A DNA stretch of 64,000 bases, from the NCBI GenBank assembly GCA_000620545.1, contig JIBA01000003.1, forward strand, positions 1 through 64,000, read 5' to 3'. A program made the position numbers and the translations under genes. The notes under the pieces were generated by a model. That model saw nothing but the letters and a program-made list of their open reading frames with translations. It did no database searches and was not told the origin of the DNA. This document shows, one piece after another, positions 1 through 64,000 of the stretch. Each line of letters begins with the position of its first letter. The stretch's first letter is position 1. Origin of the DNA: Intrasporangiaceae bacterium URHB0013 (GTDB lineage: Bacteria > Actinomycetota > Actinomycetes > Actinomycetales > Dermatophilaceae).

Positions 1-276
1 CCCGGGGACCGCACCAGCGACACCCACGACCGCGTCCGCGCCGACAAGGTCTCCAAGACCGGCAACCTCACCCTTCGTCACAACGGCCGGCTGCACCACA
101 TCGGGATCGGCCGGACCCACGCCGGAACCTACGTCCGGCTCCTGGTCCAAGACCTCGACATCACCATCGTCGACACCGCAACCGGCGAGATCCTGCGCGA
201 GCTGACCCTCGACCCCAGCCGCGACTACCAGCCACAACACCCCCGACAAAACAACAGTGGCCCTACGTTTCCGTAG
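1..276 (+). CDS. IS481-family transposase, C-terminal part (5' end outside window)
   Basis: Frame 1 is open from the first base to a TAG at 274-276. The 91 visible residues contain THDRVRADKVSKTG, LHHIGIGRTHAGT and EILRELTLDPSRDYQP, the typical C-terminal end of IS481-type DDE transposases, downstream of the catalytic core. The DDE residues would lie upstream and cannot be seen, so it is unknown whether the element is intact. The stop codon falls inside the hairpin at 255-284, and tRNA-Pro follows on the other strand. No clear terminal inverted repeat or target duplication can be recognised on the visible side. Confidence 0.75.
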   Translation, partial: PGDRTSDTHDRVRADKVSKTGNLTLRHNGRLHHIGIGRTHAGTYVRLLVQDLDITIVDTATGEILRELTLDPSRDYQPQHPRQNNSGPTFP

Positions 277-284
277 GGCCACTG
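255..284. terminator. Perfect 13-bp hairpin after the transposase
   Basis: CAGTGGCCCTACG (255-267) pairs exactly with CGTAGGGCCACTG (272-284) across a TTTC loop. It contains the transposase stop codon and lies between two converging transcripts, the transposase and tRNA-Pro. There is no T tract, as is usual in high-GC actinobacteria. It probably ends transcription from both sides. Confidence 0.7.
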
Positions 285-311
285 TCGCCGATGTCTTGCG
301 ACATCACAACC

Positions 312-386
<75 letters not shown>

Positions 387-508
387 GTGCTCCCGCTACC
401 CCTGATCCTGGACCGGAGGCAGCAAGCAGAGATGCTAGCGCAGGCCCCCGCCCATCTCCGAATCGGGCGGGTCAGGCCGCCCGCGCGGTCGCCGGATCGG
501 CAGCCGCC

Positions 509-1447
509 TCAGCCCTGCGAGCGGGGGACGAGGGTCAGCAGCGTGGCTTCGGGACGACAGGCCAGGCGTACCGGAGCGGTCGGCGCGGTGCCCAGGCCCG
601 CGGAGACCTCGAGCCACGCGGCGCCCTCCGGGGCCTGCGAGGACGGCGTGGAACCGGCCCCCGGCCACCAGCGCGACAGGCCCTTGACGCGGCTCGTGTC
701 GAGGTCGCAGTTGGTCACCAGCGCGCCGTGGCCGGGCACGCACACCTGGCCGCCGTGCGTGTGACCGGCGACGATGAGGTCGGCGCCGTCGGCGGCATAC
801 GCGTCGAGCACCCGTTGGTAGGGAGCGTGGGTCACCCCGAGCGTCAGGTCGGCATCCGGGGAGGCAGGACCGCGGACGAGGTCCAGCCGGTCGTAGCCGA
901 GGTGCGGGTCGTCCACCCCGACGAAGTCGATCCGCAGGTCGCGCACCGTCAGCGAGGCTCGTCGGTTCGTCAGGTCGATCCACCCGCGCGAGGCGAAGCC
1001 GCGGACCAGCTCGGCGGTGGGCAGGCGCTGCGTCGTGCCGACGCCCTTGGCGTGGTGGCGCGTCAGGTACCCCAGCGGGTTCTTCAGCTTCGGGGCGAAG
1101 TAGTCGTTGGACCCCAGGACGAAGACCCCCGGGACGCCGAGGAGGCGGTCGTATGCGTCGAGCAGCGCCGGCACGGCGTCGTGGGCGGCGATGTTGTCAC
1201 CGGTCGTGATGACGAGGTCGACGTCCAGGGAGGCGAGGCCGTGCACCCACCTCCGCTTCGCGCGCTGGCGTGGCAGCAGGTGCAGGTCCGAGAGGTGCAG
1301 CACCCGCAGCGGCGCGGCGCCGTCCGGCAGCACGGGCACGTCGAAGCGGCGTAGCGCGAAGGCGTTGCGCTCGATGAGCGAGGCCCAGCCCAGCACGCCG
1401 GCGCCGGCGATCCCCAGGCCGAGGACGGTCTTGGTCACGGCACGCAT
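509..1447 (-). CDS. Metallophosphoesterase (Rv3683-type)
   Basis: A 312-residue calcineurin-like metallophosphoesterase. Visible metal-site motifs are HLSDLHL, TTGDNI, GSNDYF and the C-terminal THAPYQ and GHTHGGQ, in the order usual for the DxH-GD-GNH(D)-H-GHxH family. The N-terminus has one hydrophobic stretch (about residues 5-22), so it is probably membrane-anchored with the enzyme domain outside or at the membrane. I chose the ATG at 1447 because it precedes this segment directly; the open frame continues upstream without family-like sequence. The neighbouring PonA2-type PBP and WhiB4-type regulator repeat the order seen around Rv3683 in M. tuberculosis. The substrate is unknown. Confidence 0.85.
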   Translation of the reverse strand: MRAVTKTVLGLGIAGAGVLGWASLIERNAFALRRFDVPVLPDGAAPLRVLHLSDLHLLPRQRAKRRWVHGLASLDVDLVITTGDNIAAHDAVPALLDAYDRLLGVPGVFVLGSNDYFAPKLKNPLGYLTRHHAKGVGTTQRLPTAELVRGFASRGWIDLTNRRASLTVRDLRIDFVGVDDPHLGYDRLDLVRGPASPDADLTLGVTHAPYQRVLDAYAADGADLIVAGHTHGGQVCVPGHGALVTNCDLDTSRVKGLSRWWPGAGSTPSSQAPEGAAWLEVSAGLGTAPTAPVRLACRPEATLLTLVPRSQG

Positions 1448-1526
1448 GAGCCCATCCTTCCACCCGCCGACCCGGCGCCCGACAAACCGGTCAGGGACCG
1501 TGAGGCCGGCCTGACAGACTGAGCCC

Positions 1527-1982
1527 ATGAGCACCCTCAAGGAACAGCTGCAGTCCGACCTCACGTCCGCGATGCGGGCGCGCGACCAGGTCCGGGCCGG
1601 TTCGCTGCGGATGGCCCTCACCGCCGTCACCAACGAGGAGGTCGCGGGCAAGGAGCACCGCGAGCTCTCCGACGACGACGTGCTCAAGGTCCTCACCAAG
1701 GAGGCCAAGAAGCGCCGCGAGGCAGCCGAGGCCTACACCGGCGCGAGCCGCCCGGAGCTCGCCGCCAAGGAGGAGGCGGAGCTCGCCGTCCTCGAGGAGT
1801 ACCTGCCGAAGCAGCTCGGCGACGACGAGCTCGAGGCGATCGTCCGCGAGGCCGTCACCGCCTCCGGAGCCACGGGTATGCCGCAGATGGGCCTCGCGAT
1901 GAAGTCGGCGGGCGCCGCGGTGGCGGGCCGGGCCGAGGGTGGCCGAGTCGCAGCGATCGTGCGGCGCGTGCTCGCCGGCTGA
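1527..1982 (+). CDS. GatB/YqeY-domain protein
   Basis: 151 residues, the normal size for stand-alone YqeY proteins. The N-terminus MSTLKEQLQSDLTSAMRA and the central KEAKKRREAAEAY and LEEYLPKQL motifs are typical. YqeY resembles the tail domain of the GatB/E amidotransferase subunits that bind tRNA, but the role of the free-standing form is not established. The gene diverges from the metallophosphoesterase and converges on the PBP gene, with a strong hairpin between. Confidence 0.9.
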   Translation: MSTLKEQLQSDLTSAMRARDQVRAGSLRMALTAVTNEEVAGKEHRELSDDDVLKVLTKEAKKRREAAEAYTGASRPELAAKEEAELAVLEEYLPKQLGDDELEAIVREAVTASGATGMPQMGLAMKSAGAAVAGRAEGGRVAAIVRRVLAG

Positions 1983-2017
1983 CGACCACCAGGACCCCCG
2001 AGCGGCTGGCTCGGGAG

Positions 2018-2056
2018 TGACGAAGGCCCGACGCGGATCGCGTCGGGCGTTCGTCA
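2018..2056. terminator. Bidirectional terminator between yqeY and ponA2
   Basis: TGACGAAGGCCCGACGCG (2018-2035) pairs with CGCGTCGGGCGTTCGTCA (2039-2056) across a 3-nt loop. The 18-bp stem has one mismatch. It occupies nearly all of the space between two converging stop codons and can serve both. Confidence 0.8.
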
Positions 2057-2064
2057 TCTGCAGG

Positions 2065-4542
2065 TCAACCGCGGCCAGGTGGCTTCGTCGGCTTGCCCCC
2101 GGGTTTGCCCCGTCCGGAGTTGCCGCCATCACCGCCGCCGCCACCGCCGCCGGAACCGCCCTCGGTGCCGCCGCCGGTGCCGCCGCCACCGCCCGGGTTG
2201 ATGAAGGTCGTCTGCGGCTGGGGCAGCTGCTGACGGTTTCCGCCGCGTGAGGTGTAGATCGTCACGAAGCTGCCGCTGGCTGCGCGGCCGTAGGGGGAGG
2301 TGCCGGCCACGAGGCCGTCCGGGATCGACGAGCTCATCGTGCCGCCGACGCCGGCGGAGAAGCCGGCCGACTGCAACGTCGAGATGGCGTCGGAGACCGA
2401 CATGCCGGTGACGCTGGGGATGTCCACCTGGTCGCCCTTGAGCAGTTTGTCCGACGGGTCCTCGAACTTGATCTCGGGCTCGCCGTCGAGGGCCTTGTTC
2501 ATGATGCCCTTCCAGATCGGGGCGGCGATCTTGGCACCGTGCATGACGTCGACGAAGCGGTCGCCGATCTGGATGTTCTTCATGACGCGCTTGTTGCCGT
2601 CGTCCGGCGTGCCGACCCAGACGGCCGTCGCGAGCTGCGGCACGTAGCCGGCGAACCAGGACTCGTTGTTGCCGTTGGCCGTGCCGGTCTTGCCCGCCGA
2701 CTCGCGCTTGCCGTCGTCGAGCTGGTTGAGGATGCCCGAGCCGTGGGTCATGTTGTACTCGAGGAACTTGTCGGTCGCGCGCACGGCGTCAGGCTCGACG
2801 ACCTGCTCGCACTTCGTGGCCGGGATCGCGAGGTTCTTGCCACCCTGGGTGATCTTCGTGATCGCCACGACCGGGCACTTCTTGCCGTCCGCGGCGAGGG
2901 TGGCGTAGGCCTGGGCGACGCCCTGCGGGGAGACCTCGGTGGCGCCGAGGACGTAGGCCGGGGCATACGGCGGGATCTGGCCGCCATCGGCGCGGTGCAG
3001 GCCCAGGCGCATGACGGTCTCACGCACCTTGCAGCCGCCGAGCTGCTCCGCGAGGGCGATGAAGGCGGTGTTGGTCGACTTGGCGGTCGCCTGCATCAGC
3101 GAGATCTTGCCGCCGCCGAACGGGCTGTCGTTGTACACCTTCCACGTGCCGCCGGGGCCGCAGCCGTTCTTGATCCCCCCGGGCCACTCGGAAGGCTTGT
3201 AGGTCGCCTGCGCGTTGCCGCCGGCCGCCTTGGCGTTGACGCTCGAGGTGGTGTTCATGCCCGACTCCATGGCGGTCACGAGCGCGAACGCCTTCGCCGT
3301 CGACCCGAACTGGAAGCCGCTCGAACCGCCGTACTTCTTGTCGAGGGCCCAGTTGACGCCGGTCTTGCCGAGGGTCTGCTTGCCGACGGTGTACTCGGTG
3401 TTCTGGGCGAAGGCCAGGACCTTGCCCGTGCCCGGCTCGGTGACGTACGCCGCAGCGCCGACCTTCGACTTGTCGCCGATCGGGACGTTCTTGGTCACCT
3501 CGCGCTGGGCGATCTTCTGGATGCGCGGGTCGAGCGTCGTCGTGATGGTCACGCCGCCGCGGTAGAGGGTGCGCTTGCGCTCCTCGACCGTCTTGCCGAG
3601 CTGGGGCATCGCCAGGGCGTAGTTGACGATGAAGTCGCACCAGTAGGGGTAGGGCGAGGCGAGGCAGGTGCTCTTGGGCTGCGTGACGCGCATGTCCTGC
3701 TTGAGGGTGCGCTTCCGGGCGGCCTGCCACTGCTTGTCGGTGATGCGCTTGAGCTCGTGCATGCGGTCGAGCACGACGTTGCGTCGCGCCAGGGCCTTCT
3801 GCGGGAAGTTGACCGGGTCGGTGGTTCCGGGGTTCTGGGTCAGGCCCGCGAGGAGCGCGGCCTGCGAGAGGGTCAGCTTGCTGGCCGGGACGCTGAAGTA
3901 GTGCTGGGCCGCGGCCTCGACGCCGTAGGCGCGGTCGCCGTAGTAGACGAGGTTGAGGTAGCCCTCGAGGATCTGGTCCTTCGACAGCTTCTTCTCCAGC
4001 GTGATGGCGTACTTCAGCTCCTTCAGCTTGCGCATGTAGTCCTTCTTGACGGCCTCCGCGGCCGCCTCCTCGTTGCCGGAGCTGAGGGCGGAGTACTGGA
4101 GCGAGATCTTGACGTACTGCTGGGTGAGCGACGAGGCGCCGACCGAGGAACCGCTGCGCAGGTTCGAGATGACCGCGCGGGCGGTTCCCTGGATGTCGAT
4201 GCCACCGTGGTCGTAGAAGCGGTGGTCCTCGATGGCGATCTGGGCCTCGCGCATGATCGGAGCGATCTTGCTGAGGGGCACGATGGTGCGGTTCTGCTCC
4301 TGCGGCGTCGCGATGACGGAGCCGTCGGCAGCCAGGATGCGCGAGGTCTGGGCCAGCGGGTCGGTCGTGAACTCGCTCGGGAGCTCGTTGAAGACGTCGA
4401 CGCCGCTGCGTGCGAGGGCGCCGGTGGCGCCCACGGCGGGCATCACCAGGCCGGCGGCGAGCAGTCCGAGCACGAGCGCGGACGCGAGGAACGCGCCGAG
4501 CAGGCTGATGACGCCACCGATCGAGGTAGTGCGTGAAGACAT
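2065..4542 (-). CDS. ponA2: Class A penicillin-binding protein with PASTA domain (PonA2-type)
   Basis: An 825-residue bifunctional peptidoglycan synthase. In order: short cytoplasmic start, membrane segment about 9-40, glycosyltransferase-51 domain with the EDHRFYDHGG motif (catalytic Glu about 105), transpeptidase with SxxK at S414-K417 (GSTAK), SxN at S489-N491 and KTG at 618-620, one PASTA domain about 706-767, and a Gly/Pro-rich tail to the end. The enzyme polymerises and crosslinks peptidoglycan outside the membrane; PASTA domains of this type sense wall material. The ATG at 4542 sits just before the membrane segment; a longer frame to 4689 would run into the promoter shared with whiB. 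The order with whiB and the metallophosphoesterase matches Rv3681c-Rv3683. Confidence 0.93.
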   Translation of the reverse strand: MSSRTTSIGGVISLLGAFLASALVLGLLAAGLVMPAVGATGALARSGVDVFNELPSEFTTDPLAQTSRILAADGSVIATPQEQNRTIVPLSKIAPIMREAQIAIEDHRFYDHGGIDIQGTARAVISNLRSGSSVGASSLTQQYVKISLQYSALSSGNEEAAAEAVKKDYMRKLKELKYAITLEKKLSKDQILEGYLNLVYYGDRAYGVEAAAQHYFSVPASKLTLSQAALLAGLTQNPGTTDPVNFPQKALARRNVVLDRMHELKRITDKQWQAARKRTLKQDMRVTQPKSTCLASPYPYWCDFIVNYALAMPQLGKTVEERKRTLYRGGVTITTTLDPRIQKIAQREVTKNVPIGDKSKVGAAAYVTEPGTGKVLAFAQNTEYTVGKQTLGKTGVNWALDKKYGGSSGFQFGSTAKAFALVTAMESGMNTTSSVNAKAAGGNAQATYKPSEWPGGIKNGCGPGGTWKVYNDSPFGGGKISLMQATAKSTNTAFIALAEQLGGCKVRETVMRLGLHRADGGQIPPYAPAYVLGATEVSPQGVAQAYATLAADGKKCPVVAITKITQGGKNLAIPATKCEQVVEPDAVRATDKFLEYNMTHGSGILNQLDDGKRESAGKTGTANGNNESWFAGYVPQLATAVWVGTPDDGNKRVMKNIQIGDRFVDVMHGAKIAAPIWKGIMNKALDGEPEIKFEDPSDKLLKGDQVDIPSVTGMSVSDAISTLQSAGFSAGVGGTMSSSIPDGLVAGTSPYGRAASGSFVTIYTSRGGNRQQLPQPQTTFINPGGGGGTGGGTEGGSGGGGGGGDGGNSGRGKPGGKPTKPPGRG

Positions 4543-4655
4543 GGGGCAAGGGTAACCGCTCACCCTATGGTCACCTGATTTCAGCACGCAACCGGCTCCG
4601 GCGGTGTGTCTGGGGAGCTGCTGGCGCCCTGTCATGACCATCGCGAGGACGTGGA

Positions 4656-4669
4656 GGTGACTAGTCACC
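4656..4669. promoter_or_regulatory. Perfect 14-bp palindrome in the ponA2/whiB divergent promoter
   Basis: GGTGACTAGTCACC is its own reverse complement and lies midway in the 285-bp gap between the divergent starts of ponA2 (4542) and whiB (4828). Position and symmetry suggest an operator for a dimeric regulator. The GTGA and TCAC halves are separated by 4 bases, not the 6 of a classical Crp/GlxR site, so the regulator is left open. Confidence 0.5.
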
Positions 4670-4827
4670 CCCTCTGCGAAATGGTCCATAGAGGCTATGT
4701 CGGGCCGGGCCCAGCACTCGTAATGTCTCGTTTGGGCCTAAGGGGGGTCCGCTTGGCCAGGATCGGTGGGACGGTCCGGGTCTGCTCGGGTGTCATGGGA
4801 GGCGCCGGGCGGGGAGGGGTAATCACA

Positions 4828-5133
4828 ATGAGTGCTGTCGTCATGGTGGATCCGTGGGTGGATGAGTGGGCCAGTCAGGCCAGCTGTTCCGGCCAGGACC
4901 CTGATGCGTTGTTCGTCCGAGGCAAGGCCCAGCACGACGCGAAGGCCGTCTGCAAGACGTGTCCGGTCCTCGCCCAGTGCCTGGCCGAGGCCCTCGACAA
5001 CCGAACCGAGTTCGGCGTCTGGGGAGGCATGACCGAGCGCGAGCGTCGGGCCCTGCTGCGCAAGCGGCCGGACATCACGTCGTGGAAGTCGGCACTCCGG
5101 GCGGGCATGGCCTCACAGGTCAAGCACGTCTGA
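4828..5133 (+). CDS. whiB4: WhiB-family iron-sulfur transcriptional regulator (WhiB4-type)
   Basis: 101 residues. The four cluster-binding cysteines are C20, C42, C45 and C51 (C...CxxCxxxxxC), followed by the family signature GVWGG at 63-67 and a basic C-terminal segment (RERRALLRKRP) used for DNA contact. WhiB proteins bind a redox- and NO-sensitive 4Fe-4S cluster in the cytoplasm and act with sigma-A. The assignment to WhiB4 rests on the neighbours ponA2 and the ArsA-like pair, the same as at Rv3681c. The ATG at 4828 follows GGGGAGGGGT; an internal ATG at 4843 is possible. Confidence 0.88.
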   Translation: MSAVVMVDPWVDEWASQASCSGQDPDALFVRGKAQHDAKAVCKTCPVLAQCLAEALDNRTEFGVWGGMTERERRALLRKRPDITSWKSALRAGMASQVKHV

Positions 5134-5176
5134 GGGGCGTCACATCGACCGGTCTCCGGTCGCACCGTCCTACGTG

Positions 5177-5217
5177 AGCGGGGCCGTGGCCACCTGAGGG
5201 TGGGTCACGACCCCGCT
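5177..5217. terminator. Hairpin between convergent whiB and ArsA-like genes
   Basis: AGCGGGGCCGTGGCCAC (5177-5193) pairs imperfectly with GTGGGTCACGACCCCGCT (5200-5217). The right arm contains the stop codon region of the ArsA-like gene. Likely shared terminator. Confidence 0.55.
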
Positions 5218-6380
5218 AGCGCGTGCCCGATGGCGCGCAGGCCGTCGAGGTCGTGGACGTCGCGACCGAGTGCGGGCACGTGAACGACGGGTATGCCGGG
5301 ATGTGATCGCGAGAAGCGGTCCGCGAGCTCACGCTGTCGCTCGGCCGTGCGCACCAAGGATGCGTGGAGCCGCAGCAGGCCCGCCGCGTTCGAGGCCGAC
5401 TTCGGCCCACCGCCCTCCTCGAGTGACTCCGCGGCCGCGAGTGCGCGCGACGGGGTGACTCCTGTCGCCGAGACGCGGCCGATGCGGTTGACGACGAGCC
5501 CGGCGAGCGGCATACCGTCGGCGTCCAGGCGCTCGACGAAGTACGACGCCTCGCGAAGCGCGTCGCGCTCCGGCGCCGCGACGACGAGGAACGCCGTGCC
5601 GTGCTCGGAAAGCAGGCGGTACGTCGCGTCCGCGCGTTCGCGGAACCCGCCGAACATCGTGTCGAGGGCGCTCACGAAGGTCTGGACGTCGGCCAGCATC
5701 TGGCCGCCGAGGACCTTCGTCATCGTGGAGGTGACGAGCTGCACGCCGACGCCGAAGACCTTGAGGCCCGCGCGGCCGCCCGCCTTGGCCGGTGCGGTGA
5801 GCAGGCGGATGAAGCGTCCGTCGAGGAAGCTGCCGAGCCGGTTGGGTGCGTCGAGGAAGTCGAGGGCCGAGCGCGACGGCGGGGTGTCGACGACGATGAG
5901 GTCCCACGGGGCGGCCTCGGTGCCGGCACTCGCCTTGAGCTGGCCCAGCTTCTCCATGGCCATGTACTCCTGCGTGCCGGCGAACGAGCTGCTCACGGCC
6001 TGGTAGAAGGGGTTCGCGAGGATCTGCTCGGCCTTGCCCGGCTCGGAGTGGGCGATGACGACCTCGTCGAAGGTCCGCTTCATGTCGAGCATCATCGCGT
6101 GGAGGCTCCCGCCGGCACTCGCGTCGATGTCGCTGACCGGGCGGGGAGTGTTGTCGAGCTCGGTGAGCCCCAGCGACTGGGCCAGGCGGCGGGCGGGGTC
6201 GATCGTCAGGACGACGACCTTGCGGCCGGACTCGGCAGCACGTAGGCCCAGGGCGGCGGCCGTGGTGGTCTTGCCGACGCCGCCGGACCCGCAGCAGACG
6301 ACGATCTGGGTCGCGGGGTCGTCGATGAGGGCGTCGATGTCCAGGGCTGGCGCCTCAACCGAGACGGGGCCGGGGCTCAT
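5205..6380 (-). CDS. ArsA/Get3-like P-loop ATPase, second of a pair (Rv3680-type)
   Basis: 391 residues with an N-terminal P-loop VCCGSGGVGKTTTAAA (Walker-A Lys37), switch-like motif LTIDPARRLAQSL and VVDTPPSRSALDF (DTPP switch II), as in anion-transporting/Get3-like ATPases. The position of the signature lysine in the deviant Walker A (GKGGxGKT) is Ser here, whereas the partner gene upstream keeps Lys. This suggests two non-equivalent subunits. It overlaps its partner by ATGA, so the two are probably translated together and form a heteromer. The mycobacterial pair beside whiB4 is the same arrangement. The cargo is unknown; arsenite transport should not be assumed, because no arsB-like gene is present. 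Confidence 0.87.
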   Translation of the reverse strand: MSPGPVSVEAPALDIDALIDDPATQIVVCCGSGGVGKTTTAAALGLRAAESGRKVVVLTIDPARRLAQSLGLTELDNTPRPVSDIDASAGGSLHAMMLDMKRTFDEVVIAHSEPGKAEQILANPFYQAVSSSFAGTQEYMAMEKLGQLKASAGTEAAPWDLIVVDTPPSRSALDFLDAPNRLGSFLDGRFIRLLTAPAKAGGRAGLKVFGVGVQLVTSTMTKVLGGQMLADVQTFVSALDTMFGGFRERADATYRLLSEHGTAFLVVAAPERDALREASYFVERLDADGMPLAGLVVNRIGRVSATGVTPSRALAAAESLEEGGGPKSASNAAGLLRLHASLVRTAERQRELADRFSRSHPGIPVVHVPALGRDVHDLDGLRAIGHALAGS

Positions 6381-7513
6381 GCCTCGAACCGGTCGGTGCC
6401 GACGTCGGTGCCGACGTCGGCGCCGACGTGGGCGCTGACCTGGGTGTGGACGTTGGTCCGGAGGTCGCTGCCGAGGTCGGTGCCGACGGGCGTGGCGCCG
6501 TGACGGACGAACAGGGGCACGAGCAGGTCGGCGAGCTCACGGACCGAACCGGAGTCGACACCGCCCGGCAGGGCGGGCAGCGAGACGATCGGCAGGCCCG
6601 TGGACTCGAGCAGCGCCAGCTGCTGGCGCTCGAGGTCGATGCGCTGCGCGTGGTCGCGGGCCTCCTCGAGCAGGCCGTCGACGAGCTCAGGCGTGGCAGG
6701 CACGCCGGCCTCGCCGAGCTGGGTGCGGATCGACGCCTTGTGCAGCCGTCCCGAGCGGGCCTGTTCGAGGGCCGTGTCGTCGAGGAGCGGCTCGCGCACC
6801 ATGTTGACGATGACGGCGCCGGGGTGCAGGCCCTTGGCGCGCAGCTCGTCGATGGCCTCGAGGGTCTCCTGGACCGGCATCTCCTCGAGCAGGGTGACGA
6901 CGTGCACGACGGTCCGCCGGGACTCGAGCAGCCGCGTGATCGAGCCGGCCTGCGAGGCGATCGGGCCGACGCGGGCCAGGTCGGCGACCTCGGAGTTGAC
7001 GGAGAGGAACCGGCCGATGCGCCCGGTCGGAGGCGCGTCGAGGACGATCCCGTCGTAGACCGGCGGGGCCTCGCCCTTGTGCTTGCCGTCGCGTCGGCGT
7101 CGGTTCGCCTCGTAGATCTTGCCGATGAGCAGGACGTCGCGGACCCCGGGCGCGATGGTCGTCGCGAAGTCGATCGCCCCGAACTTCTCGAGGAGCTTGC
7201 CGGCGCGGCCGAGCTTGTAGAAGAGCTGGAGGTACTCGAGCAGGGCTGCCTTGGGCTCGATCGACAGGCCGACGACCTCGCCGCCTCGGGGCAGTCGCAC
7301 GATGCGGGTTTCTTCGGTGCCGAGGGGAGGCACGTCGAAGGTCTGGCTGATGCCCTGCCGGCCCTCGACCTCCGTGAGCAGGACGTGGCCCGGTGTCGAG
7401 GCCAGGGCCAGCGCTATCGCGGAGGCGACGGTGGTCTTGCCCGTGCCGCCCTTGCCCGTGACGACGTGCAGCCGCGCTCGCGCCCACGGTGCGGCGTCAG
7501 GGTCCGTCGTCAC
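6377..7513 (-). CDS. ArsA/Get3-like P-loop ATPase, first of a pair, with repetitive tail
   Basis: 378 residues. The deviant Walker A is VVTGKGGTGKTTVASA (signature Lys21, Walker Lys26), followed by LLTEVEGRQGISQTF and VLDAPPTGRIGRFL. The catalytic part ends near residue 342. The last 35 or so residues are a degenerate run of GTD/GAD units (for example HVGADVGTDVGTDRFEA) encoded by repeats of GTCGGTGCCGAC. This tail is not a usual part of the family. The same dodecamer occurs in the palindromic array just upstream (7548-7868), so the tail may come from repeat expansion. First gene of the pair; its ATG lies close to the array, so the promoter probably lies within or next to it. Confidence 0.87.
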   Translation of the reverse strand: MTTDPDAAPWARARLHVVTGKGGTGKTTVASAIALALASTPGHVLLTEVEGRQGISQTFDVPPLGTEETRIVRLPRGGEVVGLSIEPKAALLEYLQLFYKLGRAGKLLEKFGAIDFATTIAPGVRDVLLIGKIYEANRRRRDGKHKGEAPPVYDGIVLDAPPTGRIGRFLSVNSEVADLARVGPIASQAGSITRLLESRRTVVHVVTLLEEMPVQETLEAIDELRAKGLHPGAVIVNMVREPLLDDTALEQARSGRLHKASIRTQLGEAGVPATPELVDGLLEEARDHAQRIDLERQQLALLESTGLPIVSLPALPGGVDSGSVRELADLLVPLFVRHGATPVGTDLGSDLRTNVHTQVSAHVGADVGTDVGTDRFEA

Positions 7514-7547
7514 CTCTCCACTCTAGGACCCGCCCCACTCACCCCCC

Positions 7548-7868
7548 GTTCGAGGTGATCCCGGGAGCCACCTCGGTGTCGGCATCACCTCGACCGCGGA
7601 GCTCGTGATCCCCGGGTTCGAGGTGATCCCGGGAGCCACGTCGGTGCCGACATCACCTCGACCGCGGAGCTGACGTGATCCTGGTTCGAGGTGATCGCGG
7701 GAGCCACGTCGGTGCCGACATCACCTCGACCGCGGAGCTGACGTGATCCTGGTTCGAGGTGATCGCGGGAGCCACGTCGGTGCCGACATCACCTCGACCG
7801 CGGAGCTGACGTGATCCTGGTTCGAGGTGAGCGCGGGAGCCACGTCGGTGCCGACATCACCTCGAACC
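7548..7868. repeat. Array A: five tandem palindromic units, 68-bp period
   Basis: Units lie at about 7550-7593, 7617-7661, 7685-7729, 7753-7797 and 7821-7867. Each has a left arm TTCGAGGTGATC and right arm ATCACCTCGA enclosing GCGGGAGCCACGTCGGTGCC or a close variant, then a linker CCGCGGAGCTGACGTGATCC. Within the loop GTCGGTGCCGAC forms a smaller palindrome. Units 3 and 4 are identical; the others differ at a few bases. The array fills the gap between the DUF559 gene's 3' end and the ArsA-like operon's start; no gene is visible in 7514-7886. Confidence 0.9.
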
Positions 7869-7886
7869 AGGAGGTATGCCGGGGCG

Positions 7887-8807
7887 TCAGGCGGCGGCCG
7901 AGCCGAGCTGGGCGTGGCCCTGGGCCACCTGCGACATGAACTCGTTCGTGTGGACGCGTAGCCCGATGAGGTCGATCCGCAGGGCACGGTCGCCCTTGAG
8001 GACGAGCGCGTTGGTGCGGAGGTTGTCGGCGGAGACCGCGAGCGCCCACCGGTGTTGGACCCCGTCGATCTCGACCACCAGGCCGTTGCGCCACCGGACG
8101 TCGAGGTAAGCCCGGCCGTGGTCGGTCTGGACCAGAACCTGCCGATCCGGCTCGGGAAGGCCGTGCGCGCGGCAGAGGCGGGCGAAGTCGAGCTCGCCCA
8201 GCGACTGCACGCCGAGTGCGATGTCCCGCACGACGCTTCTGACGAAGGCTCGGCGCCGCCGGCCACGCATGATCTTCGTCGTCCGCAACAGCTGCTGCGG
8301 GGTGGCGAGCCCTTGCTGGGCGGTCAGGAGCAGGATGAGGGCTGCCTGCCGGTCGCTCACCGCCCAGTGGGCGGCGCGGACAGCGGCCACGGCCGGACGC
8401 GTCCGCGGGATCCCGACTGAGAGCACCTCGTCAGGCACGCGTCGGATCACCTTGTGGGCAGCCACACCGGACGGCCAGTCCACACGCGCCGTATGGATGA
8501 CGGAGCAGTGGATGGCGGGATCGTCGAAATGCTCGAGGCCGGCGACCTGGAGGGCGGTGACACCGTCGACGGCGGCGACCCGGTCGCCGATCTCCCAGAC
8601 GGCACGCCACAGGAGCTCCTCACGTGTCAGTGGTCGCGTGTGCACCGCCACTGTGACGTCACCGTGGACCACCCATCGCTCCGACCGCACCTCGTGTGCG
8701 ACATGGCGTCGCTCGATGCCTGCCGACCGGAGCATCGCTCGCGACACCACACCGCCCTGCGGCTCTGCGAGCTCCCGCGCGAGTCGTCGCCGTTCTGGAC
8801 CTCTCAT
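7887..8807 (-). CDS. DUF559-type (Vsr-like) nuclease-domain protein with AbiEi-like N-terminus
   Basis: 306 residues. The N-terminal 80 residues resemble the winged-helix start of actinobacterial AbiEi-type proteins (GGVVSRAMLRSAGIERRHVA, ERWVVHGDVTVA). The C-terminal third is DUF559-like: SLGELDFARLCRAHGLPEP, then RAYLDVRWRNGLVVEIDG. The E...D...ExD arrangement (LDV and VVEIDG) fits a PD-(D/E)xK fold related to very-short-patch-repair endonuclease. Activity is not proven for this family. Proteins of this layout are common and unexplained in high-GC actinobacteria. Here the gene stands alone between two arrays of the same palindromic repeat, described separately. The start at 8807 is an ATG that gives the family-type N-terminus. 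Confidence 0.75.
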   Translation of the reverse strand: MRGPERRRLARELAEPQGGVVSRAMLRSAGIERRHVAHEVRSERWVVHGDVTVAVHTRPLTREELLWRAVWEIGDRVAAVDGVTALQVAGLEHFDDPAIHCSVIHTARVDWPSGVAAHKVIRRVPDEVLSVGIPRTRPAVAAVRAAHWAVSDRQAALILLLTAQQGLATPQQLLRTTKIMRGRRRRAFVRSVVRDIALGVQSLGELDFARLCRAHGLPEPDRQVLVQTDHGRAYLDVRWRNGLVVEIDGVQHRWALAVSADNLRTNALVLKGDRALRIDLIGLRVHTNEFMSQVAQGHAQLGSAAA

Positions 8808-8901
8808 GACATCCCACGGTCCCGCTGGCCGCGGGCCGATGCGAGCGGCATACGCAATCTGTGGAGGACGACACCACCTCCGCGCGGGGATGTGGACAGC
8901 C

Positions 8902-9234
8902 GGTTCGAGGTGATGACGCGACCGACATGGCTACCGAAATCACCTCGAACCGGGGGCACTGACCCGTGGGTCGAGGTGATGGCGACACTGACGTGGGTGC
9001 CGGGATCACCTCGAACCGGGGGCGCTGGTGAGGCGTCGAGGGTGTCGAGGTGATGGCGACACTGTCGTGTCGGTCGGGATCACCTCGAACCGGGGCCCTA
9101 GTGAGGCGTCGAGGGTGTCGAGGTGATGGGGACACTGTCGTGTCGGTCGGGATCACCTCGAACCGGGGCCCTAGTGAGGCGTCGAGGGTGTCGAGGTGAT
9201 GGTGACACTGACGTGGGTGCCGGGATCACCTCGA
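8902..9234. repeat. Array B: five palindromic units, 73-75 bp period, same core as array A
   Basis: Units lie at about 8902-8951, 8970-9017, 9045-9091, 9118-9164 and 9191-9234. Outer arms are (GGT)TCGAGGTGAT and ATCACCTCGA(ACC). The interior differs: some units carry CGACACTGTCGTGTCG, a nested stem, others ACACTGACGTGGGTGCC. Linkers in the last three units are near identical (GTGAGGCGTCGAGGGTG). The array lies upstream of the DUF559 gene and runs into the 3' end of the hydrolase gene, whose TGA stop (9226-9228) is inside the final right arm. No gene is visible in 8808-9225. Confidence 0.9.
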
Positions 9235-10077
9235 CGCGGGGGGTGTGAGGGAGCGGACCGTGGCGAGGACGGTCGCGAAGGCGGGGGCGGTCGGGTCGAT
9301 GACGGCGAAGTGGTCGGCTCCGGACACGACCTGCTCGGTCACGTCGCCCCCGGTCGCCTGCGCCCGCGCGACGTAGTCGTCGGCCACGCCGAGCGGCACG
9401 GTGTCGTCGTCGGCGCCGTTGACGAGTCGGACCGGCACCTTTGGCGGCAGCACCGACATCGGGTCGGCCGAGGTCCATGCAGTAGTCCCGGGACCAGACC
9501 CCACGAAGTCGCGTGTCGCGTCGGCACCGAGGTGCAGCCGGTCCGCCGCGCCGAGGTCGACGACCCCCGCCAGGGACACGACGCCGGCGATGCCTCGCTC
9601 GCGCGCCCAGGGCTGGCCGGCCGCCCAGGCGACGAGGTGACCCCCGGCGGAGTGGCCGACGAGGACGAGCGGGTGGGGCAGGTCGGACTGGGACGCGATC
9701 GAGGCGAGGAGGTCGCGCACGTCGTCGAGGGTCCCGGGGACGCCGCCACCCGGCATACCGACGCGGCGGTACTCGGCCACGGCGACGTGGAAACCGGCCG
9801 CCGCCAAGGCCCGAGCCTCGGGCAGCGCGTGCTCGCGGTCGTACTCCTTGCGCCAGAAGCCGCCGTGCACGACGACGACGGTGCCGGTCGCGGCCGGGGC
9901 GCCGTCAGCCGGGGGGATGACGTCGTAGACCTGCGCTGGGTCACTGCCGTAGGACCGCGTCGCGGCGCTCGCCGGGGACGTCGTCGAGGGGCTGCTCGTC
10001 ATGGGGGTCATGGTGTCACCAGCGCCACCGACGCACCCCGAGAGAGCCGTCGTGCCACTGAGTAGGGTGATGGCCAT
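9226..10077 (-). CDS. Alpha/beta hydrolase (esterase/kynurenine-formamidase-like), probable lipoprotein
   Basis: 283 residues from the ATG at 10077. The hydrolase core shows the oxyanion motif VVVVHGGFW, nucleophile elbow VGHSAGGHL (Ser), acid near NGADDDTVP and His in GADHFAVI, like BD-FAE or formamidase-type enzymes. The N-terminus MAITLLSGTTALSGC carries a lipobox (LSGC) but no positive charge. A GTG at 10098 (VRYSHWVMAITLL) would give a better lipoprotein signal but would overlap the divergent gene. The ATG shares bases with the ATG of the opposite-strand gene. The final codons TCG-AGG-TGA are a repeat arm of array B, so the original 3' end may have been altered. Confidence 0.75.
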   Translation of the reverse strand: MAITLLSGTTALSGCVGGAGDTMTPMTSSPSTTSPASAATRSYGSDPAQVYDVIPPADGAPAATGTVVVVHGGFWRKEYDREHALPEARALAAAGFHVAVAEYRRVGMPGGGVPGTLDDVRDLLASIASQSDLPHPLVLVGHSAGGHLVAWAAGQPWARERGIAGVVSLAGVVDLGAADRLHLGADATRDFVGSGPGTTAWTSADPMSVLPPKVPVRLVNGADDDTVPLGVADDYVARAQATGGDVTEQVVSGADHFAVIDPTAPAFATVLATVRSLTPPASR

Positions 10078-10231
10078 GACCCAGTGGGAATACCTCACCG
10101 CACCGCTCCTGATCCACAACACCAAGCAGATCCTCGACAACTTCGGGGCCGACGGGTGGGAGCTCGTCCAGATCGTCAACGGTCCCGACGGAACCAGCCT
10201 CGTCGCCTACTTTAAGCGCCCGAAGTCCTGA
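10076..10231 (+). CDS. DUF4177 small protein
   Basis: 51 residues. MTQWEYLTAPLL, ADGWELVQI and VAYFKRP are the typical WEY...GWELV...fKRP pattern of DUF4177. No function is established. It is 11 bp upstream of the RidA gene and on the same strand, so probably its operon partner; a small protein of this kind also precedes the RidA gene in mycobacteria. The ATG at 10076 overlaps head-to-head with the start of the hydrolase on the other strand. Confidence 0.82.
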   Translation: MTQWEYLTAPLLIHNTKQILDNFGADGWELVQIVNGPDGTSLVAYFKRPKS

Positions 10232-10242
10232 GGAGCCGCACC

Positions 10243-10707
10243 ATGTCTGCCGTCGAAGACCGCCTGTCCGAGCTCGGCCTCACCGTGCCCGAGGTCGCTC
10301 CGCCCGTCGCCGCCTACGTCCCCGTCGTCCGTGAGGGCGACCTCGTGTTCACCTCTGGGCAACTGCCCCTGGTCGACGGCTCCCTCGCCGCGACCGGCAA
10401 GGTTGGCGCCGAGGTCGACGCGGAGACCGCCAAGTCCCTCGCCGAGACGTGCGCGCTCAACGCGATCGCGGCCATCAAGTCGGAGGTCGGCGACCTCGAC
10501 ACGGTGACCCGTGTCGTCAAGGTCGTGGGCTTCGTCGCCTCCGACCCGGGCTTCACCGGCCAGCCCGGAGTCATCAACGGCGCGAGCGAGCTGCTCGTCA
10601 AGGCCTTCGGGGACAAGGGGATTCACGCCCGCTCGGCGGTCGGGGTCGCTGCGCTCCCGCTGGACGCGCCCGTCGAGGTCGAGGTCATCGTCTCCGTCGC
10701 CCGGTGA
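10243..10707 (+). CDS. RidA/YjgF-family protein (Rv3678c-type)
   Basis: 154 residues. It has the YjgF/RidA fold pattern: FTSGQLPLVDGSL near residue 40, then CALNAIAAIKSEVG, VVKVVGFVAS, and a C-terminal RSAVGVAALPLDAPVEVEVI. Canonical RidA enzymes hydrolyse reactive imines and enamines from amino-acid metabolism using an Arg in this last motif (RSAVGV here). This one belongs to the longer actinobacterial subgroup, for which activity is not established. The next gene (NUDIX) follows 40 bp downstream on the same strand. Confidence 0.85.
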   Translation: MSAVEDRLSELGLTVPEVAPPVAAYVPVVREGDLVFTSGQLPLVDGSLAATGKVGAEVDAETAKSLAETCALNAIAAIKSEVGDLDTVTRVVKVVGFVASDPGFTGQPGVINGASELLVKAFGDKGIHARSAVGVAALPLDAPVEVEVIVSVAR

Positions 10708-10747
10708 CGGCACGGGGAGGTCGAGTGAGAGGGAGGTGACCGGCGCC

Positions 10748-11587
10748 ATGGGTCGCCAGTTCCCCCTGACCACCACGCCCGGCATCTCCGACGCGGCCAG
10801 TCGCTGGCTGGCGGGGGAGCGCTGGGACGAGGCGGAGCCTCGCCGAGCCAGCACCGTGATGCTCGTGCGCGACGGGGTCGCCGTCGGGTCCGGTCCCGAG
10901 GTCTTCATGCTTCGGCGCGTCTCCGGGATGGACTTCGCGCCGAGCATGATGGTCTTCCCGGGCGGCTCCGTCGACGAGCGCGACGGTGACGTCGACCTGC
11001 CCTGGGCCGGTCCCTCGCCGTCCGAGTGGGCCGACCGCCTCGGCTGCTCGCCCGCCGAGGCCCAGATGTACGTCGCCGCCGCGATCCGTGAGGTCTTCGA
11101 GGAGTGCGGGGTGCTGCTCGCGAGCCCGTCGGCGGGCGGACCGCTCGCGATGGCCGACGGACCCGAGTGGCTCGACATTCGTCTCGCCCTCGTCGACCGC
11201 CGGCTCTCCCTCGCTGAGGTGCTCCTCGACAAGGACCTCGTCCTGCGCTCGGACCTCGTCGTCGCCAAGGCGCACTGGCTGACCCCGGTCTTCGAGCCGC
11301 GCCGCTACGACACGTGGTTCTTCGCCGCCCTCATGCCGCCCTTCCAGGTCGCCGACGGCGAGACCACCGAGGCCGACCAGGCCACGTGGGTGGTGCCCGA
11401 CGAGCTCCTGCGAGCGTATGCCGCCGGGTCGGCTCTCATGCTGCCGCCGACGGTCATGTGCGTGGAGGCGATCCGCGACGCGGCTTGTGCCGCAGACGTC
11501 GTCGTGCACAGCGAGTCCCTGCCGCTCGTCATGCCGGAGGTCGTCGACGGCCCCGACGGTCCGGCCATGGCCATCGTCGAGCGATGA
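10748..11587 (+). CDS. NUDIX hydrolase (NUDT19-like)
   Basis: 279 residues. The NUDIX box is split as in larger members: MMVFPGGSVDERD followed by AAAIREVFEECGVLLA (RExxEExGx core). The N-terminus ASTVMLVRDG and VFMLRRVSGMDFAP resemble NUDT19/RP2-type acyl-CoA or nucleotide diphosphatases. It would act on a diphosphate-linked metabolite in the cytoplasm, with Mg bound by the box glutamates. The ATG at 10748 follows GGGAGGTGACC. It lies between the RidA and MBL-fold genes, all in the same direction and probably co-transcribed. Confidence 0.85.
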   Translation: MGRQFPLTTTPGISDAASRWLAGERWDEAEPRRASTVMLVRDGVAVGSGPEVFMLRRVSGMDFAPSMMVFPGGSVDERDGDVDLPWAGPSPSEWADRLGCSPAEAQMYVAAAIREVFEECGVLLASPSAGGPLAMADGPEWLDIRLALVDRRLSLAEVLLDKDLVLRSDLVVAKAHWLTPVFEPRRYDTWFFAALMPPFQVADGETTEADQATWVVPDELLRAYAAGSALMLPPTVMCVEAIRDAACAADVVVHSESLPLVMPEVVDGPDGPAMAIVER

Positions 11588-11614
11588 GCCACCGGACGGT
11601 CTGGTGACAAGCCG

Positions 11615-12412
11615 GTGAGGGGCGCGGAGGCCGACCCGGGCTGGCGCGGCGGCGTGACGAGCGAGCGCGCCGAGTGCGTGCTGTGCCCGAACCCCTCGCC
11701 GATGACCCTGGACGGCACCAACACGTGGCTGCTCGCCGAGCCGGGGTCCGATGACGTCGTCGTCGTCGACCCTGGCCCGCTCGACGAGGGACATCTGGAT
11801 AACGTGCTGCGGCACGTCGCCGAGTCCGGCCGGCGGGTCGCGCTGACGCTGCTCACGCACGGCCACGACGACCACGCCGAGAGCGCCGACCGCTTCCACG
11901 AGCTCACCGGGGCGCCGGTCCGGGCCTTCGGACGCGGCCACGACGACCTCTGGGCAGGCGAGACCATCCGGGTCGGCGGCCTCGAGGTCCTCGCCGTCGA
12001 GACACCGGGTCACACGAGCGACTCGTTCTCGTTCGTCCTCCCCGCCGACAACACGCTCCTCACCGGCGACACGATCCTCGGTCGCGGCACGACCGTCGTC
12101 GCCTGGCCCGACGGCAGCCTCGAGTCCTACCTCGCCTCGCTCGACCGCATCGAGGCCCTGACCCGGGCCGGCGACGTCACCAGCCTGCTCCCCGGTCACG
12201 GACCGTTCGTCGCCGACGCGGCCGCCACCGTGACCTTCTACCTGTCGCACCGGGCCGAACGGCTGGACCAGGTCCGCGACGCGGTCGCCCGGGGTGCGCA
12301 GACGGCATACGCCGTCGTGGAGCAGGTGTATGCCGACGTGCCACGGAGCGTCTGGCCCGCGGCCGAGCTGTCGGTACAGGCCCAGCTCGAGTACCTGCGC
12401 ACCCGACCCTGA
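11615..12412 (+). CDS. MBL-fold metallohydrolase (Rv3677c-type, LACTB2-like)
   Basis: 265 residues. The zinc site motif THGHDDH (H82, H84, D86, H87) is complete, followed by VETPGHTSDS, TLLTGDTILG and the C-terminal LPGHGP, matching the metallo-beta-lactamase fold of LACTB2/glyoxalase-II-like enzymes. LACTB2-type proteins are reported as RNases, but the substrate cannot be read from sequence. Start is GTG at 11615. The C-terminal winged-helix-like region (QTAYAVVEQVYADVP, AELSVQAQLEYL) is typical of this subgroup. Same operon direction as the NUDIX gene. Confidence 0.87.
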   Translation: MRGAEADPGWRGGVTSERAECVLCPNPSPMTLDGTNTWLLAEPGSDDVVVVDPGPLDEGHLDNVLRHVAESGRRVALTLLTHGHDDHAESADRFHELTGAPVRAFGRGHDDLWAGETIRVGGLEVLAVETPGHTSDSFSFVLPADNTLLTGDTILGRGTTVVAWPDGSLESYLASLDRIEALTRAGDVTSLLPGHGPFVADAAATVTFYLSHRAERLDQVRDAVARGAQTAYAVVEQVYADVPRSVWPAAELSVQAQLEYLRTRP

Positions 12413-12434
12413 ACCGGCTGAGACACTGGGGCCC

Positions 12435-13094
12435 ATGACACCCGGGACAGCCGAGCTCGCCGCGGCAGCGGTAGCCCTCGTCGGCGACCGCCGCCGGGTC
12501 GTCCTCGGCATCGCCGGGTCGCCGGGCGCGGGCAAGTCCACGCTGGCCGAGGCGCTCGTCGACGCCGTCGGTGGTCGTGAGGGCGAGGACTGGGTCGCAC
12601 ACGTGCCGATGGACGGCTTCCACCTCGCTGACGCCCAGCTCGACCGCCTCGGGTTGCGCTCCCGCAAGGGGGCGCCGGACACCTTCGATGCCGACGGCTA
12701 CGCCCACCTGCTCCACCGCGTGATGAGCGAGCCCGACGCCCCGATCTATGCGCCCGGCTTCGACCGGACGCTCGAGCAGCCTTTGGCCGCAGCGATGGTC
12801 GTGCCCCCTGCGGCACGACTCGTCGTCACGGAGGGCAACTACCTGCTGCATCCCGACCAGCGCTGGCAGCGGGTCCGCGAGCAGCTCACCGAGGTCTGGT
12901 TCGTGTCGACCGACGACGACCTGCGCCGGTCATGGCTGGTCGAGAGACACGTGACCTTCGGCAAACGGCCGGAGGCGGCGCTGGCGTGGGTCGAGCAGGT
13001 CGACGAGGCCAATGCGGTCCTCGTCGCTGCCGCTGCCCATCGCGCCGATCGGATCGTCGTCAACGGTCCCGGCGGCTGGGTCCTCACCGGTTGA
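12435..13094 (+). CDS. P-loop nucleoside/pantothenate-kinase-like protein
   Basis: 219 residues. VVLGIAGSPGAGKSTLAEAL is a Walker A, followed by VPMDGFHLADAQL (the D-G-FH motif of PanK, uridine and YggC-like kinases), YAPGFDRTLEQPL and TEGNYLLHPDQRW. These define the uridine kinase/PanK-like superfamily. The likely substrate is a sugar, nucleoside or pantothenate-like alcohol; sequence does not decide which. It follows the MBL-fold gene by 22 bp and converges on crp. Confidence 0.82.
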   Translation: MTPGTAELAAAAVALVGDRRRVVLGIAGSPGAGKSTLAEALVDAVGGREGEDWVAHVPMDGFHLADAQLDRLGLRSRKGAPDTFDADGYAHLLHRVMSEPDAPIYAPGFDRTLEQPLAAAMVVPPAARLVVTEGNYLLHPDQRWQRVREQLTEVWFVSTDDDLRRSWLVERHVTFGKRPEAALAWVEQVDEANAVLVAAAAHRADRIVVNGPGGWVLTG

Positions 13095-13159
13095 GATGTT
13101 CGCGTCGTGGCCCTTGCCGCGCGTGGGCGACGTTGCGCTTCAGGGGATCTCGCGCGAGG

Positions 13160-13837
13160 TCAGCGAGCGCGGCGCTTGAGCCGCTCGACGTCCTGCAGCA
13201 GCACGGCGCGGGCTTCGAGCCGGAGCCAGCCACGTGTCGCGAAGTCGGCGAGGGCCTTGTTGACCGTCTCGCGGGAGGCGCCGACGAGCTGTGCGAGCTC
13301 CTCCTGCGTGAGGTCGTGCGAGACCATGATGCCGCCCTCGACCGGGCGACCGAAGCGCTCGGAGAGGTCGAGCAGGGCCTTGGCGACGCGGCCCGGGACG
13401 TCGGTGAACACGAGATCGGCGAGGTGCGCGTTGGTGCGGCGCAGGCGCTGGGCCAACGCAGCGAGCAGGGCCTTGGACACCTCTGGGCGGCCCGTGAGGA
13501 TCGCGGTGAGCGAGTCGTTGCCGAGGCCGAGCAGCTGCGTCTCGGCGACGGCCGTGGCCGTCATCGTGCGGGGGCCCGGATCGAAGAGACTGAGCTCGCC
13601 GAACATCTCGCCGGGGCCGAGGATCGCGACGAGGTTCTCACGGCCGTCGGGGCTGGTGCGGCCGAGCTTGATCTTGCCCTCGGCGATGACGTAGAGCGCG
13701 TCACCCCGGTCGCCCTCGTGGAACAGCACGTCGCCGCGCTCCATGTGTGACCGGCTCATCTCCGACTGCAGCGCGGAGGCCGCTTCGTCGTCCAGAGCCT
13801 TGAACAGGGGCGCACGCCTCACCACGTCGAGATCCAC
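13160..13837 (-). CDS. crp: Crp/Fnr-family cAMP-dependent regulator (Crp/GlxR)
   Basis: 225 residues, the length of actinobacterial Crp (Rv3676) and GlxR. The cyclic-nucleotide-binding domain has FHEGDRGDALYVIAEG and the phosphate cassette FGELSLFDPGPRTMTA (about 79-94). A dimer helix follows and then the HTH LTQEELAQLVGASRETVNKA (about 174-193). It is a global regulator in the cytoplasm. Synteny with nth, the MBL-fold gene, RidA and WhiB4 supports orthology to Rv3676. A tandem ten-base repeat lies about 100-160 bp upstream of its start. Confidence 0.93.
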   Translation of the reverse strand: MDLDVVRRAPLFKALDDEAASALQSEMSRSHMERGDVLFHEGDRGDALYVIAEGKIKLGRTSPDGRENLVAILGPGEMFGELSLFDPGPRTMTATAVAETQLLGLGNDSLTAILTGRPEVSKALLAALAQRLRRTNAHLADLVFTDVPGRVAKALLDLSERFGRPVEGGIMVSHDLTQEELAQLVGASRETVNKALADFATRGWLRLEARAVLLQDVERLKRRAR

Positions 13838-13936
13838 GGGGTCAGTGTGCCACGTCGACTCCGCCGGTGCCCCGCCACCACAGGCGGTTCGCGCTGTGGT
13901 CCAGGACTCGTCCGGGACTGCCCAGGCAGTGCCCGC

Positions 13937-13999
13937 GACTCGGTCTCGACTCGGTCTCGACTCGGCTCGACTCGGCTCGACTCGGCTCGACTCGGCCTC
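13937..13999. repeat. Tandem CTCGACTCGG-type decamer repeat upstream of crp
   Basis: About six copies of a 10-11 bp unit (CTCGACTCGG with GT or G spacers) run head to tail. They lie between the stop of the DUF1989 gene and the crp start, in the only space available for a crp promoter. Repeat number may vary between strains by slippage. Confidence 0.8.
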
Positions 14000-14006
14000 G
14001 GCCTGC

Positions 14007-14693
14007 TCAGTCGTCGACGCGGTAGTCGATCGGCTTGCACACGCCGTTGTTGGACTTCTCGGCCGAGCACGCGGTCAGTCCGACGACGAGGTCGGCCTCG
14101 GCGCGCAGGACGAACCGGTCCCCGGCGCGCGAGGTCGGCGGGTCGATGTGCAGCTCACCGTCGCGCTCGGCCCAGACGTTCATGAAGATGTTGAGCGTCG
14201 TCGAGATGCGGTCCGGGTCCACGCCGAAGCGCGCCATGTTCGTGGCGAGGTTCTCGAAGCAGCTCGGGTGGTAGGCGCCCTCGAACTCGGGGTAGAGCAG
14301 GTCGAAGGTCTGCTGCGAGCAGGGCGTGAGGAGCAGGTCGTGGTGCCCGCACGTGTCCTCGAGGACGGTCGCCATCGGCCGGCTGCGGTTGCTGTAGAGC
14401 ACGCTGCCCGTCGTCACAGCGGTCGAGTTGGCATAGTCGATCGTGCGACCCGAGCTCAGCCACTCGTCGTGGTCCTCGTCCATGACGGCGAAGAAGTCGC
14501 TGACCTGCTCGCCCGTCGGGTCGACGACCGTCAGCCGCTGGCCGGCGCGCAGGATGAAGGCCGTGCCGGTCTGGGGGGCGAGCCTCGTCAGGTCCATGGC
14601 GGCACGGTGGCCGCCCTCGGGCTGGAGCACCGGCCCGCCGGGACCGAAGAGCCGGTTGGTCGTGCCGAGTGCGGCGTCCTGCGAGATCGTCAT
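14007..14693 (-). CDS. DUF1989 / urea-carboxylase-associated family protein
   Basis: 228 residues. Typical motifs are FILRAGQRLTVVDPTGEQVSD, the RTIDYANSTAVTTG segment, TCGHHDLLLTPCS and CHPSCFENL-like YHPSCFENLATN, plus a Cys near the C-terminus (GVCKPIDYRVDD). Family members include the CgdA/CgdB subunits of carboxyguanidine deiminase, part of guanidine degradation. No carboxylase gene is present here. Instead the gene overlaps by ATGA the YcgG-family gene upstream, so it likely acts on the product or substrate of that enzyme. Exact reaction unknown. Confidence 0.82.
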   Translation of the reverse strand: MTISQDAALGTTNRLFGPGGPVLQPEGGHRAAMDLTRLAPQTGTAFILRAGQRLTVVDPTGEQVSDFFAVMDEDHDEWLSSGRTIDYANSTAVTTGSVLYSNRSRPMATVLEDTCGHHDLLLTPCSQQTFDLLYPEFEGAYHPSCFENLATNMARFGVDPDRISTTLNIFMNVWAERDGELHIDPPTSRAGDRFVLRAEADLVVGLTACSAEKSNNGVCKPIDYRVDD

Positions 14694-15499
14694 TCGTCTT
14701 CCCCTGGGTGGTCGGTGGTGGTCGGGTGGGCGTGCTCGTGCACCTCCAGCGGCGGCTCCCAGCCGGGAGCGTGACGGCGGCCGGAGTACTGCAGTGCCTC
14801 GGTGCTGGCACCGTGGTCGGCGACCATCGGGTTGATGAAGCCCTGGAGGTCCGTGTCGCGTCGGCGGATCGTCGTGCGCATCCCGTCGAACCTGCCCTCG
14901 GCGCGAAGCCGCTCGAACTGGTCGTGCGGGTTGAAGACGAGCGTCGGCAGGGGCGCGCGGCGGGCCACGCGCGACGCAGCGGGGTGCAGTCCGACGATGA
15001 AGTACGCCGTGCCGCCCGCGCTGAAGGCGAAGTGCGGGTCGTTGGGGTCGGCGCCCACGCCGTCGGCCCATGACTGGTCGTCCGCGTCGTGCAGGCGCTG
15101 GAGCAGCCCGAAGAGGGACGCCTCGAAAGCGGCCTCGTCCGTCGGCAGCGGCCCACGGAAGGTCGCGATGAACGAGTGGAAGCCGCTCTCGCCCTCGATC
15201 GACCGGGCGAACGCCTCGAGCCGTCGGAGCAGCTCCCCCGGGACGTCGGGGCCGGTCATGTCGTCGAGGACGACGTGGGCGACACTGCCGCGGCGGAAGA
15301 CCGACTTGGCCCCGAGGCAGGGGAACTCGGCATGCGTCACCATCAGCTCGAGGGCGCGGACGACGTCGTCGTCGGACGCGTGGGCCAGGTCCATGTCGGC
15401 GAGCAGCCCCAGGGTCGTCTCGAGCCCATTGCCCTCGCTCGCGTGCAGCCGGGCAGCCGTCGGCGGCGTGGGCGCTCCGGTGCGCGTATTCGTTGACAT
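14690..15499 (-). CDS. YqcI/YcgG-family (GntA-like) putative heme-dependent oxygenase
   Basis: 269 residues. [13 protein letters not shown] near residue 68, [52 protein letters not shown] and [15 protein letters not shown] are the signature blocks of YqcI/YcgG proteins, in the expected order. The characterised member GntA is a heme-dependent N-hydroxylase of a guanidine group in guanitoxin biosynthesis. The tail is His-rich ([11 protein letters not shown]). I chose the ATG at 15499; the open frame further upstream is antisense to nth. First gene of a two-gene operon with DUF1989, divergent from nth. The role is inferred: oxidation of a guanidine or amine compound. Confidence 0.8.
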
Positions 15500-15634
15500 G
15501 TCGGACTCCTCCCGTGCAGGCAGGACGTACCCACCTCGGGTTCCCTTCACGCGCAACCCTGGACAGCCGGCCCACAGACGGTGGCGGAGGTGGCGGACGG
15601 TGGCTGGCGGCGGGACCCAGCCCGGCGGCATACA

Positions 15635-16369
15635 GTGTCGTCCGTGTCCTCCCGACCGCTCGTGATCGACGACGAGACCCCCGTGGCGCGGACCCGGCGC
15701 GCCCGGAAGATGTACCGCTCCCTCCACGAGCGCTACCCGTATGCCCACTGCGAGCTCGACTTCACCACCCCGCTCGAGCTGCTCGTCGCGACGATCCTCT
15801 CGGCACAGACGACCGACGTCGGGGTCAACAAGGTGACGCCGATCGTGTTCGCGAAGTACCGGACGGCCGCTGACTACGCCAACGCCGACCGCACCGAGCT
15901 CGAGACGATCATCCAGCCGACCGGCTTCTACCGCGCCAAGACCGACTCGCTCATCAAGCTCGGCATCGCGCTCGTCGAGCGCTTCGACGGCGAGGTGCCG
16001 CCGCGCCTCAAGGACCTCGTGACGCTGCCGGGTGTCGGTCGCAAGACGGCCAACGTCGTGCTCGGCAACGCCTTCGACATCCCCGGCATCACGGTCGACA
16101 CGCACTTCGGACGTCTCGTGCGTCGCTTCGGCTGGACGGAGGAGGAGGACCCGGTCAAGGTCGAGCACGACATCGGCCGGCTGTTCATGCGCAAGGACTG
16201 GACGATGCTCAGCCACGTCGTGATCTTCCACGGTCGGCGCACGTGCCACGCGAAGAAGCCCGCGTGCGGGGCGTGCCCCGTCGCACGCTGGTGCCCCAGC
16301 TACGGCGCCGGCGAGACCGACCCGGAGAGGGCGGCGAAGCTCCTGAAGTACGAGCTGGCCCCGAAGTGA
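15635..16369 (+). CDS. nth: Endonuclease III
   Basis: 244 residues from the GTG at 15635 (alternative GTG at 15644). Base-excision DNA glycosylase/AP lyase for oxidised pyrimidines. The helix-hairpin-helix [17 protein letters not shown] carries catalytic Lys137, TVDTHFGRL carries Asp155, and the 4Fe-4S loop C204-x6-C211-x2-C214-x5-C220 is complete. LSAQTTD (about 56-61) is also conserved. Its stop overlaps the GTG start of the NUDIX gene (GTGA), giving an nth-NUDIX-marP operon, the same order as Rv3674c-Rv3671c. Confidence 0.94.
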
Positions 16370-17109
16370 CGAAGGTGCTCAGCGGCATCGCGTATGCCGG
16401 CAGGTCGGGTTCCATCGAACCGTCCCCGAGTCTCGGGGCGGAGCCCGTGCCGCGCCCGGTGTGGATGGACGAGCTCGCCGCGCGGCTCGAGGACATCGCA
16501 CCCGAGCAGTTCTCACGCTTCCTGCCCCCGGAGGAGGGCGGCCGCGAGTCTGCGGTGCTCATCCTCTTCGGCCCGCCGCCGGCCGGCGTCGACGACGACG
16601 GCGAGCACGTCGTGCTCATCGAGCGCTCGCATACGATGCGCACCCAGCCGGCGCAGATCGCCTTCCCCGGCGGCTCCCGCGACCCCGGCGACGAGGACCT
16701 CGTCGCGACGGCCCTGCGCGAGGCCGAGGAGGAGACGGGCGTGGACCCCGCGGGTGTCGACGTCGTCGCCCAGCTGCCCTCGCTCTTCCTCGCGCCGGCG
16801 CAGTTCGTCGTCGCGCCCGTGCTCGGCTGGTGGGCGCAGCCCTCGCCGATCGGAGTGCGCGACCCGGCGGAGGTGCACGACGTGCTCTCGGTGCCGGTCT
16901 CGCACCTCGTGGAGCCGTCGACGCGCTTCTCGGTGACCCATCCGTCGGGCTACGTCGGACCCGGCTTCGACCTCGACCACCTGCTCCTGTGGGGCTTCAC
17001 CGCCGGGCTCATCAGCAGCGTGCTCGAGCTCGGCGGCCTCGACAGGCCGTGGGACGCGGAGGTCATGCGGCCACTGCCCGAGCGCTACCTCGGAGGGAGG
17101 CGCACATGA
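16366..17109 (+). CDS. NUDIX CoA pyrophosphatase-like protein
   Basis: 247 residues from a GTG that overlaps the nth stop. [21 protein letters not shown] is the NuCoA-type signature, directly followed by the NUDIX box [12 protein letters not shown]...[11 protein letters not shown]. Such enzymes cleave CoA and related derivatives to a 4'-phosphopantetheine and adenosine bisphosphate product. The segment [19 protein letters not shown] is typical of the CoA subgroup. The stop overlaps the marP start (ATGA). Repair, CoA hydrolase and protease are translated as one unit. Confidence 0.87.
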
Positions 17110-18308
17110 GCGGCAGCGTCGTGCTCGACATCGCCCTGGTCCTGCTCCTGCTCGCCTATGCCTACTCCGGCTACCGGCAGGGACTCATCCAGAGCGTCTT
17201 CTCGCTCGTCGGCTTCTTCGCCTTCGCGATGATCGCCGTCTGGCAACTGCCCGAGATGCTCTCGCGCTGGGACTCGGTCGCCGACAACGACCGCGCCCGG
17301 GTGCTCGCGCTGATCCTCGGGGTCGTCGCCTTCGGATGGCTGGGCCAGTTCCTCGGCGGCCTGCTCGGCTCGCAGATCCGTCGCCGTGTCGGCCAGACGT
17401 CGCTGCGCCGGGTCGACTCGGTGCTCGGCGCCGTCGTCGTGATGCTCGCCGCGAGCCTCATCATCTGGTTCATCGGCGGCGCGCTGCGCACGGCCGGCAA
17501 CCCCTCGCTGTCCCGGGCGATGGCCGACTCGAAGGTGCTCAAGGTCGTCAACTCGGTCGTTCCCGAGCAGACCGGGCAGGTCTTCGCGGGCTTCCGTGGC
17601 TTCCTGTCGAGCCAGGGCTTCCCGCAGGTGTTCGGCGGTCTCGATCCCGAACCGATCACCCCGGTGCAGGACCCGGACCCGGCGGTCGCGCAGTCGCAGG
17701 CCATTCGGGCCGCCGGCCGGTCGGTCGTCAAGGTGACGACCGAGTCGGAGTCGTGCCAGCGTGGCCAGGAGGGCACCGGCTGGGTGCTGGCGCCCGGCCT
17801 CGTCGTCACCAACGCCCACGTCGTCGCGGGCGCCGACGAGGTGCGGGTCGAGGGCGGTGACCAGACGCTGCGCGCGCGTGTGGTGGTCTTCGACGCTCGT
17901 CGCGACCTCGCCGTGCTCAGCGTGCCGGGCCTGCAGCTGCCGGCGCTCCAGCTCGGCGGCGAGCTGGCGCGCGGCGACTCGGCCGCCGTCCCGGGCTACC
18001 CGCTCGACGGCCCGTACCGGGTGGTCTCCGCGCGGGTGCGCGCCCAGCTCGAGGCGCGCGGACTCGACATCTACGGCGACGAGCGCGTCGACCGCGACGT
18101 CTACTCGCTCGCCGCGACCGTCCAGCCGGGCAACTCCGGCGGCCCCCTGCTCGACAGCCAGGGCCGGGTCGTCGGCGTCATCTTCGCCAAGTCCCTCGAG
18201 GATGCCGCGACGGGCTACGCCCTGACGCTCGACGAGGCCAAGCCGGTGCTCGACCAGGCCAGGAGCGCCGGCGCCGAGGTCGACACCGGCGCCTGCGTCG
18301 CCGGCTGA
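17106..18308 (+). CDS. marP: Membrane-anchored periplasmic serine protease (MarP)
   Basis: 400 residues. Four hydrophobic segments in the first 125 residues form a CvpA-like membrane domain, followed by a trypsin-like domain with catalytic H238 (TNAHVV), D267 (RRDLAVL) and S344 (QPGNSGGP). Cys217 and Cys397 match the regulatory disulfide pair described in M. tuberculosis MarP. The family protects against acid and oxidative stress by processing envelope proteins outside the membrane. Last gene of the nth operon. Palindromic array C begins 18 bp after its stop. Confidence 0.92.
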   Translation: MSGSVVLDIALVLLLLAYAYSGYRQGLIQSVFSLVGFFAFAMIAVWQLPEMLSRWDSVADNDRARVLALILGVVAFGWLGQFLGGLLGSQIRRRVGQTSLRRVDSVLGAVVVMLAASLIIWFIGGALRTAGNPSLSRAMADSKVLKVVNSVVPEQTGQVFAGFRGFLSSQGFPQVFGGLDPEPITPVQDPDPAVAQSQAIRAAGRSVVKVTTESESCQRGQEGTGWVLAPGLVVTNAHVVAGADEVRVEGGDQTLRARVVVFDARRDLAVLSVPGLQLPALQLGGELARGDSAAVPGYPLDGPYRVVSARVRAQLEARGLDIYGDERVDRDVYSLAATVQPGNSGGPLLDSQGRVVGVIFAKSLEDAATGYALTLDEAKPVLDQARSAGAEVDTGACVAG

Positions 18309-18326
18309 CGCCCCACCACACCCCCT

Positions 18327-19036
18327 CGAGTGGTCACTTCGGTACAGGTGCGCGCGTCGAGTGCTCACTTCCGTACGGGTGGGCGTGTACGAAAGTGACC
18401 ACTCGAGTGGGTGCGGCGTCGAGTGCTCACTTCCGCTCGCGTCCTCGAGGTCGGGTGGGAGACCGAGGGACGGGTGGGCGTGTACGAAAGTGACCACTCG
18501 AGTGGGTGCGGCGTCGAGTGCTCACTTCCGTACGAGTGGGCGTGTACGAAAGTGACCACTCGAGTGGGTGCGGGGGTCGAGTGCTCACTTCCGTACGGGT
18601 GGGCGTGTACGAAAGTGACCACTCGAGTGGGTGCGGCGTCGAGTGCTCACTTCCGCTCGCGTCCTCGAGGTCGGGTGGGAGACCGAGGGACGGGTGGGCG
18701 TGTACGAAAGTGACCACTCGAGTGGGTGCGGCGTCGAGTGGTCAGTTCGGCACGGGTGGGTCGTGTGCGGGAGTGACCACTCGAGTGGGTGCGGCGTCGA
18801 GTGCTCACTTCCGTACGGGTGGGTCGTGTACGAAAGTGACCACTCGAGTGGGTGCGGGCGTCGAGTGCTCAGTTCCGTACGGGTGGGTTGTGTACGGGGG
18901 TGACCACTCGAGTGGGTGCGGCGTCGAGTGGTCAGTTCGGTACGGGTGGTCGTGTATGGAAGTGACCACTCGAGTGGGTGCGCGCGTCGAGTGGTCACTT
19001 CGGTACGGGCGCGTTGTGTACGGAAGTGACCACTCG
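18327..19036. repeat. Array C: ten-plus tandem palindromic units, about 63-bp period
   Basis: Left arm CGAGTGSTCASTTCSGTAC and right arm GTACGRAAGTGACCACTCG form a 19-bp imperfect stem round a loop GGGTGGGCGT. Units start at about 18358, 18420, 18515, 18578, 18640, 18735, 18798, 18862, 18925 and 18988, plus a half unit at 18327. Units at 18420 and 18640 have a 33-bp longer loop and are identical, so a 220-bp block was duplicated. Adjacent units meet at CCACTCGAGTGG. In the 18735 unit the arm end changes from GTAC/GTAC to GCAC/GTGC, which keeps pairing. The array fills marP to the acetyltransferase; no gene is visible in 18309-19076. Confidence 0.92.
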
Positions 19037-19076
19037 AGTGGGCGCGGGGGTGGGATTTCCGGGCCAGAATCGGCAC

Positions 19077-19880
19077 ATGCGTTTGGACAGTGCCGGCCTG
19101 ACCACCGACCTCGACCTGCTCCGGCTCCAGGGGTCGACCGTCACCGACCACGGCGACCACCTCGTCGTGCGCACCGAGGCCAACCCGACGTTCTGGTGGG
19201 GCAACTTCCTGCTCGTGCCGACCTCGCCCCGCTCCGACGAGGTGGAGCGGTGGACCGCGCGGTTCGAGGAGCAGTTCCCGGACGCCGCGCACCGGGCGAT
19301 CGCATTCGGGACCTCCGGCGGCGACACCGACGCGTGGGCCGCCCAGGGCTGGGACGTCGAGATCGACGTCGACCTCGCCACGACGTCGGTGCCCGCGTGC
19401 GCGGACCCACCGGACGGCATACGGCTGCGGGAGCTCGTCAGCGACGACGACTGGGAGCAGTCGGCGCAGGTCGGCGGGAGTGACACCCCGCAGGAGCAGC
19501 GTGACGGCCGCCTCGTCTTCGAGCGGCGACGGGCCGCCGCGAAGCGCGGGCTCGTCGAGTCGGGCCGGGCGCGGTGGTTCGGGGCGTTCGACGGCGACCG
19601 GCTCGTGGCCAACCTCGGCGTCGTCCGGCTCGGGGACCTCGCGCGCTACCAGGACGTCGTGACGCTCGCCAGCCACCGGCGCCGGGGCATCGCCGGTGCA
19701 CTCGTGCGGGCCGCCGGGGAGTGGGCGCTCGAGGACCCGGCCGTCGGCCGCCTCGTCATCGTCGCCGAGGACGGCGGTCCCGCGATCGGGCTCTACCAGC
19801 GCGCCGGCTTCGCCGAGGTGGCACGACACCTCGGCGTCTCCCGCACGGGAGGAGCTCAGCCGCCCGACACGACCCAGTAG
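19077..19880 (+). CDS. GNAT-family N-acetyltransferase
   Basis: 267 residues from the ATG at 19077, just beyond array C. The C-terminal half is the GNAT domain: WFGAFDGDRLVANLGVV, then LASHRRRGIAGALVRAAGEW (the R/Q-x-x-G-x-G/A acetyl-CoA loop) and AIGLYQRAGFAEV. The N-terminal half (FWWGNFLLVP) is typical of a larger actinobacterial group with unknown substrate. It has no operon partner on its strand. Its last 25 bp overlap the 3' end of the convergent aldehyde dehydrogenase gene. Confidence 0.85.
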   Translation: MRLDSAGLTTDLDLLRLQGSTVTDHGDHLVVRTEANPTFWWGNFLLVPTSPRSDEVERWTARFEEQFPDAAHRAIAFGTSGGDTDAWAAQGWDVEIDVDLATTSVPACADPPDGIRLRELVSDDDWEQSAQVGGSDTPQEQRDGRLVFERRRAAAKRGLVESGRARWFGAFDGDRLVANLGVVRLGDLARYQDVVTLASHRRRGIAGALVRAAGEWALEDPAVGRLVIVAEDGGPAIGLYQRAGFAEVARHLGVSRTGGAQPPDTTQ

Positions 19881-21304
19881 GTGCGTTGGTTCGTGAAGGC
19901 GAGCAGGCCGGCGTCTGCGAGCTCGCGGCCGTAGCCGCTGCGCTTCGTGCCGCCGAACGGCACGCGTGGGTCGGACGCGACCACGGCGTTGACGAACGCG
20001 GCACCCGTCGTGATCCGCCGGGCCACCGCCACCGCACGCTCCGTGGAGCGGCTCCAGACGCTCAGCCCGAGGCCGTATGCCGTGTGGTCGGCGAGCGCGA
20101 CCGCGTGGTCGTCGTCACGGGCGACGGCGACGGCAGCGACCGGGCCGAAGGTCTCCTCGTCGAAGACCGGCATGCCGGGGCCGGTGCCGGTGAGCACGGT
20201 CGGCTCGTAGAACCAACCCGTCTCGGTGCCATCGCTTGATCCCTCGCCCCGACCGCTTCGGCCACCGATGGCGACCGTGGCACCGAGGGCGACGGACTCG
20301 TCCACCTGGCGCTGCAGCGCGTCACGCAGGTCGGCTCGGGCGAGCGGGCCCACCTCCGTCGAGGCGTCGGTCGGGTCGCCCCCTCTGAGGGCACGCACGC
20401 CGTCGACGAAGAGCCGGAGGAACTCGTCGGCGACGGCTGCCGCGACGACGAACCGCTTGGCGCACACACAGCTCTGGCCGGAGTTGGTGAAGCGGGCGCG
20501 GACGGCCGCCGCCGCGGCAGCCTCCACGTCGGCGTCCGCGAGCACGACGAAGGCGTCCGAGCCGCCGAGCTCGAGGACCGAGGGCTTCGACGCGCGCCCG
20601 GCCGCGGCCCCCACCATCTCGCCGGCGCGGTTGCTTCCGGTGAGGGTGACGGCAGCGACGCGCTCGTCGGCGATGAGGCCCTCGACGGTGGCCGGCACGT
20701 CCGGCTCGGCGACGACCAGGGCGGTCACGAGGTGCTCGGGCAACCCTGCGGCGGTGAACAGCTCGGCGATCGCCAGGGCGGAGCCGGTCACGTTGGGTGA
20801 GTGCTTGAGGAGCAGACCGTTGCCGGCGGCCACGGTCGGGATCGCAGCACGCATGACCTGCCAGATCGGAAAGTTCCACGGCATCACGGCGAGCACGAGC
20901 CCCATCGGCTCGTGGGAGACCCACGCCTCGACGCCCTCGGGGGAGTCGATCGGGACCGGCCGGTCGGCGAGGATCCGGGATCCGTGTGCGGCGTAGTGCT
21001 CGGCCGTGACCGCCGACTTGACCACCTCACCGCGCGCCTCCGCGATGGGCTTGCCCATCTCCTGCGTGACGAGGGCGGCGAGGTCCGCCGACCGCTGGCG
21101 CAGGACCTCGGCCAGACGCGCCACGGCCGCGAGGCGCGCGACCACGGGTGTCGAGCCCCAGACGGACGCGGCCGCGGCAGCCGAGGCGACGGCGTCCTCG
21201 ACCTCAGTCGCATTCATCGCTGGATAGGACTGCAGCACAAGGCCGGTGATCGGGTCGACGGTGTCGACCGTCGTGGTCGTGCTGGTGCTCCCCATGGAGG
21301 TCAC
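19856..21304 (-). CDS. NAD(P)-dependent aldehyde dehydrogenase (succinate-semialdehyde type)
   Basis: 482 residues, the normal length for the superfamily. MPWNFPIWQVMRAAIP, LTGSNRAGEMVG (cofactor), LELGGSDAFVV (general base Glu) and NSGQSCVCAKRF (catalytic Cys) are all present, as is the C-terminal PFGGTKRSGYGRELG-like motif. It most resembles the GabD-type that oxidises succinate semialdehyde or short semialdehydes. Start is GTG at 21304, overlapping the cupin stop (GTGA); ATG at 21295 is possible. Last gene of the five-gene operon from 24287. Confidence 0.88.
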   Translation of the reverse strand: MTSMGSTSTTTTVDTVDPITGLVLQSYPAMNATEVEDAVASAAAAASVWGSTPVVARLAAVARLAEVLRQRSADLAALVTQEMGKPIAEARGEVVKSAVTAEHYAAHGSRILADRPVPIDSPEGVEAWVSHEPMGLVLAVMPWNFPIWQVMRAAIPTVAAGNGLLLKHSPNVTGSALAIAELFTAAGLPEHLVTALVVAEPDVPATVEGLIADERVAAVTLTGSNRAGEMVGAAAGRASKPSVLELGGSDAFVVLADADVEAAAAAAVRARFTNSGQSCVCAKRFVVAAAVADEFLRLFVDGVRALRGGDPTDASTEVGPLARADLRDALQRQVDESVALGATVAIGGRSGRGEGSSDGTETGWFYEPTVLTGTGPGMPVFDEETFGPVAAVAVARDDDHAVALADHTAYGLGLSVWSRSTERAVAVARRITTGAAFVNAVVASDPRVPFGGTKRSGYGRELADAGLLAFTNQRTYWVVSGG

Positions 21305-21735
21305 GGCGCGCTCAGCCCGCCCCGGTCGCTCTCGGACAGGTGCTCGAAGGTCTCGCCGGTGGCGGTGATGGTGCGGGTCACGTCGCGGCCTCCGTAGGCC
21401 CAGTAGATGCGCATGGTCCCCGTGCCCCGGTTGGAGAAGCGGTGCGGGATTCCGGCCGGCACCCAGGTGGCCTCGCCTGCGACGAGGTCGAACGACTCGT
21501 CACCGATCTCGGCGACGGCCTCGCCCTCGAGGACGAGCACGGACTCCTCGACGTTGTGGCTGTGCAGCGGCAGGCCGGTCCCCTCGGCGAACTGGGTCTG
21601 GCCCGTGGTCAGGCGGTGGGTCTCGCAGTTCCACCTGCCGACGTAGGGGATGGTGACGACGCCGTTGCCCCGGTCGAACGGTGCGACGGAGTCGGGGCGG
21701 ATGAGCAGGCTCGGGGCGGTCGGCTGGTCAGGCAT
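21301..21735 (-). CDS. Cupin-domain protein
   Basis: 144 residues with one cupin barrel: GTGLPLHSHNVEESVLVLEG (metal ligands H, H, E) and VPAGIPHRFSNRGTG (third His). The N-terminus (VVTIPYVGRWNCETHRLTTG) resembles small cupins encoded with dicarboxylate and hydroxy-acid dehydrogenases. It could be an isomerase, a dioxygenase or a sensor; sequence does not decide. The start at 21735 overlaps the end of the dehydrogenase gene by 8 bp. Confidence 0.8.
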   Translation of the reverse strand: MPDQPTAPSLLIRPDSVAPFDRGNGVVTIPYVGRWNCETHRLTTGQTQFAEGTGLPLHSHNVEESVLVLEGEAVAEIGDESFDLVAGEATWVPAGIPHRFSNRGTGTMRIYWAYGGRDVTRTITATGETFEHLSESDRGGLSAP

Positions 21736-22852
21736 GGCTGTCCTCTCGGGTCGTGGTCGCGGGCGTGCCGGGGCCGGGGCCGGGGTCGGGGGCGTGCTCC
21801 AGTGCGTCGGAGACGGCGGCGGCCAGCTCGTCGGTCGTGAGCGTGCCGCCGAGGTCGGCTGTGCGGGTGGCCGGGTTGCCGACCACCTCGGCCACGGCGC
21901 CGTCGATGCCACGGGCCGCGATGACGAGGTCGGCGCGGCCGCAGCGCCGGCCCTGCCAGTCGAGGAGCATGGCCGCCGAGCGGATCAGTGACACGGGGTT
22001 GGCGATGCCCTGGCCGGCGATGTCGGGAGCGGACCCGTGCTGCGCCTGGGCCACGCACACGTCGTTGCCGGCGTTGATCGCGCCCCCGAGGCCGAGGCTG
22101 CCGCACAGCTCGGAGGCCTCGTCGCTGAGGATGTCGCCGAACATGTTCGTCGTGACGAGGACGTCGAACGACCCCGGGTCGCGGATGAGCCGGGCGGCTG
22201 CCGCGTCGACGATGAGCTCGCGCAGTGCGACGTCGGGGTAGTCCGCCGCCACGTTGCGCACCTCCCGGAGGAAGAGGCCGTCGGAGAGCTTGAGGACGTT
22301 GGCCTTGTGCACGGCGGTCACGTTCCTGCGGCGGGTGCGGGCGATCTCGAAGGCCGTGCGGGCGACGCTGGCGGAGGCATGCGCGGTGATCTTGCGGATG
22401 GAGAACGCGGAGTCGGCGTCCGGCATGAACTCTCCCGAGCCGGCATGCATGCTCCGGTCGGAGTAGAAGCCCTCGGTGTTCTCGCGGACGATGACGAGGT
22501 CCATCGGCGTGCGGAGCACGCTGAGGTCGGCGACGGACCGGCACGGCCGGATGTTCGCGTGGAGCGCGAACCGGGTGCGCAGCTCGGCCGAGGGGTTGAT
22601 CCCGCCCTCGGCGCGCGGCGGGTAGTCGTAGTGCGACACCGGCCCGAGCACCGTGCCGTCGACCTCGGTGACGAGCGCGAGCACGTCGCTCGGGAGGGTC
22701 GTGCCGTCGGAGGCGAGCGACGCCAGCCCGATGTCCCGGACGATGAGGTCGAGCCCGAGTCCGAACCGCTCGTTGGCGGCCTCGAGGACGCGGAGGGTCG
22801 CCGTGGTGATCTCCGGGCCGATGCCGTCGCCCGGCAGCACGAGGATCTTCAT
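21728..22852 (-). CDS. Isocitrate/isopropylmalate/tartrate dehydrogenase family protein
   Basis: 374 residues. MKILVLPGDGIGPEI is the family start; VIVRENTEGFYSD, RKITAHASASVARTAFEIAR, VTAVHKANVLKLSDGLF and NMFGDILSDEASELCGSLG are the NAD/substrate motifs of beta-decarboxylating dehydrogenases. The enzyme should oxidise a (2R,3S)-like malate derivative with loss of CO2. The exact acid (isocitrate, 3-isopropylmalate, D-malate or tartrate) is not determined. No leuC/leuD lies nearby, which argues against leucine synthesis. The tail is a Pro/Gly/Thr extension (PDPGPGPGTPATTT). Overlaps the upstream monooxygenase gene by ATGA. Confidence 0.87.
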   Translation of the reverse strand: MKILVLPGDGIGPEITTATLRVLEAANERFGLGLDLIVRDIGLASLASDGTTLPSDVLALVTEVDGTVLGPVSHYDYPPRAEGGINPSAELRTRFALHANIRPCRSVADLSVLRTPMDLVIVRENTEGFYSDRSMHAGSGEFMPDADSAFSIRKITAHASASVARTAFEIARTRRRNVTAVHKANVLKLSDGLFLREVRNVAADYPDVALRELIVDAAAARLIRDPGSFDVLVTTNMFGDILSDEASELCGSLGLGGAINAGNDVCVAQAQHGSAPDIAGQGIANPVSLIRSAAMLLDWQGRRCGRADLVIAARGIDGAVAEVVGNPATRTADLGGTLTTDELAAAVSDALEHAPDPGPGPGTPATTTREDSHA

Positions 22853-23166
22853 GTCAGGGCTCCTTCCGGGTGGTGGAACCGCATGGTCGACAGCGTGTTG
22901 ACCTGGCCGCCCGGACGGACGCATCGGTCGGCCGCCTCGCGCCACTGCGCGAAGTGCGGTGCGGCCCGGTGCGCCGCGATGGCGGCTTCGTCGGCGTACC
23001 GCTCGTAGAGGACGAAGTGGTGCGGGTCGGCAAGGTCCTGCGTCACGTCGAAGGACAGGCACCCGGCCTCGTCCGTGAAGGTCCGTTCGGCATTCGTCGC
23101 GATGGCGGCGGTGAAGTCGTCCAGGCGCTCGGGCACGACGTGGAGCGAGACGATGAGGGCGATCAT
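22849..23166 (-). CDS. Antibiotic-biosynthesis-monooxygenase (ABM) domain protein
   Basis: 105 residues, a single ferredoxin-like ABM domain: MIALIVSLHVVPERLDDF, EAGCLSFDVTQDLADPHHFV, YERYADEAAIAAHRAAPHF. Similar small proteins act as quinol monooxygenases (YgiN) or auxiliary dimers without cofactor. Here it sits between two dehydrogenase genes with ATGA overlaps on both sides, so it belongs to their pathway. A role in handling an enediol or quinol-like intermediate is only a guess. Confidence 0.83.
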   Translation of the reverse strand: MIALIVSLHVVPERLDDFTAAIATNAERTFTDEAGCLSFDVTQDLADPHHFVLYERYADEAAIAAHRAAPHFAQWREAADRCVRPGGQVNTLSTMRFHHPEGALT

Positions 23167-24287
23167 GTGCGGGCCTCCTCGGGCTGGTCCTGCTGGGTGG
23201 TGGGGTCGGTCGTGGTGGGTGGGAGGTCGACGCCGCTCTCTGCGGCCAGGGCGAGGAGGGCGTCCCACGTCGCGCCCGCCAGGCGTATGCCGTCGCGTTC
23301 GTTCGCGGCACGGTTGCGGTCCTCGAGCTCACCGGGGACGAGGATCGCGTCGGACCACGCCGCGCGCTCACCGGAGCGGGTCTGGTCGACGAGCTGTTCC
23401 ATGCGAGAGGCGAACTCGGCCGGATGACCCGTGGCGGCGGGGTCGATGACGATGAGCAGGTGGCCCGCCCCGCTCCGTCGCTGCGGGTCGTAGGGGCCGA
23501 CCACGGAGTCGCCGAAGGCGCTGCCCGTCAGGACCCCCGCGAGGACGTCCATCATGAACGAGATGACGTAGCCCTTCGCCCCGGCCATCGGCTGGATGAG
23601 CCCGGAGATGGCGGCTGCAGGGTCGGTGGTGGGCGTGCCGTCGGCCGCGGCGGCCCAGCCCTCGGGGATCGGCTCGCCGCGCTCGGCCGCGAGGTAGACC
23701 TTGCCGCGTGCGACGGCGGTGTTGGCGAGATCCATGACGACGACGCCGTGCCGTCCGGCGGGGGCGGCGATGGACCAGGGGTTGGTGCCGATGCTTTTGC
23801 GGCGCCCGCCCCAAGGGGCCATGGCCGGGCTGGCGTTCGTGACCAGGAGGGCGACGCAACCCTCTTCGGCGGCGGCTCGGGTGAAGTAGGCGGCCGTGCC
23901 GAAGTGGCCGGAGTTGCGCACCGCGATGCCGGCGATCCCGTGCTGCCGCGCCCGTTCGATGCCGAGCTCGACGGCGCGCTGGGTCACCACCTGCCCGATG
24001 CCGTCGCGGCCGTCGAGGACGACGACCGCGCCGTTGTCGGTGACCGGCTCCACATGCGTGACCGCGGCCATCGCGCCCGAGTCCAGGCGCGCGGCATACC
24101 ACGGCAGCCGGAGGACCCCGTGCGAGGCGTGACCCCACAGCTCTGCGGTGACGAGGGTGTCGGCGAGCAGCGCTGCGTCGGGCTGGGGGACTCCTCGGCG
24201 GGTGAGCAGCGCCGTGACGAAGGTGCCCAGGTCCGCGGCCCCGATGACGACGGTCGTCTCGGTCGGTTGCGGCTGTTCCTCGGTCAT
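23163..24287 (-). CDS. Malate/lactate dehydrogenase, Ldh_2 family
   Basis: 374 residues. The family motifs ELWGHASHGVLRLPWYA, AVRNSGHFGTAAYFTRAA (catalytic His), TNASPAMAPWGG and LIQPMAGAKGYVISFMMDVLAG are present. Ldh_2 enzymes are NAD(P)-dependent oxidoreductases of 2-hydroxy acids (malate, L-lactate, ureidoglycolate, sulfolactate) unrelated to classical LDH. First gene of the five-gene operon, with a start at 24287 facing the GntR gene. Together with the transporter further on, it points to uptake and oxidation of a hydroxy di- or tricarboxylate. Confidence 0.87.
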   Translation of the reverse strand: MTEEQPQPTETTVVIGAADLGTFVTALLTRRGVPQPDAALLADTLVTAELWGHASHGVLRLPWYAARLDSGAMAAVTHVEPVTDNGAVVVLDGRDGIGQVVTQRAVELGIERARQHGIAGIAVRNSGHFGTAAYFTRAAAEEGCVALLVTNASPAMAPWGGRRKSIGTNPWSIAAPAGRHGVVVMDLANTAVARGKVYLAAERGEPIPEGWAAAADGTPTTDPAAAISGLIQPMAGAKGYVISFMMDVLAGVLTGSAFGDSVVGPYDPQRRSGAGHLLIVIDPAATGHPAEFASRMEQLVDQTRSGERAAWSDAILVPGELEDRNRAANERDGIRLAGATWDALLALAAESGVDLPPTTTDPTTQQDQPEEART

Positions 24288-24334
24288 GGTGCTCCTTAGC
24301 GGCGGCCGTTCATGGAAGACTGTGAGCATGGAAG

Positions 24335-24356
24335 CATACTTGTATACATGTGTGCA
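24335..24356. promoter_or_regulatory. Probable GntR/FCD operator
   Basis: GCATACTTGTATACATGTGTGC centres on the perfect palindrome TGTATACA (24341-24348). The 14-base core ACTTGTATACATGT is symmetric except at one base pair. It resembles the TTGTATACAA-like sites of FadR-subfamily regulators. It lies between the dehydrogenase operon start (24287) and the regulator start (24372), so one bound dimer could control both. The AT-rich core contrasts with the surrounding GC-rich DNA. Confidence 0.6.
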
Positions 24357-24371
24357 ACGGCTGGTCGTGGC

Positions 24372-25031
24372 ATGGAACGGATGAGGCGCGCCTCGGGCGG
24401 GCAGCTGGTCTACGCCGAGCTGCGCCGTCGCATCCTCAGCCTCGAGCTCGAGCCCGGCCAGCGGCTCTACGAGCCCGAGCTCGCGGCGGCGCTGGAGGTC
24501 AGCCGCACACCGCTGCGTGAGGCGTTGCGCCTGCTCCTCGCCGAGGACCTCGTCGACCAGCTGCCGACGGGCGGGATGGTCGTGCGCCCGCTCACCGCGA
24601 GCGACATCGAGGAGCTCTACGGTGTGCGCGCGGCGCTCGAGGGCCTCATGACGGGTGAGGCCGCGCGGCGTCTCACCGACGACGACGCCGCGGCGCTGCG
24701 CCGGCTGCTCGACCGCAACGAGCGCCTCGTCGGCCACGCCGACGACGCCATGCGGGCCGGCCACGAGCTGCACCTACGAATCGCCGACATCGCCGGGCAC
24801 GGTTGGGCCAGCAGGCTGCACGCGCAGGTCGACGGCCACATGTCGCGCTACCGGCCGTTCACCAACGAGACGCAGGAGCGACGGACGGCTGCACTGCAGG
24901 AGCACCGGGAGATCATCGCCGCGCTCACGGCACGTGACCCGGACGAGGCGCGCCGCCGCGCCGAGTCGCACGTGCTCGCCGCCCGCGACGTGGCCCTCGA
25001 CGCGATCGGCACCCGCCTTGGCGCCCGCTGA
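24372..25031 (+). CDS. GntR-family regulator with FCD domain
   Basis: 219 residues from the ATG at 24372 (alternatives 24381 or, less likely, 24312, which would place the operator in the gene). The winged HTH is YAELRRRILSLELEPGQRL followed by LAAALEVSRTPLREALRLL. The C-terminal all-helical FCD domain has LYGVRAALEGLMTGEAA and the metal/ligand histidines in LHLRIADIAGH and EHREIIAAL. Such proteins are repressors that sense a carboxylic acid. Its divergence from the operon at 19856-24287 makes that operon the probable target. Confidence 0.88.
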   Translation: MERMRRASGGQLVYAELRRRILSLELEPGQRLYEPELAAALEVSRTPLREALRLLLAEDLVDQLPTGGMVVRPLTASDIEELYGVRAALEGLMTGEAARRLTDDDAAALRRLLDRNERLVGHADDAMRAGHELHLRIADIAGHGWASRLHAQVDGHMSRYRPFTNETQERRTAALQEHREIIAALTARDPDEARRRAESHVLAARDVALDAIGTRLGAR

Positions 25032-25071
25032 CCCGCGAAAGGGCCAGAGTCCGCGGGGTGGGTGACGCCGG

Positions 25072-25773
25072 TCAGTGGCTGCGGCTGCGGACGCGGTAGC
25101 GGCGCTCGGGGCGACCGGCCGCGCCGTAGCGCGGGGGAAGCAGCTCCGCCGCACCGGTCTCGACGAGGTGGTCGAGGTAGCGCCGGGTGCTGCTGCGCGA
25201 GAGGCCGGTTGCGTCGGCGCACTCCATCGCGGACATGCCGTCCGCTTCCCCGTCGACGCCCCTCAGCGCCGTCTCGACGACCTCGACCGTCTCGGGGCTG
25301 ATGCTCTTCGGCAGTCGCCGTGCCTGGCCGGAGTGCGCCCGGAAGGCCCGGTCGACGTCGTCCTGGCGCATCTGGGCGGTCTCGTCGAGGTCGCGCAGCT
25401 CGGCGCGGTGGTCGCTGAACTCGACGAGCCGCTGACGCAGCGAGTCGATCTCGAAGGGCTTGACGAGGTAGTGGAAGACCCCGCCGTGCAGGGCGCGCCG
25501 GATCGACTCGACGTCCCGGGCGGCACTGATGACGATGACGTCGACCTGCCCGGGGGCGCGCTCGCGGAGGTGGCGCAGCACGTCGAGTCCACTCAGGTCG
25601 GGAAGGTAGACGTCGAGCAGGACGAGGTCGGGGTGCAGGGTGCGCACCGCCTCGAGTGCGGCCGCCGCCGAGTGCACGACGCCGACGACCTGGTAGCCGG
25701 GCTGGCGCGCCACGACGCTCGAGTGCACCTTGGCCACCATGAAGTCGTCGTCGACGACCAGCACCCGGATCAC
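25072..25773 (-). CDS. CitB/DcuR-type response regulator
   Basis: 233 residues. Receiver domain with D8-D10, phosphoacceptor D54 (LVLLDVYLPD) and K105 (LVKPFE). The C-terminal part has a helix-turn-helix (SAMECADATGLSRSSTRRYL) as in CitB/DctR-type regulators of di- and tricarboxylate transport. Start is GTG at 25773, overlapping the sensor stop (GTGA). The natural target is the divergent tctCBA operon at 27563. Confidence 0.9.
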   Translation of the reverse strand: MIRVLVVDDDFMVAKVHSSVVARQPGYQVVGVVHSAAAALEAVRTLHPDLVLLDVYLPDLSGLDVLRHLRERAPGQVDVIVISAARDVESIRRALHGGVFHYLVKPFEIDSLRQRLVEFSDHRAELRDLDETAQMRQDDVDRAFRAHSGQARRLPKSISPETVEVVETALRGVDGEADGMSAMECADATGLSRSSTRRYLDHLVETGAAELLPPRYGAAGRPERRYRVRSRSH

Positions 25774-27398
25774 GGGCTCACCGCCGTGCGGTCGAGGGGC
25801 AGGGTGGCGACGAAGACCGCTCCGTCGTCGTCGGTGACCGTGACGTCGCCGCCGCGTTTGCGGCAGATGACCCGCACGAGGGCCAGGCCGATGCCGCGAC
25901 GGCCGCCCGGGCCGGCGTCCTTGGTGCTCACCCCGCTGCGGAAGACGCGGTTGCCGAGGTCGCTGGCGATCCCTGGACCCTGGTCGCGCACGGTGATCCG
26001 CAGCTCGGCGTCGGACTGGACGATCTCGACGGTGACGATCGGGTCCGGGGTGTCGGCGGAGGCGTCGAGAGCGTTGTCGATGAGGTTGCCCAGCACGGTG
26101 TTGACGTCGGTGGCGAGCTGCTCGTCGAGGCGGTCAACCCTGGTCGTGCCGGCGAGGACGAGCTCGACGTCGCGCTCGTCTGCCTGGCTCGACTTCGCGA
26201 TGAGCAGGGCGGTGACCGCCGGGTCGGCCACGTGGGCGGCGATGCCGCCGGTGAGCCGGGTCTGGTTGGCGTTGAGGTGCCGCACGTAGCGCAGGGCGTC
26301 GTCGTACTCCCCGAGCTCGATGAGCCCGCCCACCACGTGCATCCTGTTGCTGAACTCGTGCGCCTGCGCGCGGAGCGTGTCGGTGGTGTCGCGCGTGACG
26401 TCGAGCTCGCGCTGCAGCTCGAGCAGCTCGGTCCGGTCACGCAGCGTCACCACCCAGCCGATGTGCCGCCCGCGGCTGAGCACCGGCATGCGGTTCAGGG
26501 TGAGCACCCTTCCGCGGTAAGGGATGACGCGGTCAGTCGTGCTGTCGGGTTCGTCGAAGACCTCTGCAAGCCGGCCGCTCGGGTCGATGTCGGAGATGTG
26601 CCGTCCCGTGGACGCGAGCGGGATCCCGAGCAGGTGCGCCGCCTCGTCGTTGACCATCGACACCCGGCGGTCGAGCCCGACGGCGAGCATGCCCTCCTTG
26701 ATGCCGTGCAGGATGGCCTCGCGCTGCTCGACGAGGCCGGTGATCTCGCGCGGCTCGAGACCGAGCGTCTGGCGCTTGACCCGCCGCGACAGCAGGAGCG
26801 ACCCGACGACGCCCAGGGCGGTCGCGATGCCGAGGTAGGTGAGCAGGTTGGGCATCGCGGCGGACAGGTTCTCGGTGACGCTCGGGTAGGCGCGGGTCAC
26901 GACGACGGCGCCGTCCGTGTCCAGCGTGTTCTCGTTGATGACGGGCGCCGTCGCCATCGCGTCCCCGGTCTCGTCCTCGATGCCGGTCCACGCCCGGCCG
27001 AAGTAGTCGGGCTGCGCCTGGAGGCGGACGATGCGGTTCGTCGGCAGCGGGTCGGTCGAGACGATGATGCGCCGGTCTCCCTTGACGACCATGACCTTCG
27101 TCGAGCCGGAGAACGAGCGCCCCGACTCCGCGATGCCCTGGGCCTGCCGGACGAATCGCTCGGGGTCGGTGGTCGACGGCGCGAGCGCACTGTGCACGCC
27201 CGCCGTGGCCGCAAGGCTCTCGGCGATCGCGAGGGCGCGGCGGCCCTCGGTGTCGCGGGCGCGGGCATCGGACTGGGCGAGCGAGACGAGGGCGACACCG
27301 ACGAGCACGATGCACATGATCGCGAGCTGCATGGCGAGCATCCGGCCGGCCAGGGTCCACCTGGGCAGCCGCAGCCGGGACCGCCACGCCGCGCTCAT
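25770..27398 (-). CDS. CitA/DcuS-type sensor histidine kinase
   Basis: 542 residues. Membrane segment about 24-43, an extracytoplasmic PAS-like sensor (about 50-180, with STKVMVVKGDRRIIVSTDP), a second membrane segment about 185-205, a cytoplasmic PAS domain (EGMLAVGLDRRVSMVNDEAA), then the phosphoacceptor helix RAQAHEFSNRMHVVGGLIEL typical of CitA/DcuS, and an ATPase domain with LGNLIDNALDAS, DQGPGIAS and GIGLALVR. It detects a di- or tricarboxylate outside the cell. The ATG at 27398 was chosen as it directly precedes the basic N-terminus. Confidence 0.9.
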   Translation of the reverse strand: MSAAWRSRLRLPRWTLAGRMLAMQLAIMCIVLVGVALVSLAQSDARARDTEGRRALAIAESLAATAGVHSALAPSTTDPERFVRQAQGIAESGRSFSGSTKVMVVKGDRRIIVSTDPLPTNRIVRLQAQPDYFGRAWTGIEDETGDAMATAPVINENTLDTDGAVVVTRAYPSVTENLSAAMPNLLTYLGIATALGVVGSLLLSRRVKRQTLGLEPREITGLVEQREAILHGIKEGMLAVGLDRRVSMVNDEAAHLLGIPLASTGRHISDIDPSGRLAEVFDEPDSTTDRVIPYRGRVLTLNRMPVLSRGRHIGWVVTLRDRTELLELQRELDVTRDTTDTLRAQAHEFSNRMHVVGGLIELGEYDDALRYVRHLNANQTRLTGGIAAHVADPAVTALLIAKSSQADERDVELVLAGTTRVDRLDEQLATDVNTVLGNLIDNALDASADTPDPIVTVEIVQSDAELRITVRDQGPGIASDLGNRVFRSGVSTKDAGPGGRRGIGLALVRVICRKRGGDVTVTDDDGAVFVATLPLDRTAVSP

Positions 27399-27562
27399 AA
27401 GGCCATTGTGGCGACCCTTGTCCACGAGTCCAACGACGGCCTGAGCAGAATGAACAGAATGGAGTTTGCGCTCCTAACGGTGACAGGGCTGCGTGCCGTG
27501 GCGAGGCTTGCCGCATACCCCGGGACCTGTGTGTCCCGACCTGTCAGACAAAGGAGTCTCCA
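27399..27562. promoter_or_regulatory. Divergent control region of the sensor and tctC
   Basis: 164 bp between the sensor kinase start and tctC. It contains the direct repeat CAGAATGAACAGAATGG (about 27446-27462), a possible response-regulator site, and the strong ribosome-binding site AAGGAG at 27551-27556, seven bases before the GTG of tctC. No -10/-35 pair is clear enough to call. Confidence 0.4.
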
Positions 27563-28576
27563 GTGCGATTCAGCACCCAGCTCAAGGTCAGCTCGGCCCT
27601 CTTGGCCGCCGGCCTCGCCCTGTCCGCCTGCGGCGTGAGCGCCGACGAGGGCACCTCTGGTGGCAGCACGGGCGCGGCTGCCGGTCCCGTCGAGGGTCTG
27701 CGCATCCTCGTGCCCAACTCGCCCGGTAGCGGCTATGACACGACCGCCCGGGCGGCGGCGAAGGCCATGCAGGACGCCGGCCTCACGAGCACCGTCGAGG
27801 TGTTCAACTCCGCTGGCGCCGGTGGCACCGTCGGCCTCCAGCGCCTCGTCAACGAGAAGGGGCGCGACGACATCCTCATGCAGATGGGGCTCGGCGTCGT
27901 CGGGGCCGTCTACACGAACAAGTCCAAGGCCACGCTCAACGAGACCGTGCCGATCGCGAAGCTCATCGAGGAGTCCGAGGCCATCGTCGTCCCGGCCGGC
28001 TCGCCCTACCAGACGCTCGACCAGCTCGTCGCTGCGTGGAAGGCCGACCCGGGCAAGGTGCCCGTCGGCGGCGCCTCCAACGCCGGTGGACCCGACCACC
28101 TCACCCCGATGCTGCTCGCCAAGGCCGTCGGCGTCACCCCCAAGGACGTCAACTACGTCGCCTACGACGGCGGTGGCGAGCTGCTGACCGGCATCCTCGG
28201 CAAGAAGGTGGCCTTCGCCGCGACCGGCATCAGCGAGGTTGCCGAGCAGGCCAAGAACGGTGACGTCAAGATCCTCGCCGTGACGAGCGCCAAGCCGGTC
28301 GCGGGCGTCGATGCGCCGACCCTCAAGGAGCTCGGCGTCGACATGGAGTTCTCGAACTGGCGTGGCATCGTCGGCCCTCCCGGACTCTCCGCCGAGAAGA
28401 CCGCGCAGTACGTCGACCTCGTGACCAAGATGCACGGGTCCGAGCAGTGGAAGAAGACGCTCGCCGACCAGGGCTGGACCGACTCGTTCCAGACCGGTGA
28501 GGAGTTCAAGGCGTTCCTGACGGCCCAGAACGAGAGCGTCGCGGGCGTCCTCAAGGAACTCGGCCTGACGTCATGA
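27563..28576 (+). CDS. tctC: Tripartite tricarboxylate transporter, substrate-binding lipoprotein
   Basis: 337 residues from GTG. The N-terminus has a lipoprotein signal with lipobox LSAC (Cys about 24). LRILVPNSPGSGYDTTARAA and VPVGGASNAGGPDHLTPMLL are the Bug/TctC signature segments. The protein captures a carboxylate outside the membrane and delivers it to TctAB. It is encoded just opposite the CitA/CitB-type two-component system, which probably induces it. Its stop overlaps the tctB start by 4 bp. Confidence 0.92.
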   Translation: MRFSTQLKVSSALLAAGLALSACGVSADEGTSGGSTGAAAGPVEGLRILVPNSPGSGYDTTARAAAKAMQDAGLTSTVEVFNSAGAGGTVGLQRLVNEKGRDDILMQMGLGVVGAVYTNKSKATLNETVPIAKLIEESEAIVVPAGSPYQTLDQLVAAWKADPGKVPVGGASNAGGPDHLTPMLLAKAVGVTPKDVNYVAYDGGGELLTGILGKKVAFAATGISEVAEQAKNGDVKILAVTSAKPVAGVDAPTLKELGVDMEFSNWRGIVGPPGLSAEKTAQYVDLVTKMHGSEQWKKTLADQGWTDSFQTGEEFKAFLTAQNESVAGVLKELGLTS

Positions 28577-29217
28577 CTCCCGCGAACGGTTCGACGGGTC
28601 CGGCGGCGCCTGAGGTGCCGCCGGACCGGGCCACCGGTGGCGTGGCTGGGCCGGCTGGGCCGGCCGTGCCGGTCCAGCCGGGCGGGCCGGGCGGGTCTGA
28701 CCGCGTGCCGGACTCGACCCGTGACGCATCCGCGAAGAAGGACTACTCGGAGTACGGCGTTGCCGTGCTGCTCCTCGCCCTGGGCATCTGGGCGATCGTC
28801 GACGCCATGGGTCTCGCCGACGCCGCGTCGGCCCGCGGCCCCATCGGGCCCAAGACCGTCCCGATCGTGGTCGGTCTGTTGCTCGTGGCCATGGCGATCC
28901 TGCTCGTCGTCGACGTCGCCCGTGGCGGTCGGGGCGAGCAGGAGGGCGGCGAGGACGTCGACCTCTCGCACGGCAGCGACTGGCGCACCATCGGCCTGCT
29001 CGCCGGCGCCTTCGCCGCCAACGCGCTGCTCATCGAGCGCATCGGGTGGCCGCTCTCGGGGGCCATCCTCTTCTTCGGCACGACGTATGCCCTCGGCAGC
29101 CGCAGCTACATCCGCAACGTCATCATCTCCCTCATCATGTCGGTCGGCACCTGGTACCTCTTCTACGCCGGCCTCGGCATCAAGCTGCCCGTCGGGCTCC
29201 TGAAGGGAATCCTCTGA
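28573..29217 (+). CDS. tctB: Tripartite tricarboxylate transporter, small membrane subunit
   Basis: 214 residues. The first 55 residues are Pro/Gly-rich and probably cytoplasmic (an unusually long leader for TctB). Four hydrophobic segments follow (about 60-80, 92-113, 140-165, 175-205), the normal TctB topology. It pairs with TctA in a secondary, sodium- or proton-driven transporter. The start overlaps tctC; its stop TGA shares one base with the tctA ATG. Confidence 0.88.
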
Positions 29218-30773
29218 TGGACGGAATCAACTCCCTCATCGAGGGGTTCGCCACCGCGCTGACGCCGATCAACCTGCTGTACGCGTTCCTCGGCGTGCTC
29301 CTCGGCACCGCGATCGGCGTGCTCCCGGGCATCGGTCCGGCCATGACCATCGCGCTGCTCCTGCCCCTGACCTACACCCTCGAGCCGACCCAGGCGTTCA
29401 TCATGTTCGCCGGCATCTACTACGGCGGCATGTACGGCGGGTCGACGACCTCGATCCTGCTCAACACGCCAGGTGAGAGCGCGTCGGTGATCACTGCCAT
29501 CGAGGGCAACCTCATGGCCAAGAAGGGCCGAGGGGCAGCAGCGCTTGCGACGGCGGCCATCGGCTCCTTCATCGCCGGCACCATCGGCACGCTCGGCCTG
29601 GCGCTGCTCGCCCCCGTCATCGTCGAGCTCGCCGTGCAGATGGGTGCCCCCGACTACTTCGCCGTCATGGTGCTCGCGTTCGTCGCCGTGACGACGGTGC
29701 TCGGCTCGTCGAAGATCCGTGGCTTCGCCTCCCTCGGCATCGGGCTGCTCATCGGCACCATCGGCATCGACCCGACCGCGGGCCAGCAGCGACTGACGCT
29801 CGGCGTGCCCGAGCTCGCCGACGGTATCGACGTCGTCGTCGTGGCGGTCGGCCTGTTCGCCGTGGGCGAGGCCCTCTGGGTGGCCGCGCACCTGAGGCGG
29901 TCGTCGCTCGACATCGTCCACGTCGACGGTGCCCGGATGACGCGTGACGACTGGCGTCGCTCGTGGAAGCCGTGGCTGCGTGGCACCGCCATCGGCTTCC
30001 CGTTCGGTGCCATCCCCGCCGGCGGCGCCGAGATCCCGACCTTCCTGTCGTACGCGGCCGAGAAGAAGCTGACCAAGAACCCGGAAGAGTTCGGAAAGGG
30101 CGCCATCGAGGGTGTTGCCGGTCCAGAGGCGACCAACAACGCCTCCGCCGCCGGCGGGCTTGTGCCGCTGCTGACGCTCGGCATCCCGACGACGGCCACG
30201 GCGGCCGTCATGCTGGGCGCCTTCCAGGGCTACGGCATCCAGCCGGGACCCCGTCTGCTCGACACGCAGCCCGAGCTCGTGTGGGGCCTCATCGCGAGCC
30301 TTTTCATCGGCAACGCGATCCTGCTCGGCCTCAACCTGCCCCTCGCGACCGTCTGGGCCCGGCTGCTGCGCATCCCGCGTCCGTACCTCTACGCCGGCAT
30401 CCTCTTCTTCGCCAGCATCGGCGCGTACGCCGCGAACAACTCGACGTTCGACCTCTGGCTCCTGCTCATCATCGGTGCGCTCGGCTTCTTCATGCGCCGC
30501 TACGGCCTGCCCATCGTGCCGGCGATCATCGGCATCATCCTCGGGCCGGTCGCCGAGGAGCAGATGCGTCGCGCGCTGCAGATCAGCGACGGTGAGCTGA
30601 GCGGGCTCTACAACACGGCGTTCTCACAGATCGTCTACGTCATCATCGCGCTGCTGCTCGTCGGGCCCCCGATCGTGCGCCTGGTGCGCAGCCGCCGTGG
30701 CGGCAAGGGAACCGGTTCCGGCCCAGACACCCTGGCCGGGGCGCACGCCCACGCCAACGCGGAAGGAGTGTGA
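29217..30773 (+). CDS. tctA: Tripartite tricarboxylate transporter, large membrane subunit
   Basis: 518 residues, about 11-12 membrane segments. [37 protein letters not shown] and [10 protein letters not shown] are the TctA signature, repeated in inverted topology by the second half ([33 protein letters not shown]). These two glycine-rich motifs line the transport path. It forms the channel for the substrate delivered by TctC. The ATG at 29217 is set by overlap with tctB. Confidence 0.93.
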
Positions 30774-30775
30774 CC

Positions 30776-31174
30776 ATGCCGATCGTCGTCGGGTACATCC
30801 CGTCACCTGCCGGGCACGCCGCCCTCACCACGGCCATCGCGGAGGCTCGCCTCCGCGGCTCCCGGCTCGTCGTGGTCAACGCGAGCCGCGGGGACGCACT
30901 CGTGGACCGGCGCCACTCCTCGGCCGAGGACTGGCAGTCGGTGCAGGACCAGCTCGGTGAGTCCGGGGTCGAGCACGAGGTGCTGCGGCAGGTCGAGGCG
31001 AAGGCCCCCGCTGACCAGATCCTCGAGGTCGCCCAGCAGACCAACGCCGAGCTGATCGTCGTCGGCCTGCGACGGCGCACCCCGGTGGGCAAGCTCATCA
31101 TGGGCAGCCAGGCCCAGCAGATCCTCCTCGACGCGGACTGCCCCGTGCTGGCGGTCAAGGCGGATTCAGCCTGA
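30776..31174 (+). CDS. Universal stress protein (UspA family)
   Basis: 132 residues. Single Usp domain: MPIVVGYIPSPAGHAAL at the start and the ATP-binding pattern IVVGLRRRTPVGKLIMGSQA with CPVLAVKA at the end (G-x2-G-x9-G-S/T-like). ATG at 30776 was chosen over the GTG at 30770 because GGAAGGAG (30760-30767) lies at proper spacing. Last gene of the tct operon; Usp genes often accompany secondary transporters of this kind. Confidence 0.87.
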   Translation: MPIVVGYIPSPAGHAALTTAIAEARLRGSRLVVVNASRGDALVDRRHSSAEDWQSVQDQLGESGVEHEVLRQVEAKAPADQILEVAQQTNAELIVVGLRRRTPVGKLIMGSQAQQILLDADCPVLAVKADSA

Positions 31175-31192
31175 GGGCAAGAGTTTTCGTGC

Positions 31193-31240
31193 GTATGCCG
31201 TGAGGCCCTGTTCCGTCCGGAACGGGGCCTCACGGCATAC
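31193..31240. terminator. 22-bp bidirectional terminator
   Basis: The arm 31193-31214 (GTATGCCGTGAGGCCC then TGTTCC) pairs with 31219-31240 across the loop GTCC, with one G-U pair. It lies between the converging usp and subtilase genes and should end both transcripts. Confidence 0.88.
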
Positions 31241-31254
31241 CCGGGCAGGCGCGG

Positions 31255-34200
31255 TCAGCGCACGGTGACCCTGCGCAGGGCGCTGCTCGAGCCGACGAAT
31301 GCCGTCGACCCCCGATAGACCCACATGTAGTCCACCGACGCCGTGGGGGAGTGAGCGAAGGAGACCGCTCCGGTGGCGCTCGACGTGCGCGTCGACGTGA
31401 GGTTCCACGTCGTCGCACCGACCTTGCGCCAGTAGAGCTGGACCGGGACACCGGCGACGGCGCCGCCGGTGTCGCGACGGGTCAGCTTGCCGCTCACGGT
31501 GACCGGGCGGCCCTTGGTGAGGGACGTCGCGGTGGACGTGATGGTCACCGCGGTGCCGACGAGCCTGACGGACGAGGCCGCGCCGTACTTGCCCGACCGG
31601 TCCTTGGCCCAGATCTTGAAGCTGTAGGTCGTGCCCTGGGCGAGATTCACCGTTGCGGTCGCGGCGGTGCCCGAGTAGACGCCGGCACCGGCGGTGACGT
31701 TGGCTGGGGGCGTGGATCCCATTGCCATCCGGACGATGTAGCGGTCGAGGTCGTTGGCGGCCGGTGCCGTCCACGCCAGGGTCGCCGCGCGCAGGGCGCC
31801 GGTCGCCCGGAACGCACCCACTGCTGCGGGCGCGAGGTCGACGGTGCGGAAGGTCGACGAGTAGGGCAGCGTCATCGTCGCGCTGGCCCCGTCCTTGACG
31901 CCCGAGACCGTGAGCCGGTACGGCGCGTTGTCGTAGAGCTTCGCGGTCGGCTTGATCGTGGCGGTGCGCTTGGTCTGGTCGTAGGTGACCGTGGCCGGGA
32001 CGCGGGCGCCGGTGCGGCCGTTGAGGATTCCCACGGTGGAGGCGGTGACGGTCGACGGGACGACGTCGCGCACAAAGGTCACGGTCGGCGTCGTCGTCAC
32101 GGGAGAGCCCGTGCCGAAGTCCGCCGGCCACGCGCTGCGCACCCACTCCTGCGCGCCGCCCCTGGTCGCGCCACCGGCATTGCGCAGGAGCATGAGCCCG
32201 GCGTACGACGGGACCACGGCATCGACCCTCCCGTCGCCGGTGAGGTCGGCGAGACCGAGGCCGGTCCGGCTGAAGTGTGACGGCGACTGCACGAAGGAGG
32301 TGCTCGGGTCGGCCAAGGTGCCGCCGGCCTGCTGCGCCCGCACCGTCACCACGTTGTAGCTCCCGTGGGCGCTGACGAGGTCGAGGCGTCCGTCGCCCGT
32401 CACGTCGGCGGCCTCGAGGGGCTGCGGCATGTCGGTCATCGGGCTGCGAGTGGCTGCGCCGAGCGAACCGTCCGCACCCTGGCGCCAGACGAAGAGCTCC
32501 GAGTTCGGGTAGTTCGCCGGGGTGACGGCAGCGAGGTCGGCGCGCCCGTCGCCGTTGACGTCGGCCACCTCGATCCCGCTGGCGCCCCAGCTGGCGTTCA
32601 TCGGGTGGTCCGTCGTGGTCCACCCGGAGGCGCGGTTGTGCAGGATCCGCGGCGAGGCTCCGCGCGTGAGGGCGATGTCGGGGCGAGCGTCGCCGTCGAG
32701 ATCCCCGATCTCGATCTCCTCGGTGCCCATGTCGTCGAGGACCTCTGGGAGCCAGGTCCCGTCGGCCTGCCCGTGGAGCACGGCGATGCTCGAGGGTGTG
32801 GACTGGACGAGGTCCTGGCGGCCGTCGCCGTCGATGTCGGCAACCTGCACGAAGCCGGTCTGCGCCGTGTCCGGTACGACGGTCGGACCGGTGAGGAGGT
32901 GTTCCGGCGTCTGGCGGAACACCTGGATGCCGACCTCCGTCGAGACGACGACGTCGGAGAGGGTGTCGCCGTCCAGGTCCGCCACGACGACGTTGCGCAC
33001 GAGGGAGGCCTCGGACGTCTGGTAGGCGCCGGGGGACCCGAGGCCACCAGCGGCAGCCTGCTTGATGACGTGGAGCTGACCCGGGGAGCTGTAGTCGAGA
33101 CCGGCGACGACGTCGGCACGCCCGTCGCCGTTGATGTCGCCGACGGCGAGGGGCCCGTAGCTCGCCGTCAGTCCGGCCACCGGCTGTGCCGGGTCGAAGA
33201 CGCCCTTGCCCGTGTCCGGCTGCACGGAGAGCGTGTAGTCGCGGTCGGGCACACGCGAGCCGTTGTAGTTGGACACGGCGACGTAGTAGGTACCGGCACC
33301 CATGCGCAGTGACAGGGTCTCCGGCGCGCCTTCTGCCGCCTTGTCGACCGCACCGACGAGCTTGAGGTCCTGGTCGTAGACCGCGAAGGCGGGGTCGACG
33401 TTCTGGGGGAGATCCAGGTCCAACAACGGCGGGGTGACCGTGACGCTGGTGGCGCGCTCGGCAGCCGAGGTGTAGCGGTACCAGTCGACGTCGCCCTCGA
33501 TGCCGACCGTGCCGGTCGCGGATCCGGTGAGGCCGGTGGCGCGCGACGGGACGTCGTTGGGCTCGTTGACGCCGGTGGACGGCTGGCCGAAGTCACCTGT
33601 CCAGCCGCCGCCGAGGGCGTTGGTCGCGTCGACGATGCCGGCTCCGAAGAACGGGTCGGCCCCGCGCGGACCGGCATCCCGTGCCGTGCTGCGCAACCGA
33701 GCGGCGATCTGCGCTGGGGTCATCGACGCGGTCTTGCTCCGCAGCAGCACGGCGATCCCCGACACGATCGGCGCGGAGAACGACGTGCCGTCGCCGAAGT
33801 AGTAGTCGCTGCCGCGCTCGGTCGAGAGGATGCTCCACCCGGGTGCCGCCACGTCGACCCAGGAGCCGTGCGTGCTGAAGTAGGTGAGCTTGCCGGCGTT
33901 GTCCGTTGCGGCCACTGCGATGGCCTCGGAGTATGCCGCGGGGTACTCCGGGCGGTCGGAGCCCGAGTTGCCCGCGGCGGCGATGACGACGGCGCCCTTG
34001 CCGACGGCGTACTTCACCGCGTCGTGCAGTGCGGGACTGTCGTCCGGGCCGCCGAGCGACATGTTGATGATCCGGGCGCCGTGGTCGGCCGCCCACTTGA
34101 TGCCCTGGATGATGTCGGAGTCGGTGCCCTTGCCCAGCGAGTTGAGCACCTTGACCGGCATGACCCTGGCGTTCCAGGCGACGCCGGCGATGCCCTCCGA

Positions 34201-34872
34201 GTTGTTCGTCTCGGCGGCGATGATGCCGGCGACCATGGAACCGTGGCCCTTGTCGTCGCTCGCAGCGCCGGCCGCGATGCCGACGTTGGTGATCGCGTTG
34301 AAGCCTGCGACCGTGCGACCGGTGAGGTCTGGGTGCTTGCCGTTGACGCCGGTGTCGAGGACCGCGACGACCTGCGAGAGCGAGCCCTTGGAGCGGTCCC
34401 ACGCGGTCGGGATGCGGACGGTCTTGAGGTACTCCTGCTCGCGGGTCGTCGCGTAGAAGTAGTCGCTGGGCGACGCGCTCGCCTCGCGGACGTAGTCCAG
34501 GGTGACCTCGGCGACCGAGGGGTCGGCGCTCAGCCGGCTGGCGAGCTCGTCGGCTGGGCCCGGGGTGCGGACCGTGACGAAACCGGTGCCCGGGACGGCG
34601 GCCGCCATGCGGCCACCGCGGCTCTGCACCGCCCCGTCACGGGCAGGACCCGACGCGGACTCGGCGAACTTCACGAGCACCGTGTGGGGGTCGTGGGCGC
34701 GCTTGGCGATCGGGTCGCGTGCGGGCCGAGGCAGGTGCTTGGCCTGGGGCGTTCGCGCTGCCTGGGCGACCGACGGCGTTGGGGCGGCACCGGCGCTGGT
34801 CGGGGTGATGGCGGTGACGGGTGCGACGAGCGCAAGCGTCAGGGCAGCCGCGAACGGCCGGCGTCTGAACAT
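31255..34872 (-). CDS. Secreted S8 subtilase with seven FG-GAP repeats and C-terminal Ig/FN3 domains
   Basis: 1205 residues. Signal peptide about 1-29; propeptide-like region to about 135; S8 catalytic domain with D173 (AVLDTGVN), H210 (GHGSMVAG), N302 (AAAGNSGS) and S364 (GTSFSAP). A pre-peptidase-C-like domain follows (about 435-550). Then seven FG-GAP/VCBS motifs such as DINGDGRADVV, DLDGDTLSDVV, DIDGDGRQDLV, DLDGDARPDIA, DVNGDGRADLA, DVTGDGRLDLV and DLTGDGRVDAV, likely a calcium-binding seven-bladed propeller. The end carries a Big/SbsA-like domain, an FN3 domain and a final Ig-like domain. There is no LPXTG motif. It is probably an extracellular protease that binds a surface or polymer through its C-terminal part. 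Confidence 0.92.
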   Translation of the reverse strand: MFRRRPFAAALTLALVAPVTAITPTSAGAAPTPSVAQAARTPQAKHLPRPARDPIAKRAHDPHTVLVKFAESASGPARDGAVQSRGGRMAAAVPGTGFVTVRTPGPADELASRLSADPSVAEVTLDYVREASASPSDYFYATTREQEYLKTVRIPTAWDRSKGSLSQVVAVLDTGVNGKHPDLTGRTVAGFNAITNVGIAAGAASDDKGHGSMVAGIIAAETNNSEGIAGVAWNARVMPVKVLNSLGKGTDSDIIQGIKWAADHGARIINMSLGGPDDSPALHDAVKYAVGKGAVVIAAAGNSGSDRPEYPAAYSEAIAVAATDNAGKLTYFSTHGSWVDVAAPGWSILSTERGSDYYFGDGTSFSAPIVSGIAVLLRSKTASMTPAQIAARLRSTARDAGPRGADPFFGAGIVDATNALGGGWTGDFGQPSTGVNEPNDVPSRATGLTGSATGTVGIEGDVDWYRYTSAAERATSVTVTPPLLDLDLPQNVDPAFAVYDQDLKLVGAVDKAAEGAPETLSLRMGAGTYYVAVSNYNGSRVPDRDYTLSVQPDTGKGVFDPAQPVAGLTASYGPLAVGDINGDGRADVVAGLDYSSPGQLHVIKQAAAGGLGSPGAYQTSEASLVRNVVVADLDGDTLSDVVVSTEVGIQVFRQTPEHLLTGPTVVPDTAQTGFVQVADIDGDGRQDLVQSTPSSIAVLHGQADGTWLPEVLDDMGTEEIEIGDLDGDARPDIALTRGASPRILHNRASGWTTTDHPMNASWGASGIEVADVNGDGRADLAAVTPANYPNSELFVWRQGADGSLGAATRSPMTDMPQPLEAADVTGDGRLDLVSAHGSYNVVTVRAQQAGGTLADPSTSFVQSPSHFSRTGLGLADLTGDGRVDAVVPSYAGLMLLRNAGGATRGGAQEWVRSAWPADFGTGSPVTTTPTVTFVRDVVPSTVTASTVGILNGRTGARVPATVTYDQTKRTATIKPTAKLYDNAPYRLTVSGVKDGASATMTLPYSSTFRTVDLAPAAVGAFRATGALRAATLAWTAPAANDLDRYIVRMAMGSTPPANVTAGAGVYSGTAATATVNLAQGTTYSFKIWAKDRSGKYGAASSVRLVGTAVTITSTATSLTKGRPVTVSGKLTRRDTGGAVAGVPVQLYWRKVGATTWNLTSTRTSSATGAVSFAHSPTASVDYMWVYRGSTAFVGSSSALRRVTVR

Positions 34873-35143
34873 GAAGGAGCCCCTGTGAGAAGTGGAGATG
34901 CGAGCGCATCATGGCAGAGCGCAACCACCCGAATGTCGCGAATGCACTGAGTTGTGACAGAGATGCGCGCGGACGGCTGGGCACGTACACAGCCGAACGT
35001 CAGCGCTTGCTCTGGATCATGTTCTAGAGCAAGGCCATCGGCTCGATGGTCACGGCCGACCGCCGGCTAAGGAGTGTCGCGCCGGGACGCGGAACGGGCG
35101 CACCACGTGATCGCGGTGCGCCCGTCCAGCCCTCCCCCTCAGC
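34873..35143. other. Subtilase promoter region
   Basis: This 271-bp gap contains the control region of the subtilase gene. It includes an inverted repeat CTTGCTCT (35006-35013) / AGAGCAAG (35026-35033) with a 12-nt spacer, which could be an operator. The terminator of the next gene lies at 35094-35125. No small gene is convincing here. Confidence 0.4.
35094..35125. terminator. Terminator of the 2303-residue surface protein gene
   Basis: ACGGGCGCACC (35094-35104) pairs with GGTGCGCCCGT (35115-35125). It lies 19 bp beyond the stop codon of the gene on the minus strand. Its stem sequence is nearly the same as the terminator at 42342-42371 after the paralogous gene, evidence that gene and terminator were duplicated together. 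Confidence 0.8.
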
Positions 35144-38100
35144 TCACCGGAGCCCGATGTTGACGTAGTACGTCTGGCCGTCGTCGAGCGTGACTCCCAC
35201 TCGCCAGTAGCTGCCGGACTGCGTCTTGTCGGTCTTCCAGTTGTACTGGTACTGCGTGCCGTCCCAGGTGTAGGTCCCTCCGACGGTCTCGGCTGCGGTG
35301 TATGCCGTCTCGTTGACCGCCGCCGCCGTGGTGCCACCCTTGACCGGCGTGAGCCACTTCGGAGCGCTGCCGGCCTGGATGACCTGGCCTGCGGCGTTCT
35401 TGAGCTGGAACTTCATCGGGATGGTCTGGCCGGCGTTGAAGACGCTGGTCGACAGGCCCGTCTGGTGAGCGGTGTCGTTGACCGGTTGGAGGAACAGCGT
35501 GGTGCCGTAGCCGTAGACCACCGTGTAGGTCGCCTTCGCCGTGCCCACGTTGCCGGCCTTGTCGGTCGCCGTGGCGGTGTAGGTGAAGGTGCCGACGCCG
35601 TTGGCCGTGCCGCCGGTCTTGGTGCCCGTTGCCGTGCCGGCGAGACCGCTCGTGCCGTCCGTGGCGGTCGCCGTGGCGGTGGGAACTGCGCCGACGGTGT
35701 AGACGGCGCCTTCCTTGACGCCGCCGATGGTCACGCTCGGGGCGACGGTGTCGACGTTGATGCCGCCGACCGTCGTCGTGCCCTTGTTGCCCGCGTTGTC
35801 CACGGCGGTGCCGGTGGCGTTGTTCGCGCCCTGGGCGGCGAGCGTCGCGTCCGGCTGGCAGCTGGCGATGCCGCTGACTGCGTCCTTGCAGTCAAAGGCG
35901 ACCGTCACGGGTGCGCTGTACCAGCCGGCGGCGTTCGGGCTGGTAGTGGCCTTGCCGGTGATCGTCGGCGCCGTCTTGTCGACCAGGACAGTGACCGTGC
36001 CGGCGGTCTCGACGTTGCCGGCGTTGTCGACGCTCCAGTAGGCGACCTTGTGGGTCCCCTCGCTGGTGACGCTGACCAGGGTGCCGGACTGCTGTGCCCC
36101 GCCGTCGATCGTGTAGTACGTGTCCGCCACACCCGACAGGTTGTCCGTCGCGCTGAGCTTCACGGTGACGTCGCTACTCTGCCAGCCGCTGGGTGCGGTG
36201 GCGTCGGTGCTCGGGGCGTGCCGGTCGATCTTGATGCCCTTCACCGTCGTGCTGCTTGTGTTGTCAGCCTTGTCGCTCACTGAGGCGCTGGTCGACAGGG
36301 CGCTGCCCTCCCCAGTGATGGTGCTGTCTGCCGGACCGTCGCCGTCGATCCCCGAGAGCGCGTCTTCGGCGGTCCACGTGACGGTGACGTTGCCGTTGTA
36401 CCAGCCGTTGTCGTTGGGAGCCGCGGTGGCGGCACCGCTCAGAGTCGGGTCGGTCTTGTCGACGTTGATGCCGGTGATGCTGAAAGCGTCGCTCTCGTTG
36501 TCGGCGGCGTCGGTGGCGGTGCCGCCGGCGCTCTGGGCCTTGCCCTCACCTAGGGTCTTCGCGACGGGGCACGACAGGATGCCGGAGAGGCCGTCCTGGT
36601 CGGCGCAGGTGAACGTCGCGGTGACGTCCGCCTTGAACCACTTGTTGGCGTTCGCCTCGGCCGACAGGCTGCCGGTGACCGTGGGCTTGCTCTTGTCGAT
36701 GCTCACGGTGGCCGGGTCAGTCGCAGTGTTCCCTGCCTTGTCGACTGCCTTTCCTGGGACCGCCTGGTTCTGGCCCTGCGTCGTGACGGTCTTCGGGGCG
36801 GTGCACGAGGCGATGCCGGACCCGCTGTCGGTGCACGTGAAGGTGACGGTCACGTCGCTGTTGTTCCAGCTCCGCTCGTTGGCGGCCGGCGCCTGCGTGT
36901 GGCTGATGCCGGGTGCGGTCTTGTCGATCTTCACCTCGAGGTTCTTCTGCGCCTCGACGTTGCCGGCGACGTCCACGCTCCACACGTGAAGCATGTGCAC
37001 GCCCTCGGTGTCTATCGTGACGCTGGTTCCCGTGCCCACAGGATCCTTGTCGAGCTGGTAGCGCGTGCCCGAGACCCCAGAGAGGTTGTCCTCGGCGGTG
37101 AGCTTCACCGTGACGGCGCTGTCGCTCCAGTCCGAGATGTCGGAGACGGTCGTGCTGGGAGCGGTCCGGTCGATCTTGACCGGGGCGCTCTTCGCCGAGG
37201 TCTCGTTGCCGGCCAGGTCGCGGATCGAGGTGCCGGACGTGAGGCCCTCACCCTCGCTCTGGATAGTGCTGTCGGCGGGCGCGCCGTCGAGGCCCGAGAG
37301 GGCATCAGAGGCGGTCCACCGAATCGTGACGTCACTCTTGTACCAACCGGCCTTGTTGGGGTCAGTGGTCGCCGCCCCCGTCAGGGTGGGCGCGGTCTCA
37401 TCGATGTTGATCGGGCCGACGGTGGCGTCCCTGTTGTTGCCGGCGGTGTCGGTCGCGGTGCCCTTGACCGACTGCCCCTTGCCCTCGCCGAGGGTGGAGG
37501 GTGCAGGGCAGGTGGCGATGCCGGACAGCGCGTCCGCACAGCTGTAGCTCACCGTGACGTCACCGGCGTACCAGCCGTTGATGTTGGCCGCACGGTCGGG
37601 CGCACCGGTGATGGTCGGCTTGACCGTGTCAATGCTGACGGTGGCGTTGTCGGTGAAGGTGTTGTCCGCGTTGTCCACGGCGGTGCCGGGGACTGCCTGG
37701 TCCTGCCCGTCGGTGCTCACCTTGGCGTCGGGCGAGCAGGTCGCCACACCCGAGAGCGCGTCCTTGCAGTCGTATGCAACCGTGACCGGCGTGTTGTTCC
37801 AGCCCTTGGCGTTCGGGGTCGGGGTGACGGTGTGGCCGACCGTCGGCTTGGTGAGGTCGATCTTCACCGTGGCCGCATGGGCGGCCTCGGTGTTGCCGGC
37901 CTCGTCGACGCTCCAGTACTGCAGGGTGTGGACACCCTCCGTGTCGATCGTCAGCAGCGTGCCCTTGACGGACTCGCCACCATCGACCGAGTAATAGGTG
38001 GCGTCCACCCCGGACAAACCGTCGGTCGGGTCCAGGCTGACCGTGACCTTGCTGTTGTTCCAGCCGGCCGGAGCGTTAGCGCCGGTGGTCGGAGCGGTGC

Positions 38101-41100
38101 GGTCGATGTTGACCGCGACGCTGTCGGCGGTGGTGCTGTTGCCGGCCTTGTCGGTAACCGTGGCGGTGTCCTTGAGCCCCCTGCCTTCACCGGCGATGGT
38201 GCTGTTGGCAGGAGCGGACGCCACACCGGAACGGTCGTCATCTGCGGTCCAGTCGATCGTGACGTCGTCCGTGTACCAACCGTTGCCGTTCGCGACGGCG
38301 GTGGGCTTGCCGGACAGCGTTGGCTTGGTCTGGTCGACGTTGATGCCGCCGACCGTGGTGCTGGCCGAGTTGCCGGCCGCGTCGACCGCGGTGCCCTCGA
38401 GGGACTGGTTGGTGCCCTCACCGAAGGTCTTGTCCGCGGTGACGCTGTCGATGCCCGACAAGGTGTCCTTGCCGTCGAAGTGCACGGTGACGTCGGTGTT
38501 GTTCCAGCCCGCCTCGTTGGCGGCCGGGGTGCGACTGCCGGTGATGGTGGGCTTGGTCTTGTCCAGGCTCACCGTCGCCGGGTCCGTGGCGGTGTTTCCG
38601 GCCCTGTCGGTCGCGGTGCCGGTGACCGACTGGTCCTTGCCCTCGGTCGTGACCGTCTGGGGCACGGTGCAGGTGGCGATGCCGGAGAGGTCAGCTTGGT
38701 CGTCGCACGTGAATGTCACGGTGACGTCGGCGTTGTTCCACCCGTTGCCGTTCGCCGCGGGCGAGAGCTCGTGCGTGATGGTGGGGTTGCTCTTGTCGAT
38801 CTGGACCGTGACGGTCTTGGTGAGCTCGGTGTTGCCGGCCTTGTCGGTGCTGCCGTAGGAGATGGTGTGCTTGCCCTCGTCGGTCAAGGTCACCATGGTG
38901 CCGGTCTTCGCGGCGCCACCGTCCACACTGAAGTGCGTGGCGTCGACCCCGGACAGCGCGTCGTGCGGCGTCAGGGTGACGTCGACGCTGCTGTTGAGCC
39001 ACCCGCTGGGCGCCGAGACATCGGTGCTCGGGGCTGTCTTGTCGATCTTCACCGGCTCACTGGTGGCGCCGGTGGTGTTGCCGGCCTTGTCAGAGACGGA
39101 GGCCGAGACTGTCTGGCCCTCGCCTTCGGTCGAAAGGACCGAGTCAGCAGGCTTATCGCCGGTGAGCCCTGAAAGAGCATCGTCCGCGGACCAGGTCTGC
39201 GTGACGTTCGTGTTGTACCAGCCGTTGCCGTTCGGGCCGGTGGTCGGCGCTGCGCTCAGGTTAGGCGCGGTCTTGTCGACGTTGATGCCACTGACGGAGG
39301 TGCTGGCGCTGTTGCCGGCGTTGTCCGTCGCGGTGCCGTCGGCCTTCTGATCAGCGCCCTCGCCCAGGTGCTGGGGGCCGGTCACGGTGTCGATGCCGGA
39401 CAGGCCGTCCTGGCCTTCGAAGGAGACCGTGACGTCGTTCTTGTACCAGCCGGCCGCGTTCGCAGGCCGGTCAGGTGCGCCCGTGATGGTGGGGGCGGCT
39501 TTGTCGATGTTGACGGTCGCGGTGCCGGTGGCGCTGTTGGCGGCATTGTCGGTCGCCGTGCCAGCGACCTCCTGCGCCTTGCCCTCGGTGGAGACCGTGA
39601 TGGGCGCGGTGCAGTCCTTCAGGCCGGACAATTCCGTCTGGTCGGTGCAGGAGAAGCTGACTGCGACGTCGGTGTTGTTCCAGCCGTGCGCGTTCTGCCC
39701 GGGCGACTGGCTCGGCGTGATGCTCGGCGAAGACAGATCCACCTTGACGGTGAAGTTCTTGGCGGCCTCCTTGTTGCCGGCGTTGTCGATCGAGTAGTAG
39801 CTGACGGTGTGGACGCCCTCGGCGCCGACCGTGACGGTGTCGCCCTTGGTCGGGGTGGTCGCGCCGTCGACGGCGTAGTAGATGCTGTCGACGTCGGAGA
39901 GGTTGTCGTTGGCCGCCAGGCCCACGGTGACCGGGGTATTGACCCAGCCGCCGGGAACGCCGGTCGGCGAGGTGGTTGGAGCGGTGCGGTCCACCTTGAT
40001 GCCATCGACCGTTGCGGACGTGGTGTGGCCGGCCCTGTCGGTGACGCTGGCAGAGGCGGACAGGTCGCCGCCCTCGCCGATGACGACCGAGTCGGCCGGG
40101 CAGGCGACGACGCCCGAGAGGTTATCGTCGCAGCTCCAGTGGACCGTGACGTCGCCGGTGAACCAGCCCTCAGCGTTCGGGATGCCGACGACCTTGCCGG
40201 TCATGGTGGGGGCGGTCTTGTCGACGTTGACGGCAGAGGTCGTCACCGACGCGCTGTTGCCGGCGGCATCGGTCGCCGTAACTGTGTCCGTCTGAGCAGC
40301 ACCCTCACCGAAGGTGTGGGCCTTGTCCTGGGTCTTGATGCCTGAGAGGGCGTCGGACGCGGTGTAAGTCGCAGTGACCTCGTCGCCGTACCAGCCGTTG
40401 GCGTTCGGCGCCGGCAGCGCGTCGACGGTGATGACCGGCTTGGTCTTGTCGATGCTGACGCGGGCCGGGTCGGTTGCGGAGTTGCCGGCGTTGTCCTTGA
40501 CGGTGCCCGTCACGGCCTGGGCTTTGCCCTCGGTGGTGACGGTCTGCGGGCCGGTGCAGCTCGCCACTCCGGACAAAGCGTCCGAGCAGGTGAAGGTGAC
40601 GGTGACGTCTTCGTTGTTCCAGCCGTCGGCGTTGGCGGCCGGGCTCTGGGTGTGGCCGATGGTCGGCGAGGTCTTGTCGATGCCGAATGAGACGGTGTGC
40701 GCGCCCTCGGTGTTGCCCGCGACGTCGGTGCTCCAGAACTCCAGGGTGTGGTTCCCCTCCGCCGTGACCGGCACGCTGGTGCCGGCGGTCTGTGCGCCGC
40801 CGTCGAGCTGGTAGAAGGTCTTGTCCACGCCGGACAGTCCGTCGTTGGCGACCAGGGTCAGCGTGACGTCGCTCTTGTTCCACGCGGGCGGAGCGGTGAC
40901 GGTGGTGTTCGGGGCGGTCCGGTCGATCTTCACTGCCGCAGACTGCGCGTTCGTCGAGTTGCCAGCCTTGTCGGTAGCGGTCGCGGTGGAGGTGAGTGCG
41001 GTGCCCTCGCCTGAGATCGTGCTGTTCGCCGGGTTTGTCGTGCCTGACAGTGCGTCCGTAGCGGTCCAAGCGACGGCGACGTCGCCGGTGTACCAACCGG

Positions 41101-42055
41101 CTGCGTTCGGGTTCGTGGTCGGCTTGCCGGAGAGGGTGGGGGCCACCTTGTCGATGTTGATGCCGCTCACCGTCGTGCTCGCGGTGTTGTCCGCGTTGTC
41201 CGTGACGGTGCCGGTGACCGACTGGTTTGCTGCACTGGCGCTGAGCGTCGTCGGGGCGCTCGATGTCTTCACCCCGGATGTCGCGTCGCTCGGCGCGAAG
41301 GACACGGTGACGTCGGTGTTGTTCCAGCCGTTGGCGTTCGCGGCGGGAGTGCGGGAGCCCGTGATCGTGGGGGCGGTCTTGTCGAGCTTGACCGTGACGG
41401 GGGCACTCGTGGTCGTGTTGCCGACGTTGTCGGTGACGGTGGCGGTCTTGGTGACCGTACCGTCGGCGGTGACGGTGTCCGTCGCCGGCGTGATGCTCTT
41501 GACGCCCGAGCCGCCGGTATCGGCGCCGCTCCACGTGACAGTGACGTCGCCCTTGTTCCAGCCCGCGCCGTTGGGGGCGGGGGAGAACGCGCCGGTCGCG
41601 GTGGGGGCGGTGTTGTCGAGCGTGTAGGAGGCGGACTGGATGCCGAACGCCTCATTGCCGTTGGCGGTGCACTTTCCCTGTGGGTTCACGCTCTTCCAGG
41701 CCTTGGTCGTGTAAGTGATCGCGCCACTACCAGAGCCAACACTGAGCCAGGAGTAGGTGGAGCCGCTAAAGATCCACTGACTCTTCGGGTTCTTGTCCGA
41801 GGTCTGGGTCGCAATCGTGGTGCCCGTACCGTCGATCACATCGACGCACTCGGTGTTGCCGTCAGTGTTCAAGGTCAGCGTCAGAGCCGCACCTGACTTG
41901 GCGTACACCGCGCCATTGGCCGCCGTGAAGGTGCCTGCACCGCCGCTGAAGGCGGCGCTCGTCACCGAGGCGGCGTACGAGACGGAGACGTTCGCTCCGG
42001 CGGCCAAAAGTGTCATGGTGGCCGCGGAGGCAGCCAGAAGTGTGCGAGCGCGCAT
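35144..42055 (-). CDS. Giant secreted protein of about 25 Ig-like modules plus C-terminal PxKF module
   Basis: 2303 residues. Signal peptide about 1-28, an N-terminal domain to about 150, then some 25 modules of 76-84 residues. Each has the pattern TAPTITG...GW(N/Y)...DVTV...DALSG...GTATDNAGN...VDK. Modules repeat in a fixed order of four types (A: GWNN with paired Cys; B: GWY; C: GWY with W; D: short with YYxxDGG and YWSVDxAGN). This gives six A-B-C-D blocks of about 310 residues and one extra A. The end (about 2170-2303) has FLQPVNDTAHQTG and IPMKFQLKNAAG, a PxKF module. There is no LPXTG motif and no enzyme domain. It is likely an adhesin or stalk; nothing here shows a ligand. Confidence 0.88.
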   Translation of the reverse strand: MRARTLLAASAATMTLLAAGANVSVSYAASVTSAAFSGGAGTFTAANGAVYAKSGAALTLTLNTDGNTECVDVIDGTGTTIATQTSDKNPKSQWIFSGSTYSWLSVGSGSGAITYTTKAWKSVNPQGKCTANGNEAFGIQSASYTLDNTAPTATGAFSPAPNGAGWNKGDVTVTWSGADTGGSGVKSITPATDTVTADGTVTKTATVTDNVGNTTTSAPVTVKLDKTAPTITGSRTPAANANGWNNTDVTVSFAPSDATSGVKTSSAPTTLSASAANQSVTGTVTDNADNTASTTVSGINIDKVAPTLSGKPTTNPNAAGWYTGDVAVAWTATDALSGTTNPANSTISGEGTALTSTATATDKAGNSTNAQSAAVKIDRTAPNTTVTAPPAWNKSDVTLTLVANDGLSGVDKTFYQLDGGAQTAGTSVPVTAEGNHTLEFWSTDVAGNTEGAHTVSFGIDKTSPTIGHTQSPAANADGWNNEDVTVTFTCSDALSGVASCTGPQTVTTEGKAQAVTGTVKDNAGNSATDPARVSIDKTKPVITVDALPAPNANGWYGDEVTATYTASDALSGIKTQDKAHTFGEGAAQTDTVTATDAAGNSASVTTSAVNVDKTAPTMTGKVVGIPNAEGWFTGDVTVHWSCDDNLSGVVACPADSVVIGEGGDLSASASVTDRAGHTTSATVDGIKVDRTAPTTSPTGVPGGWVNTPVTVGLAANDNLSDVDSIYYAVDGATTPTKGDTVTVGAEGVHTVSYYSIDNAGNKEAAKNFTVKVDLSSPSITPSQSPGQNAHGWNNTDVAVSFSCTDQTELSGLKDCTAPITVSTEGKAQEVAGTATDNAANSATGTATVNIDKAAPTITGAPDRPANAAGWYKNDVTVSFEGQDGLSGIDTVTGPQHLGEGADQKADGTATDNAGNSASTSVSGINVDKTAPNLSAAPTTGPNGNGWYNTNVTQTWSADDALSGLTGDKPADSVLSTEGEGQTVSASVSDKAGNTTGATSEPVKIDKTAPSTDVSAPSGWLNSSVDVTLTPHDALSGVDATHFSVDGGAAKTGTMVTLTDEGKHTISYGSTDKAGNTELTKTVTVQIDKSNPTITHELSPAANGNGWNNADVTVTFTCDDQADLSGIATCTVPQTVTTEGKDQSVTGTATDRAGNTATDPATVSLDKTKPTITGSRTPAANEAGWNNTDVTVHFDGKDTLSGIDSVTADKTFGEGTNQSLEGTAVDAAGNSASTTVGGINVDQTKPTLSGKPTAVANGNGWYTDDVTIDWTADDDRSGVASAPANSTIAGEGRGLKDTATVTDKAGNSTTADSVAVNIDRTAPTTGANAPAGWNNSKVTVSLDPTDGLSGVDATYYSVDGGESVKGTLLTIDTEGVHTLQYWSVDEAGNTEAAHAATVKIDLTKPTVGHTVTPTPNAKGWNNTPVTVAYDCKDALSGVATCSPDAKVSTDGQDQAVPGTAVDNADNTFTDNATVSIDTVKPTITGAPDRAANINGWYAGDVTVSYSCADALSGIATCPAPSTLGEGKGQSVKGTATDTAGNNRDATVGPINIDETAPTLTGAATTDPNKAGWYKSDVTIRWTASDALSGLDGAPADSTIQSEGEGLTSGTSIRDLAGNETSAKSAPVKIDRTAPSTTVSDISDWSDSAVTVKLTAEDNLSGVSGTRYQLDKDPVGTGTSVTIDTEGVHMLHVWSVDVAGNVEAQKNLEVKIDKTAPGISHTQAPAANERSWNNSDVTVTFTCTDSGSGIASCTAPKTVTTQGQNQAVPGKAVDKAGNTATDPATVSIDKSKPTVTGSLSAEANANKWFKADVTATFTCADQDGLSGILSCPVAKTLGEGKAQSAGGTATDAADNESDAFSITGINVDKTDPTLSGAATAAPNDNGWYNGNVTVTWTAEDALSGIDGDGPADSTITGEGSALSTSASVSDKADNTSSTTVKGIKIDRHAPSTDATAPSGWQSSDVTVKLSATDNLSGVADTYYTIDGGAQQSGTLVSVTSEGTHKVAYWSVDNAGNVETAGTVTVLVDKTAPTITGKATTSPNAAGWYSAPVTVAFDCKDAVSGIASCQPDATLAAQGANNATGTAVDNAGNKGTTTVGGINVDTVAPSVTIGGVKEGAVYTVGAVPTATATATDGTSGLAGTATGTKTGGTANGVGTFTYTATATDKAGNVGTAKATYTVVYGYGTTLFLQPVNDTAHQTGLSTSVFNAGQTIPMKFQLKNAAGQVIQAGSAPKWLTPVKGGTTAAAVNETAYTAAETVGGTYTWDGTQYQYNWKTDKTQSGSYWRVGVTLDDGQTYYVNIGLR

Positions 42056-42062
42056 GCCCGTA

Positions 42063-42120
42063 TGTCCCCTCGAAATGGTGAAGCCGGTATCACCCCCGAC
42101 CCGGCAGCGCTCACGCTAGA
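42063..42120 (-). promoter_or_regulatory. Conserved 5' leader with hairpin, copy 1
   Basis: The RNA-strand leader has a stem GCCGG/CCGGC (plus-strand 42101-42105 and 42083-42087) round a loop with GGGGGT. The ribosome-binding site GAGGGGACA follows, a few bases before the ATG at 42055. Almost the same arrangement precedes the paralogous gene at 44161. It may be a translational control element. Confidence 0.5.
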
Positions 42121-42341
42121 GAAGACTTCGCACGTACGCAGCAAAATGCAAAGAACCCGTAAAGGGCCGGTAAATCCCGCAGTGCGTAGATTGGTCAAGC
42201 GGGGCCAACCGCACGCAAACGAAGAGGTGCGCCGGAATCCGGACTCGCCGGCCGGTGCGCCTCGACCGCACATCATCAACCGAACGTCGTGTCAGCGCAG
42301 CTCGCAGTTCGCGGCTCGGAGCCCGTTGGCGCACACGAGAA

Positions 42342-42371
42342 CGGGCGCACCACCTGGTGGTGGTGCGCCCG
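42342..42371. terminator. Terminator of the 586-residue PxKF protein gene
   Basis: CGGGCGCACCACC (42342-42354) pairs perfectly with GGTGGTGCGCCCG (42359-42371) across TGGT, 30 bp beyond the minus-strand stop codon. The stem resembles that at 35094-35125. Confidence 0.85.
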
Positions 42372-42400
42372 CTCTGCGCAGTGGCTGTCCGCGCCAGGGA

Positions 42401-44161
42401 CTACTTCAGCTTGAAGAAGGCGAGGTTGCTCGAGCTGCCGTCGTCGGTCGTCACCTTGACCGAGTAGCAGGTGCCTGCGGACTTCGGCGTCTGCCAGTTC
42501 TGGATGAACTGCCCGGAGGTGGCGTCATACCTGAGGGCCGTGCCACCGGTCGTGGTCAGCTCGACCGCGTCCTCCGTGGCCGTCGTCGAGCCGCAGGAGA
42601 CCTTGTTGACGACGAACTTGTCGATCACAGCCGGGTCGGTGAGCTCCTTGGTCCCGGCGAAGACCTCGAACTTCAGCGGCACCGTCGAGCCGCCCTTGAC
42701 GGTGTTCCAGACGCCGCCCATGTCGACGGGCTGGTAGAAGGCCGAGATCGTCCAGGCCTTCACGGTGTAGGCGAACTGTGCGGTGTCCGTGCGACCGGCG
42801 TTGTCGGTCGCCGTGGCGGTCAGCGTGTGGTCCCCGACCGTGGTCGAGTAGCCCGTCACGACACAGCCAGCGGGTCCAGAGACATCATCGTGCGCGGTGC
42901 ACGTCGGCTGGGCCGGCACGTCGCCGAAGTAGTGGCTGGCCCCGAAGTCGGAATCGAACGTCGCGGTCGGGTCCATGAGGTCGATCTTGTAGGTCCCCGA
43001 GGCTGCGCCAGGCGGGGTGACGTTGCCCGCCAGGTCCGAGACCGCGGGGCTGCCGACCGTGACGCTGCCACCTTGCTCGTCGGCGCCGGAGGCGGCGGTG
43101 ACCGAGGGCGCCGCAGCGCCCGAGGTTGCGTCCGTGACGGCGAAGCTCACCGTGACGGGCGATGTGAACCAGCCATTCGAGCCGTGCGTGCCGGACTCCG
43201 TCGTGTAGCTCACGGTCGGTGCCGTCGCGTCCCGCTTGATGCTGACGGTCTGCGTGGCCGCCGTGCCCCCCGCGCTGGTCGCCGAGCAGGAGTATGCCGT
43301 GTCGGGCTGGTCGCTGGTGATGCTCTGGTCGACGCAGCCGGTCTTGACGACGGAGCTCGGTGACTCCGCGTCGGTGACGTGCCAGGTCAGCGCCACATTG
43401 CTGCGGTACCAGCCGTTCTCACCGTCGGCGGTCGCCGGGCTGAGTTCGTAGGAGATGACCGGCGCCGACGCGTCGATGATCGAGTAGGTGACGGATCCCG
43501 TCGCTACGAGGCCACCGTCGTCCTCGTACGAGCAGCTCGCCGTCTGCGAGCCGATGCCGTCAGCGGCGTACGGCCCGGTGATGCCGGAGAGCGTCGCAGC
43601 GAAGCTCGACGGCCCGTCCTCGGCGTCGACGACCTCACAGCTGGCGGCAGGCACCGAGCCCTTGGCATAGGAGGCTCCCGCGGTGACGCCGGTGACCGAG
43701 ACCTGAGGCGGCGTGTTGGCTGTCGCTGCACCGGAGACATTCACGGTGAAGGTCGCTGGAGCGAGATTGAATGCTCCCTGGCTGTCGTTGGAGAACTCTT
43801 TGAGCGAGATCGTGCTCGAGCCGGCCTTGACCGCCGTGACGGTGAGCGTCGGTGTGGCTCCGCAGCTGGAGAAGGTCACGCGCGACGGCGTCACCGTGGC
43901 GACGGCAGAGTCAGACGACAACACGTCCACGACGAGCGTCGTCGAGCCCGTCAGATTGCATCCATTCTTCTCGTCGTCGTTCTCGGGATCCACGGCGAGT
44001 CGGGTGGATCCGGTGGAGCCCACGTTGAGCGGCATGGACTCCGCGCTGGCGTCGATGCTGAGGTCAAGGTTGTTCGTGACGTTGTCAGCCAGAGCGCTGC
44101 TGGCGGTGGCGAAGATGGTGATGGCGGCTGCCGAGGCAGCCAGAATTGAGCGAGCCCGCAT
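42401..44161 (-). CDS. Secreted Ig-like protein with PxKF module, relative of the giant protein
   Basis: 586 residues. The signal peptide MRARSILAASAAAITIF... is nearly that of the giant neighbour. A BACON/Big-like N-terminal domain with paired Cys (about 30-145) is followed by HYR-like and two GW-type Ig modules (ENGWYRSNVALTWHVTD, SNGWFTSPVTVSFAVTD) and the C-terminal module SAFYQPVDMGGVWNTVKGGS and VPLKFEV (PxKF). It has no anchor motif and no enzyme domain. The genes are tandem but each has its own leader and terminator, so they are likely two transcripts under one control. Function unknown. Confidence 0.87.
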   Translation of the reverse strand: MRARSILAASAAAITIFATASSALADNVTNNLDLSIDASAESMPLNVGSTGSTRLAVDPENDDEKNGCNLTGSTTLVVDVLSSDSAVATVTPSRVTFSSCGATPTLTVTAVKAGSSTISLKEFSNDSQGAFNLAPATFTVNVSGAATANTPPQVSVTGVTAGASYAKGSVPAASCEVVDAEDGPSSFAATLSGITGPYAADGIGSQTASCSYEDDGGLVATGSVTYSIIDASAPVISYELSPATADGENGWYRSNVALTWHVTDAESPSSVVKTGCVDQSITSDQPDTAYSCSATSAGGTAATQTVSIKRDATAPTVSYTTESGTHGSNGWFTSPVTVSFAVTDATSGAAAPSVTAASGADEQGGSVTVGSPAVSDLAGNVTPPGAASGTYKIDLMDPTATFDSDFGASHYFGDVPAQPTCTAHDDVSGPAGCVVTGYSTTVGDHTLTATATDNAGRTDTAQFAYTVKAWTISAFYQPVDMGGVWNTVKGGSTVPLKFEVFAGTKELTDPAVIDKFVVNKVSCGSTTATEDAVELTTTGGTALRYDATSGQFIQNWQTPKSAGTCYSVKVTTDDGSSSNLAFFKLK

Positions 44162-44168
44162 GCTCGGA

Positions 44169-44225
44169 TGTCCCCTCGTGCGATGGTGCCGGTTTGACCC
44201 CCGTGCCGACAGCGCTCACGTTAGG
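44169..44225 (-). promoter_or_regulatory. Conserved 5' leader with hairpin, copy 2
   Basis: Same layout as at 42063-42120: stem GTCGG/CCGGC (one G-U pair replaces G-C), loop with GGGGGT, then GAGGGGACA before the ATG at 44161. GTGAGCGCTG upstream of the stem is identical in both copies. The pairing change that keeps the stem supports an RNA structure. Confidence 0.5.
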
Positions 44226-44335
44226 ACGACATATGCATTTCTGCCGCGGAATGCAGGGACTTGGTAAAAGTCGCGTGGAAAGTCCCTTTTGTCGCTTTCG
44301 CCCCATAAGTATTTAAAGCATTAAGAACTCGACAT

Positions 44336-45172
44336 TCAGACACGCGTCAGAATCTGCTCGCCGATGTGCCGCATCCCGCGCAGGACCGCCCACACCGTGA
44401 GGTGGTCGAGCGTCGTGCCGGGGGAGGGGTCCCAGTTCGCGATGGCGGCCCAGGCGACCGTCCGTCCACCGACTGACACGGTGCCGACATCGGCTCGCAC
44501 TCCCGCGTCGGTCCCGGTCTTGTTCCAGAACGCGGTCGCCTGGTCGAGGGACGAGTGGTGAGCTATCGGGTCCAGGCCCCCCTGCTCCACCACCGCAGAG
44601 CCGACCATCGACTGGTCGACATTCGCCGAGAGCCACTGCCGCACAAGCCGATCGGCATCAGGACCTGCGGCGGTGCCAGAGGCGATCCGGGCCATGAGCT
44701 CGCTCAGCTCCGCTGCTGTCCCCGTCGAGAGCGTCGCCGGGTGGTCTGCCTCTCGCACGTCGCGCACGCGGTCGTGCAGGGCGGTTGCGCGCAGACCGAG
44801 CGACGTGGCCCGGGCAGCGACCTCGGCGAGGCCGACCCGCTGGAGCAGGACATTGGTCGCGAGGTTGTCGGAGACGGCGCCGACGAGGGCCGCGACGTCG
44901 ATGAGGGGCAGGGTCTCCACCGAAAGCGTGTGCCAGAGGCCGGAGTCCCCGACCCACAGGTCCAGGGACCGGGTCAGCGGTTCGTCGGGGGAGAGGTCCC
45001 CGGCAGCGATGAGCCGCGCCGTCTCGACGAGCAGCAGCACCTTGCCGACGGACGCCGTGCGTAACGGGGCCTCGGCTCCTGCGGCAGCCAACGGCATACC
45101 TGAGCCGTCACGGATGCAGACCGACCACGTGACGCCGCCGGCGTCGGGAAGCTCGAGCTCCATGTCAGCCAT
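44336..45172 (-). CDS. Class A beta-lactamase-like serine hydrolase without signal peptide
   Basis: 278 residues with all three catalytic motifs: S41-V-G-K44, S101-D-N103 and K218-T-G220, in the spacing of class A beta-lactamases. There is no signal peptide (MADMELELPDAGGVTWSV), unlike true secreted beta-lactamases. It therefore probably acts in the cytoplasm on an unknown ester or amide. The start overlaps the alpha/beta hydrolase stop by 8 bp, so the two are co-translated. Antibiotic resistance should not be inferred. Confidence 0.85.
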   Translation of the reverse strand: MADMELELPDAGGVTWSVCIRDGSGMPLAAAGAEAPLRTASVGKVLLLVETARLIAAGDLSPDEPLTRSLDLWVGDSGLWHTLSVETLPLIDVAALVGAVSDNLATNVLLQRVGLAEVAARATSLGLRATALHDRVRDVREADHPATLSTGTAAELSELMARIASGTAAGPDADRLVRQWLSANVDQSMVGSAVVEQGGLDPIAHHSSLDQATAFWNKTGTDAGVRADVGTVSVGGRTVAWAAIANWDPSPGTTLDHLTVWAVLRGMRHIGEQILTRV

Positions 45173-46076
45173 GCGTCCGGAGCCACGTAAGAAGGGCGGC
45201 GTTGACCTGGTCGGGTGCCTCCTCGGTGAGGAAGTGCCCGGCGCCCGGGATCTTCACCTGTTTGTACTCCCCGGGTACGAAGGCCCCGGACCCGTTGGTG
45301 GCGGAGGCGATGACGCACCCGTCGTCGCTGCCCTGGAGCTGAAGGACGGGGACTCGGATCGCGCGGCGGATGCGGCGCATGAAGAGTGGGCCGTCCGGTC
45401 GCACGGACGACCGCCCCAGCCAGCGGTAGTGCTCCGCTGCCGAGTGGGCGACGAAGGGGATCATCATCGCGTCCCCGTAGCGGGAGATGTCCTCGGCCGT
45501 GGGAAACGTGCCGCAGGGGGAGGACCACGAACGGAGGAGATCCTCGACGTAGTCGTGCGACCTCGTCATCTCACGTTCAGGGGCGAACGGTGCTTGCAGG
45601 CCGGCGATCCACGACGAGGCGCGACGCTGCTTGGCGTTGGACCACGTCGCGTGCCGCAGGATTCGCGGGTGCGGCATCGACAGCGATGCGATGGCACGGG
45701 TCACGTCGGGTCGCAGGATCGGCATGCACCACGCGATCCAGCCGCCGAGGCCCTGTCCGACGACGACGGCGTCCTTCTCGCCTAAGGCGCGGATGACGCT
45801 CGCGGCGTCGAGGGTCGCCATGTAGGTGTCGTAGCCGCGCGGGGGCTTGTCGGAGCCGCCGTAGCCGCGGACGTCCATCGCGGCAACGCGGTAGCCGGCG
45901 TCGGCCAGGGCGACCATCTGGTGGCGCCACGCGTACCAGAACTGCGGGAAGCCGTGGAGCATGAGCACCAGCGGTCCGTCACCCAGCTCGGCGACATGGA
46001 AGCGGGCGCCGTTGGCGGAGACGTAGCGGTGCTCCCAGGGTCCGTCGATGTTGACGAAGGCAGCGTCGACGGACAT
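45165..46076 (-). CDS. Epoxide-hydrolase-like alpha/beta fold protein with Gly at the nucleophile position
   Basis: 303 residues. Oxyanion motif MLHGFPQFWYAWRHQM, DVRGYGGSDKP, acid near QGSDDGCV and His in GAGHFLTEEAP are as in epoxide hydrolases. The nucleophile elbow reads VVGQGLGGWIAW: the residue that should be Asp or Ser is Gly. It is probably not a classical hydrolase. Position next to a holin-like protein matches EphE (Rv3670), the neighbour of marP in mycobacteria. The ATG at 46076 was chosen as the first giving the family-type start. Confidence 0.83.
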   Translation of the reverse strand: MSVDAAFVNIDGPWEHRYVSANGARFHVAELGDGPLVLMLHGFPQFWYAWRHQMVALADAGYRVAAMDVRGYGGSDKPPRGYDTYMATLDAASVIRALGEKDAVVVGQGLGGWIAWCMPILRPDVTRAIASLSMPHPRILRHATWSNAKQRRASSWIAGLQAPFAPEREMTRSHDYVEDLLRSWSSPCGTFPTAEDISRYGDAMMIPFVAHSAAEHYRWLGRSSVRPDGPLFMRRIRRAIRVPVLQLQGSDDGCVIASATNGSGAFVPGEYKQVKIPGAGHFLTEEAPDQVNAALLTWLRTHG

Positions 46077-46099
46077 GTGTGGGGCTTGGAGGTCTCGGG

Positions 46100-46636
46100 T
46101 CAGGCGTCGCGAGACGGGTCGGGGGTGCGCCCGGCCGTCCCGTTGCTCGAGGAGACAGCGGGAGTGTCGGCGGAGACTGTGGCCGGAATGACGGGGCGGT
46201 CCCACTCGGGGCGCGGGGCCGGGACGGTCGTGCCCGGGTGCTCGGCCGCCGACCTGACGGCGGCCACCGTCTCCTGGGCCTCGGCAATCGTTCTCTCCGG
46301 GGTCGGGTTGACGGTCTTCATCTTCCTCACGCCGAGCAGGCCGAGGATGGCCGCGACGATGAGCATGAAGACGGTGACGATGAGGAAGCTGGCCCAGCGC
46401 GGGAGGCCCAGCGCTTGGATGCCCTCAGCCATCGTCGTGAACAAAAAGTAGACGGAGTAGAAGACGACGACGGCCGCCGCAGCGAGCAGGCCACCGCCCA
46501 CACCCGCCTTCTTGACCTGAACCGAGACCTCAGCCTTGGCCAGGGCGATCTCGCTGCGAACCAGAGTCGAGATGTCCTGTGTCGCGGACGCGACCAGTTG
46601 GCCGAGTGTCCGCTCCTGCCGGGGATCCGTGCTCAT
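46100..46636 (-). CDS. Phage-holin-3-like (DUF1469) membrane protein (Rv3669-type)
   Basis: 178 residues. An amphipathic N-terminal region (LGQLVASATQDISTLVRSEI) is followed by two long membrane segments (about 46-70 and 83-105) and a Pro/Ser/Thr-rich tail. This is the standard holin-family/DUF1469 layout of actinobacteria, where it is a chromosomal envelope gene, not a phage gene. It precedes the EphE-like gene by 23 bp, as Rv3669 does Rv3670. Confidence 0.83.
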   Translation of the reverse strand: MSTDPRQERTLGQLVASATQDISTLVRSEIALAKAEVSVQVKKAGVGGGLLAAAAVVVFYSVYFLFTTMAEGIQALGLPRWASFLIVTVFMLIVAAILGLLGVRKMKTVNPTPERTIAEAQETVAAVRSAAEHPGTTVPAPRPEWDRPVIPATVSADTPAVSSSNGTAGRTPDPSRDA

Positions 46637-46771
46637 CGGCTCACTTCCTCGGTGCTCGTCGGTGACTGCGCGGTCGCGCCTCCCAGACGCAACCCTACTG
46701 CGCAGTCCCTACCCGAACGCGCGCGGCAGGCACCATGACGCCGGATCGATTCGTCGGGCGGAGCAGCCGGG

Positions 46772-48049
46772 CTATGGCGGCCACGGAAGGAGAGCCGGCG
46801 CGGGGTCGAGAATGTAGAGGTATCGGATCCAGAGCCACTGCGTCCACAGAGCGACCGCGGTGAGCAGGGCGAAGGTGCCGAGGCCCGCGGTCCTCTTCCT
46901 CCAGGACAGCGGCACGATCTGTAGGACGATGAGGAGTGGGGCCGCGAGCAGGAGGTAGCGAAGCAGTCCCGGCGTCGGCGGGGTCACGAGGATGACGAAG
47001 ACCAGGTATGCCGCTCCCCAGACCCGTAGCTCGAGCGGCAGGCGTAGACGTCTGGCGACCACGTCGGTGAGGCACAGGGTGACGGCGAGCGACGCCACGA
47101 TGGCCAGCGCGCCACCCACGCCGGCGATTCGTCCGACTCCTCCGACCCATCCGAACTCGAAGCTTCCGAGCATCGATGCGGTCCTCGAGACGCCGGACAA
47201 GGGTCCGTTCGTCTGCTCAGCCGTGGGCCGCGTTGCCCCGAACAGCATGGAGGCAATCGTGTTCCATAGGAATGGGGAGAACAGAGAGAGCAACGCACAC
47301 ACTGTTAGCAGCACCTGCGACGCCGGTCTGAATGGGTCGGCGTTCCTGTTGCGCAGCCGGAGCAAGAAATGTGCCGCGAAGACCAGCGCGAGGGGTGCGG
47401 CGACCGGTCGAGTGAAGGCGAGGAGCAGGACGCTCGCGAGAGCCACAGCGTAGCGGTGAGCGAGCGTGGACCTGATGGCCAGGAGCAGGAAGACGAGGGC
47501 GGCCGGCTCGCTGTATGCGAGCATGAAGAGCGGCGCAGACACGAAGGTGTTCATCGCCAGCGCGCCGGCCACCGCTAGTGCCGCCCCTATCTGGGCACGC
47601 AGGAGCCTGTAGAGCAGGGCCGTGGCGATGCCGCCCAGAATCAGGTTGAGCACGACCGCCGCCACGGGGAACCCGAGGCCGGTGAGAGCCATGACCACAC
47701 GCACCGCCATCGGGAAGATGGGGGGGAAGGCCCACGTCCACAAGTCATTGGCAGAGTGGGATTCAGGGCCGGTTGGGTAGCCGTCCATGGCGATGCGCTC
47801 GTACCACTGACCGTCCCAGTTGGCGAGGACCCCGCTTAGTCCCGGTTCCGACGGCAACGCCGTGTGCACGAAGTACTCGGACGGTCTCCCGTCGGGGTTG
47901 GCAGGACCAGTCGCCGACTGCGACTCAGAGGCCAGCCAGAGCTGCGCGAGGTTCACCAGACGGAGGCACACATAGCCCAGCGCGAGGACCCCGACGACGA
48001 CCCGTCGCTGTTGGGCCACCCGATCTCTCGCGGCGAGGCCCGTGCTCAC
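46772..48049 (-). CDS. PIG-V-like membrane mannosyltransferase
   Basis: 425 residues, about 10-11 membrane segments. The early loop NWDGQWYERIAMDGYPTG and the DLWTWAFPPIFPM segment match the PIG-V/GPI-mannosyltransferase-II-like family (NWDxxWY catalytic Asp region). Such enzymes move mannose from a polyprenol carrier to a glycan outside the membrane. A paralog with the same motifs is at 58813-60096. GTG start at 48049. It is not tightly linked to neighbours, 104 bp from nhaA. Confidence 0.82.
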   Translation of the reverse strand: MSTGLAARDRVAQQRRVVVGVLALGYVCLRLVNLAQLWLASESQSATGPANPDGRPSEYFVHTALPSEPGLSGVLANWDGQWYERIAMDGYPTGPESHSANDLWTWAFPPIFPMAVRVVMALTGLGFPVAAVVLNLILGGIATALLYRLLRAQIGAALAVAGALAMNTFVSAPLFMLAYSEPAALVFLLLAIRSTLAHRYAVALASVLLLAFTRPVAAPLALVFAAHFLLRLRNRNADPFRPASQVLLTVCALLSLFSPFLWNTIASMLFGATRPTAEQTNGPLSGVSRTASMLGSFEFGWVGGVGRIAGVGGALAIVASLAVTLCLTDVVARRLRLPLELRVWGAAYLVFVILVTPPTPGLLRYLLLAAPLLIVLQIVPLSWRKRTAGLGTFALLTAVALWTQWLWIRYLYILDPAPALLPWPP

Positions 48050-48153
48050 CTCGCTCTCCGTCTCGCCCGCATCCTCAGCAACATAGCGGGCCGGGCGTGG
48101 CGAGCCGCGAACCTCGCCGTCGTCGAAGCCCAGTGTCTGCCAACTGCCCTATG

Positions 48154-49533
48154 TCAGGCCGGCCGCTCTGGCTGTGGCCAGCTGACCTCGTAGACGTCGG
48201 GGATGCCGTCGTGATCCCGGTCTGCGGTCTCCCGGGCCTCGACGAGCCGGTAGTGCCGGTTGCGCATCCGGAGCACGACAGTCGCGAGAAGTGCGGCGAT
48301 GAGGCTTCCGCAGAGCACCCCCAGCTTGACGTGGTCGTCGCGCTCGGAGCCGGTGCCAAACGCGAGTTCGCCGACGAGCAGGCTGACGGTGAACCCGACA
48401 CCGGACAGCACGGAGAGGCCGAAGACGTCGGTCCAGGCGAGGTCCTCGTCGAGTTCAGCTCGGGTGAAGCGGGCGACCGCCCACGTGCCCCCGAGGACTC
48501 CGACCGTCTTGCCGACCACCAGACCGACGACGACGCCGATCGCCGCAGCGTCGCGCAGGGCCTCGCCGAAGCCCCCTCCGACGACCGTGACGCCAGCAGC
48601 GAAGAACGCGAAGACCGGCACCGCGAACCCCGCGGAGAAGGGGCGGATCTTGTGCTCGATGCGCTCGGCCAGTGACTGCCGGTCCGGGTCGTCCTCGATC
48701 TCCCGGTTGACGGGAACGAGCAGGCCGAGCAGGACGCCCGCCACGGTCGCGTGGACGCCGCTCGAGTGGACGAAGACCCACGCGAGCAGGGCGGGGACCG
48801 CGAGGACGAAGGGGTTGGTGATCTTCCGCTTCAGCAGGAGGCGCCATGCGGCGAGGGGGAGGACGGCTGCGAGCAACCACAGGAGACTCACCGTGTCGGT
48901 GTAGAACACGGCGATGATCGTGATGGCGATGAGGTCGTCGACGACCGCGAGCGTCAGCAGGAAGGACCTGAGCGCACTCGGCAGGTGGGTGCCGATCACG
49001 GCGAGCACCGCCAAGGCGAAGGCGATGTCCGTGGCCGTTGGGATGGCCCACCCACGGAGTACGCCACCGAGCTCGCTCGCGCTTTCGCCCCGACTCATCA
49101 GCGTGGCCGTGCCGACGTAGAGGATGGCGGGCAGCGCCACGCCGCAGACGGCGGCGGCGATCGGCAGGGCTGCCTTGCGCCGGTCGGACAGATCCCCGGC
49201 GACGAACTCGCGCTTGAGCTCGATGCCGGCCACGAGGAAGAAGACCGCGAGCAGCCCGTCAGCGGCCCACGCCCCGAGCGACAGGTCGAGGTGCAGCGCC
49301 TGCGGGCCGATGACGGTGTCACGCAGGGCCGCGTAGCCATCGCGCCACGGTGAGTTGGCCCAGGCGAGAGCAGCCACCGCGGCAGCCAGGAGGATCGCTC
49401 CTCCGACGGTCTCGGCGCGCAGGAGGTCGGCGACGTAGCGCACCTCGCGCCAGCTGCCTCGGCCGAGGAGCGTGTTGCCAGCGCCGTCATCGGCAGGCGT
49501 CGGCGGGGTGGGGGTGGGGTGCGGGTCGCTCAC
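48154..49533 (-). CDS. nhaA: Na+/H+ antiporter NhaA
   Basis: 459 residues from GTG at 49533. Key residues are present: [15 protein letters not shown] (Asp133 equivalent) and [16 protein letters not shown] (Asp163-Asp164 equivalents); [18 protein letters not shown] is another NhaA signature. Twelve membrane segments are expected. It exports sodium in exchange for protons. The C-terminus has an EF-hand-like tail ([12 protein letters not shown]), which is unusual and may bind calcium. The GTG lies after GAAGGGATCC; the longer frame to 49593 lacks a good start. Confidence 0.93.
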
Positions 49534-49593
49534 CTGATGGATCCCTTCAGGGGATGGGTCAAGGGCCGCCGACCAGACTTCCCGGCACACCAT

Positions 49594-49859
49594 GGCCGCT
49601 GGCGTCGTCGCCGTGAGCCGCCTCGATTCTAGCGAGAGGGACGTGGCCGGCCACGGATGCGTTTCGGGAGCCGGACGTCGGAGGCGCGACGCGCGTGCTC
49701 CGAAGGTGGTGCCGCGGCGCGGCCCAGGCCCGGAAACACCTGCGCCTCGGTCAAATCGGACTAATTAGACATCGGTGGATTCCGACCGGTTAGCGGCCGT
49801 AGATTGTGGCTCGGGAGGGGGGCTCCCGCATAGGGGTGACTGAGTATGGGGGTTCGACG
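49594..49859. other. Intergenic region before the DUF2510-like gene
   Basis: The segment 49740-49800 is AT-richer (TCAAATCGGACTAATTAGAC) and is a possible promoter for the gene at 49860. The rest, upstream of nhaA, shows no gene. Confidence 0.35.
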
Positions 49860-50105
49860 ATGAACGACAAGCCAGCAGGTTGGTACTACGTCGGCGATGG
49901 CACGTTGCGCTACCGCGACGACTACGGGTGGACCGAGTACTACATGGATACCAAGGACCCGCGAGCCCGCGACTGGCCGCCGCCGATGCCTAGGACCATG
50001 CTGCAGCAATTGCGCGAGGAGGAAGCAGCTCGCTCGGCTGCCTCGGCCCCGCCGGGGTTCCGAGGGTCCAGGATGTTTGCACGGAGACATCGAGCGCGAC
50101 ATTAA
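49860..50105 (+). CDS. Small DUF2510-like protein
   Basis: 81 residues. KPAGWYYVGDGTLRYRDDYGWTEYYMDT fits the PxGWYxDxxGxxRYWDGxxWT pattern of DUF2510, a motif usually attached to membrane or transport proteins; here it stands almost alone with a basic tail (SRMFARRHRARH). There is no membrane segment. Function unknown. It is a possible remnant of a larger gene, since 50106-50425 downstream has no gene. Confidence 0.55.
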   Translation: MNDKPAGWYYVGDGTLRYRDDYGWTEYYMDTKDPRARDWPPPMPRTMLQQLREEEAARSAASAPPGFRGSRMFARRHRARH

Positions 50106-50425
50106 GCCGCCTTCCAGTCGGCCTTGGAGGCGAAGCGACTGGAATGCTCGCGTGATTCTGCCTCGACCGGCGTCGTCGCAAAAGTACGAGTCAGTCGGCG
50201 ACCTCGCGCTTCGGTGGGATGCACCGTCCAGGCCCGCAGCAGCGAAGGCCTTCAGCTCCGATTCCCTCCTAGGGCGAACGAGCTGGAAGCGCTCAAGAAG
50301 TCAAGCTTGAGCGCACGCTGATCGCCCCGTGGCCGACGCGCCGACCGCGCACATGGCAATCGCTGGCGGCAGATCCTAGGCTTCGACTCTGCCTACCCAG
50401 CGAGTCGATGAAGGATGGTTGTGAC
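50106..50425. other. Non-coding stretch at the start of the AT-richer island
   Basis: 320 bp without a convincing gene. GC content falls visibly towards the end. Nothing like a tRNA, attachment site or insertion-sequence end is seen. The ribosome-binding site AAGGATGG (50412-50419) precedes the next gene. Confidence 0.5.
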
Positions 50426-51268
50426 ATGAGTCTGCGGGTTCGCGTGCGAGACAGGATTATGGCCGTTGTTATGCCATTGACGGGCCTTCAATTGGCAGTG
50501 GAAACATTTAGGATGAATCTGCTCTCGACCCATGCCACTCAAGCGGATCTACGATCCCTCAATCACTTCGAGCGGAAATCATTTTCCCAGAGCGGCGAGG
50601 ATGGAATCCTCGACGAGATTTTCCGGCGCATTTCGATCACAAATCACCGCTTTATTGAGATAGGCGTGGGCGACGGACTTGAGAACAATACTCTACATCT
50701 TCTGCAGTCGGGCTGGCACGGGACATGGCTAGAAGCCAGCCATAAGAGAGTTGCCTCCATTCGAAAAACTCACGCGCACTGGATAAGAAGCGGTGCATTG
50801 AAGGTCATCGAGGCGGTTGTAACACCCGAAAACATCGGTGTGCTTCTACCAGGCGCAAATGCGCATGAGGGGCCCGACCTGTTGTCGATTGATATAGACG
50901 GAAACGACTATTGGGTCTGGGAACGAGCAATGCACCTTGACGCCCGTGTGGTTGTGATTGAGTACAATGCGCATTACGGACCATTTTCTGGCTGGGTTAT
51001 GCAATATAGAGACGAAGGTGGGTCTGACCGGACGACATATTACGGTGCAAGCTTGGCAGCACTAGATCGCCTCGCTCGGCTTCATGGGTATCATCTCGTG
51101 ACATGCTCGCTGTCTGGCGCAAACGCCTTCTTCGTGAAAAGCGAGCTTGTCGATTCTCAGTTCATGCCCGTCAATGCGCCAGTGGATGTTTGGCAACCCC
51201 TTCGCTTAGCGCTGGTCATGCCGCAGGGGCACAAGCCAGAAGTCGGGCCAGGCGTTGAACCACAATAG
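50426..51268 (+). CDS. FkbM-like SAM-dependent methyltransferase
   Basis: 280 residues. SFSQSGEDGILDEIFRRI then FIEIGVGDGLENNTLHLL (SAM-binding glycine motif) and LLSIDIDGNDYWVWERA are the start and acidic motifs of FkbM-like methyltransferases. These methylate sugars or glycan ends. Codon use is clearly AT-richer than that of the flanking genes, with more A- and T-ending codons, which suggests recent transfer. Start chosen at 50426 after AAGGATGG. It converges on the flippase gene 20 bp away. Confidence 0.75.
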   Translation: MSLRVRVRDRIMAVVMPLTGLQLAVETFRMNLLSTHATQADLRSLNHFERKSFSQSGEDGILDEIFRRISITNHRFIEIGVGDGLENNTLHLLQSGWHGTWLEASHKRVASIRKTHAHWIRSGALKVIEAVVTPENIGVLLPGANAHEGPDLLSIDIDGNDYWVWERAMHLDARVVVIEYNAHYGPFSGWVMQYRDEGGSDRTTYYGASLAALDRLARLHGYHLVTCSLSGANAFFVKSELVDSQFMPVNAPVDVWQPLRLALVMPQGHKPEVGPGVEPQ

Positions 51269-51288
51269 GTGCTTGCCGCGGTACATGC

Positions 51289-52527
51289 TCACAGTTTGCG
51301 GATACGTCTTAAGAAGACCATGTGTACCGTGAACCCCAGAAGTGGCGGGGCAAGGAGTGCCAGCATGATGCGATCTTGCTGTAGGGCTGGGAGTTGACCC
51401 CAAAGAGCAAGGACTGTCGCCATCAGAGCGGCCAGCCAGCCCAAAATGGCTGGGCCATGGCGTCTCTCGGCCATCAGGACCGTTCCAGTCCCGGTCAATA
51501 CAGCCATCAAAATCGACGAAATAAATGCGGCCATGGCCATGTTGCGACTGACGATGAAATCATCAGAAAAAACAATAGTGAGGGTCCAAGGCCCTAAAGC
51601 GTAAGACGCGGCGATGCCTAGCGCGAGAAGTGATAAAATGGCTGGTCCCGACGCCTGCGACAAGGCCCGTGGGAGCTTGCTTCCCTTAGCTGTGTGCTCC
51701 ATCAGCAATACTGCAACGGGGCCGGAGGCCACCATGATGGGAGCCCTAATCACGGTTATAGCGGCCAAGGCAGAGCCGAGGCCCGCGTCGGCAGCACGCC
51801 CAGAACTGGAGACGGCCAAAAAGGGGAAACCCGACATCAGAATTGCGCTGCACCCAGAGATTGCCATGGCTAACCCCATTCGATGATCCAAGCGCCCGGT
51901 TGCTCGCTCCGCGACAGCAGAGCGATACTCGCCCTTGAGGCACAGGAATGTCCAGGTGAGTCCGCCGCTGACTATTCCGAGCACCAATGCAACGTTGGTT
52001 GGCCTGAAGATCACTATAAGACACAAGGCGACGAACCTGACTAGGCTGTCTGCTAGAACGGCTACTCTTAGGTAGCCCCACTCGCCCCGGCCAGCGAGAA
52101 CGCCATTCATATGCCCTAAGAACACGTAGCTGGCGCAGCCAGTGGCTAGCACGGCGACCAACAAAGGCGCCGCCGGAATCGTGGCCTGAAGAAGAATGGC
52201 CCCTATTCCGTAGGTAACTCCAAAGGTTGCAATGGATACCACCAGAGCCATCGGCGGCATGCATGACCTCTCAGCCTTAGTTGTTCGCTTGGCGCTGGCA
52301 ACTCGGCGGGTGATCTCTTGCTGGTATCCATAAAGCAAACCGACCACGCCAAAGTACATCCCCCATTCCGCGGAGAAGTACGTGAACTGTGCAGGACCGA
52401 TGGCGCGTCCGACCCCGACGACTGCGGCCCAAGCAAAGAAGGCAGCCAAGATGCTGGCGCCCAGAAAACGGATGCGTGGGCGCCAAGCGTCAGCGTTCGT
52501 GGCAGCCCGCGACTCTTCCTCCGTCAT
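51289..52527 (-). CDS. Polysaccharide flippase-like (Wzx/MATE-type) membrane protein
   Basis: 412 residues with about 12 hydrophobic segments, the layout of PST/Wzx flippases (LGASILAAFFAWAAVVGVGR start, repeated TM pairs, short loops). It likely moves a lipid-linked glycan across the membrane. Codon use is AT-richer than the housekeeping genes. The ATG at 52527 overlaps the glycosyltransferase stop (ATGA), so it is translated from the same mRNA. The longer frame to 52596 is not supported. Confidence 0.72.
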   Translation of the reverse strand: MTEEESRAATNADAWRPRIRFLGASILAAFFAWAAVVGVGRAIGPAQFTYFSAEWGMYFGVVGLLYGYQQEITRRVASAKRTTKAERSCMPPMALVVSIATFGVTYGIGAILLQATIPAAPLLVAVLATGCASYVFLGHMNGVLAGRGEWGYLRVAVLADSLVRFVALCLIVIFRPTNVALVLGIVSGGLTWTFLCLKGEYRSAVAERATGRLDHRMGLAMAISGCSAILMSGFPFLAVSSSGRAADAGLGSALAAITVIRAPIMVASGPVAVLLMEHTAKGSKLPRALSQASGPAILSLLALGIAASYALGPWTLTIVFSDDFIVSRNMAMAAFISSILMAVLTGTGTVLMAERRHGPAILGWLAALMATVLALWGQLPALQQDRIMLALLAPPLLGFTVHMVFLRRIRKL

Positions 52528-53645
52528 CCCCGCCTCCCAGTATGACGGACACCGCTGGCACTCAAGCGATAGATATCCGCATGCCGCTTGGCGCAATCCT
52601 CCCAGCTGAACGCTTCTGATCTCGCTGCGCCTGCCACTGCAAATGCTGACGCCTCGAGTAACGCTGCGTCGATGCCCCTTGCAATGTCGATTGGATCATA
52701 GGGGTCGAAATAGGCGACCGCCTCCTGGCAAAGTTCGGGGATGGCCGCTCGCCTGGACGCTGCGATAGGGCAACCGCTAGCCATCGCTTCTAGAAGAGGT
52801 AGCCCAAAGCCTTCGTATAGACTCGGAAACGCCATGCACGCTGCGGATTTGTAGAGTTGGAGAAGGCTCCGTCGGGGCACGTTGCCCAAAACTGTTACCC
52901 AATTCGGCAAACCCGCAAAGTCTGAGTCAGAGCAACCTGTGAGCAAAAGGCGAAGTGCGGGACGCCGCGTTCGAAGTATTGAGATTGCCTGTATCAGTCG
53001 GTGGTGATTCTTGTGTGGCCAAGCGCGGGCAGGATAGAGAATGAAGTCTTCGCGTCCAGCCAAATTTGGGCGACCGGTGACGTCATGCCCTAGGGGCGCT
53101 ACATGAATCCGTGTTGGGTGCACGCCCAACTTGTCCACTATCTGCCGCTTGGAGAATTCACTTATGGTGATGATGGCTGTGGCACGAGAGGCCGGAATGT
53201 CATAGACGAATTGACGATACACCCTTTCTGCGCGACTGAAGAGCTCAGGCATGTCGAGATGTTGAACGTCATGAATCGTCACGACAGTATTAACTGCCTC
53301 CGGGGGCAATGGGGACTGAACCTGTAATGGGTAATGGATGACGTCCGCCTTCTGCATGGCATTTCGGGCTTTCAGCGAGAGGTTCATCGCGACAAGGGAC
53401 AGCAGGCGGCCTGCGCTTGAGGGTGAGCCCGTTGTAGGCACCAATATGCTGGAAGGCTGCCGCGCGAGAGCATCTTGACTCGGTGAAATTACTCTTAGTG
53501 TCAAACTTGGGTCTGTCGAGAGTCTATTGAGGAGTTGGCGAGTATAGACCTCACTGCCCCCCATCGCTCCGGCTACGAGCGTAGCTGCGCTGACAACGAG
53601 GCTCAGCGAAGGCGGGGGGGTCGCGTCGGTCACTCGTGCTCGCAT
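52524..53645 (-). CDS. Glycosyltransferase family 4
   Basis: 373 residues. GT-B fold: N-terminal GGSEVYTRQLLNRL, middle TIHDVQHLDMPELFS and ISEFSKRQIVDKLGV, C-terminal ILYPARAWPHKNHHRLIQAI and FPSLYEGFGLPLLEAMASGC, the E-x7-E motif. It is a retaining transferase using a nucleotide sugar at the cytoplasmic side. Operon with the flippase; divergent from the FkbM gene. AT-richer than average. Confidence 0.87.
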   Translation of the reverse strand: MRARVTDATPPPSLSLVVSAATLVAGAMGGSEVYTRQLLNRLSTDPSLTLRVISPSQDALARQPSSILVPTTGSPSSAGRLLSLVAMNLSLKARNAMQKADVIHYPLQVQSPLPPEAVNTVVTIHDVQHLDMPELFSRAERVYRQFVYDIPASRATAIITISEFSKRQIVDKLGVHPTRIHVAPLGHDVTGRPNLAGREDFILYPARAWPHKNHHRLIQAISILRTRRPALRLLLTGCSDSDFAGLPNWVTVLGNVPRRSLLQLYKSAACMAFPSLYEGFGLPLLEAMASGCPIAASRRAAIPELCQEAVAYFDPYDPIDIARGIDAALLEASAFAVAGAARSEAFSWEDCAKRHADIYRLSASGVRHTGRRG

Positions 53646-53685
53646 TCACTGATCCGCGCAGGCGGTGCCCTTGTAGGCTTCGGAT

Positions 53686-54645
53686 GTGACATCGTCCAAT
53701 GGAACGAATCTGGTTGGGGCGCGGCGCACGAGCGTCCGCGATGCCGTGCGCCAACTTCAGCAACGAGTTCGACGGCTCGTCTACACCGCAGACTATCGCG
53801 TACGGAGGGCGCTACATGCACAGCGCGACTGCCGCAGGCAGGTCCAAGGTGTGGACCTTTGGGTCCCGGCAGGCCACACTCTGCCTCTCTTCGCCAAGAT
53901 CTTTCCTGCGTATGGACAGAATCTTGTGCGGGTCGCCGCGTTCCTGGGTTGCGAGTTGGACCGCAAGCTCCGAATCATCGATGTAGGCTCAAACATCGGG
54001 GACTCTGCCCGACAGATCGCCGCATCCGTGGATTGCGAGGTTCTCTGCATTGAAGGAGACCCAGTTTGGCTGCCGTTCCTGCAGAAGAATACGCATGATC
54101 TTCCCGTCGTAATTGAACCTGTGTTTTTGAACGTGGGTGCGGCGAACGAAGCGGCCGTTGTTCGATCAGGCGGAACATCCAAATTGGTTCCCAGCGGCGG
54201 AGGTTCGCCCCCAATCAAGCTCTCGACGGTGGACGACGTGTTGAACCGGAATCGTGCTTTCAACGCGCCTGATCTAATCAAGTCGGATACCGATGGTTAC
54301 GACTGCCTGATCGTGTCAGAATTCCTGAGGGCAGGCATCGCCGGTGATCCGGTGATTTTCTTCGAGTACGATCCTTGGATGACTCAGACGACCGGGAATC
54401 CGGAGGCCGCGGGTGTCTGGGCGGAACTTTCAAATGCCCAGTATGAGCACGTCGTCGTGTGGGATAACTTTGGACATCTCTTAGGGACAGGGAGAGTTGG
54501 CGAAATGCTCCAGTTGGCCTCGTGTTTCGAGTCAAGTCGCAGGGAACGTGGGTACGATTACTGGGACGTGGCGGTCCTCAAGGACGATCAGGGTGGCCGT
54601 CTGGCAAGACTGCGCGCACATCTTGAAGGTGAGGAGTATCGGTGA
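53686..54645 (+). CDS. FkbM-family methyltransferase
   Basis: 319 residues from [20 protein letters not shown] is the SAM-binding motif [16 protein letters not shown] motif II, and [20 protein letters not shown] the FkbM acidic motif. It probably methylates a sugar of the surface glycan. It overlaps gmd by GTGA, so the two are translated together. Codon use is intermediate, AT-richer than gmd. Confidence 0.85.
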
Positions 54646-55661
54646 GCCGGATCGCAATGATCACCGGCATCACCGGGCAGGACGGCTCGTACCTTGCGGA
54701 GTTCCTCCTGGCCAAGGGATACGAGGTGCACGGGCTGATCAGGCGAGCCTCGACGTTCAACACGACCCGCATCGATCATCTTTACGTCGACCCACACGAG
54801 TCCGAGGCCAAGCTCTTCCTCCACTACGGAGACATCACCGATGGCTCCCGGCTCGTGACGCTGCTTGCTCAGGTGCGGCCGGACGAGGTCTACCACCTTG
54901 CCGCACAGTCGCACGTGCGGGTCAGTTTCGACGAGCCGGAGTACACCGGTGACACGACCGGGCTGGGCACGATCCGACTGCTCGAGGCGATCCGCATGAT
55001 CGGACTGCAGTGCCGCTTCTACCAGGCATCGAGCTCGGAGATGTTCGGGGCGGCGGCACCGCCCCAGAACGAGGAGACGCCGTTCTATCCACGGAGCCCC
55101 TACGGGGCTGCCAAGGTCTACAGCTACTGGGTCGCCCGAAACTACCGCGAGGCCTACGGGCTGTTCGCTGTGAATGGCATCCTCTTCAACCACGAGAGCC
55201 CGCGCCGGGGCGAGACCTTTGTGACCCGGAAGGTCACCCGCGCGGTCGCACGGATCAAGGCAGGACTAGAGAGCGAGGTCTACCTCGGAAACCTCGATGC
55301 CGTTCGCGACTGGGGGTACGCACCCGAGTTCGTCGAAGCGATGTGGTTGATGCTCCAACACGACGAGCCGCGCGACTACGTCGTGTCGACGGGCAGCGCC
55401 TACTCGGTTCGCGACTTCGTCCGGTTCGCTTTCGAGCATGCCGACCTCGACTGGCAGGAGCACGTTCGTTTCGATGAGCGTTACCTCAGACCAACCGAGG
55501 TGGATGCGCTCATCGGCGACTCGTCCGTCGCGAAGTCCGTGCTGGGTTGGGAGGCTTGCGTCCACACGCCGGATCTGGCGCGGATCATGGTTGACGCCGA
55601 CCTCAAGGCCCTCGAGACCGAAGGCTCTGCGTGGGTTCATCGAGCGTGGGCCCATGACTGA
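54642..55661 (+). CDS. gmd: GDP-mannose 4,6-dehydratase
   Basis: 339 residues. NAD(P) motif [15 protein letters not shown] (9-23), active-site SSSEMFG with E133, and Y154-x3-K158 (SPYGAAKVY), with [16 protein letters not shown], all typical of Gmd. It converts GDP-mannose to GDP-4-keto-6-deoxymannose, the first step to GDP-fucose or GDP-rhamnose-type sugars. It lies with a GT2 and fcl in the same operon, so GDP-L-fucose is the likely product. Confidence 0.95.
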
Positions 55662-56439
55662 GCGCGGCACGGTCCTGGCGGTCGTTCCCACACTCGGCGA
55701 GCGGGTCGACACCCTCGGACCCGCCCTCGCCAGTGTCCGCGCCCAGGAGGGCGTCGACGTCCGGCTCGTCGTCGTGGTGCCTCCTGCTGCTGACGAGGCG
55801 CGTCTCATTGCCGCCGAACACGGCGCCATCGTGGTCGACGATCCGAAACGTGGTCTGTCGGCCGCTGTCAACGTGGGCATCGCCGAAGCGGACGGCGAGG
55901 CGTACTTCTCGTGGATCGGCGACGATGACGAGCTTCACCCTGACGGCCTGCGGAGCCTCGTCGACCTTCTCGAGGCAGATCCTGGCGCGGTCGTGGCCTT
56001 CGGTGCCTGCGACTACATGGATGATCGAGGCGAGATCTTCGCGGTGAGCCGCGCAGGCAAATGGGCGCGAAGGGTGTTGGCATGGGGCCCGGACCTCATC
56101 CCCCAGCCCGCTTCGCTCACAAGGCTTTCGGCGATGCGCGCCGTCGGGGCGTACGACGAGACCCTGCGGTTCGTGATGGACCTCGACATGTTCCTCCGCC
56201 TGCGCCGACGCGGCCGCTTTGTCACGACCGGCAGGCGCGTCGCGAAGTATCGATGGCACCCCGACGCCCTCACCGTCGCGAACCGTGACCTGTCCATCTC
56301 CGAGGGTGACAGCGTCCGTCGACGGCACCTCCCCGTGCGCGTGAGACCGCTGGCGTTGCTGTGGGAACGTCCTGTGCGCCTTGCGATCAACCTGGTGTCC
56401 GACCAGCTCTCGCGACGAGCCCGAAGGCGGCGGACGTGA
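55654..56439 (+). CDS. Glycosyltransferase family 2
   Basis: 261 residues. GT-A fold: [36 protein letters not shown] and [16 protein letters not shown] (the DxD-type metal site, here DDDE). C-terminal [17 protein letters not shown] is the usual acceptor-side motif. It likely transfers fucose or another sugar made by this locus. The start overlaps the gmd stop by 8 bp and its stop overlaps the fcl start (GTGA). Confidence 0.87.
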
Positions 56440-57398
56440 CGTCGGAACTGGCCCCGCTCGACCGGGAAGATTCCTTCTACGTCGCTGGACACCGCGGCTT
56501 GGCCGGCGGGGCGATCTGGCGCCATCTTGAGGCCTCGGGTTTCACGAACCTCGTCGGGCAGACCTCGAGCGAGTTGGACCTGCGCGATCGCGATGCCGTG
56601 TTCGCCTTTTTCGAGGCGGTCCGACCTCGCCATGTCGTCATGGCTGCTGCCCGCGTCGGTGGCATCCTGGCGAACAGCACTCGCCCAGTCGACTTCCTCT
56701 CCGACAATGTGCGCATCCAAGTCAACGTTCTCGACGCAGCTCATCGATACGGCGTGGATCGGCTTCTGCTGCTTGGATCCTCGTGCATCTACCCCAAATT
56801 CGCAGAGCAGCCCATCAAGGAGTCCTCCCTGCTTACAGGCGAGCTCGAGCCGACGAACGACGCGTACGCGATAGCCAAGATCACGGGTGTCATGCACGTC
56901 CAGGCGATGCGGCGACAGCATGGGCACCACTGGGTCAGCGCCATGCCCACGAACCTCTACGGGCCCGGTGACAACTTTGACACCGACTCGTCCCACGTGC
57001 TCGCCGCCTTGATTCGCCGATTCGACGATGCTGTCCGCGCAGGGACGTCGACGGTGACCAACTGGGGTACGGGATCACCTCGTCGTGAGTTCCTCCATGT
57101 CGATGACCTCGCGTCGGCGGTGCTGCACCTCCTCGAGAACTATGACGAGCCTTCCCCGATCAACATCGGCACGGGTAAGGACCTCACGATCCGCGAGCTG
57201 TCCGACTTGGTGGCAGAGGTCGCCGGCTACAGGGGAACGGTCGAGTGGGACGACAACAAGCCGGACGGCACGCCTCGCAAGCTGCTCGACGTTTCCCGGC
57301 TGGAGGAGCTGGGCTGGCGACCGGACGTAGAGCTGCGTCCCGGGGTGGAGCAGGCCTATGCCTGGTATGCCGCCCACCGTGACTCGGCGCGCCACTAG
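56436..57398 (+). CDS. fcl: GDP-L-fucose synthase
   Basis: 320 residues from GTG. NAD(P) motif GHRGLAGGAI (18-27), RVGGILAN, active-site LGSSCIYPK with Cys117 and Y144-x3-K148 (DAYAIAKITG), and NLYGPGDNF. This epimerase-reductase turns the Gmd product into GDP-L-fucose. Its presence with gmd makes fucose in the surface polymer very likely. Last gene of the gmd operon. Confidence 0.94.
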   Translation: MTSELAPLDREDSFYVAGHRGLAGGAIWRHLEASGFTNLVGQTSSELDLRDRDAVFAFFEAVRPRHVVMAAARVGGILANSTRPVDFLSDNVRIQVNVLDAAHRYGVDRLLLLGSSCIYPKFAEQPIKESSLLTGELEPTNDAYAIAKITGVMHVQAMRRQHGHHWVSAMPTNLYGPGDNFDTDSSHVLAALIRRFDDAVRAGTSTVTNWGTGSPRREFLHVDDLASAVLHLLENYDEPSPINIGTGKDLTIRELSDLVAEVAGYRGTVEWDDNKPDGTPRKLLDVSRLEELGWRPDVELRPGVEQAYAWYAAHRDSARH

Positions 57399-57445
57399 CC
57401 ACCGGGCGCCAACGGCTCACGTCCGAACACGACGTGCGGCTCGGG

Positions 57446-57826
57446 TCAGGGGTGCTTCGACGACTGCGCGTCGGTCTCGTGCGTTGCGTCTCGGGGCTCG
57501 GTCTCAAGGCGCAGCAAGGCGGCATCCTCGGCGACGCGGAGCAACCGCTTCTCGAGCCGCCCCATCTCTGCGGTGAGCTGGATGAGAATGAGCAGCAGGC
57601 CGAGGAAGCCGATGAAGAAGAGGAGGTTGAGCGGCACGGCTACGCCGGTCACGCGAGCAGCCCAGTCAAGCGCCCCGGGCGCAAGTGCCATCAGTGTGGT
57701 GATCACTCCGACGAGTGTCCAGATGACGGCGAACCGACCTCGGATGTAGCGACGCCTGACCATCTCGAAGATGGTGAGGACCACGAGCGCTGCCCCGGCA
57801 AGCGCGAGACCGAAACCACCGGTCAC
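57446..57826 (-). CDS. DUF2304 membrane protein
   Basis: 126 residues, three hydrophobic segments (about 5-20, 34-50, 65-85) and a coiled, charged C-terminus (LTAEMGRLEKRLLRVAEDAALLRLE). DUF2304 proteins are usually encoded beside a polyprenyl-phosphate glycosyltransferase, as here. Start is GTG at 57826, overlapping the stop of the transferase gene (GTGA). Probably a partner of that enzyme. Confidence 0.83.
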   Translation of the reverse strand: MTGGFGLALAGAALVVLTIFEMVRRRYIRGRFAVIWTLVGVITTLMALAPGALDWAARVTGVAVPLNLLFFIGFLGLLLILIQLTAEMGRLEKRLLRVAEDAALLRLETEPRDATHETDAQSSKHP

Positions 57827-58581
57827 GGCAGCACACCGCCCGTGACGGGTTTGGCCCGCACCATGCCGAGGAAGACGCTTGCTATGGCGCGCCCGGCGTA
57901 GCCGATGGACGAGACCGTGCTTTGGCTCGGCTGGCCACCGACCCGTTGGCGCATGGCAACACCGACCTCGCCGACCCGGAGACCGGACCGACGAGCGAGG
58001 ACGAGGGACTCCACGGTGTCACCGAGGTACTCGCACGGGTAGTGCTCGGCGAACAGGTGGACCGCAGGCTTGGAGAACGCGCGGTAACCCGACGTCGAGT
58101 CGGTCAGGGTGCCGTCGACGACCGCGCTCATGAGCTTGGCAACCAGGCGCATCGAGGTGCCGCGCACGAGGTTGACGTCGTAGCCTTCCCCAGAGCTGAA
58201 GCGGCTGCCGATCGCGATGTCGAGATACGAAGTCGCATCGATGAGTGCTTGAGCCTGAGAGGCGACGTGCTGCCCGTCCGCGTCGATCTGTACGACGACG
58301 TCGTAGCACTGCGATGCGGCATACCGGAATCCAGTGCGCATGGCGCCGCCGACGCCCATGTTGAAGGGGTGCCGGGCCACCTTCACCGGGAAGCGTCGCG
58401 CGATGGCCGCAGTGGCGTCGACGGATCCGTCATCAACAACCAGGACGTCGCCTGCCGGAAGGGCGTCGAGAACCTCGGCCAAGACCATCGCGATGGATTG
58501 CGCCTCGTTGTAGGCGGGCATGACGACGAGCACTCGCGGCCCGGCCGTCGGCCTCTCGGCACCCTGCGTTCGCTGTGTCAT
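57823..58581 (-). CDS. DPM1-like family 2 glycosyltransferase
   Basis: 252 residues. VLVVMPAYNEAQSIAMVLAE, VLVVDDGSVDAT, GVGGAMRTGFRYA and VVQIDADGQHV (DxD) are the dolichol/polyprenyl-phosphate mannose synthase pattern. There is no long membrane tail; the DUF2304 neighbour may provide it. It would make a polyprenol-phosphate sugar, the donor used by membrane mannosyltransferases such as those at 46772 and 58813. Confidence 0.88.
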   Translation of the reverse strand: MTQRTQGAERPTAGPRVLVVMPAYNEAQSIAMVLAEVLDALPAGDVLVVDDGSVDATAAIARRFPVKVARHPFNMGVGGAMRTGFRYAASQCYDVVVQIDADGQHVASQAQALIDATSYLDIAIGSRFSSGEGYDVNLVRGTSMRLVAKLMSAVVDGTLTDSTSGYRAFSKPAVHLFAEHYPCEYLGDTVESLVLARRSGLRVGEVGVAMRQRVGGQPSQSTVSSIGYAGRAIASVFLGMVRAKPVTGGVLP

Positions 58582-58812
58582 CCCTACCCCGTCGGTCGTG
58601 TGCGCCGCCCCCGGCGGATCCGTCCGCGCTCATGGTGCACCGAGCCTCGGCCCCATGTCCGGGAAACGGACATATCCGTGACACGCGTGCGTCCCAGAGG
58701 TCAAAGACCTGACGTCGGGAACTGAATCGCCTAGGCTCGCGCCGTCTCCGCCTGCCGCCGATCAACGGCTTGCCAGCGGGAGGCTCGATCAGCGCTCGTC
58801 GGAGGGGACCAC

Positions 58813-60096
58813 ATGCGCGAGGAAGGCCATTCGCAGCTGACGCGAGCGGCGGAGTCGAAGCCTGCGGCCACCTCGGCGCCGAGGCGACGCGTGCTCGACG
58901 AAGCGCGCGCCTGGCTCCTGCGCTGGTGGGTGCCGCTCTCGATCTTCGCGGCTTCCCGCATCGTCGACACCGTGTTCCTTGCGATCGCTGCTGAGGACCA
59001 GGTCGCACTGAACCGGACTCGCCTCGACTATTACGTGTACGAGCCGACTCCGGCCGACTCTGGCTACTCGGGCATCGTCTCCAACTGGGACGCTCAGTGG
59101 TATCGCAGGATCGCGACGGACGGGTACGAGCTTCCTGTTCCGGGAGCCAGCGCCGCGGATACCAGAAACACGCTGTGGACGTGGGCATTTCCCCCGGCGT
59201 ACCCCATGATCGTCCGGCTCCTCATGACTGTGACGTCTCTGTCGTTCCCGATTGCGGCGACCATCGTGAGCTGCCTGGCAGGGGCGGCTGCGATGGTGCT
59301 CATGTACCGCCTCGTGGTGCGCACCGGCGGCCCTTTCCTCGCTGGTGTCACGGTCCTGTTCTCGTCCTTCTTCGTCAGTGCGCCCCTGCTGCAGATCGGC
59401 TACAGCGAGGCACTCGCTCTGCTCTTCCTCATGGCGGCTCTCAACTTCATGGTGGACCGGCACTATCTGTGGGCCACGGCGGCCGTGCTGGCGCTGTCCA
59501 TGACGCGCCTGGTGACGCTGCCCTTCCTGCTGGTCGTGGTCGTACACGCCTATCTGCGCTTCCGGTCGGAGGGCGCGTTCTGGCGTCACAGGCGCACGGA
59601 AGCAGCCTCGCTCGCGCTGGCGGGGGTGATGAGCATCTTCGGGCTCTTCTCGTGGATGCTCCTCGCGTCGGTCTTCATCGGGACCGATGCCGGCATGGAG
59701 CGCAGTGCGGGACAGCGGAGTCTCTACCTCGGCTGGTTCGAGGACGCGTACCACCTGTTCGGTCTGGCGGGCCCCCTCATGGTGGGCTGCTTCCTGCTGT
59801 TGGTCGCGCTGTCCATGCTCGTCCCGAGGGCTCGCGTGTGGGCGCCGGAGCTGCGGGCCTGGTCGGCCGCGTATCCCGCGTTTCTGCTTGCCATGACGCC
59901 GATCCTCCCGGCCGTCCTGCGCTACCTGCTGCTGGCGCCCACCCTGCCGGTGCTCCTCGCGGGAACTCCTCGGGAGCCGACTCGGCGCAACGTCCTCTGG
60001 GTCGCTGCGGTCCTGGTGCTTCTTGTGTTGTGCCAGCGCTGGTATGCGGCGAATATTATCGTGGTATGGACGACGGATATGCGTCCCGCACCCTAA
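58813..60096 (+). CDS. PIG-V-like membrane mannosyltransferase, paralog of 46772-48049
   Basis: 427 residues. SNWDAQWYRRIATDGYELP and TLWTWAFPPAYPM match the same blocks of the gene at 46772 nearly word for word, followed by about ten membrane segments. ATG at 58813 after GGAGGGG. It lies next to the DPM1-like transferase, divergent from it, so it may use its product. Function beyond the family is inferred. Confidence 0.82.
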   Translation: MREEGHSQLTRAAESKPAATSAPRRRVLDEARAWLLRWWVPLSIFAASRIVDTVFLAIAAEDQVALNRTRLDYYVYEPTPADSGYSGIVSNWDAQWYRRIATDGYELPVPGASAADTRNTLWTWAFPPAYPMIVRLLMTVTSLSFPIAATIVSCLAGAAAMVLMYRLVVRTGGPFLAGVTVLFSSFFVSAPLLQIGYSEALALLFLMAALNFMVDRHYLWATAAVLALSMTRLVTLPFLLVVVVHAYLRFRSEGAFWRHRRTEAASLALAGVMSIFGLFSWMLLASVFIGTDAGMERSAGQRSLYLGWFEDAYHLFGLAGPLMVGCFLLLVALSMLVPRARVWAPELRAWSAAYPAFLLAMTPILPAVLRYLLLAPTLPVLLAGTPREPTRRNVLWVAAVLVLLVLCQRWYAANIIVVWTTDMRPAP

Positions 60097-60120
60097 GTAC
60101 AGCTGAGCGACAGGCCCTTT

Positions 60121-61677
60121 CTATCGTGGCGCGGCGAAACTGATGTTGCAGACTGGCTTGCTCGGGCCGAAGGTGATCGATATGCAATTAGCCCTCGGCG
60201 TGTAGGGCGCAATGTCACCGGCGTAGCCCTCGCGGCTCCATTGCTCAAGCTGCTTCGCCAAGTACGCGCTGAAGGCATCCGAAATCACGGCAGCCGGCAG
60301 TGTCGAGACGTCGACGCTCGTTCCCACACGGAGATACCTGGCCATGGAAAGGGCCCGTTCCTGATCGTTAAGAGCATCATATGGTTGCAGCACGACAAGT
60401 TGCGGGGCCTTCGCATGGATCGCCTGTGTGACAGCCGCAAGTTCGCGCTGGAACGCAACGGTAGAGCTCTGGTTGATCCTGGCCATTCCTAGTGCGGTGG
60501 CTGATCCCGCCACGACGGAGAGCACCAAGAAGGACCAAGCCGCCCAGCGCCAAGGCCCTGGAAAGGGCGAAGGCTCACGGTGTCGAGGCGTGACCATGTG
60601 AAAGACCATCGCCCAAATGACCAGGCATGCAAGGTTGAGAGGGTTGAGGTATCGTCCGGTCTCGGCGTTTCCAGAGTAGAAGGCGATCTGAACCAAACAG
60701 AAACCAACCACCGTCGCAGTCAGTGCCACCAGCGATCGACTAAGCTTCTGGGGAACCAGAATGCTCAACAGGCCTACGATAGCCAATGAGAAGATCATCC
60801 CGTTGGTCCACCCAAGTTCCCGCAGGGCAAAAGACGTCCAACTAAGTAACGAGCCGGCATTCCGCTCTGCTAAGTATTGTGCGCCCTCGTGTTGCAAGAA
60901 CCACATGATCGCGCCTATATTAAGTGCTGCGAGGGCCATGGCGCCAGCGAAGACACGCCAATCTCGCTGCCGCAATCGGCGAATGCGGAAGAGTATTACG
61001 AATCCAACAAGTAGCAGTGCGGCCGCCAAGACAAAGTTCTCCTTGAACAGCCCTGCCGCCGCGAGTAGAGAGACGCCTGGCCAGGCTCGCCAAAGGGCCC
61101 ACCCACGCGAGTATGCGCGAACCACGATGGCGCCCCCCGCGACAAGCACGGGCATGGCATAAGCTTCGGCGGCACCGAGCCTTGTCCAGGGCTCAAAGGG
61201 CAACCCCAGCAGGAAGACTGCCACAACGAGCGCCGCTGGGAAGGGGTTGATGAGCCTTGTGACGACGTAATAGGCAGCAAACGCCGTGACGCTCAGCAGC
61301 AAGAACCGGTCGAGGTACCACAATGTTGGGTACCCGCCTGCCCATGCGCACTCGAAGACATAGGCAACCCAGAAGCCTGGGCGAAATCGTCCGTTGCCTT
61401 CGGGGAAGTGCTCAAGGACAGCGTTCGGGATCTCGGCGATTGATAGCCGCCCTTGGCCCCCCAGCATCTCGACGATGATGTGGTCGTCCACCGCCCCGAA
61501 CCGAGCCCAAAGGTTTGGCCAGGAGACCGCGAGAAGGAGCGACTCAAGGAGCAAGATGCCGCTCCACCAAAGTGCTCGTGGGCAGGGTGCTGAGGCGCTG
61601 TTACGACGCCACCACAGCCGCGCATGCTGAATCTGAGCGCGACTGCTGTTAATCCGTGGCGTTGGCGTCTGATCCAT
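60121..61677 (-). CDS. Large polytopic membrane protein, glycan-locus type
   Basis: 518 residues. About 10 hydrophobic segments in the first 430 residues, then an extracellular C-terminal part (about 430-518) with a pair of cysteines (RANCISITFGPSKPVC). The early loop FGAVDDHIIVEMLGG resembles the acidic loop 1 of GT-C enzymes, so it may be a polyprenol-dependent glycosyltransferase; this is not certain. Visibly AT-richer than the genes around it. ATG at 61677 chosen; the longer frame lacks family-like sequence. Confidence 0.6.
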   Translation of the reverse strand: MDQTPTPRINSSRAQIQHARLWWRRNSASAPCPRALWWSGILLLESLLLAVSWPNLWARFGAVDDHIIVEMLGGQGRLSIAEIPNAVLEHFPEGNGRFRPGFWVAYVFECAWAGGYPTLWYLDRFLLLSVTAFAAYYVVTRLINPFPAALVVAVFLLGLPFEPWTRLGAAEAYAMPVLVAGGAIVVRAYSRGWALWRAWPGVSLLAAAGLFKENFVLAAALLLVGFVILFRIRRLRQRDWRVFAGAMALAALNIGAIMWFLQHEGAQYLAERNAGSLLSWTSFALRELGWTNGMIFSLAIVGLLSILVPQKLSRSLVALTATVVGFCLVQIAFYSGNAETGRYLNPLNLACLVIWAMVFHMVTPRHREPSPFPGPWRWAAWSFLVLSVVAGSATALGMARINQSSTVAFQRELAAVTQAIHAKAPQLVVLQPYDALNDQERALSMARYLRVGTSVDVSTLPAAVISDAFSAYLAKQLEQWSREGYAGDIAPYTPRANCISITFGPSKPVCNISFAAPR

Positions 61678-61756
61678 GCGAGGGCACACTAGCTGTCTCA
61701 GTCGACGGCAGGTGGCATCCTGCTTTGTGCCGTCATGTCGAGCTTTCGTCAGTGAG

Positions 61757-63181
61757 TTACAGTGCGGGGCGTTCGAGGAGAACGATGGACCCCAGTTCAC
61801 GCCAAGAGGTGAAGCCCGCTTTGATCGCGATGCGGAACTGAGGCGAGTCTCCGAACGTCACCACCACGTCCGAGTGCGCCAATGCCTGTGCGGCACCAGT
61901 CGCATCGCCGCGCATGAAGGCAAGATACGCATCTTGGTCGGTACGGGCGAAGGCGTCCAACGGGTTACTTGCCCAGACAGTGGCCCCCGCCGCGGCAAGC
62001 GATTCGGCGAGGGGTTCGGTTACCAGCACGATCTGTCCCCGAGTGGCCGCAGCGATGCCGGCGGCCTGCGCGTCGGCGGCTCGGAAGGTCGGGGTCCGCA
62101 TTGCAAGAAGCGCGGCAACCCCGAGGAGGCACACCCCGGACACCAACAACGGCGGGACTCGAGAGGGCTGCGGCTTGGGCTCCACGACCGTGCCTTCCGG
62201 ACGGCCAACAGCCACGGCGGCTGGCACTAGGAGGAAGAGCAGCAGCCAGATGCCGTGCCGCGCCGCAGATAGCGTTGCAAGGACGAGACCCAGCCCGGCG
62301 GCATACTCCCACAGCGGTATTCGGCGACGCAGTGCACAGGCGGCAAGCGCTGCAGCGGCGATGAGCAACAGCAGGTCGAAGGGATTGGTCACGCTCACTC
62401 GGCTCCACATGCCGGAGTCGTCGCTCGTGGCAGCACCGCCGAAGACGCCGACGTAGTAGCGGGGAGCGTTGAGGAGGCCGGGGTTGAGACACGTCGCGAC
62501 CAAGGAGGCGACTCCGACGGCCACCGCAGTCGAGGGTGAGACGCGAAGTAGTGAGAAGAGCAGATAGCACCCGAGCACTGCCACGCCGGCCAGGACGGCT
62601 CCGTGGAGGTTGCTCCAGATCGCGATGAGGGGTATGGCCCACCAGATGGCCTTCGAGGGACGCTCGTGTTGACGGCGGATGAGGATCAGCAGGAGGGCGT
62701 AGGGCACGAGGGAGAGCAGCTGCGCGCGCGCGATGAACAGCGGGGCGACCGCACCGAGGCACACCGCGACGACTGCTGCAGCTGTCGCCACGGGCTTGGC
62801 GCGTCTCCTTGTCGCCTCGGCCGCCAGGAGGGCCAAGGTGGCCATCACCGCGACGATCTGCGCGACGACGATCCCAAGGCTGCCGACTGAGTGCATCAGT
62901 GAGAAGACCAGCTGTCCGAGAACGGTGGTGTTGACCCAGTCGGTGGATGGCGCTGAGGCGAAAGGGATTCCGCTCGGAATCGCCTTTGCCTGTCGAATGT
63001 GGCCGCCCATTGCGGGGAGCCATAGGGCATCCGACCCGACGATGGTCAGGGTGGTCGCGGCCAGGGCCACGAGACCCAGGGCGACTGACACAGCAAGGGG
63101 TGTGGCCGGCGTCGACCCCGCGGGCGACGGCGCGCGGTCCGCTCGTGACAAGGCTCTTTCCTGACCTCTCGGTGTGCTCAC
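61757..63181 (-). CDS. Polytopic membrane protein, possible GT-C-type glycosyltransferase
   Basis: 474 residues from a GTG at 63181 (longer starts up to 63361 possible but lead into the pilin promoter). About ten hydrophobic segments, the first near residue 25; the loop PSTDWVNTTVLGQLVFS follows, and an outside C-terminal domain (about 395-474). GC-rich, unlike the AT-richer gene at 60121. No conserved catalytic motif is clear. It is placed at the end of the glycan locus. Confidence 0.6.
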   Translation of the reverse strand: MSTPRGQERALSRADRAPSPAGSTPATPLAVSVALGLVALAATTLTIVGSDALWLPAMGGHIRQAKAIPSGIPFASAPSTDWVNTTVLGQLVFSLMHSVGSLGIVVAQIVAVMATLALLAAEATRRRAKPVATAAAVVAVCLGAVAPLFIARAQLLSLVPYALLLILIRRQHERPSKAIWWAIPLIAIWSNLHGAVLAGVAVLGCYLLFSLLRVSPSTAVAVGVASLVATCLNPGLLNAPRYYVGVFGGAATSDDSGMWSRVSVTNPFDLLLLIAAAALAACALRRRIPLWEYAAGLGLVLATLSAARHGIWLLLFLLVPAAVAVGRPEGTVVEPKPQPSRVPPLLVSGVCLLGVAALLAMRTPTFRAADAQAAGIAAATRGQIVLVTEPLAESLAAAGATVWASNPLDAFARTDQDAYLAFMRGDATGAAQALAHSDVVVTFGDSPQFRIAIKAGFTSWRELGSIVLLERPAL

Positions 63182-63379
63182 GTCCCGCGCTCTCGACCCT
63201 CGGCCAAGACGGTCTTGGCCGCTCCCAACGCTCTCATCCGGGCGTGTCTGAAAGGCGCACTTTGGGAACGTGTTGTGAACTTCAAGCATTTTGAGGACAC
63301 GGGGTGACGCGCCACCTAATCTTCCCTCAGCGGGGGGCACGTTCGGGTGGCCCTGCATCACTGGGAGGAACGCTTCACC
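63182..63379. promoter_or_regulatory. Promoter region of the Flp pilin genes
   Basis: This gap before flp contains an AT-richer stretch (TTGTGAACTTCAAGCATTTT, about 63271-63290) and a ribosome-binding site GGGAGG, about 12 bp before the ATG at 63380. It is a plausible promoter, not proven. Confidence 0.4.
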
Positions 63380-63562
63380 ATGACCAAGATTGCTGCCAAG
63401 GTTCAGACCAAGGTTCAGACGATGCTCGACCGTGAGCGCGGCGCGACCGCCGTCGAGTACGGCCTGATGGTCGCCCTGATCGCTGTTGTGATCATCGCCG
63501 CCGTCACGCTGCTCGGCAACAAGCTCTCCACGACGTTCAACAACGTCGCGACGCAGGTCTGA
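63380..63562 (+). CDS. flp: Flp/Fap-type pilin 1
   Basis: 60 residues. Short leader, then ERGATAVEYGLMVALIAVVI: a type-IVb prepilin motif with cleavage after the Gly of ERGA and Glu at +5. The hydrophobic helix forms the pilus core. ATG at 63380. Close copy of the next gene. Together with TadE, it indicates a Tad pilus locus to the right. Confidence 0.9.
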   Translation: MTKIAAKVQTKVQTMLDRERGATAVEYGLMVALIAVVIIAAVTLLGNKLSTTFNNVATQV

Positions 63563-63574
63563 CGTTGTCCATGG

Positions 63575-63601
63575 GCGCGAGGCCGGGGGTCGGCCTCGCG
63601 C
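63575..63601 (+). terminator. Hairpin between the two Flp genes
   Basis: GCGCGAGGCC (63575-63584) pairs with GGCCTCGCGC (63592-63601). It may partly end transcription after the first pilin, so that it is made in excess. Confidence 0.7.
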
Positions 63602-63671
63602 TCACCTATCACTCGGGGTGGCGAACGCGGGTGTTACAGCTCAAGTTCCAGTTCACTCACAGGAGGAAAAA

Positions 63672-63842
63672 GTGACCAAGTCCATTGCCAAGGTGCAGAC
63701 GCTGCTCAACCGTGAGCGCGGCGCGACCGCGGTCGAGTACGGCCTGATGGTCGCCCTGATCGCTGTCGTGATCATCGCTGCCGTCACCCTGCTCGGCAAC
63801 AACCTGTCGACGACGTTCAACAACGTCGCGTCCCAGGTCTGA
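63672..63842 (+). CDS. flp: Flp/Fap-type pilin 2
   Basis: 56 residues from a GTG after AGGAGG (63661-63666). After the leader it is nearly the same as pilin 1 (RERGATAVEYGLMVALIAV) with changes such as NN for NK and ASQV for ATQV. Tandem duplicates are common in Tad loci; the second may be minor or alternate. Confidence 0.9.
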   Translation: MTKSIAKVQTLLNRERGATAVEYGLMVALIAVVIIAAVTLLGNNLSTTFNNVASQV

Positions 63843-63911
63843 CACATAGCAATACGTCTACGTCGGGGGGCGCTGGACGGAACCGCACAACTTTGGGGAG
63901 GGCGATCTGGC

Positions 63912-64000
63912 ATGGCCAGAACTGAGCGCGGCGCATCCGCCGTGGAGTTCGCGATCGTCCTCCCTGTGCTGTTTCTCGTCATCGCCGGGATCGTCGACTT
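63912..64000 (+). CDS. TadE-like pseudopilin, N-terminal part (cut by window end)
   Basis: 29 residues visible: MARTERGASAVEFAIVLPVL then FLVIAGIVD. The ERGASAVEFAIVLPV motif is that of TadE-like pseudopilins, processed by the same peptidase as Flp. It follows the Flp genes by 69 bp and continues past the edge, where other tad genes are expected. Confidence 0.85.
   Translation, partial: MARTERGASAVEFAIVLPVLFLVIAGIVD

Follow-up and report, generated by a model that had tools for sequence, protein, structure and literature searches.

To our knowledge, REP/RAYT pairs are the only class in which a bacterial enzyme gene lies among its own dispersed short palindromes. Passages in two papers on REPtrons and REPINs describe repeat clusters flanking the gene, one repeat family per transposase and single-copy genes (PMC3116915, PMC8266576). 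Here we describe an AbiEi-like/DUF559 gene in a 64,000-nucleotide stretch of an Intrasporangiaceae genome (the window), in which an unrelated protein architecture shows REP/RAYT-type layout and co-diversification. The sequence-only reading of this DNA had likened the locus to REP/RAYT pairs, and the likeness is borne out by a gene bracketed by its own dispersed palindromes and by the co-diversification of repeat and protein. As in REPtrons, the gene is flanked by its own repeat family, both here and in the majority of homologues, although not in all. Further parallels with REPtrons and REPINs, as far as those passages describe them, are the conserved ends, variable middle and clustering of the repeats, their extragenic dispersal in trans (three families here, with a fourth being low-copy), and a vertically inherited single-copy gene with several distinct co-diversifying pairs per genome. 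Unlike RAYT (TnpA-REP) proteins, the protein described here combines an AbiEi-like half with a Vsr/EDxHD-type nuclease and has no conserved HuH motif. The palindrome core also differs from that system in lacking pairing covariation, which makes duplex rather than single-strand recognition likely.

The EDxHD homing endonuclease I-Bth0305I reportedly forms a dimer on a target that spans nearly 60 bp (PMC3943268). In contrast to this enzyme, the DNA-binding half of the present protein is AbiEi-like. Unlike EDxHD homing endonuclease genes in general, the gene is an ordinary intergenic ORF in a syntenic position, and the short palindrome, not the gene, would spread. With AbiE toxin-antitoxin systems the locus shares an AbiEi-type half (by PADLOC and fold, with Pfam AbiEi_4 below cut-off), but it differs from these type IV systems in its fused nuclease, its dispersed repeats and the lack of AbiEii next door. 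No AbiEii (DUF1814) toxin gene was found by Pfam in either neighbour of the window gene, these two genes matching ArsA ATPase and alpha/beta hydrolase. From the Vsr mismatch nickase, the gene is distinguished by the AbiEi-like fusion and the palindrome bracketing, the flank scores given below being those of AbiEi-like genes.

No paper on a pairing of AbiEi-like/DUF559 genes with palindromes was found in the literature searched, a scope outside which most subscription journals and bioRxiv preprints lay. Within that scope, it looks as if the system works like RAYT without being a member of it and is categorically new. The findings suggest a role for a combination that includes a "domain of unknown function" (AbiEi-like plus DUF559), and they might also yield long-target DNA-binding nucleases.

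The window gene and its two palindrome arrays

The gene is an ORF of 306 amino acids on the minus strand (7887..8807), for which our own codon scorer offers an alternative start further in, at 8672. Five units of a 44-bp palindrome, TCGAGGTGAT-N24-ATCACCTCGA, lie on each side of it, and both of the five-unit arrays that had been noticed around the gene were mapped. Array A (7550-7593, 7618-7661, 7686-7729, 7754-7797 and 7822-7865; no strand assigned) has 24-bp linkers and the 68-bp period given earlier. The array begins 21 bp beyond the stop codon of the gene, and its unit 5 carries a single arm change. Array B (8905-8948, 8971-9014, 9045-9088, 9118-9161 and 9191-9234; no strand assigned) has linkers of 22-30 bp and lies upstream of the ORF, at a distance of 97 bp from the first start codon. 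The period of 73-75 bp that had been claimed for it holds for three of its spacings (74, 73 and 73) but not for the first, which is 66. Across the window, the arm TCGAGGTGAT was matched 33 times with at most one mismatch, compared with a mean of 4.8 and a maximum of 11 in 100 shuffles.

The arm of the last array B unit (9226..9234, minus strand) gives the last codons and the stop (TCG AGG TGA) of the alpha/beta hydrolase gene, and the same -9 overlap of an arm with the end of a neighbouring gene was found at other sites. The arm at 7550-7559 includes GAGGTGAT, which apparently equals the complement of the 16S rRNA 3' end; this may be a coincidence. Furthermore, a 12-bp tandem repeat, GTCGGTGCCGAC, was observed at 6392-6488, in the 3' part of the ArsA-type ATPase gene.

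Architecture of the protein

The protein comprises an N-terminal AbiEi-like half (residues 1-197; 8217..8807, minus strand), the part whose divergence tracks the repeat, and a C-terminal nuclease domain of the Vsr/EDxHD type (residues about 200-303; 7899..8210, minus strand). In Pfam, all matches of the window protein were sub-threshold (AbiEi_4, 17.3 bits; AbiEi_3_N, 14.9; DUF559, 14.0), and no match was obtained in NCBIfam. The PADLOC AbiEi models were matched with a best E of 3.8e-8, and a fold search with a structure model returned an AbiEi-type half together with an I-Bth0305I/Vsr (EDxHD homing-endonuclease-type) domain. These two analyses back both labels of the earlier designation, that of a Vsr-like DUF559 gene with an AbiEi-like N-terminus.

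In a 62-row alignment, D236, E246, H252 and D261 are invariant, while D248 and Y234 are conserved in at least 90% of the rows. The E, D, H and D catalytic residues of EDxHD are present in the model within the catalytic fold of the family, and from the conserved residues and this fold we infer that the protein probably cuts DNA. H252 is the only invariant histidine among the 62 rows, and the columns conserved at 90% are without any histidine; there is thus no conserved HuH pair. Both halves of the model match folds other than HuH, and the lack of HuH folds in the match list was given no weight.

Copies of the palindrome in the genome

The strict TCGAGGTGAT...ATCACCTCGA palindrome has 47 occurrences in the 4.57-Mb genome. 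When up to three mismatches are allowed, the 44-bp form occurs 54 times, 45 of these copies being exact. The reversed (read-backwards) pattern was found at zero places in the genome search. Among 26 clusters examined, 24 are intergenic and 2 lie inside predicted genes according to our own gene calls, which outside the window were made with a home-made codon scorer. The intergenic clusters are located between convergent genes in 10 cases (background, 23 of 123 gaps), between codirectional genes in 12 and between divergent genes in 2. All 12 clusters in codirectional gaps are closer to the 3' end, and 22 of the 24 lie by gene 3' ends overall. At five clusters (window array B, L031, L036, L037 and L043), the arm itself provides a stop codon. 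Multi-copy sites often have linkers of 22 bp, though the linker sequences vary between sites. The pairing with a protein offers an origin for such species-specific palindrome arrays at gene 3' ends.

Arm and core variation was examined in stretches that include 53 of the 54 copies of the 44-bp form. Among 52 distinct copies, the mean pairwise difference is 1.9% in the arms and 39.4% in the core; the low arm value is partly by construction, because copies were gathered through an arm match with up to 3 mismatches, and the arrays make the copies non-independent in these statistics. Core pairs are complementary in 56% of cases, compared with 60% when partners are dealt anew, and 998 of 1000 shuffles gave a value at least as high as that observed. 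The cores of these copies show no sign of selection for pairing covariation, the arms being too invariant to judge. The conserved core positions (CG, A, CGT, CG) are nearly symmetric among themselves. We read a core without pairing covariation as part of a duplex binding site in which some positions are free, and this suggests recognition of duplex DNA and not a hairpin under selection. The term hairpin used for the repeats in the sequence-only reading was therefore given up, a selected hairpin being unsupported since core pairs do not covary.

The location close after stop codons, the share of convergent gaps given above and the ability of the arms to pair are features expected if the palindromes acted as intrinsic terminators or as RNA hairpins at 3' ends, with the gene being incidental. 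We consider this explanation quite improbable: a fixed arm sequence is not required for terminator function, stem pairing shows no compensatory change in the core (the 0.56 observed against 0.60 re-dealt), and both the bracketing of the gene and the tracking of the repeat by the protein speak against it. In the window, Rfam at gathering threshold returned just one tRNA.

Related genes of the same genome and their repeat families

Eight DUF559 places were identified in the genome; the window palindrome is present at only one of them and absent from the other seven. The places that are not AbiEi-like are L050 and L055, which look Vsr-like, and L053, which is large and helicase-like, by our reading of the sequences. 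A paralogue 60% identical to the window protein is accompanied by its own palindrome, which has the form CGGTTCGATGTATTC...GAATACATCGAACCG in one flank and a variant form in the other. At L054:3820-4039, the open frame of the paralogue was observed to continue past the homologous part through the downstream palindrome. Three further AbiEi-like/DUF559 genes carry three more repeat families on both flanks, some of which are not full palindromes. The conclusion that there is no link to DUF559 genes was dropped once each AbiEi-like member proved to have its own repeat family. A repeat spread over the genome with no such link had been named beforehand as an outcome against the proposed relationship; the spread was indeed found, whereas the link is present, each family being tied to one protein.

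The flank score, defined in this genome as the best ungapped match between 400 bp upstream and 400 bp downstream of a gene, controls included, is 36, 21, 21, 27 and 38 for the five AbiEi-like/DUF559 genes. Only 1 of 212 other genes reaches 21, with which two of the five merely tie. The top control genes lie in the window at 35144-42007 (score 21) and 42401-44161 (score 19), and palindromes with arms like CGGGCGCACCAC, perhaps terminators, were observed near them at 35092 and 42342.

A larger array, which belongs to another family (TCGAGTGGTCACTT / TCGAGTGCTCACTT), is located in trans in the window (18326..19047, no strand assigned), where it immediately follows a gene for a CvpA/trypsin-like protease. 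In its half-site, this array is similar to the repeats that flank the AbiEi-like/DUF559 gene at G000:C14:110-112 kb. In the genome, 56 places carry the half-site GTCGAGTGNNCACTT, which is related to the repeats of the L052 gene; 7 of these places are at the L052 gene and 7 in the 18326-19047 array.

Flanking repeats in relatives

A homologue at an E of 1e-20 or better was found in 106 of the 149 genomes of the family. The family set comprised 89 loci, namely 29 initial ones and 60 further listed matches taken in order of E-value, with matches existing beyond those listed; three listed places were skipped, two near a contig start and one with a partial match. Loci with short flanks were dropped (4 of 89 in the family and 7 of 80 among the named relatives). 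The flanks compared were 350 bp long upstream, and downstream they combined 350 bp with the final 60 bp of the gene; the neighbour controls were treated alike.

In the family, 61 of 85 loci reach a score of 19. Among the controls, this score is attained by 2 of the 212 control genes with 400-bp flanks and by 18 of 420 swapped flank pairs, but by none of the 85 shuffled loci. Among the named relatives, the same score is reached by 52 of 73 loci and by none of 198 neighbouring genes (Fisher 5e-39, a p-value that overstates independence because the rows have common ancestry and the family and named sets overlap); swapped pairs reach it in 8 of 360 cases. Together with the 5 of 5 against 1 of 212 in the genome itself, these counts show that the repeats cluster with the genes above chance, which the sequence-only reading had proposed as a check. 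That reading had also counted it as evidence against the pairing if relatives that possess the gene lack the repeat. Such relatives form a minority, with no shared flank repeat at threshold in 24 of 85 family and 21 of 73 named homologues, and among the misses are loci, for example L059 and L066, at which just one flank has a palindrome.

Duplicate removal reduced the 117 bracketed loci to 102, and the layout was described in a 113-locus set that still contains duplicates. Upstream units with inverted arms of 10 or more were observed at 78 of these 113 loci, against 6 of 113 after shuffling. The downstream copy lies at a median of 13 bp past the stop codon and the upstream copy at a median of 102 bp before the start. 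The best-matching flank pair is inverted at 46 loci and direct at 67. Layout and co-diversification span many actinobacterial genera, including Terrabacter, Janibacter, Nocardioides, Cellulomonas, Ruania and others.

Correspondence between repeat and protein

Across the 102 non-redundant loci, repeat similarity correlates with protein identity (Spearman 0.36, the largest of 2000 permutations being 0.12). A repeat is shared by 41 of 42 pairs at protein identities of at least 70%, by 29 of 88 at 60-70%, by 57 of 1324 at 50-60% and by 9 of 3697 below 50%, where seven of the nine share via the stem TCGAGGT. Since all 65 same-repeat pairs tested have outer-flank sequence in common, common descent contributes to this correlation. 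Paralogue pairs within one genome serve as a control for descent: among 17 such pairs, hand-picked from bracketed loci (14 + 3), none shares a repeat, and the same proteins share repeats with orthologues in other genomes (e.g., the window, L057 and L058 versus L054 and L104). The arms thus change together with the protein, as had been suggested for checking, and the co-diversification strongly suggests that each protein recognises its own palindromes. Such sets of protein-repeat pairs within one genome make the specificity directly testable.

The partial correlation with the repeat is 0.337 for the AbiEi-like half given the nuclease half and -0.007 for the reverse. By these values, repeat specificity tracks the AbiEi-like half, and the nuclease half adds nothing. 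Within the AbiEi-like half, the winged helix is the part expected to read DNA; unexpectedly, the middle region carries the correlation (0.335) and the winged helix does not (0.037).

A layout like that of REPtrons and REPINs, in the terms of the passages cited above (PMC3116915, PMC8266576), would also be seen if a conventional REP-associated (HuH/Y1) transposase encoded elsewhere moved the palindromes and the DUF559-type gene were a passenger. With the repeat tracking the DUF559-type protein and each paralogue having its own family, this explanation appears highly improbable.

The leading rival, which we judge unlikely, is a binding-site network without cutting, in which an AbiEi-like regulator or architectural protein occupies selected sites and the nuclease domain has another use. 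AbiEi proteins bind inverted repeats, according to one report (PMC7319586). Also in favour of such a network, the AbiEi-like half tracks the arms, the arms are constrained with the core free, and the upstream copies lie at the median of 102 bp given above. This rival is at odds with the location of most intergenic clusters (22 of 24) at gene 3' ends instead of in promoters, with the repeat also found downstream of the gene (the median of 13 bp past the stop) and in tandem arrays, and with nuclease residues that are invariant in 62 rows.

Proposed mechanism and dispersal across genomes

We favour, with a probability of roughly two in three, the reading that the gene and its palindromes form one co-evolving unit in which the protein recognises the palindromes and maintains or propagates them through cleavage. 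In the steps that we infer, the AbiEi-like half of the protein would contact the palindromes of its own family in duplex form, with a dimer probably occupying the two inverted arms of 10-14 bp, and the Vsr/EDxHD-type domain would then nick or cut at the palindrome. Repair from other copies would keep the arms alike genome-wide and allow tandem arrays to expand. New sites would occasionally be seeded, the survivors lying mainly just after stop codons, and the gene itself would remain single-copy and inherited in place. Such cutting and repair, which we regard as the simplest mechanism, would explain the alike arms with free cores, the growth of arrays, the in-place replacement of families and the presence of one family per paralogue.

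Among the 149 family genomes, TCGAGGTGAT palindromes were identified in 19, with 238 copies. Four genomes with an orthologue of at least 71% identity contain 47, 21, 15 and 99 of these (182 of 238), the 99 exact copies being in G039. G067, G094 and G076 contain 14, 15 and 11 exact copies despite having no close orthologue; in the congeners G067 and G094, no homologue exceeds about 60% identity. The ratios of exact to within-3-mismatch copies are 47/54, 21/30, 15/22 and 99/167 where a close orthologue is present and 14/22, 15/22, 1/7, 0/14 and 11/28 in five genomes without one, with none in G130 and G148; cores could span 19-29 bp in the exact pattern and had to be 24 bp long in the mismatch pattern. 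Decay after gene loss was considered and set aside, the exact-copy ratios showing a trend that is not clear-cut.

A second family is low-copy, with 17 strict copies in 10 of the 149 genomes, several of them adjoining the gene. The GACGTCAT...ATGACGTC palindrome is present in 2-86 copies in 9 of 11 chosen Nocardioides and Pimelobacter genomes and in 1 copy in one of seven others. Two chosen genomes with a different arm at the locus (GACGTGT) contain 0 and, against expectation, 5 copies of it. Dispersal in trans was observed for three repeat families, with the extragenic position mapped for the window family only.

Copies on both flanks, with the best pair inverted at 46 of 113 loci, are also what an IS-like element would leave if gene and flanking palindromes moved as a unit and the dispersed copies were solo ends. 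Such an element is barely credible here: the window locus is colinear in two congeners and another genus, the outer flanks are shared by all the same-repeat pairs tested (65/65), and 67 of 113 pairs are direct.

A joined-flank query located orthologous sites in nine genomes of the genus, and 7 of 11 queried sites were aligned; L045 was scanned only for palindromes, and both sites of L029 as well as the second one of L031 lay outside the alignments. At the L026 site (L026:4001-4044; orthologues L254-L261), a palindrome is present in eight genomes and the ninth is empty. The arms are of five types, with TCGAGGTGAT in four genomes (one with a mismatch) and TCGATGTGTT, TCGATGGATGA, TCGATGTATC and AACGAGGTGGTG in one each, as if one palindrome family replaced another in place. 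A tentative extension of the favoured reading, to which we give somewhat less than even odds, is that AbiEi-EDxHD nucleases may be palindrome drives, a second, non-HuH class of repeat-driving enzyme. The enzyme would cut at or near arm-like sequences, repair would copy the palindrome in, and the arms would sweep the genome in concert; a palindrome of another family at the same chromosomal site could then be replaced.

Inspection of the seven aligned sites by eye revealed neither a target-site duplication nor a clean insertion boundary. At the L027, L036 and L037 sites, the palindrome is absent from several genomes. At L043, it is present in six of eight relatives, five of those six having altered arms. 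At L037, where the arm provides the stop codon, the protein seems to terminate earlier in relatives that lack the palindrome.
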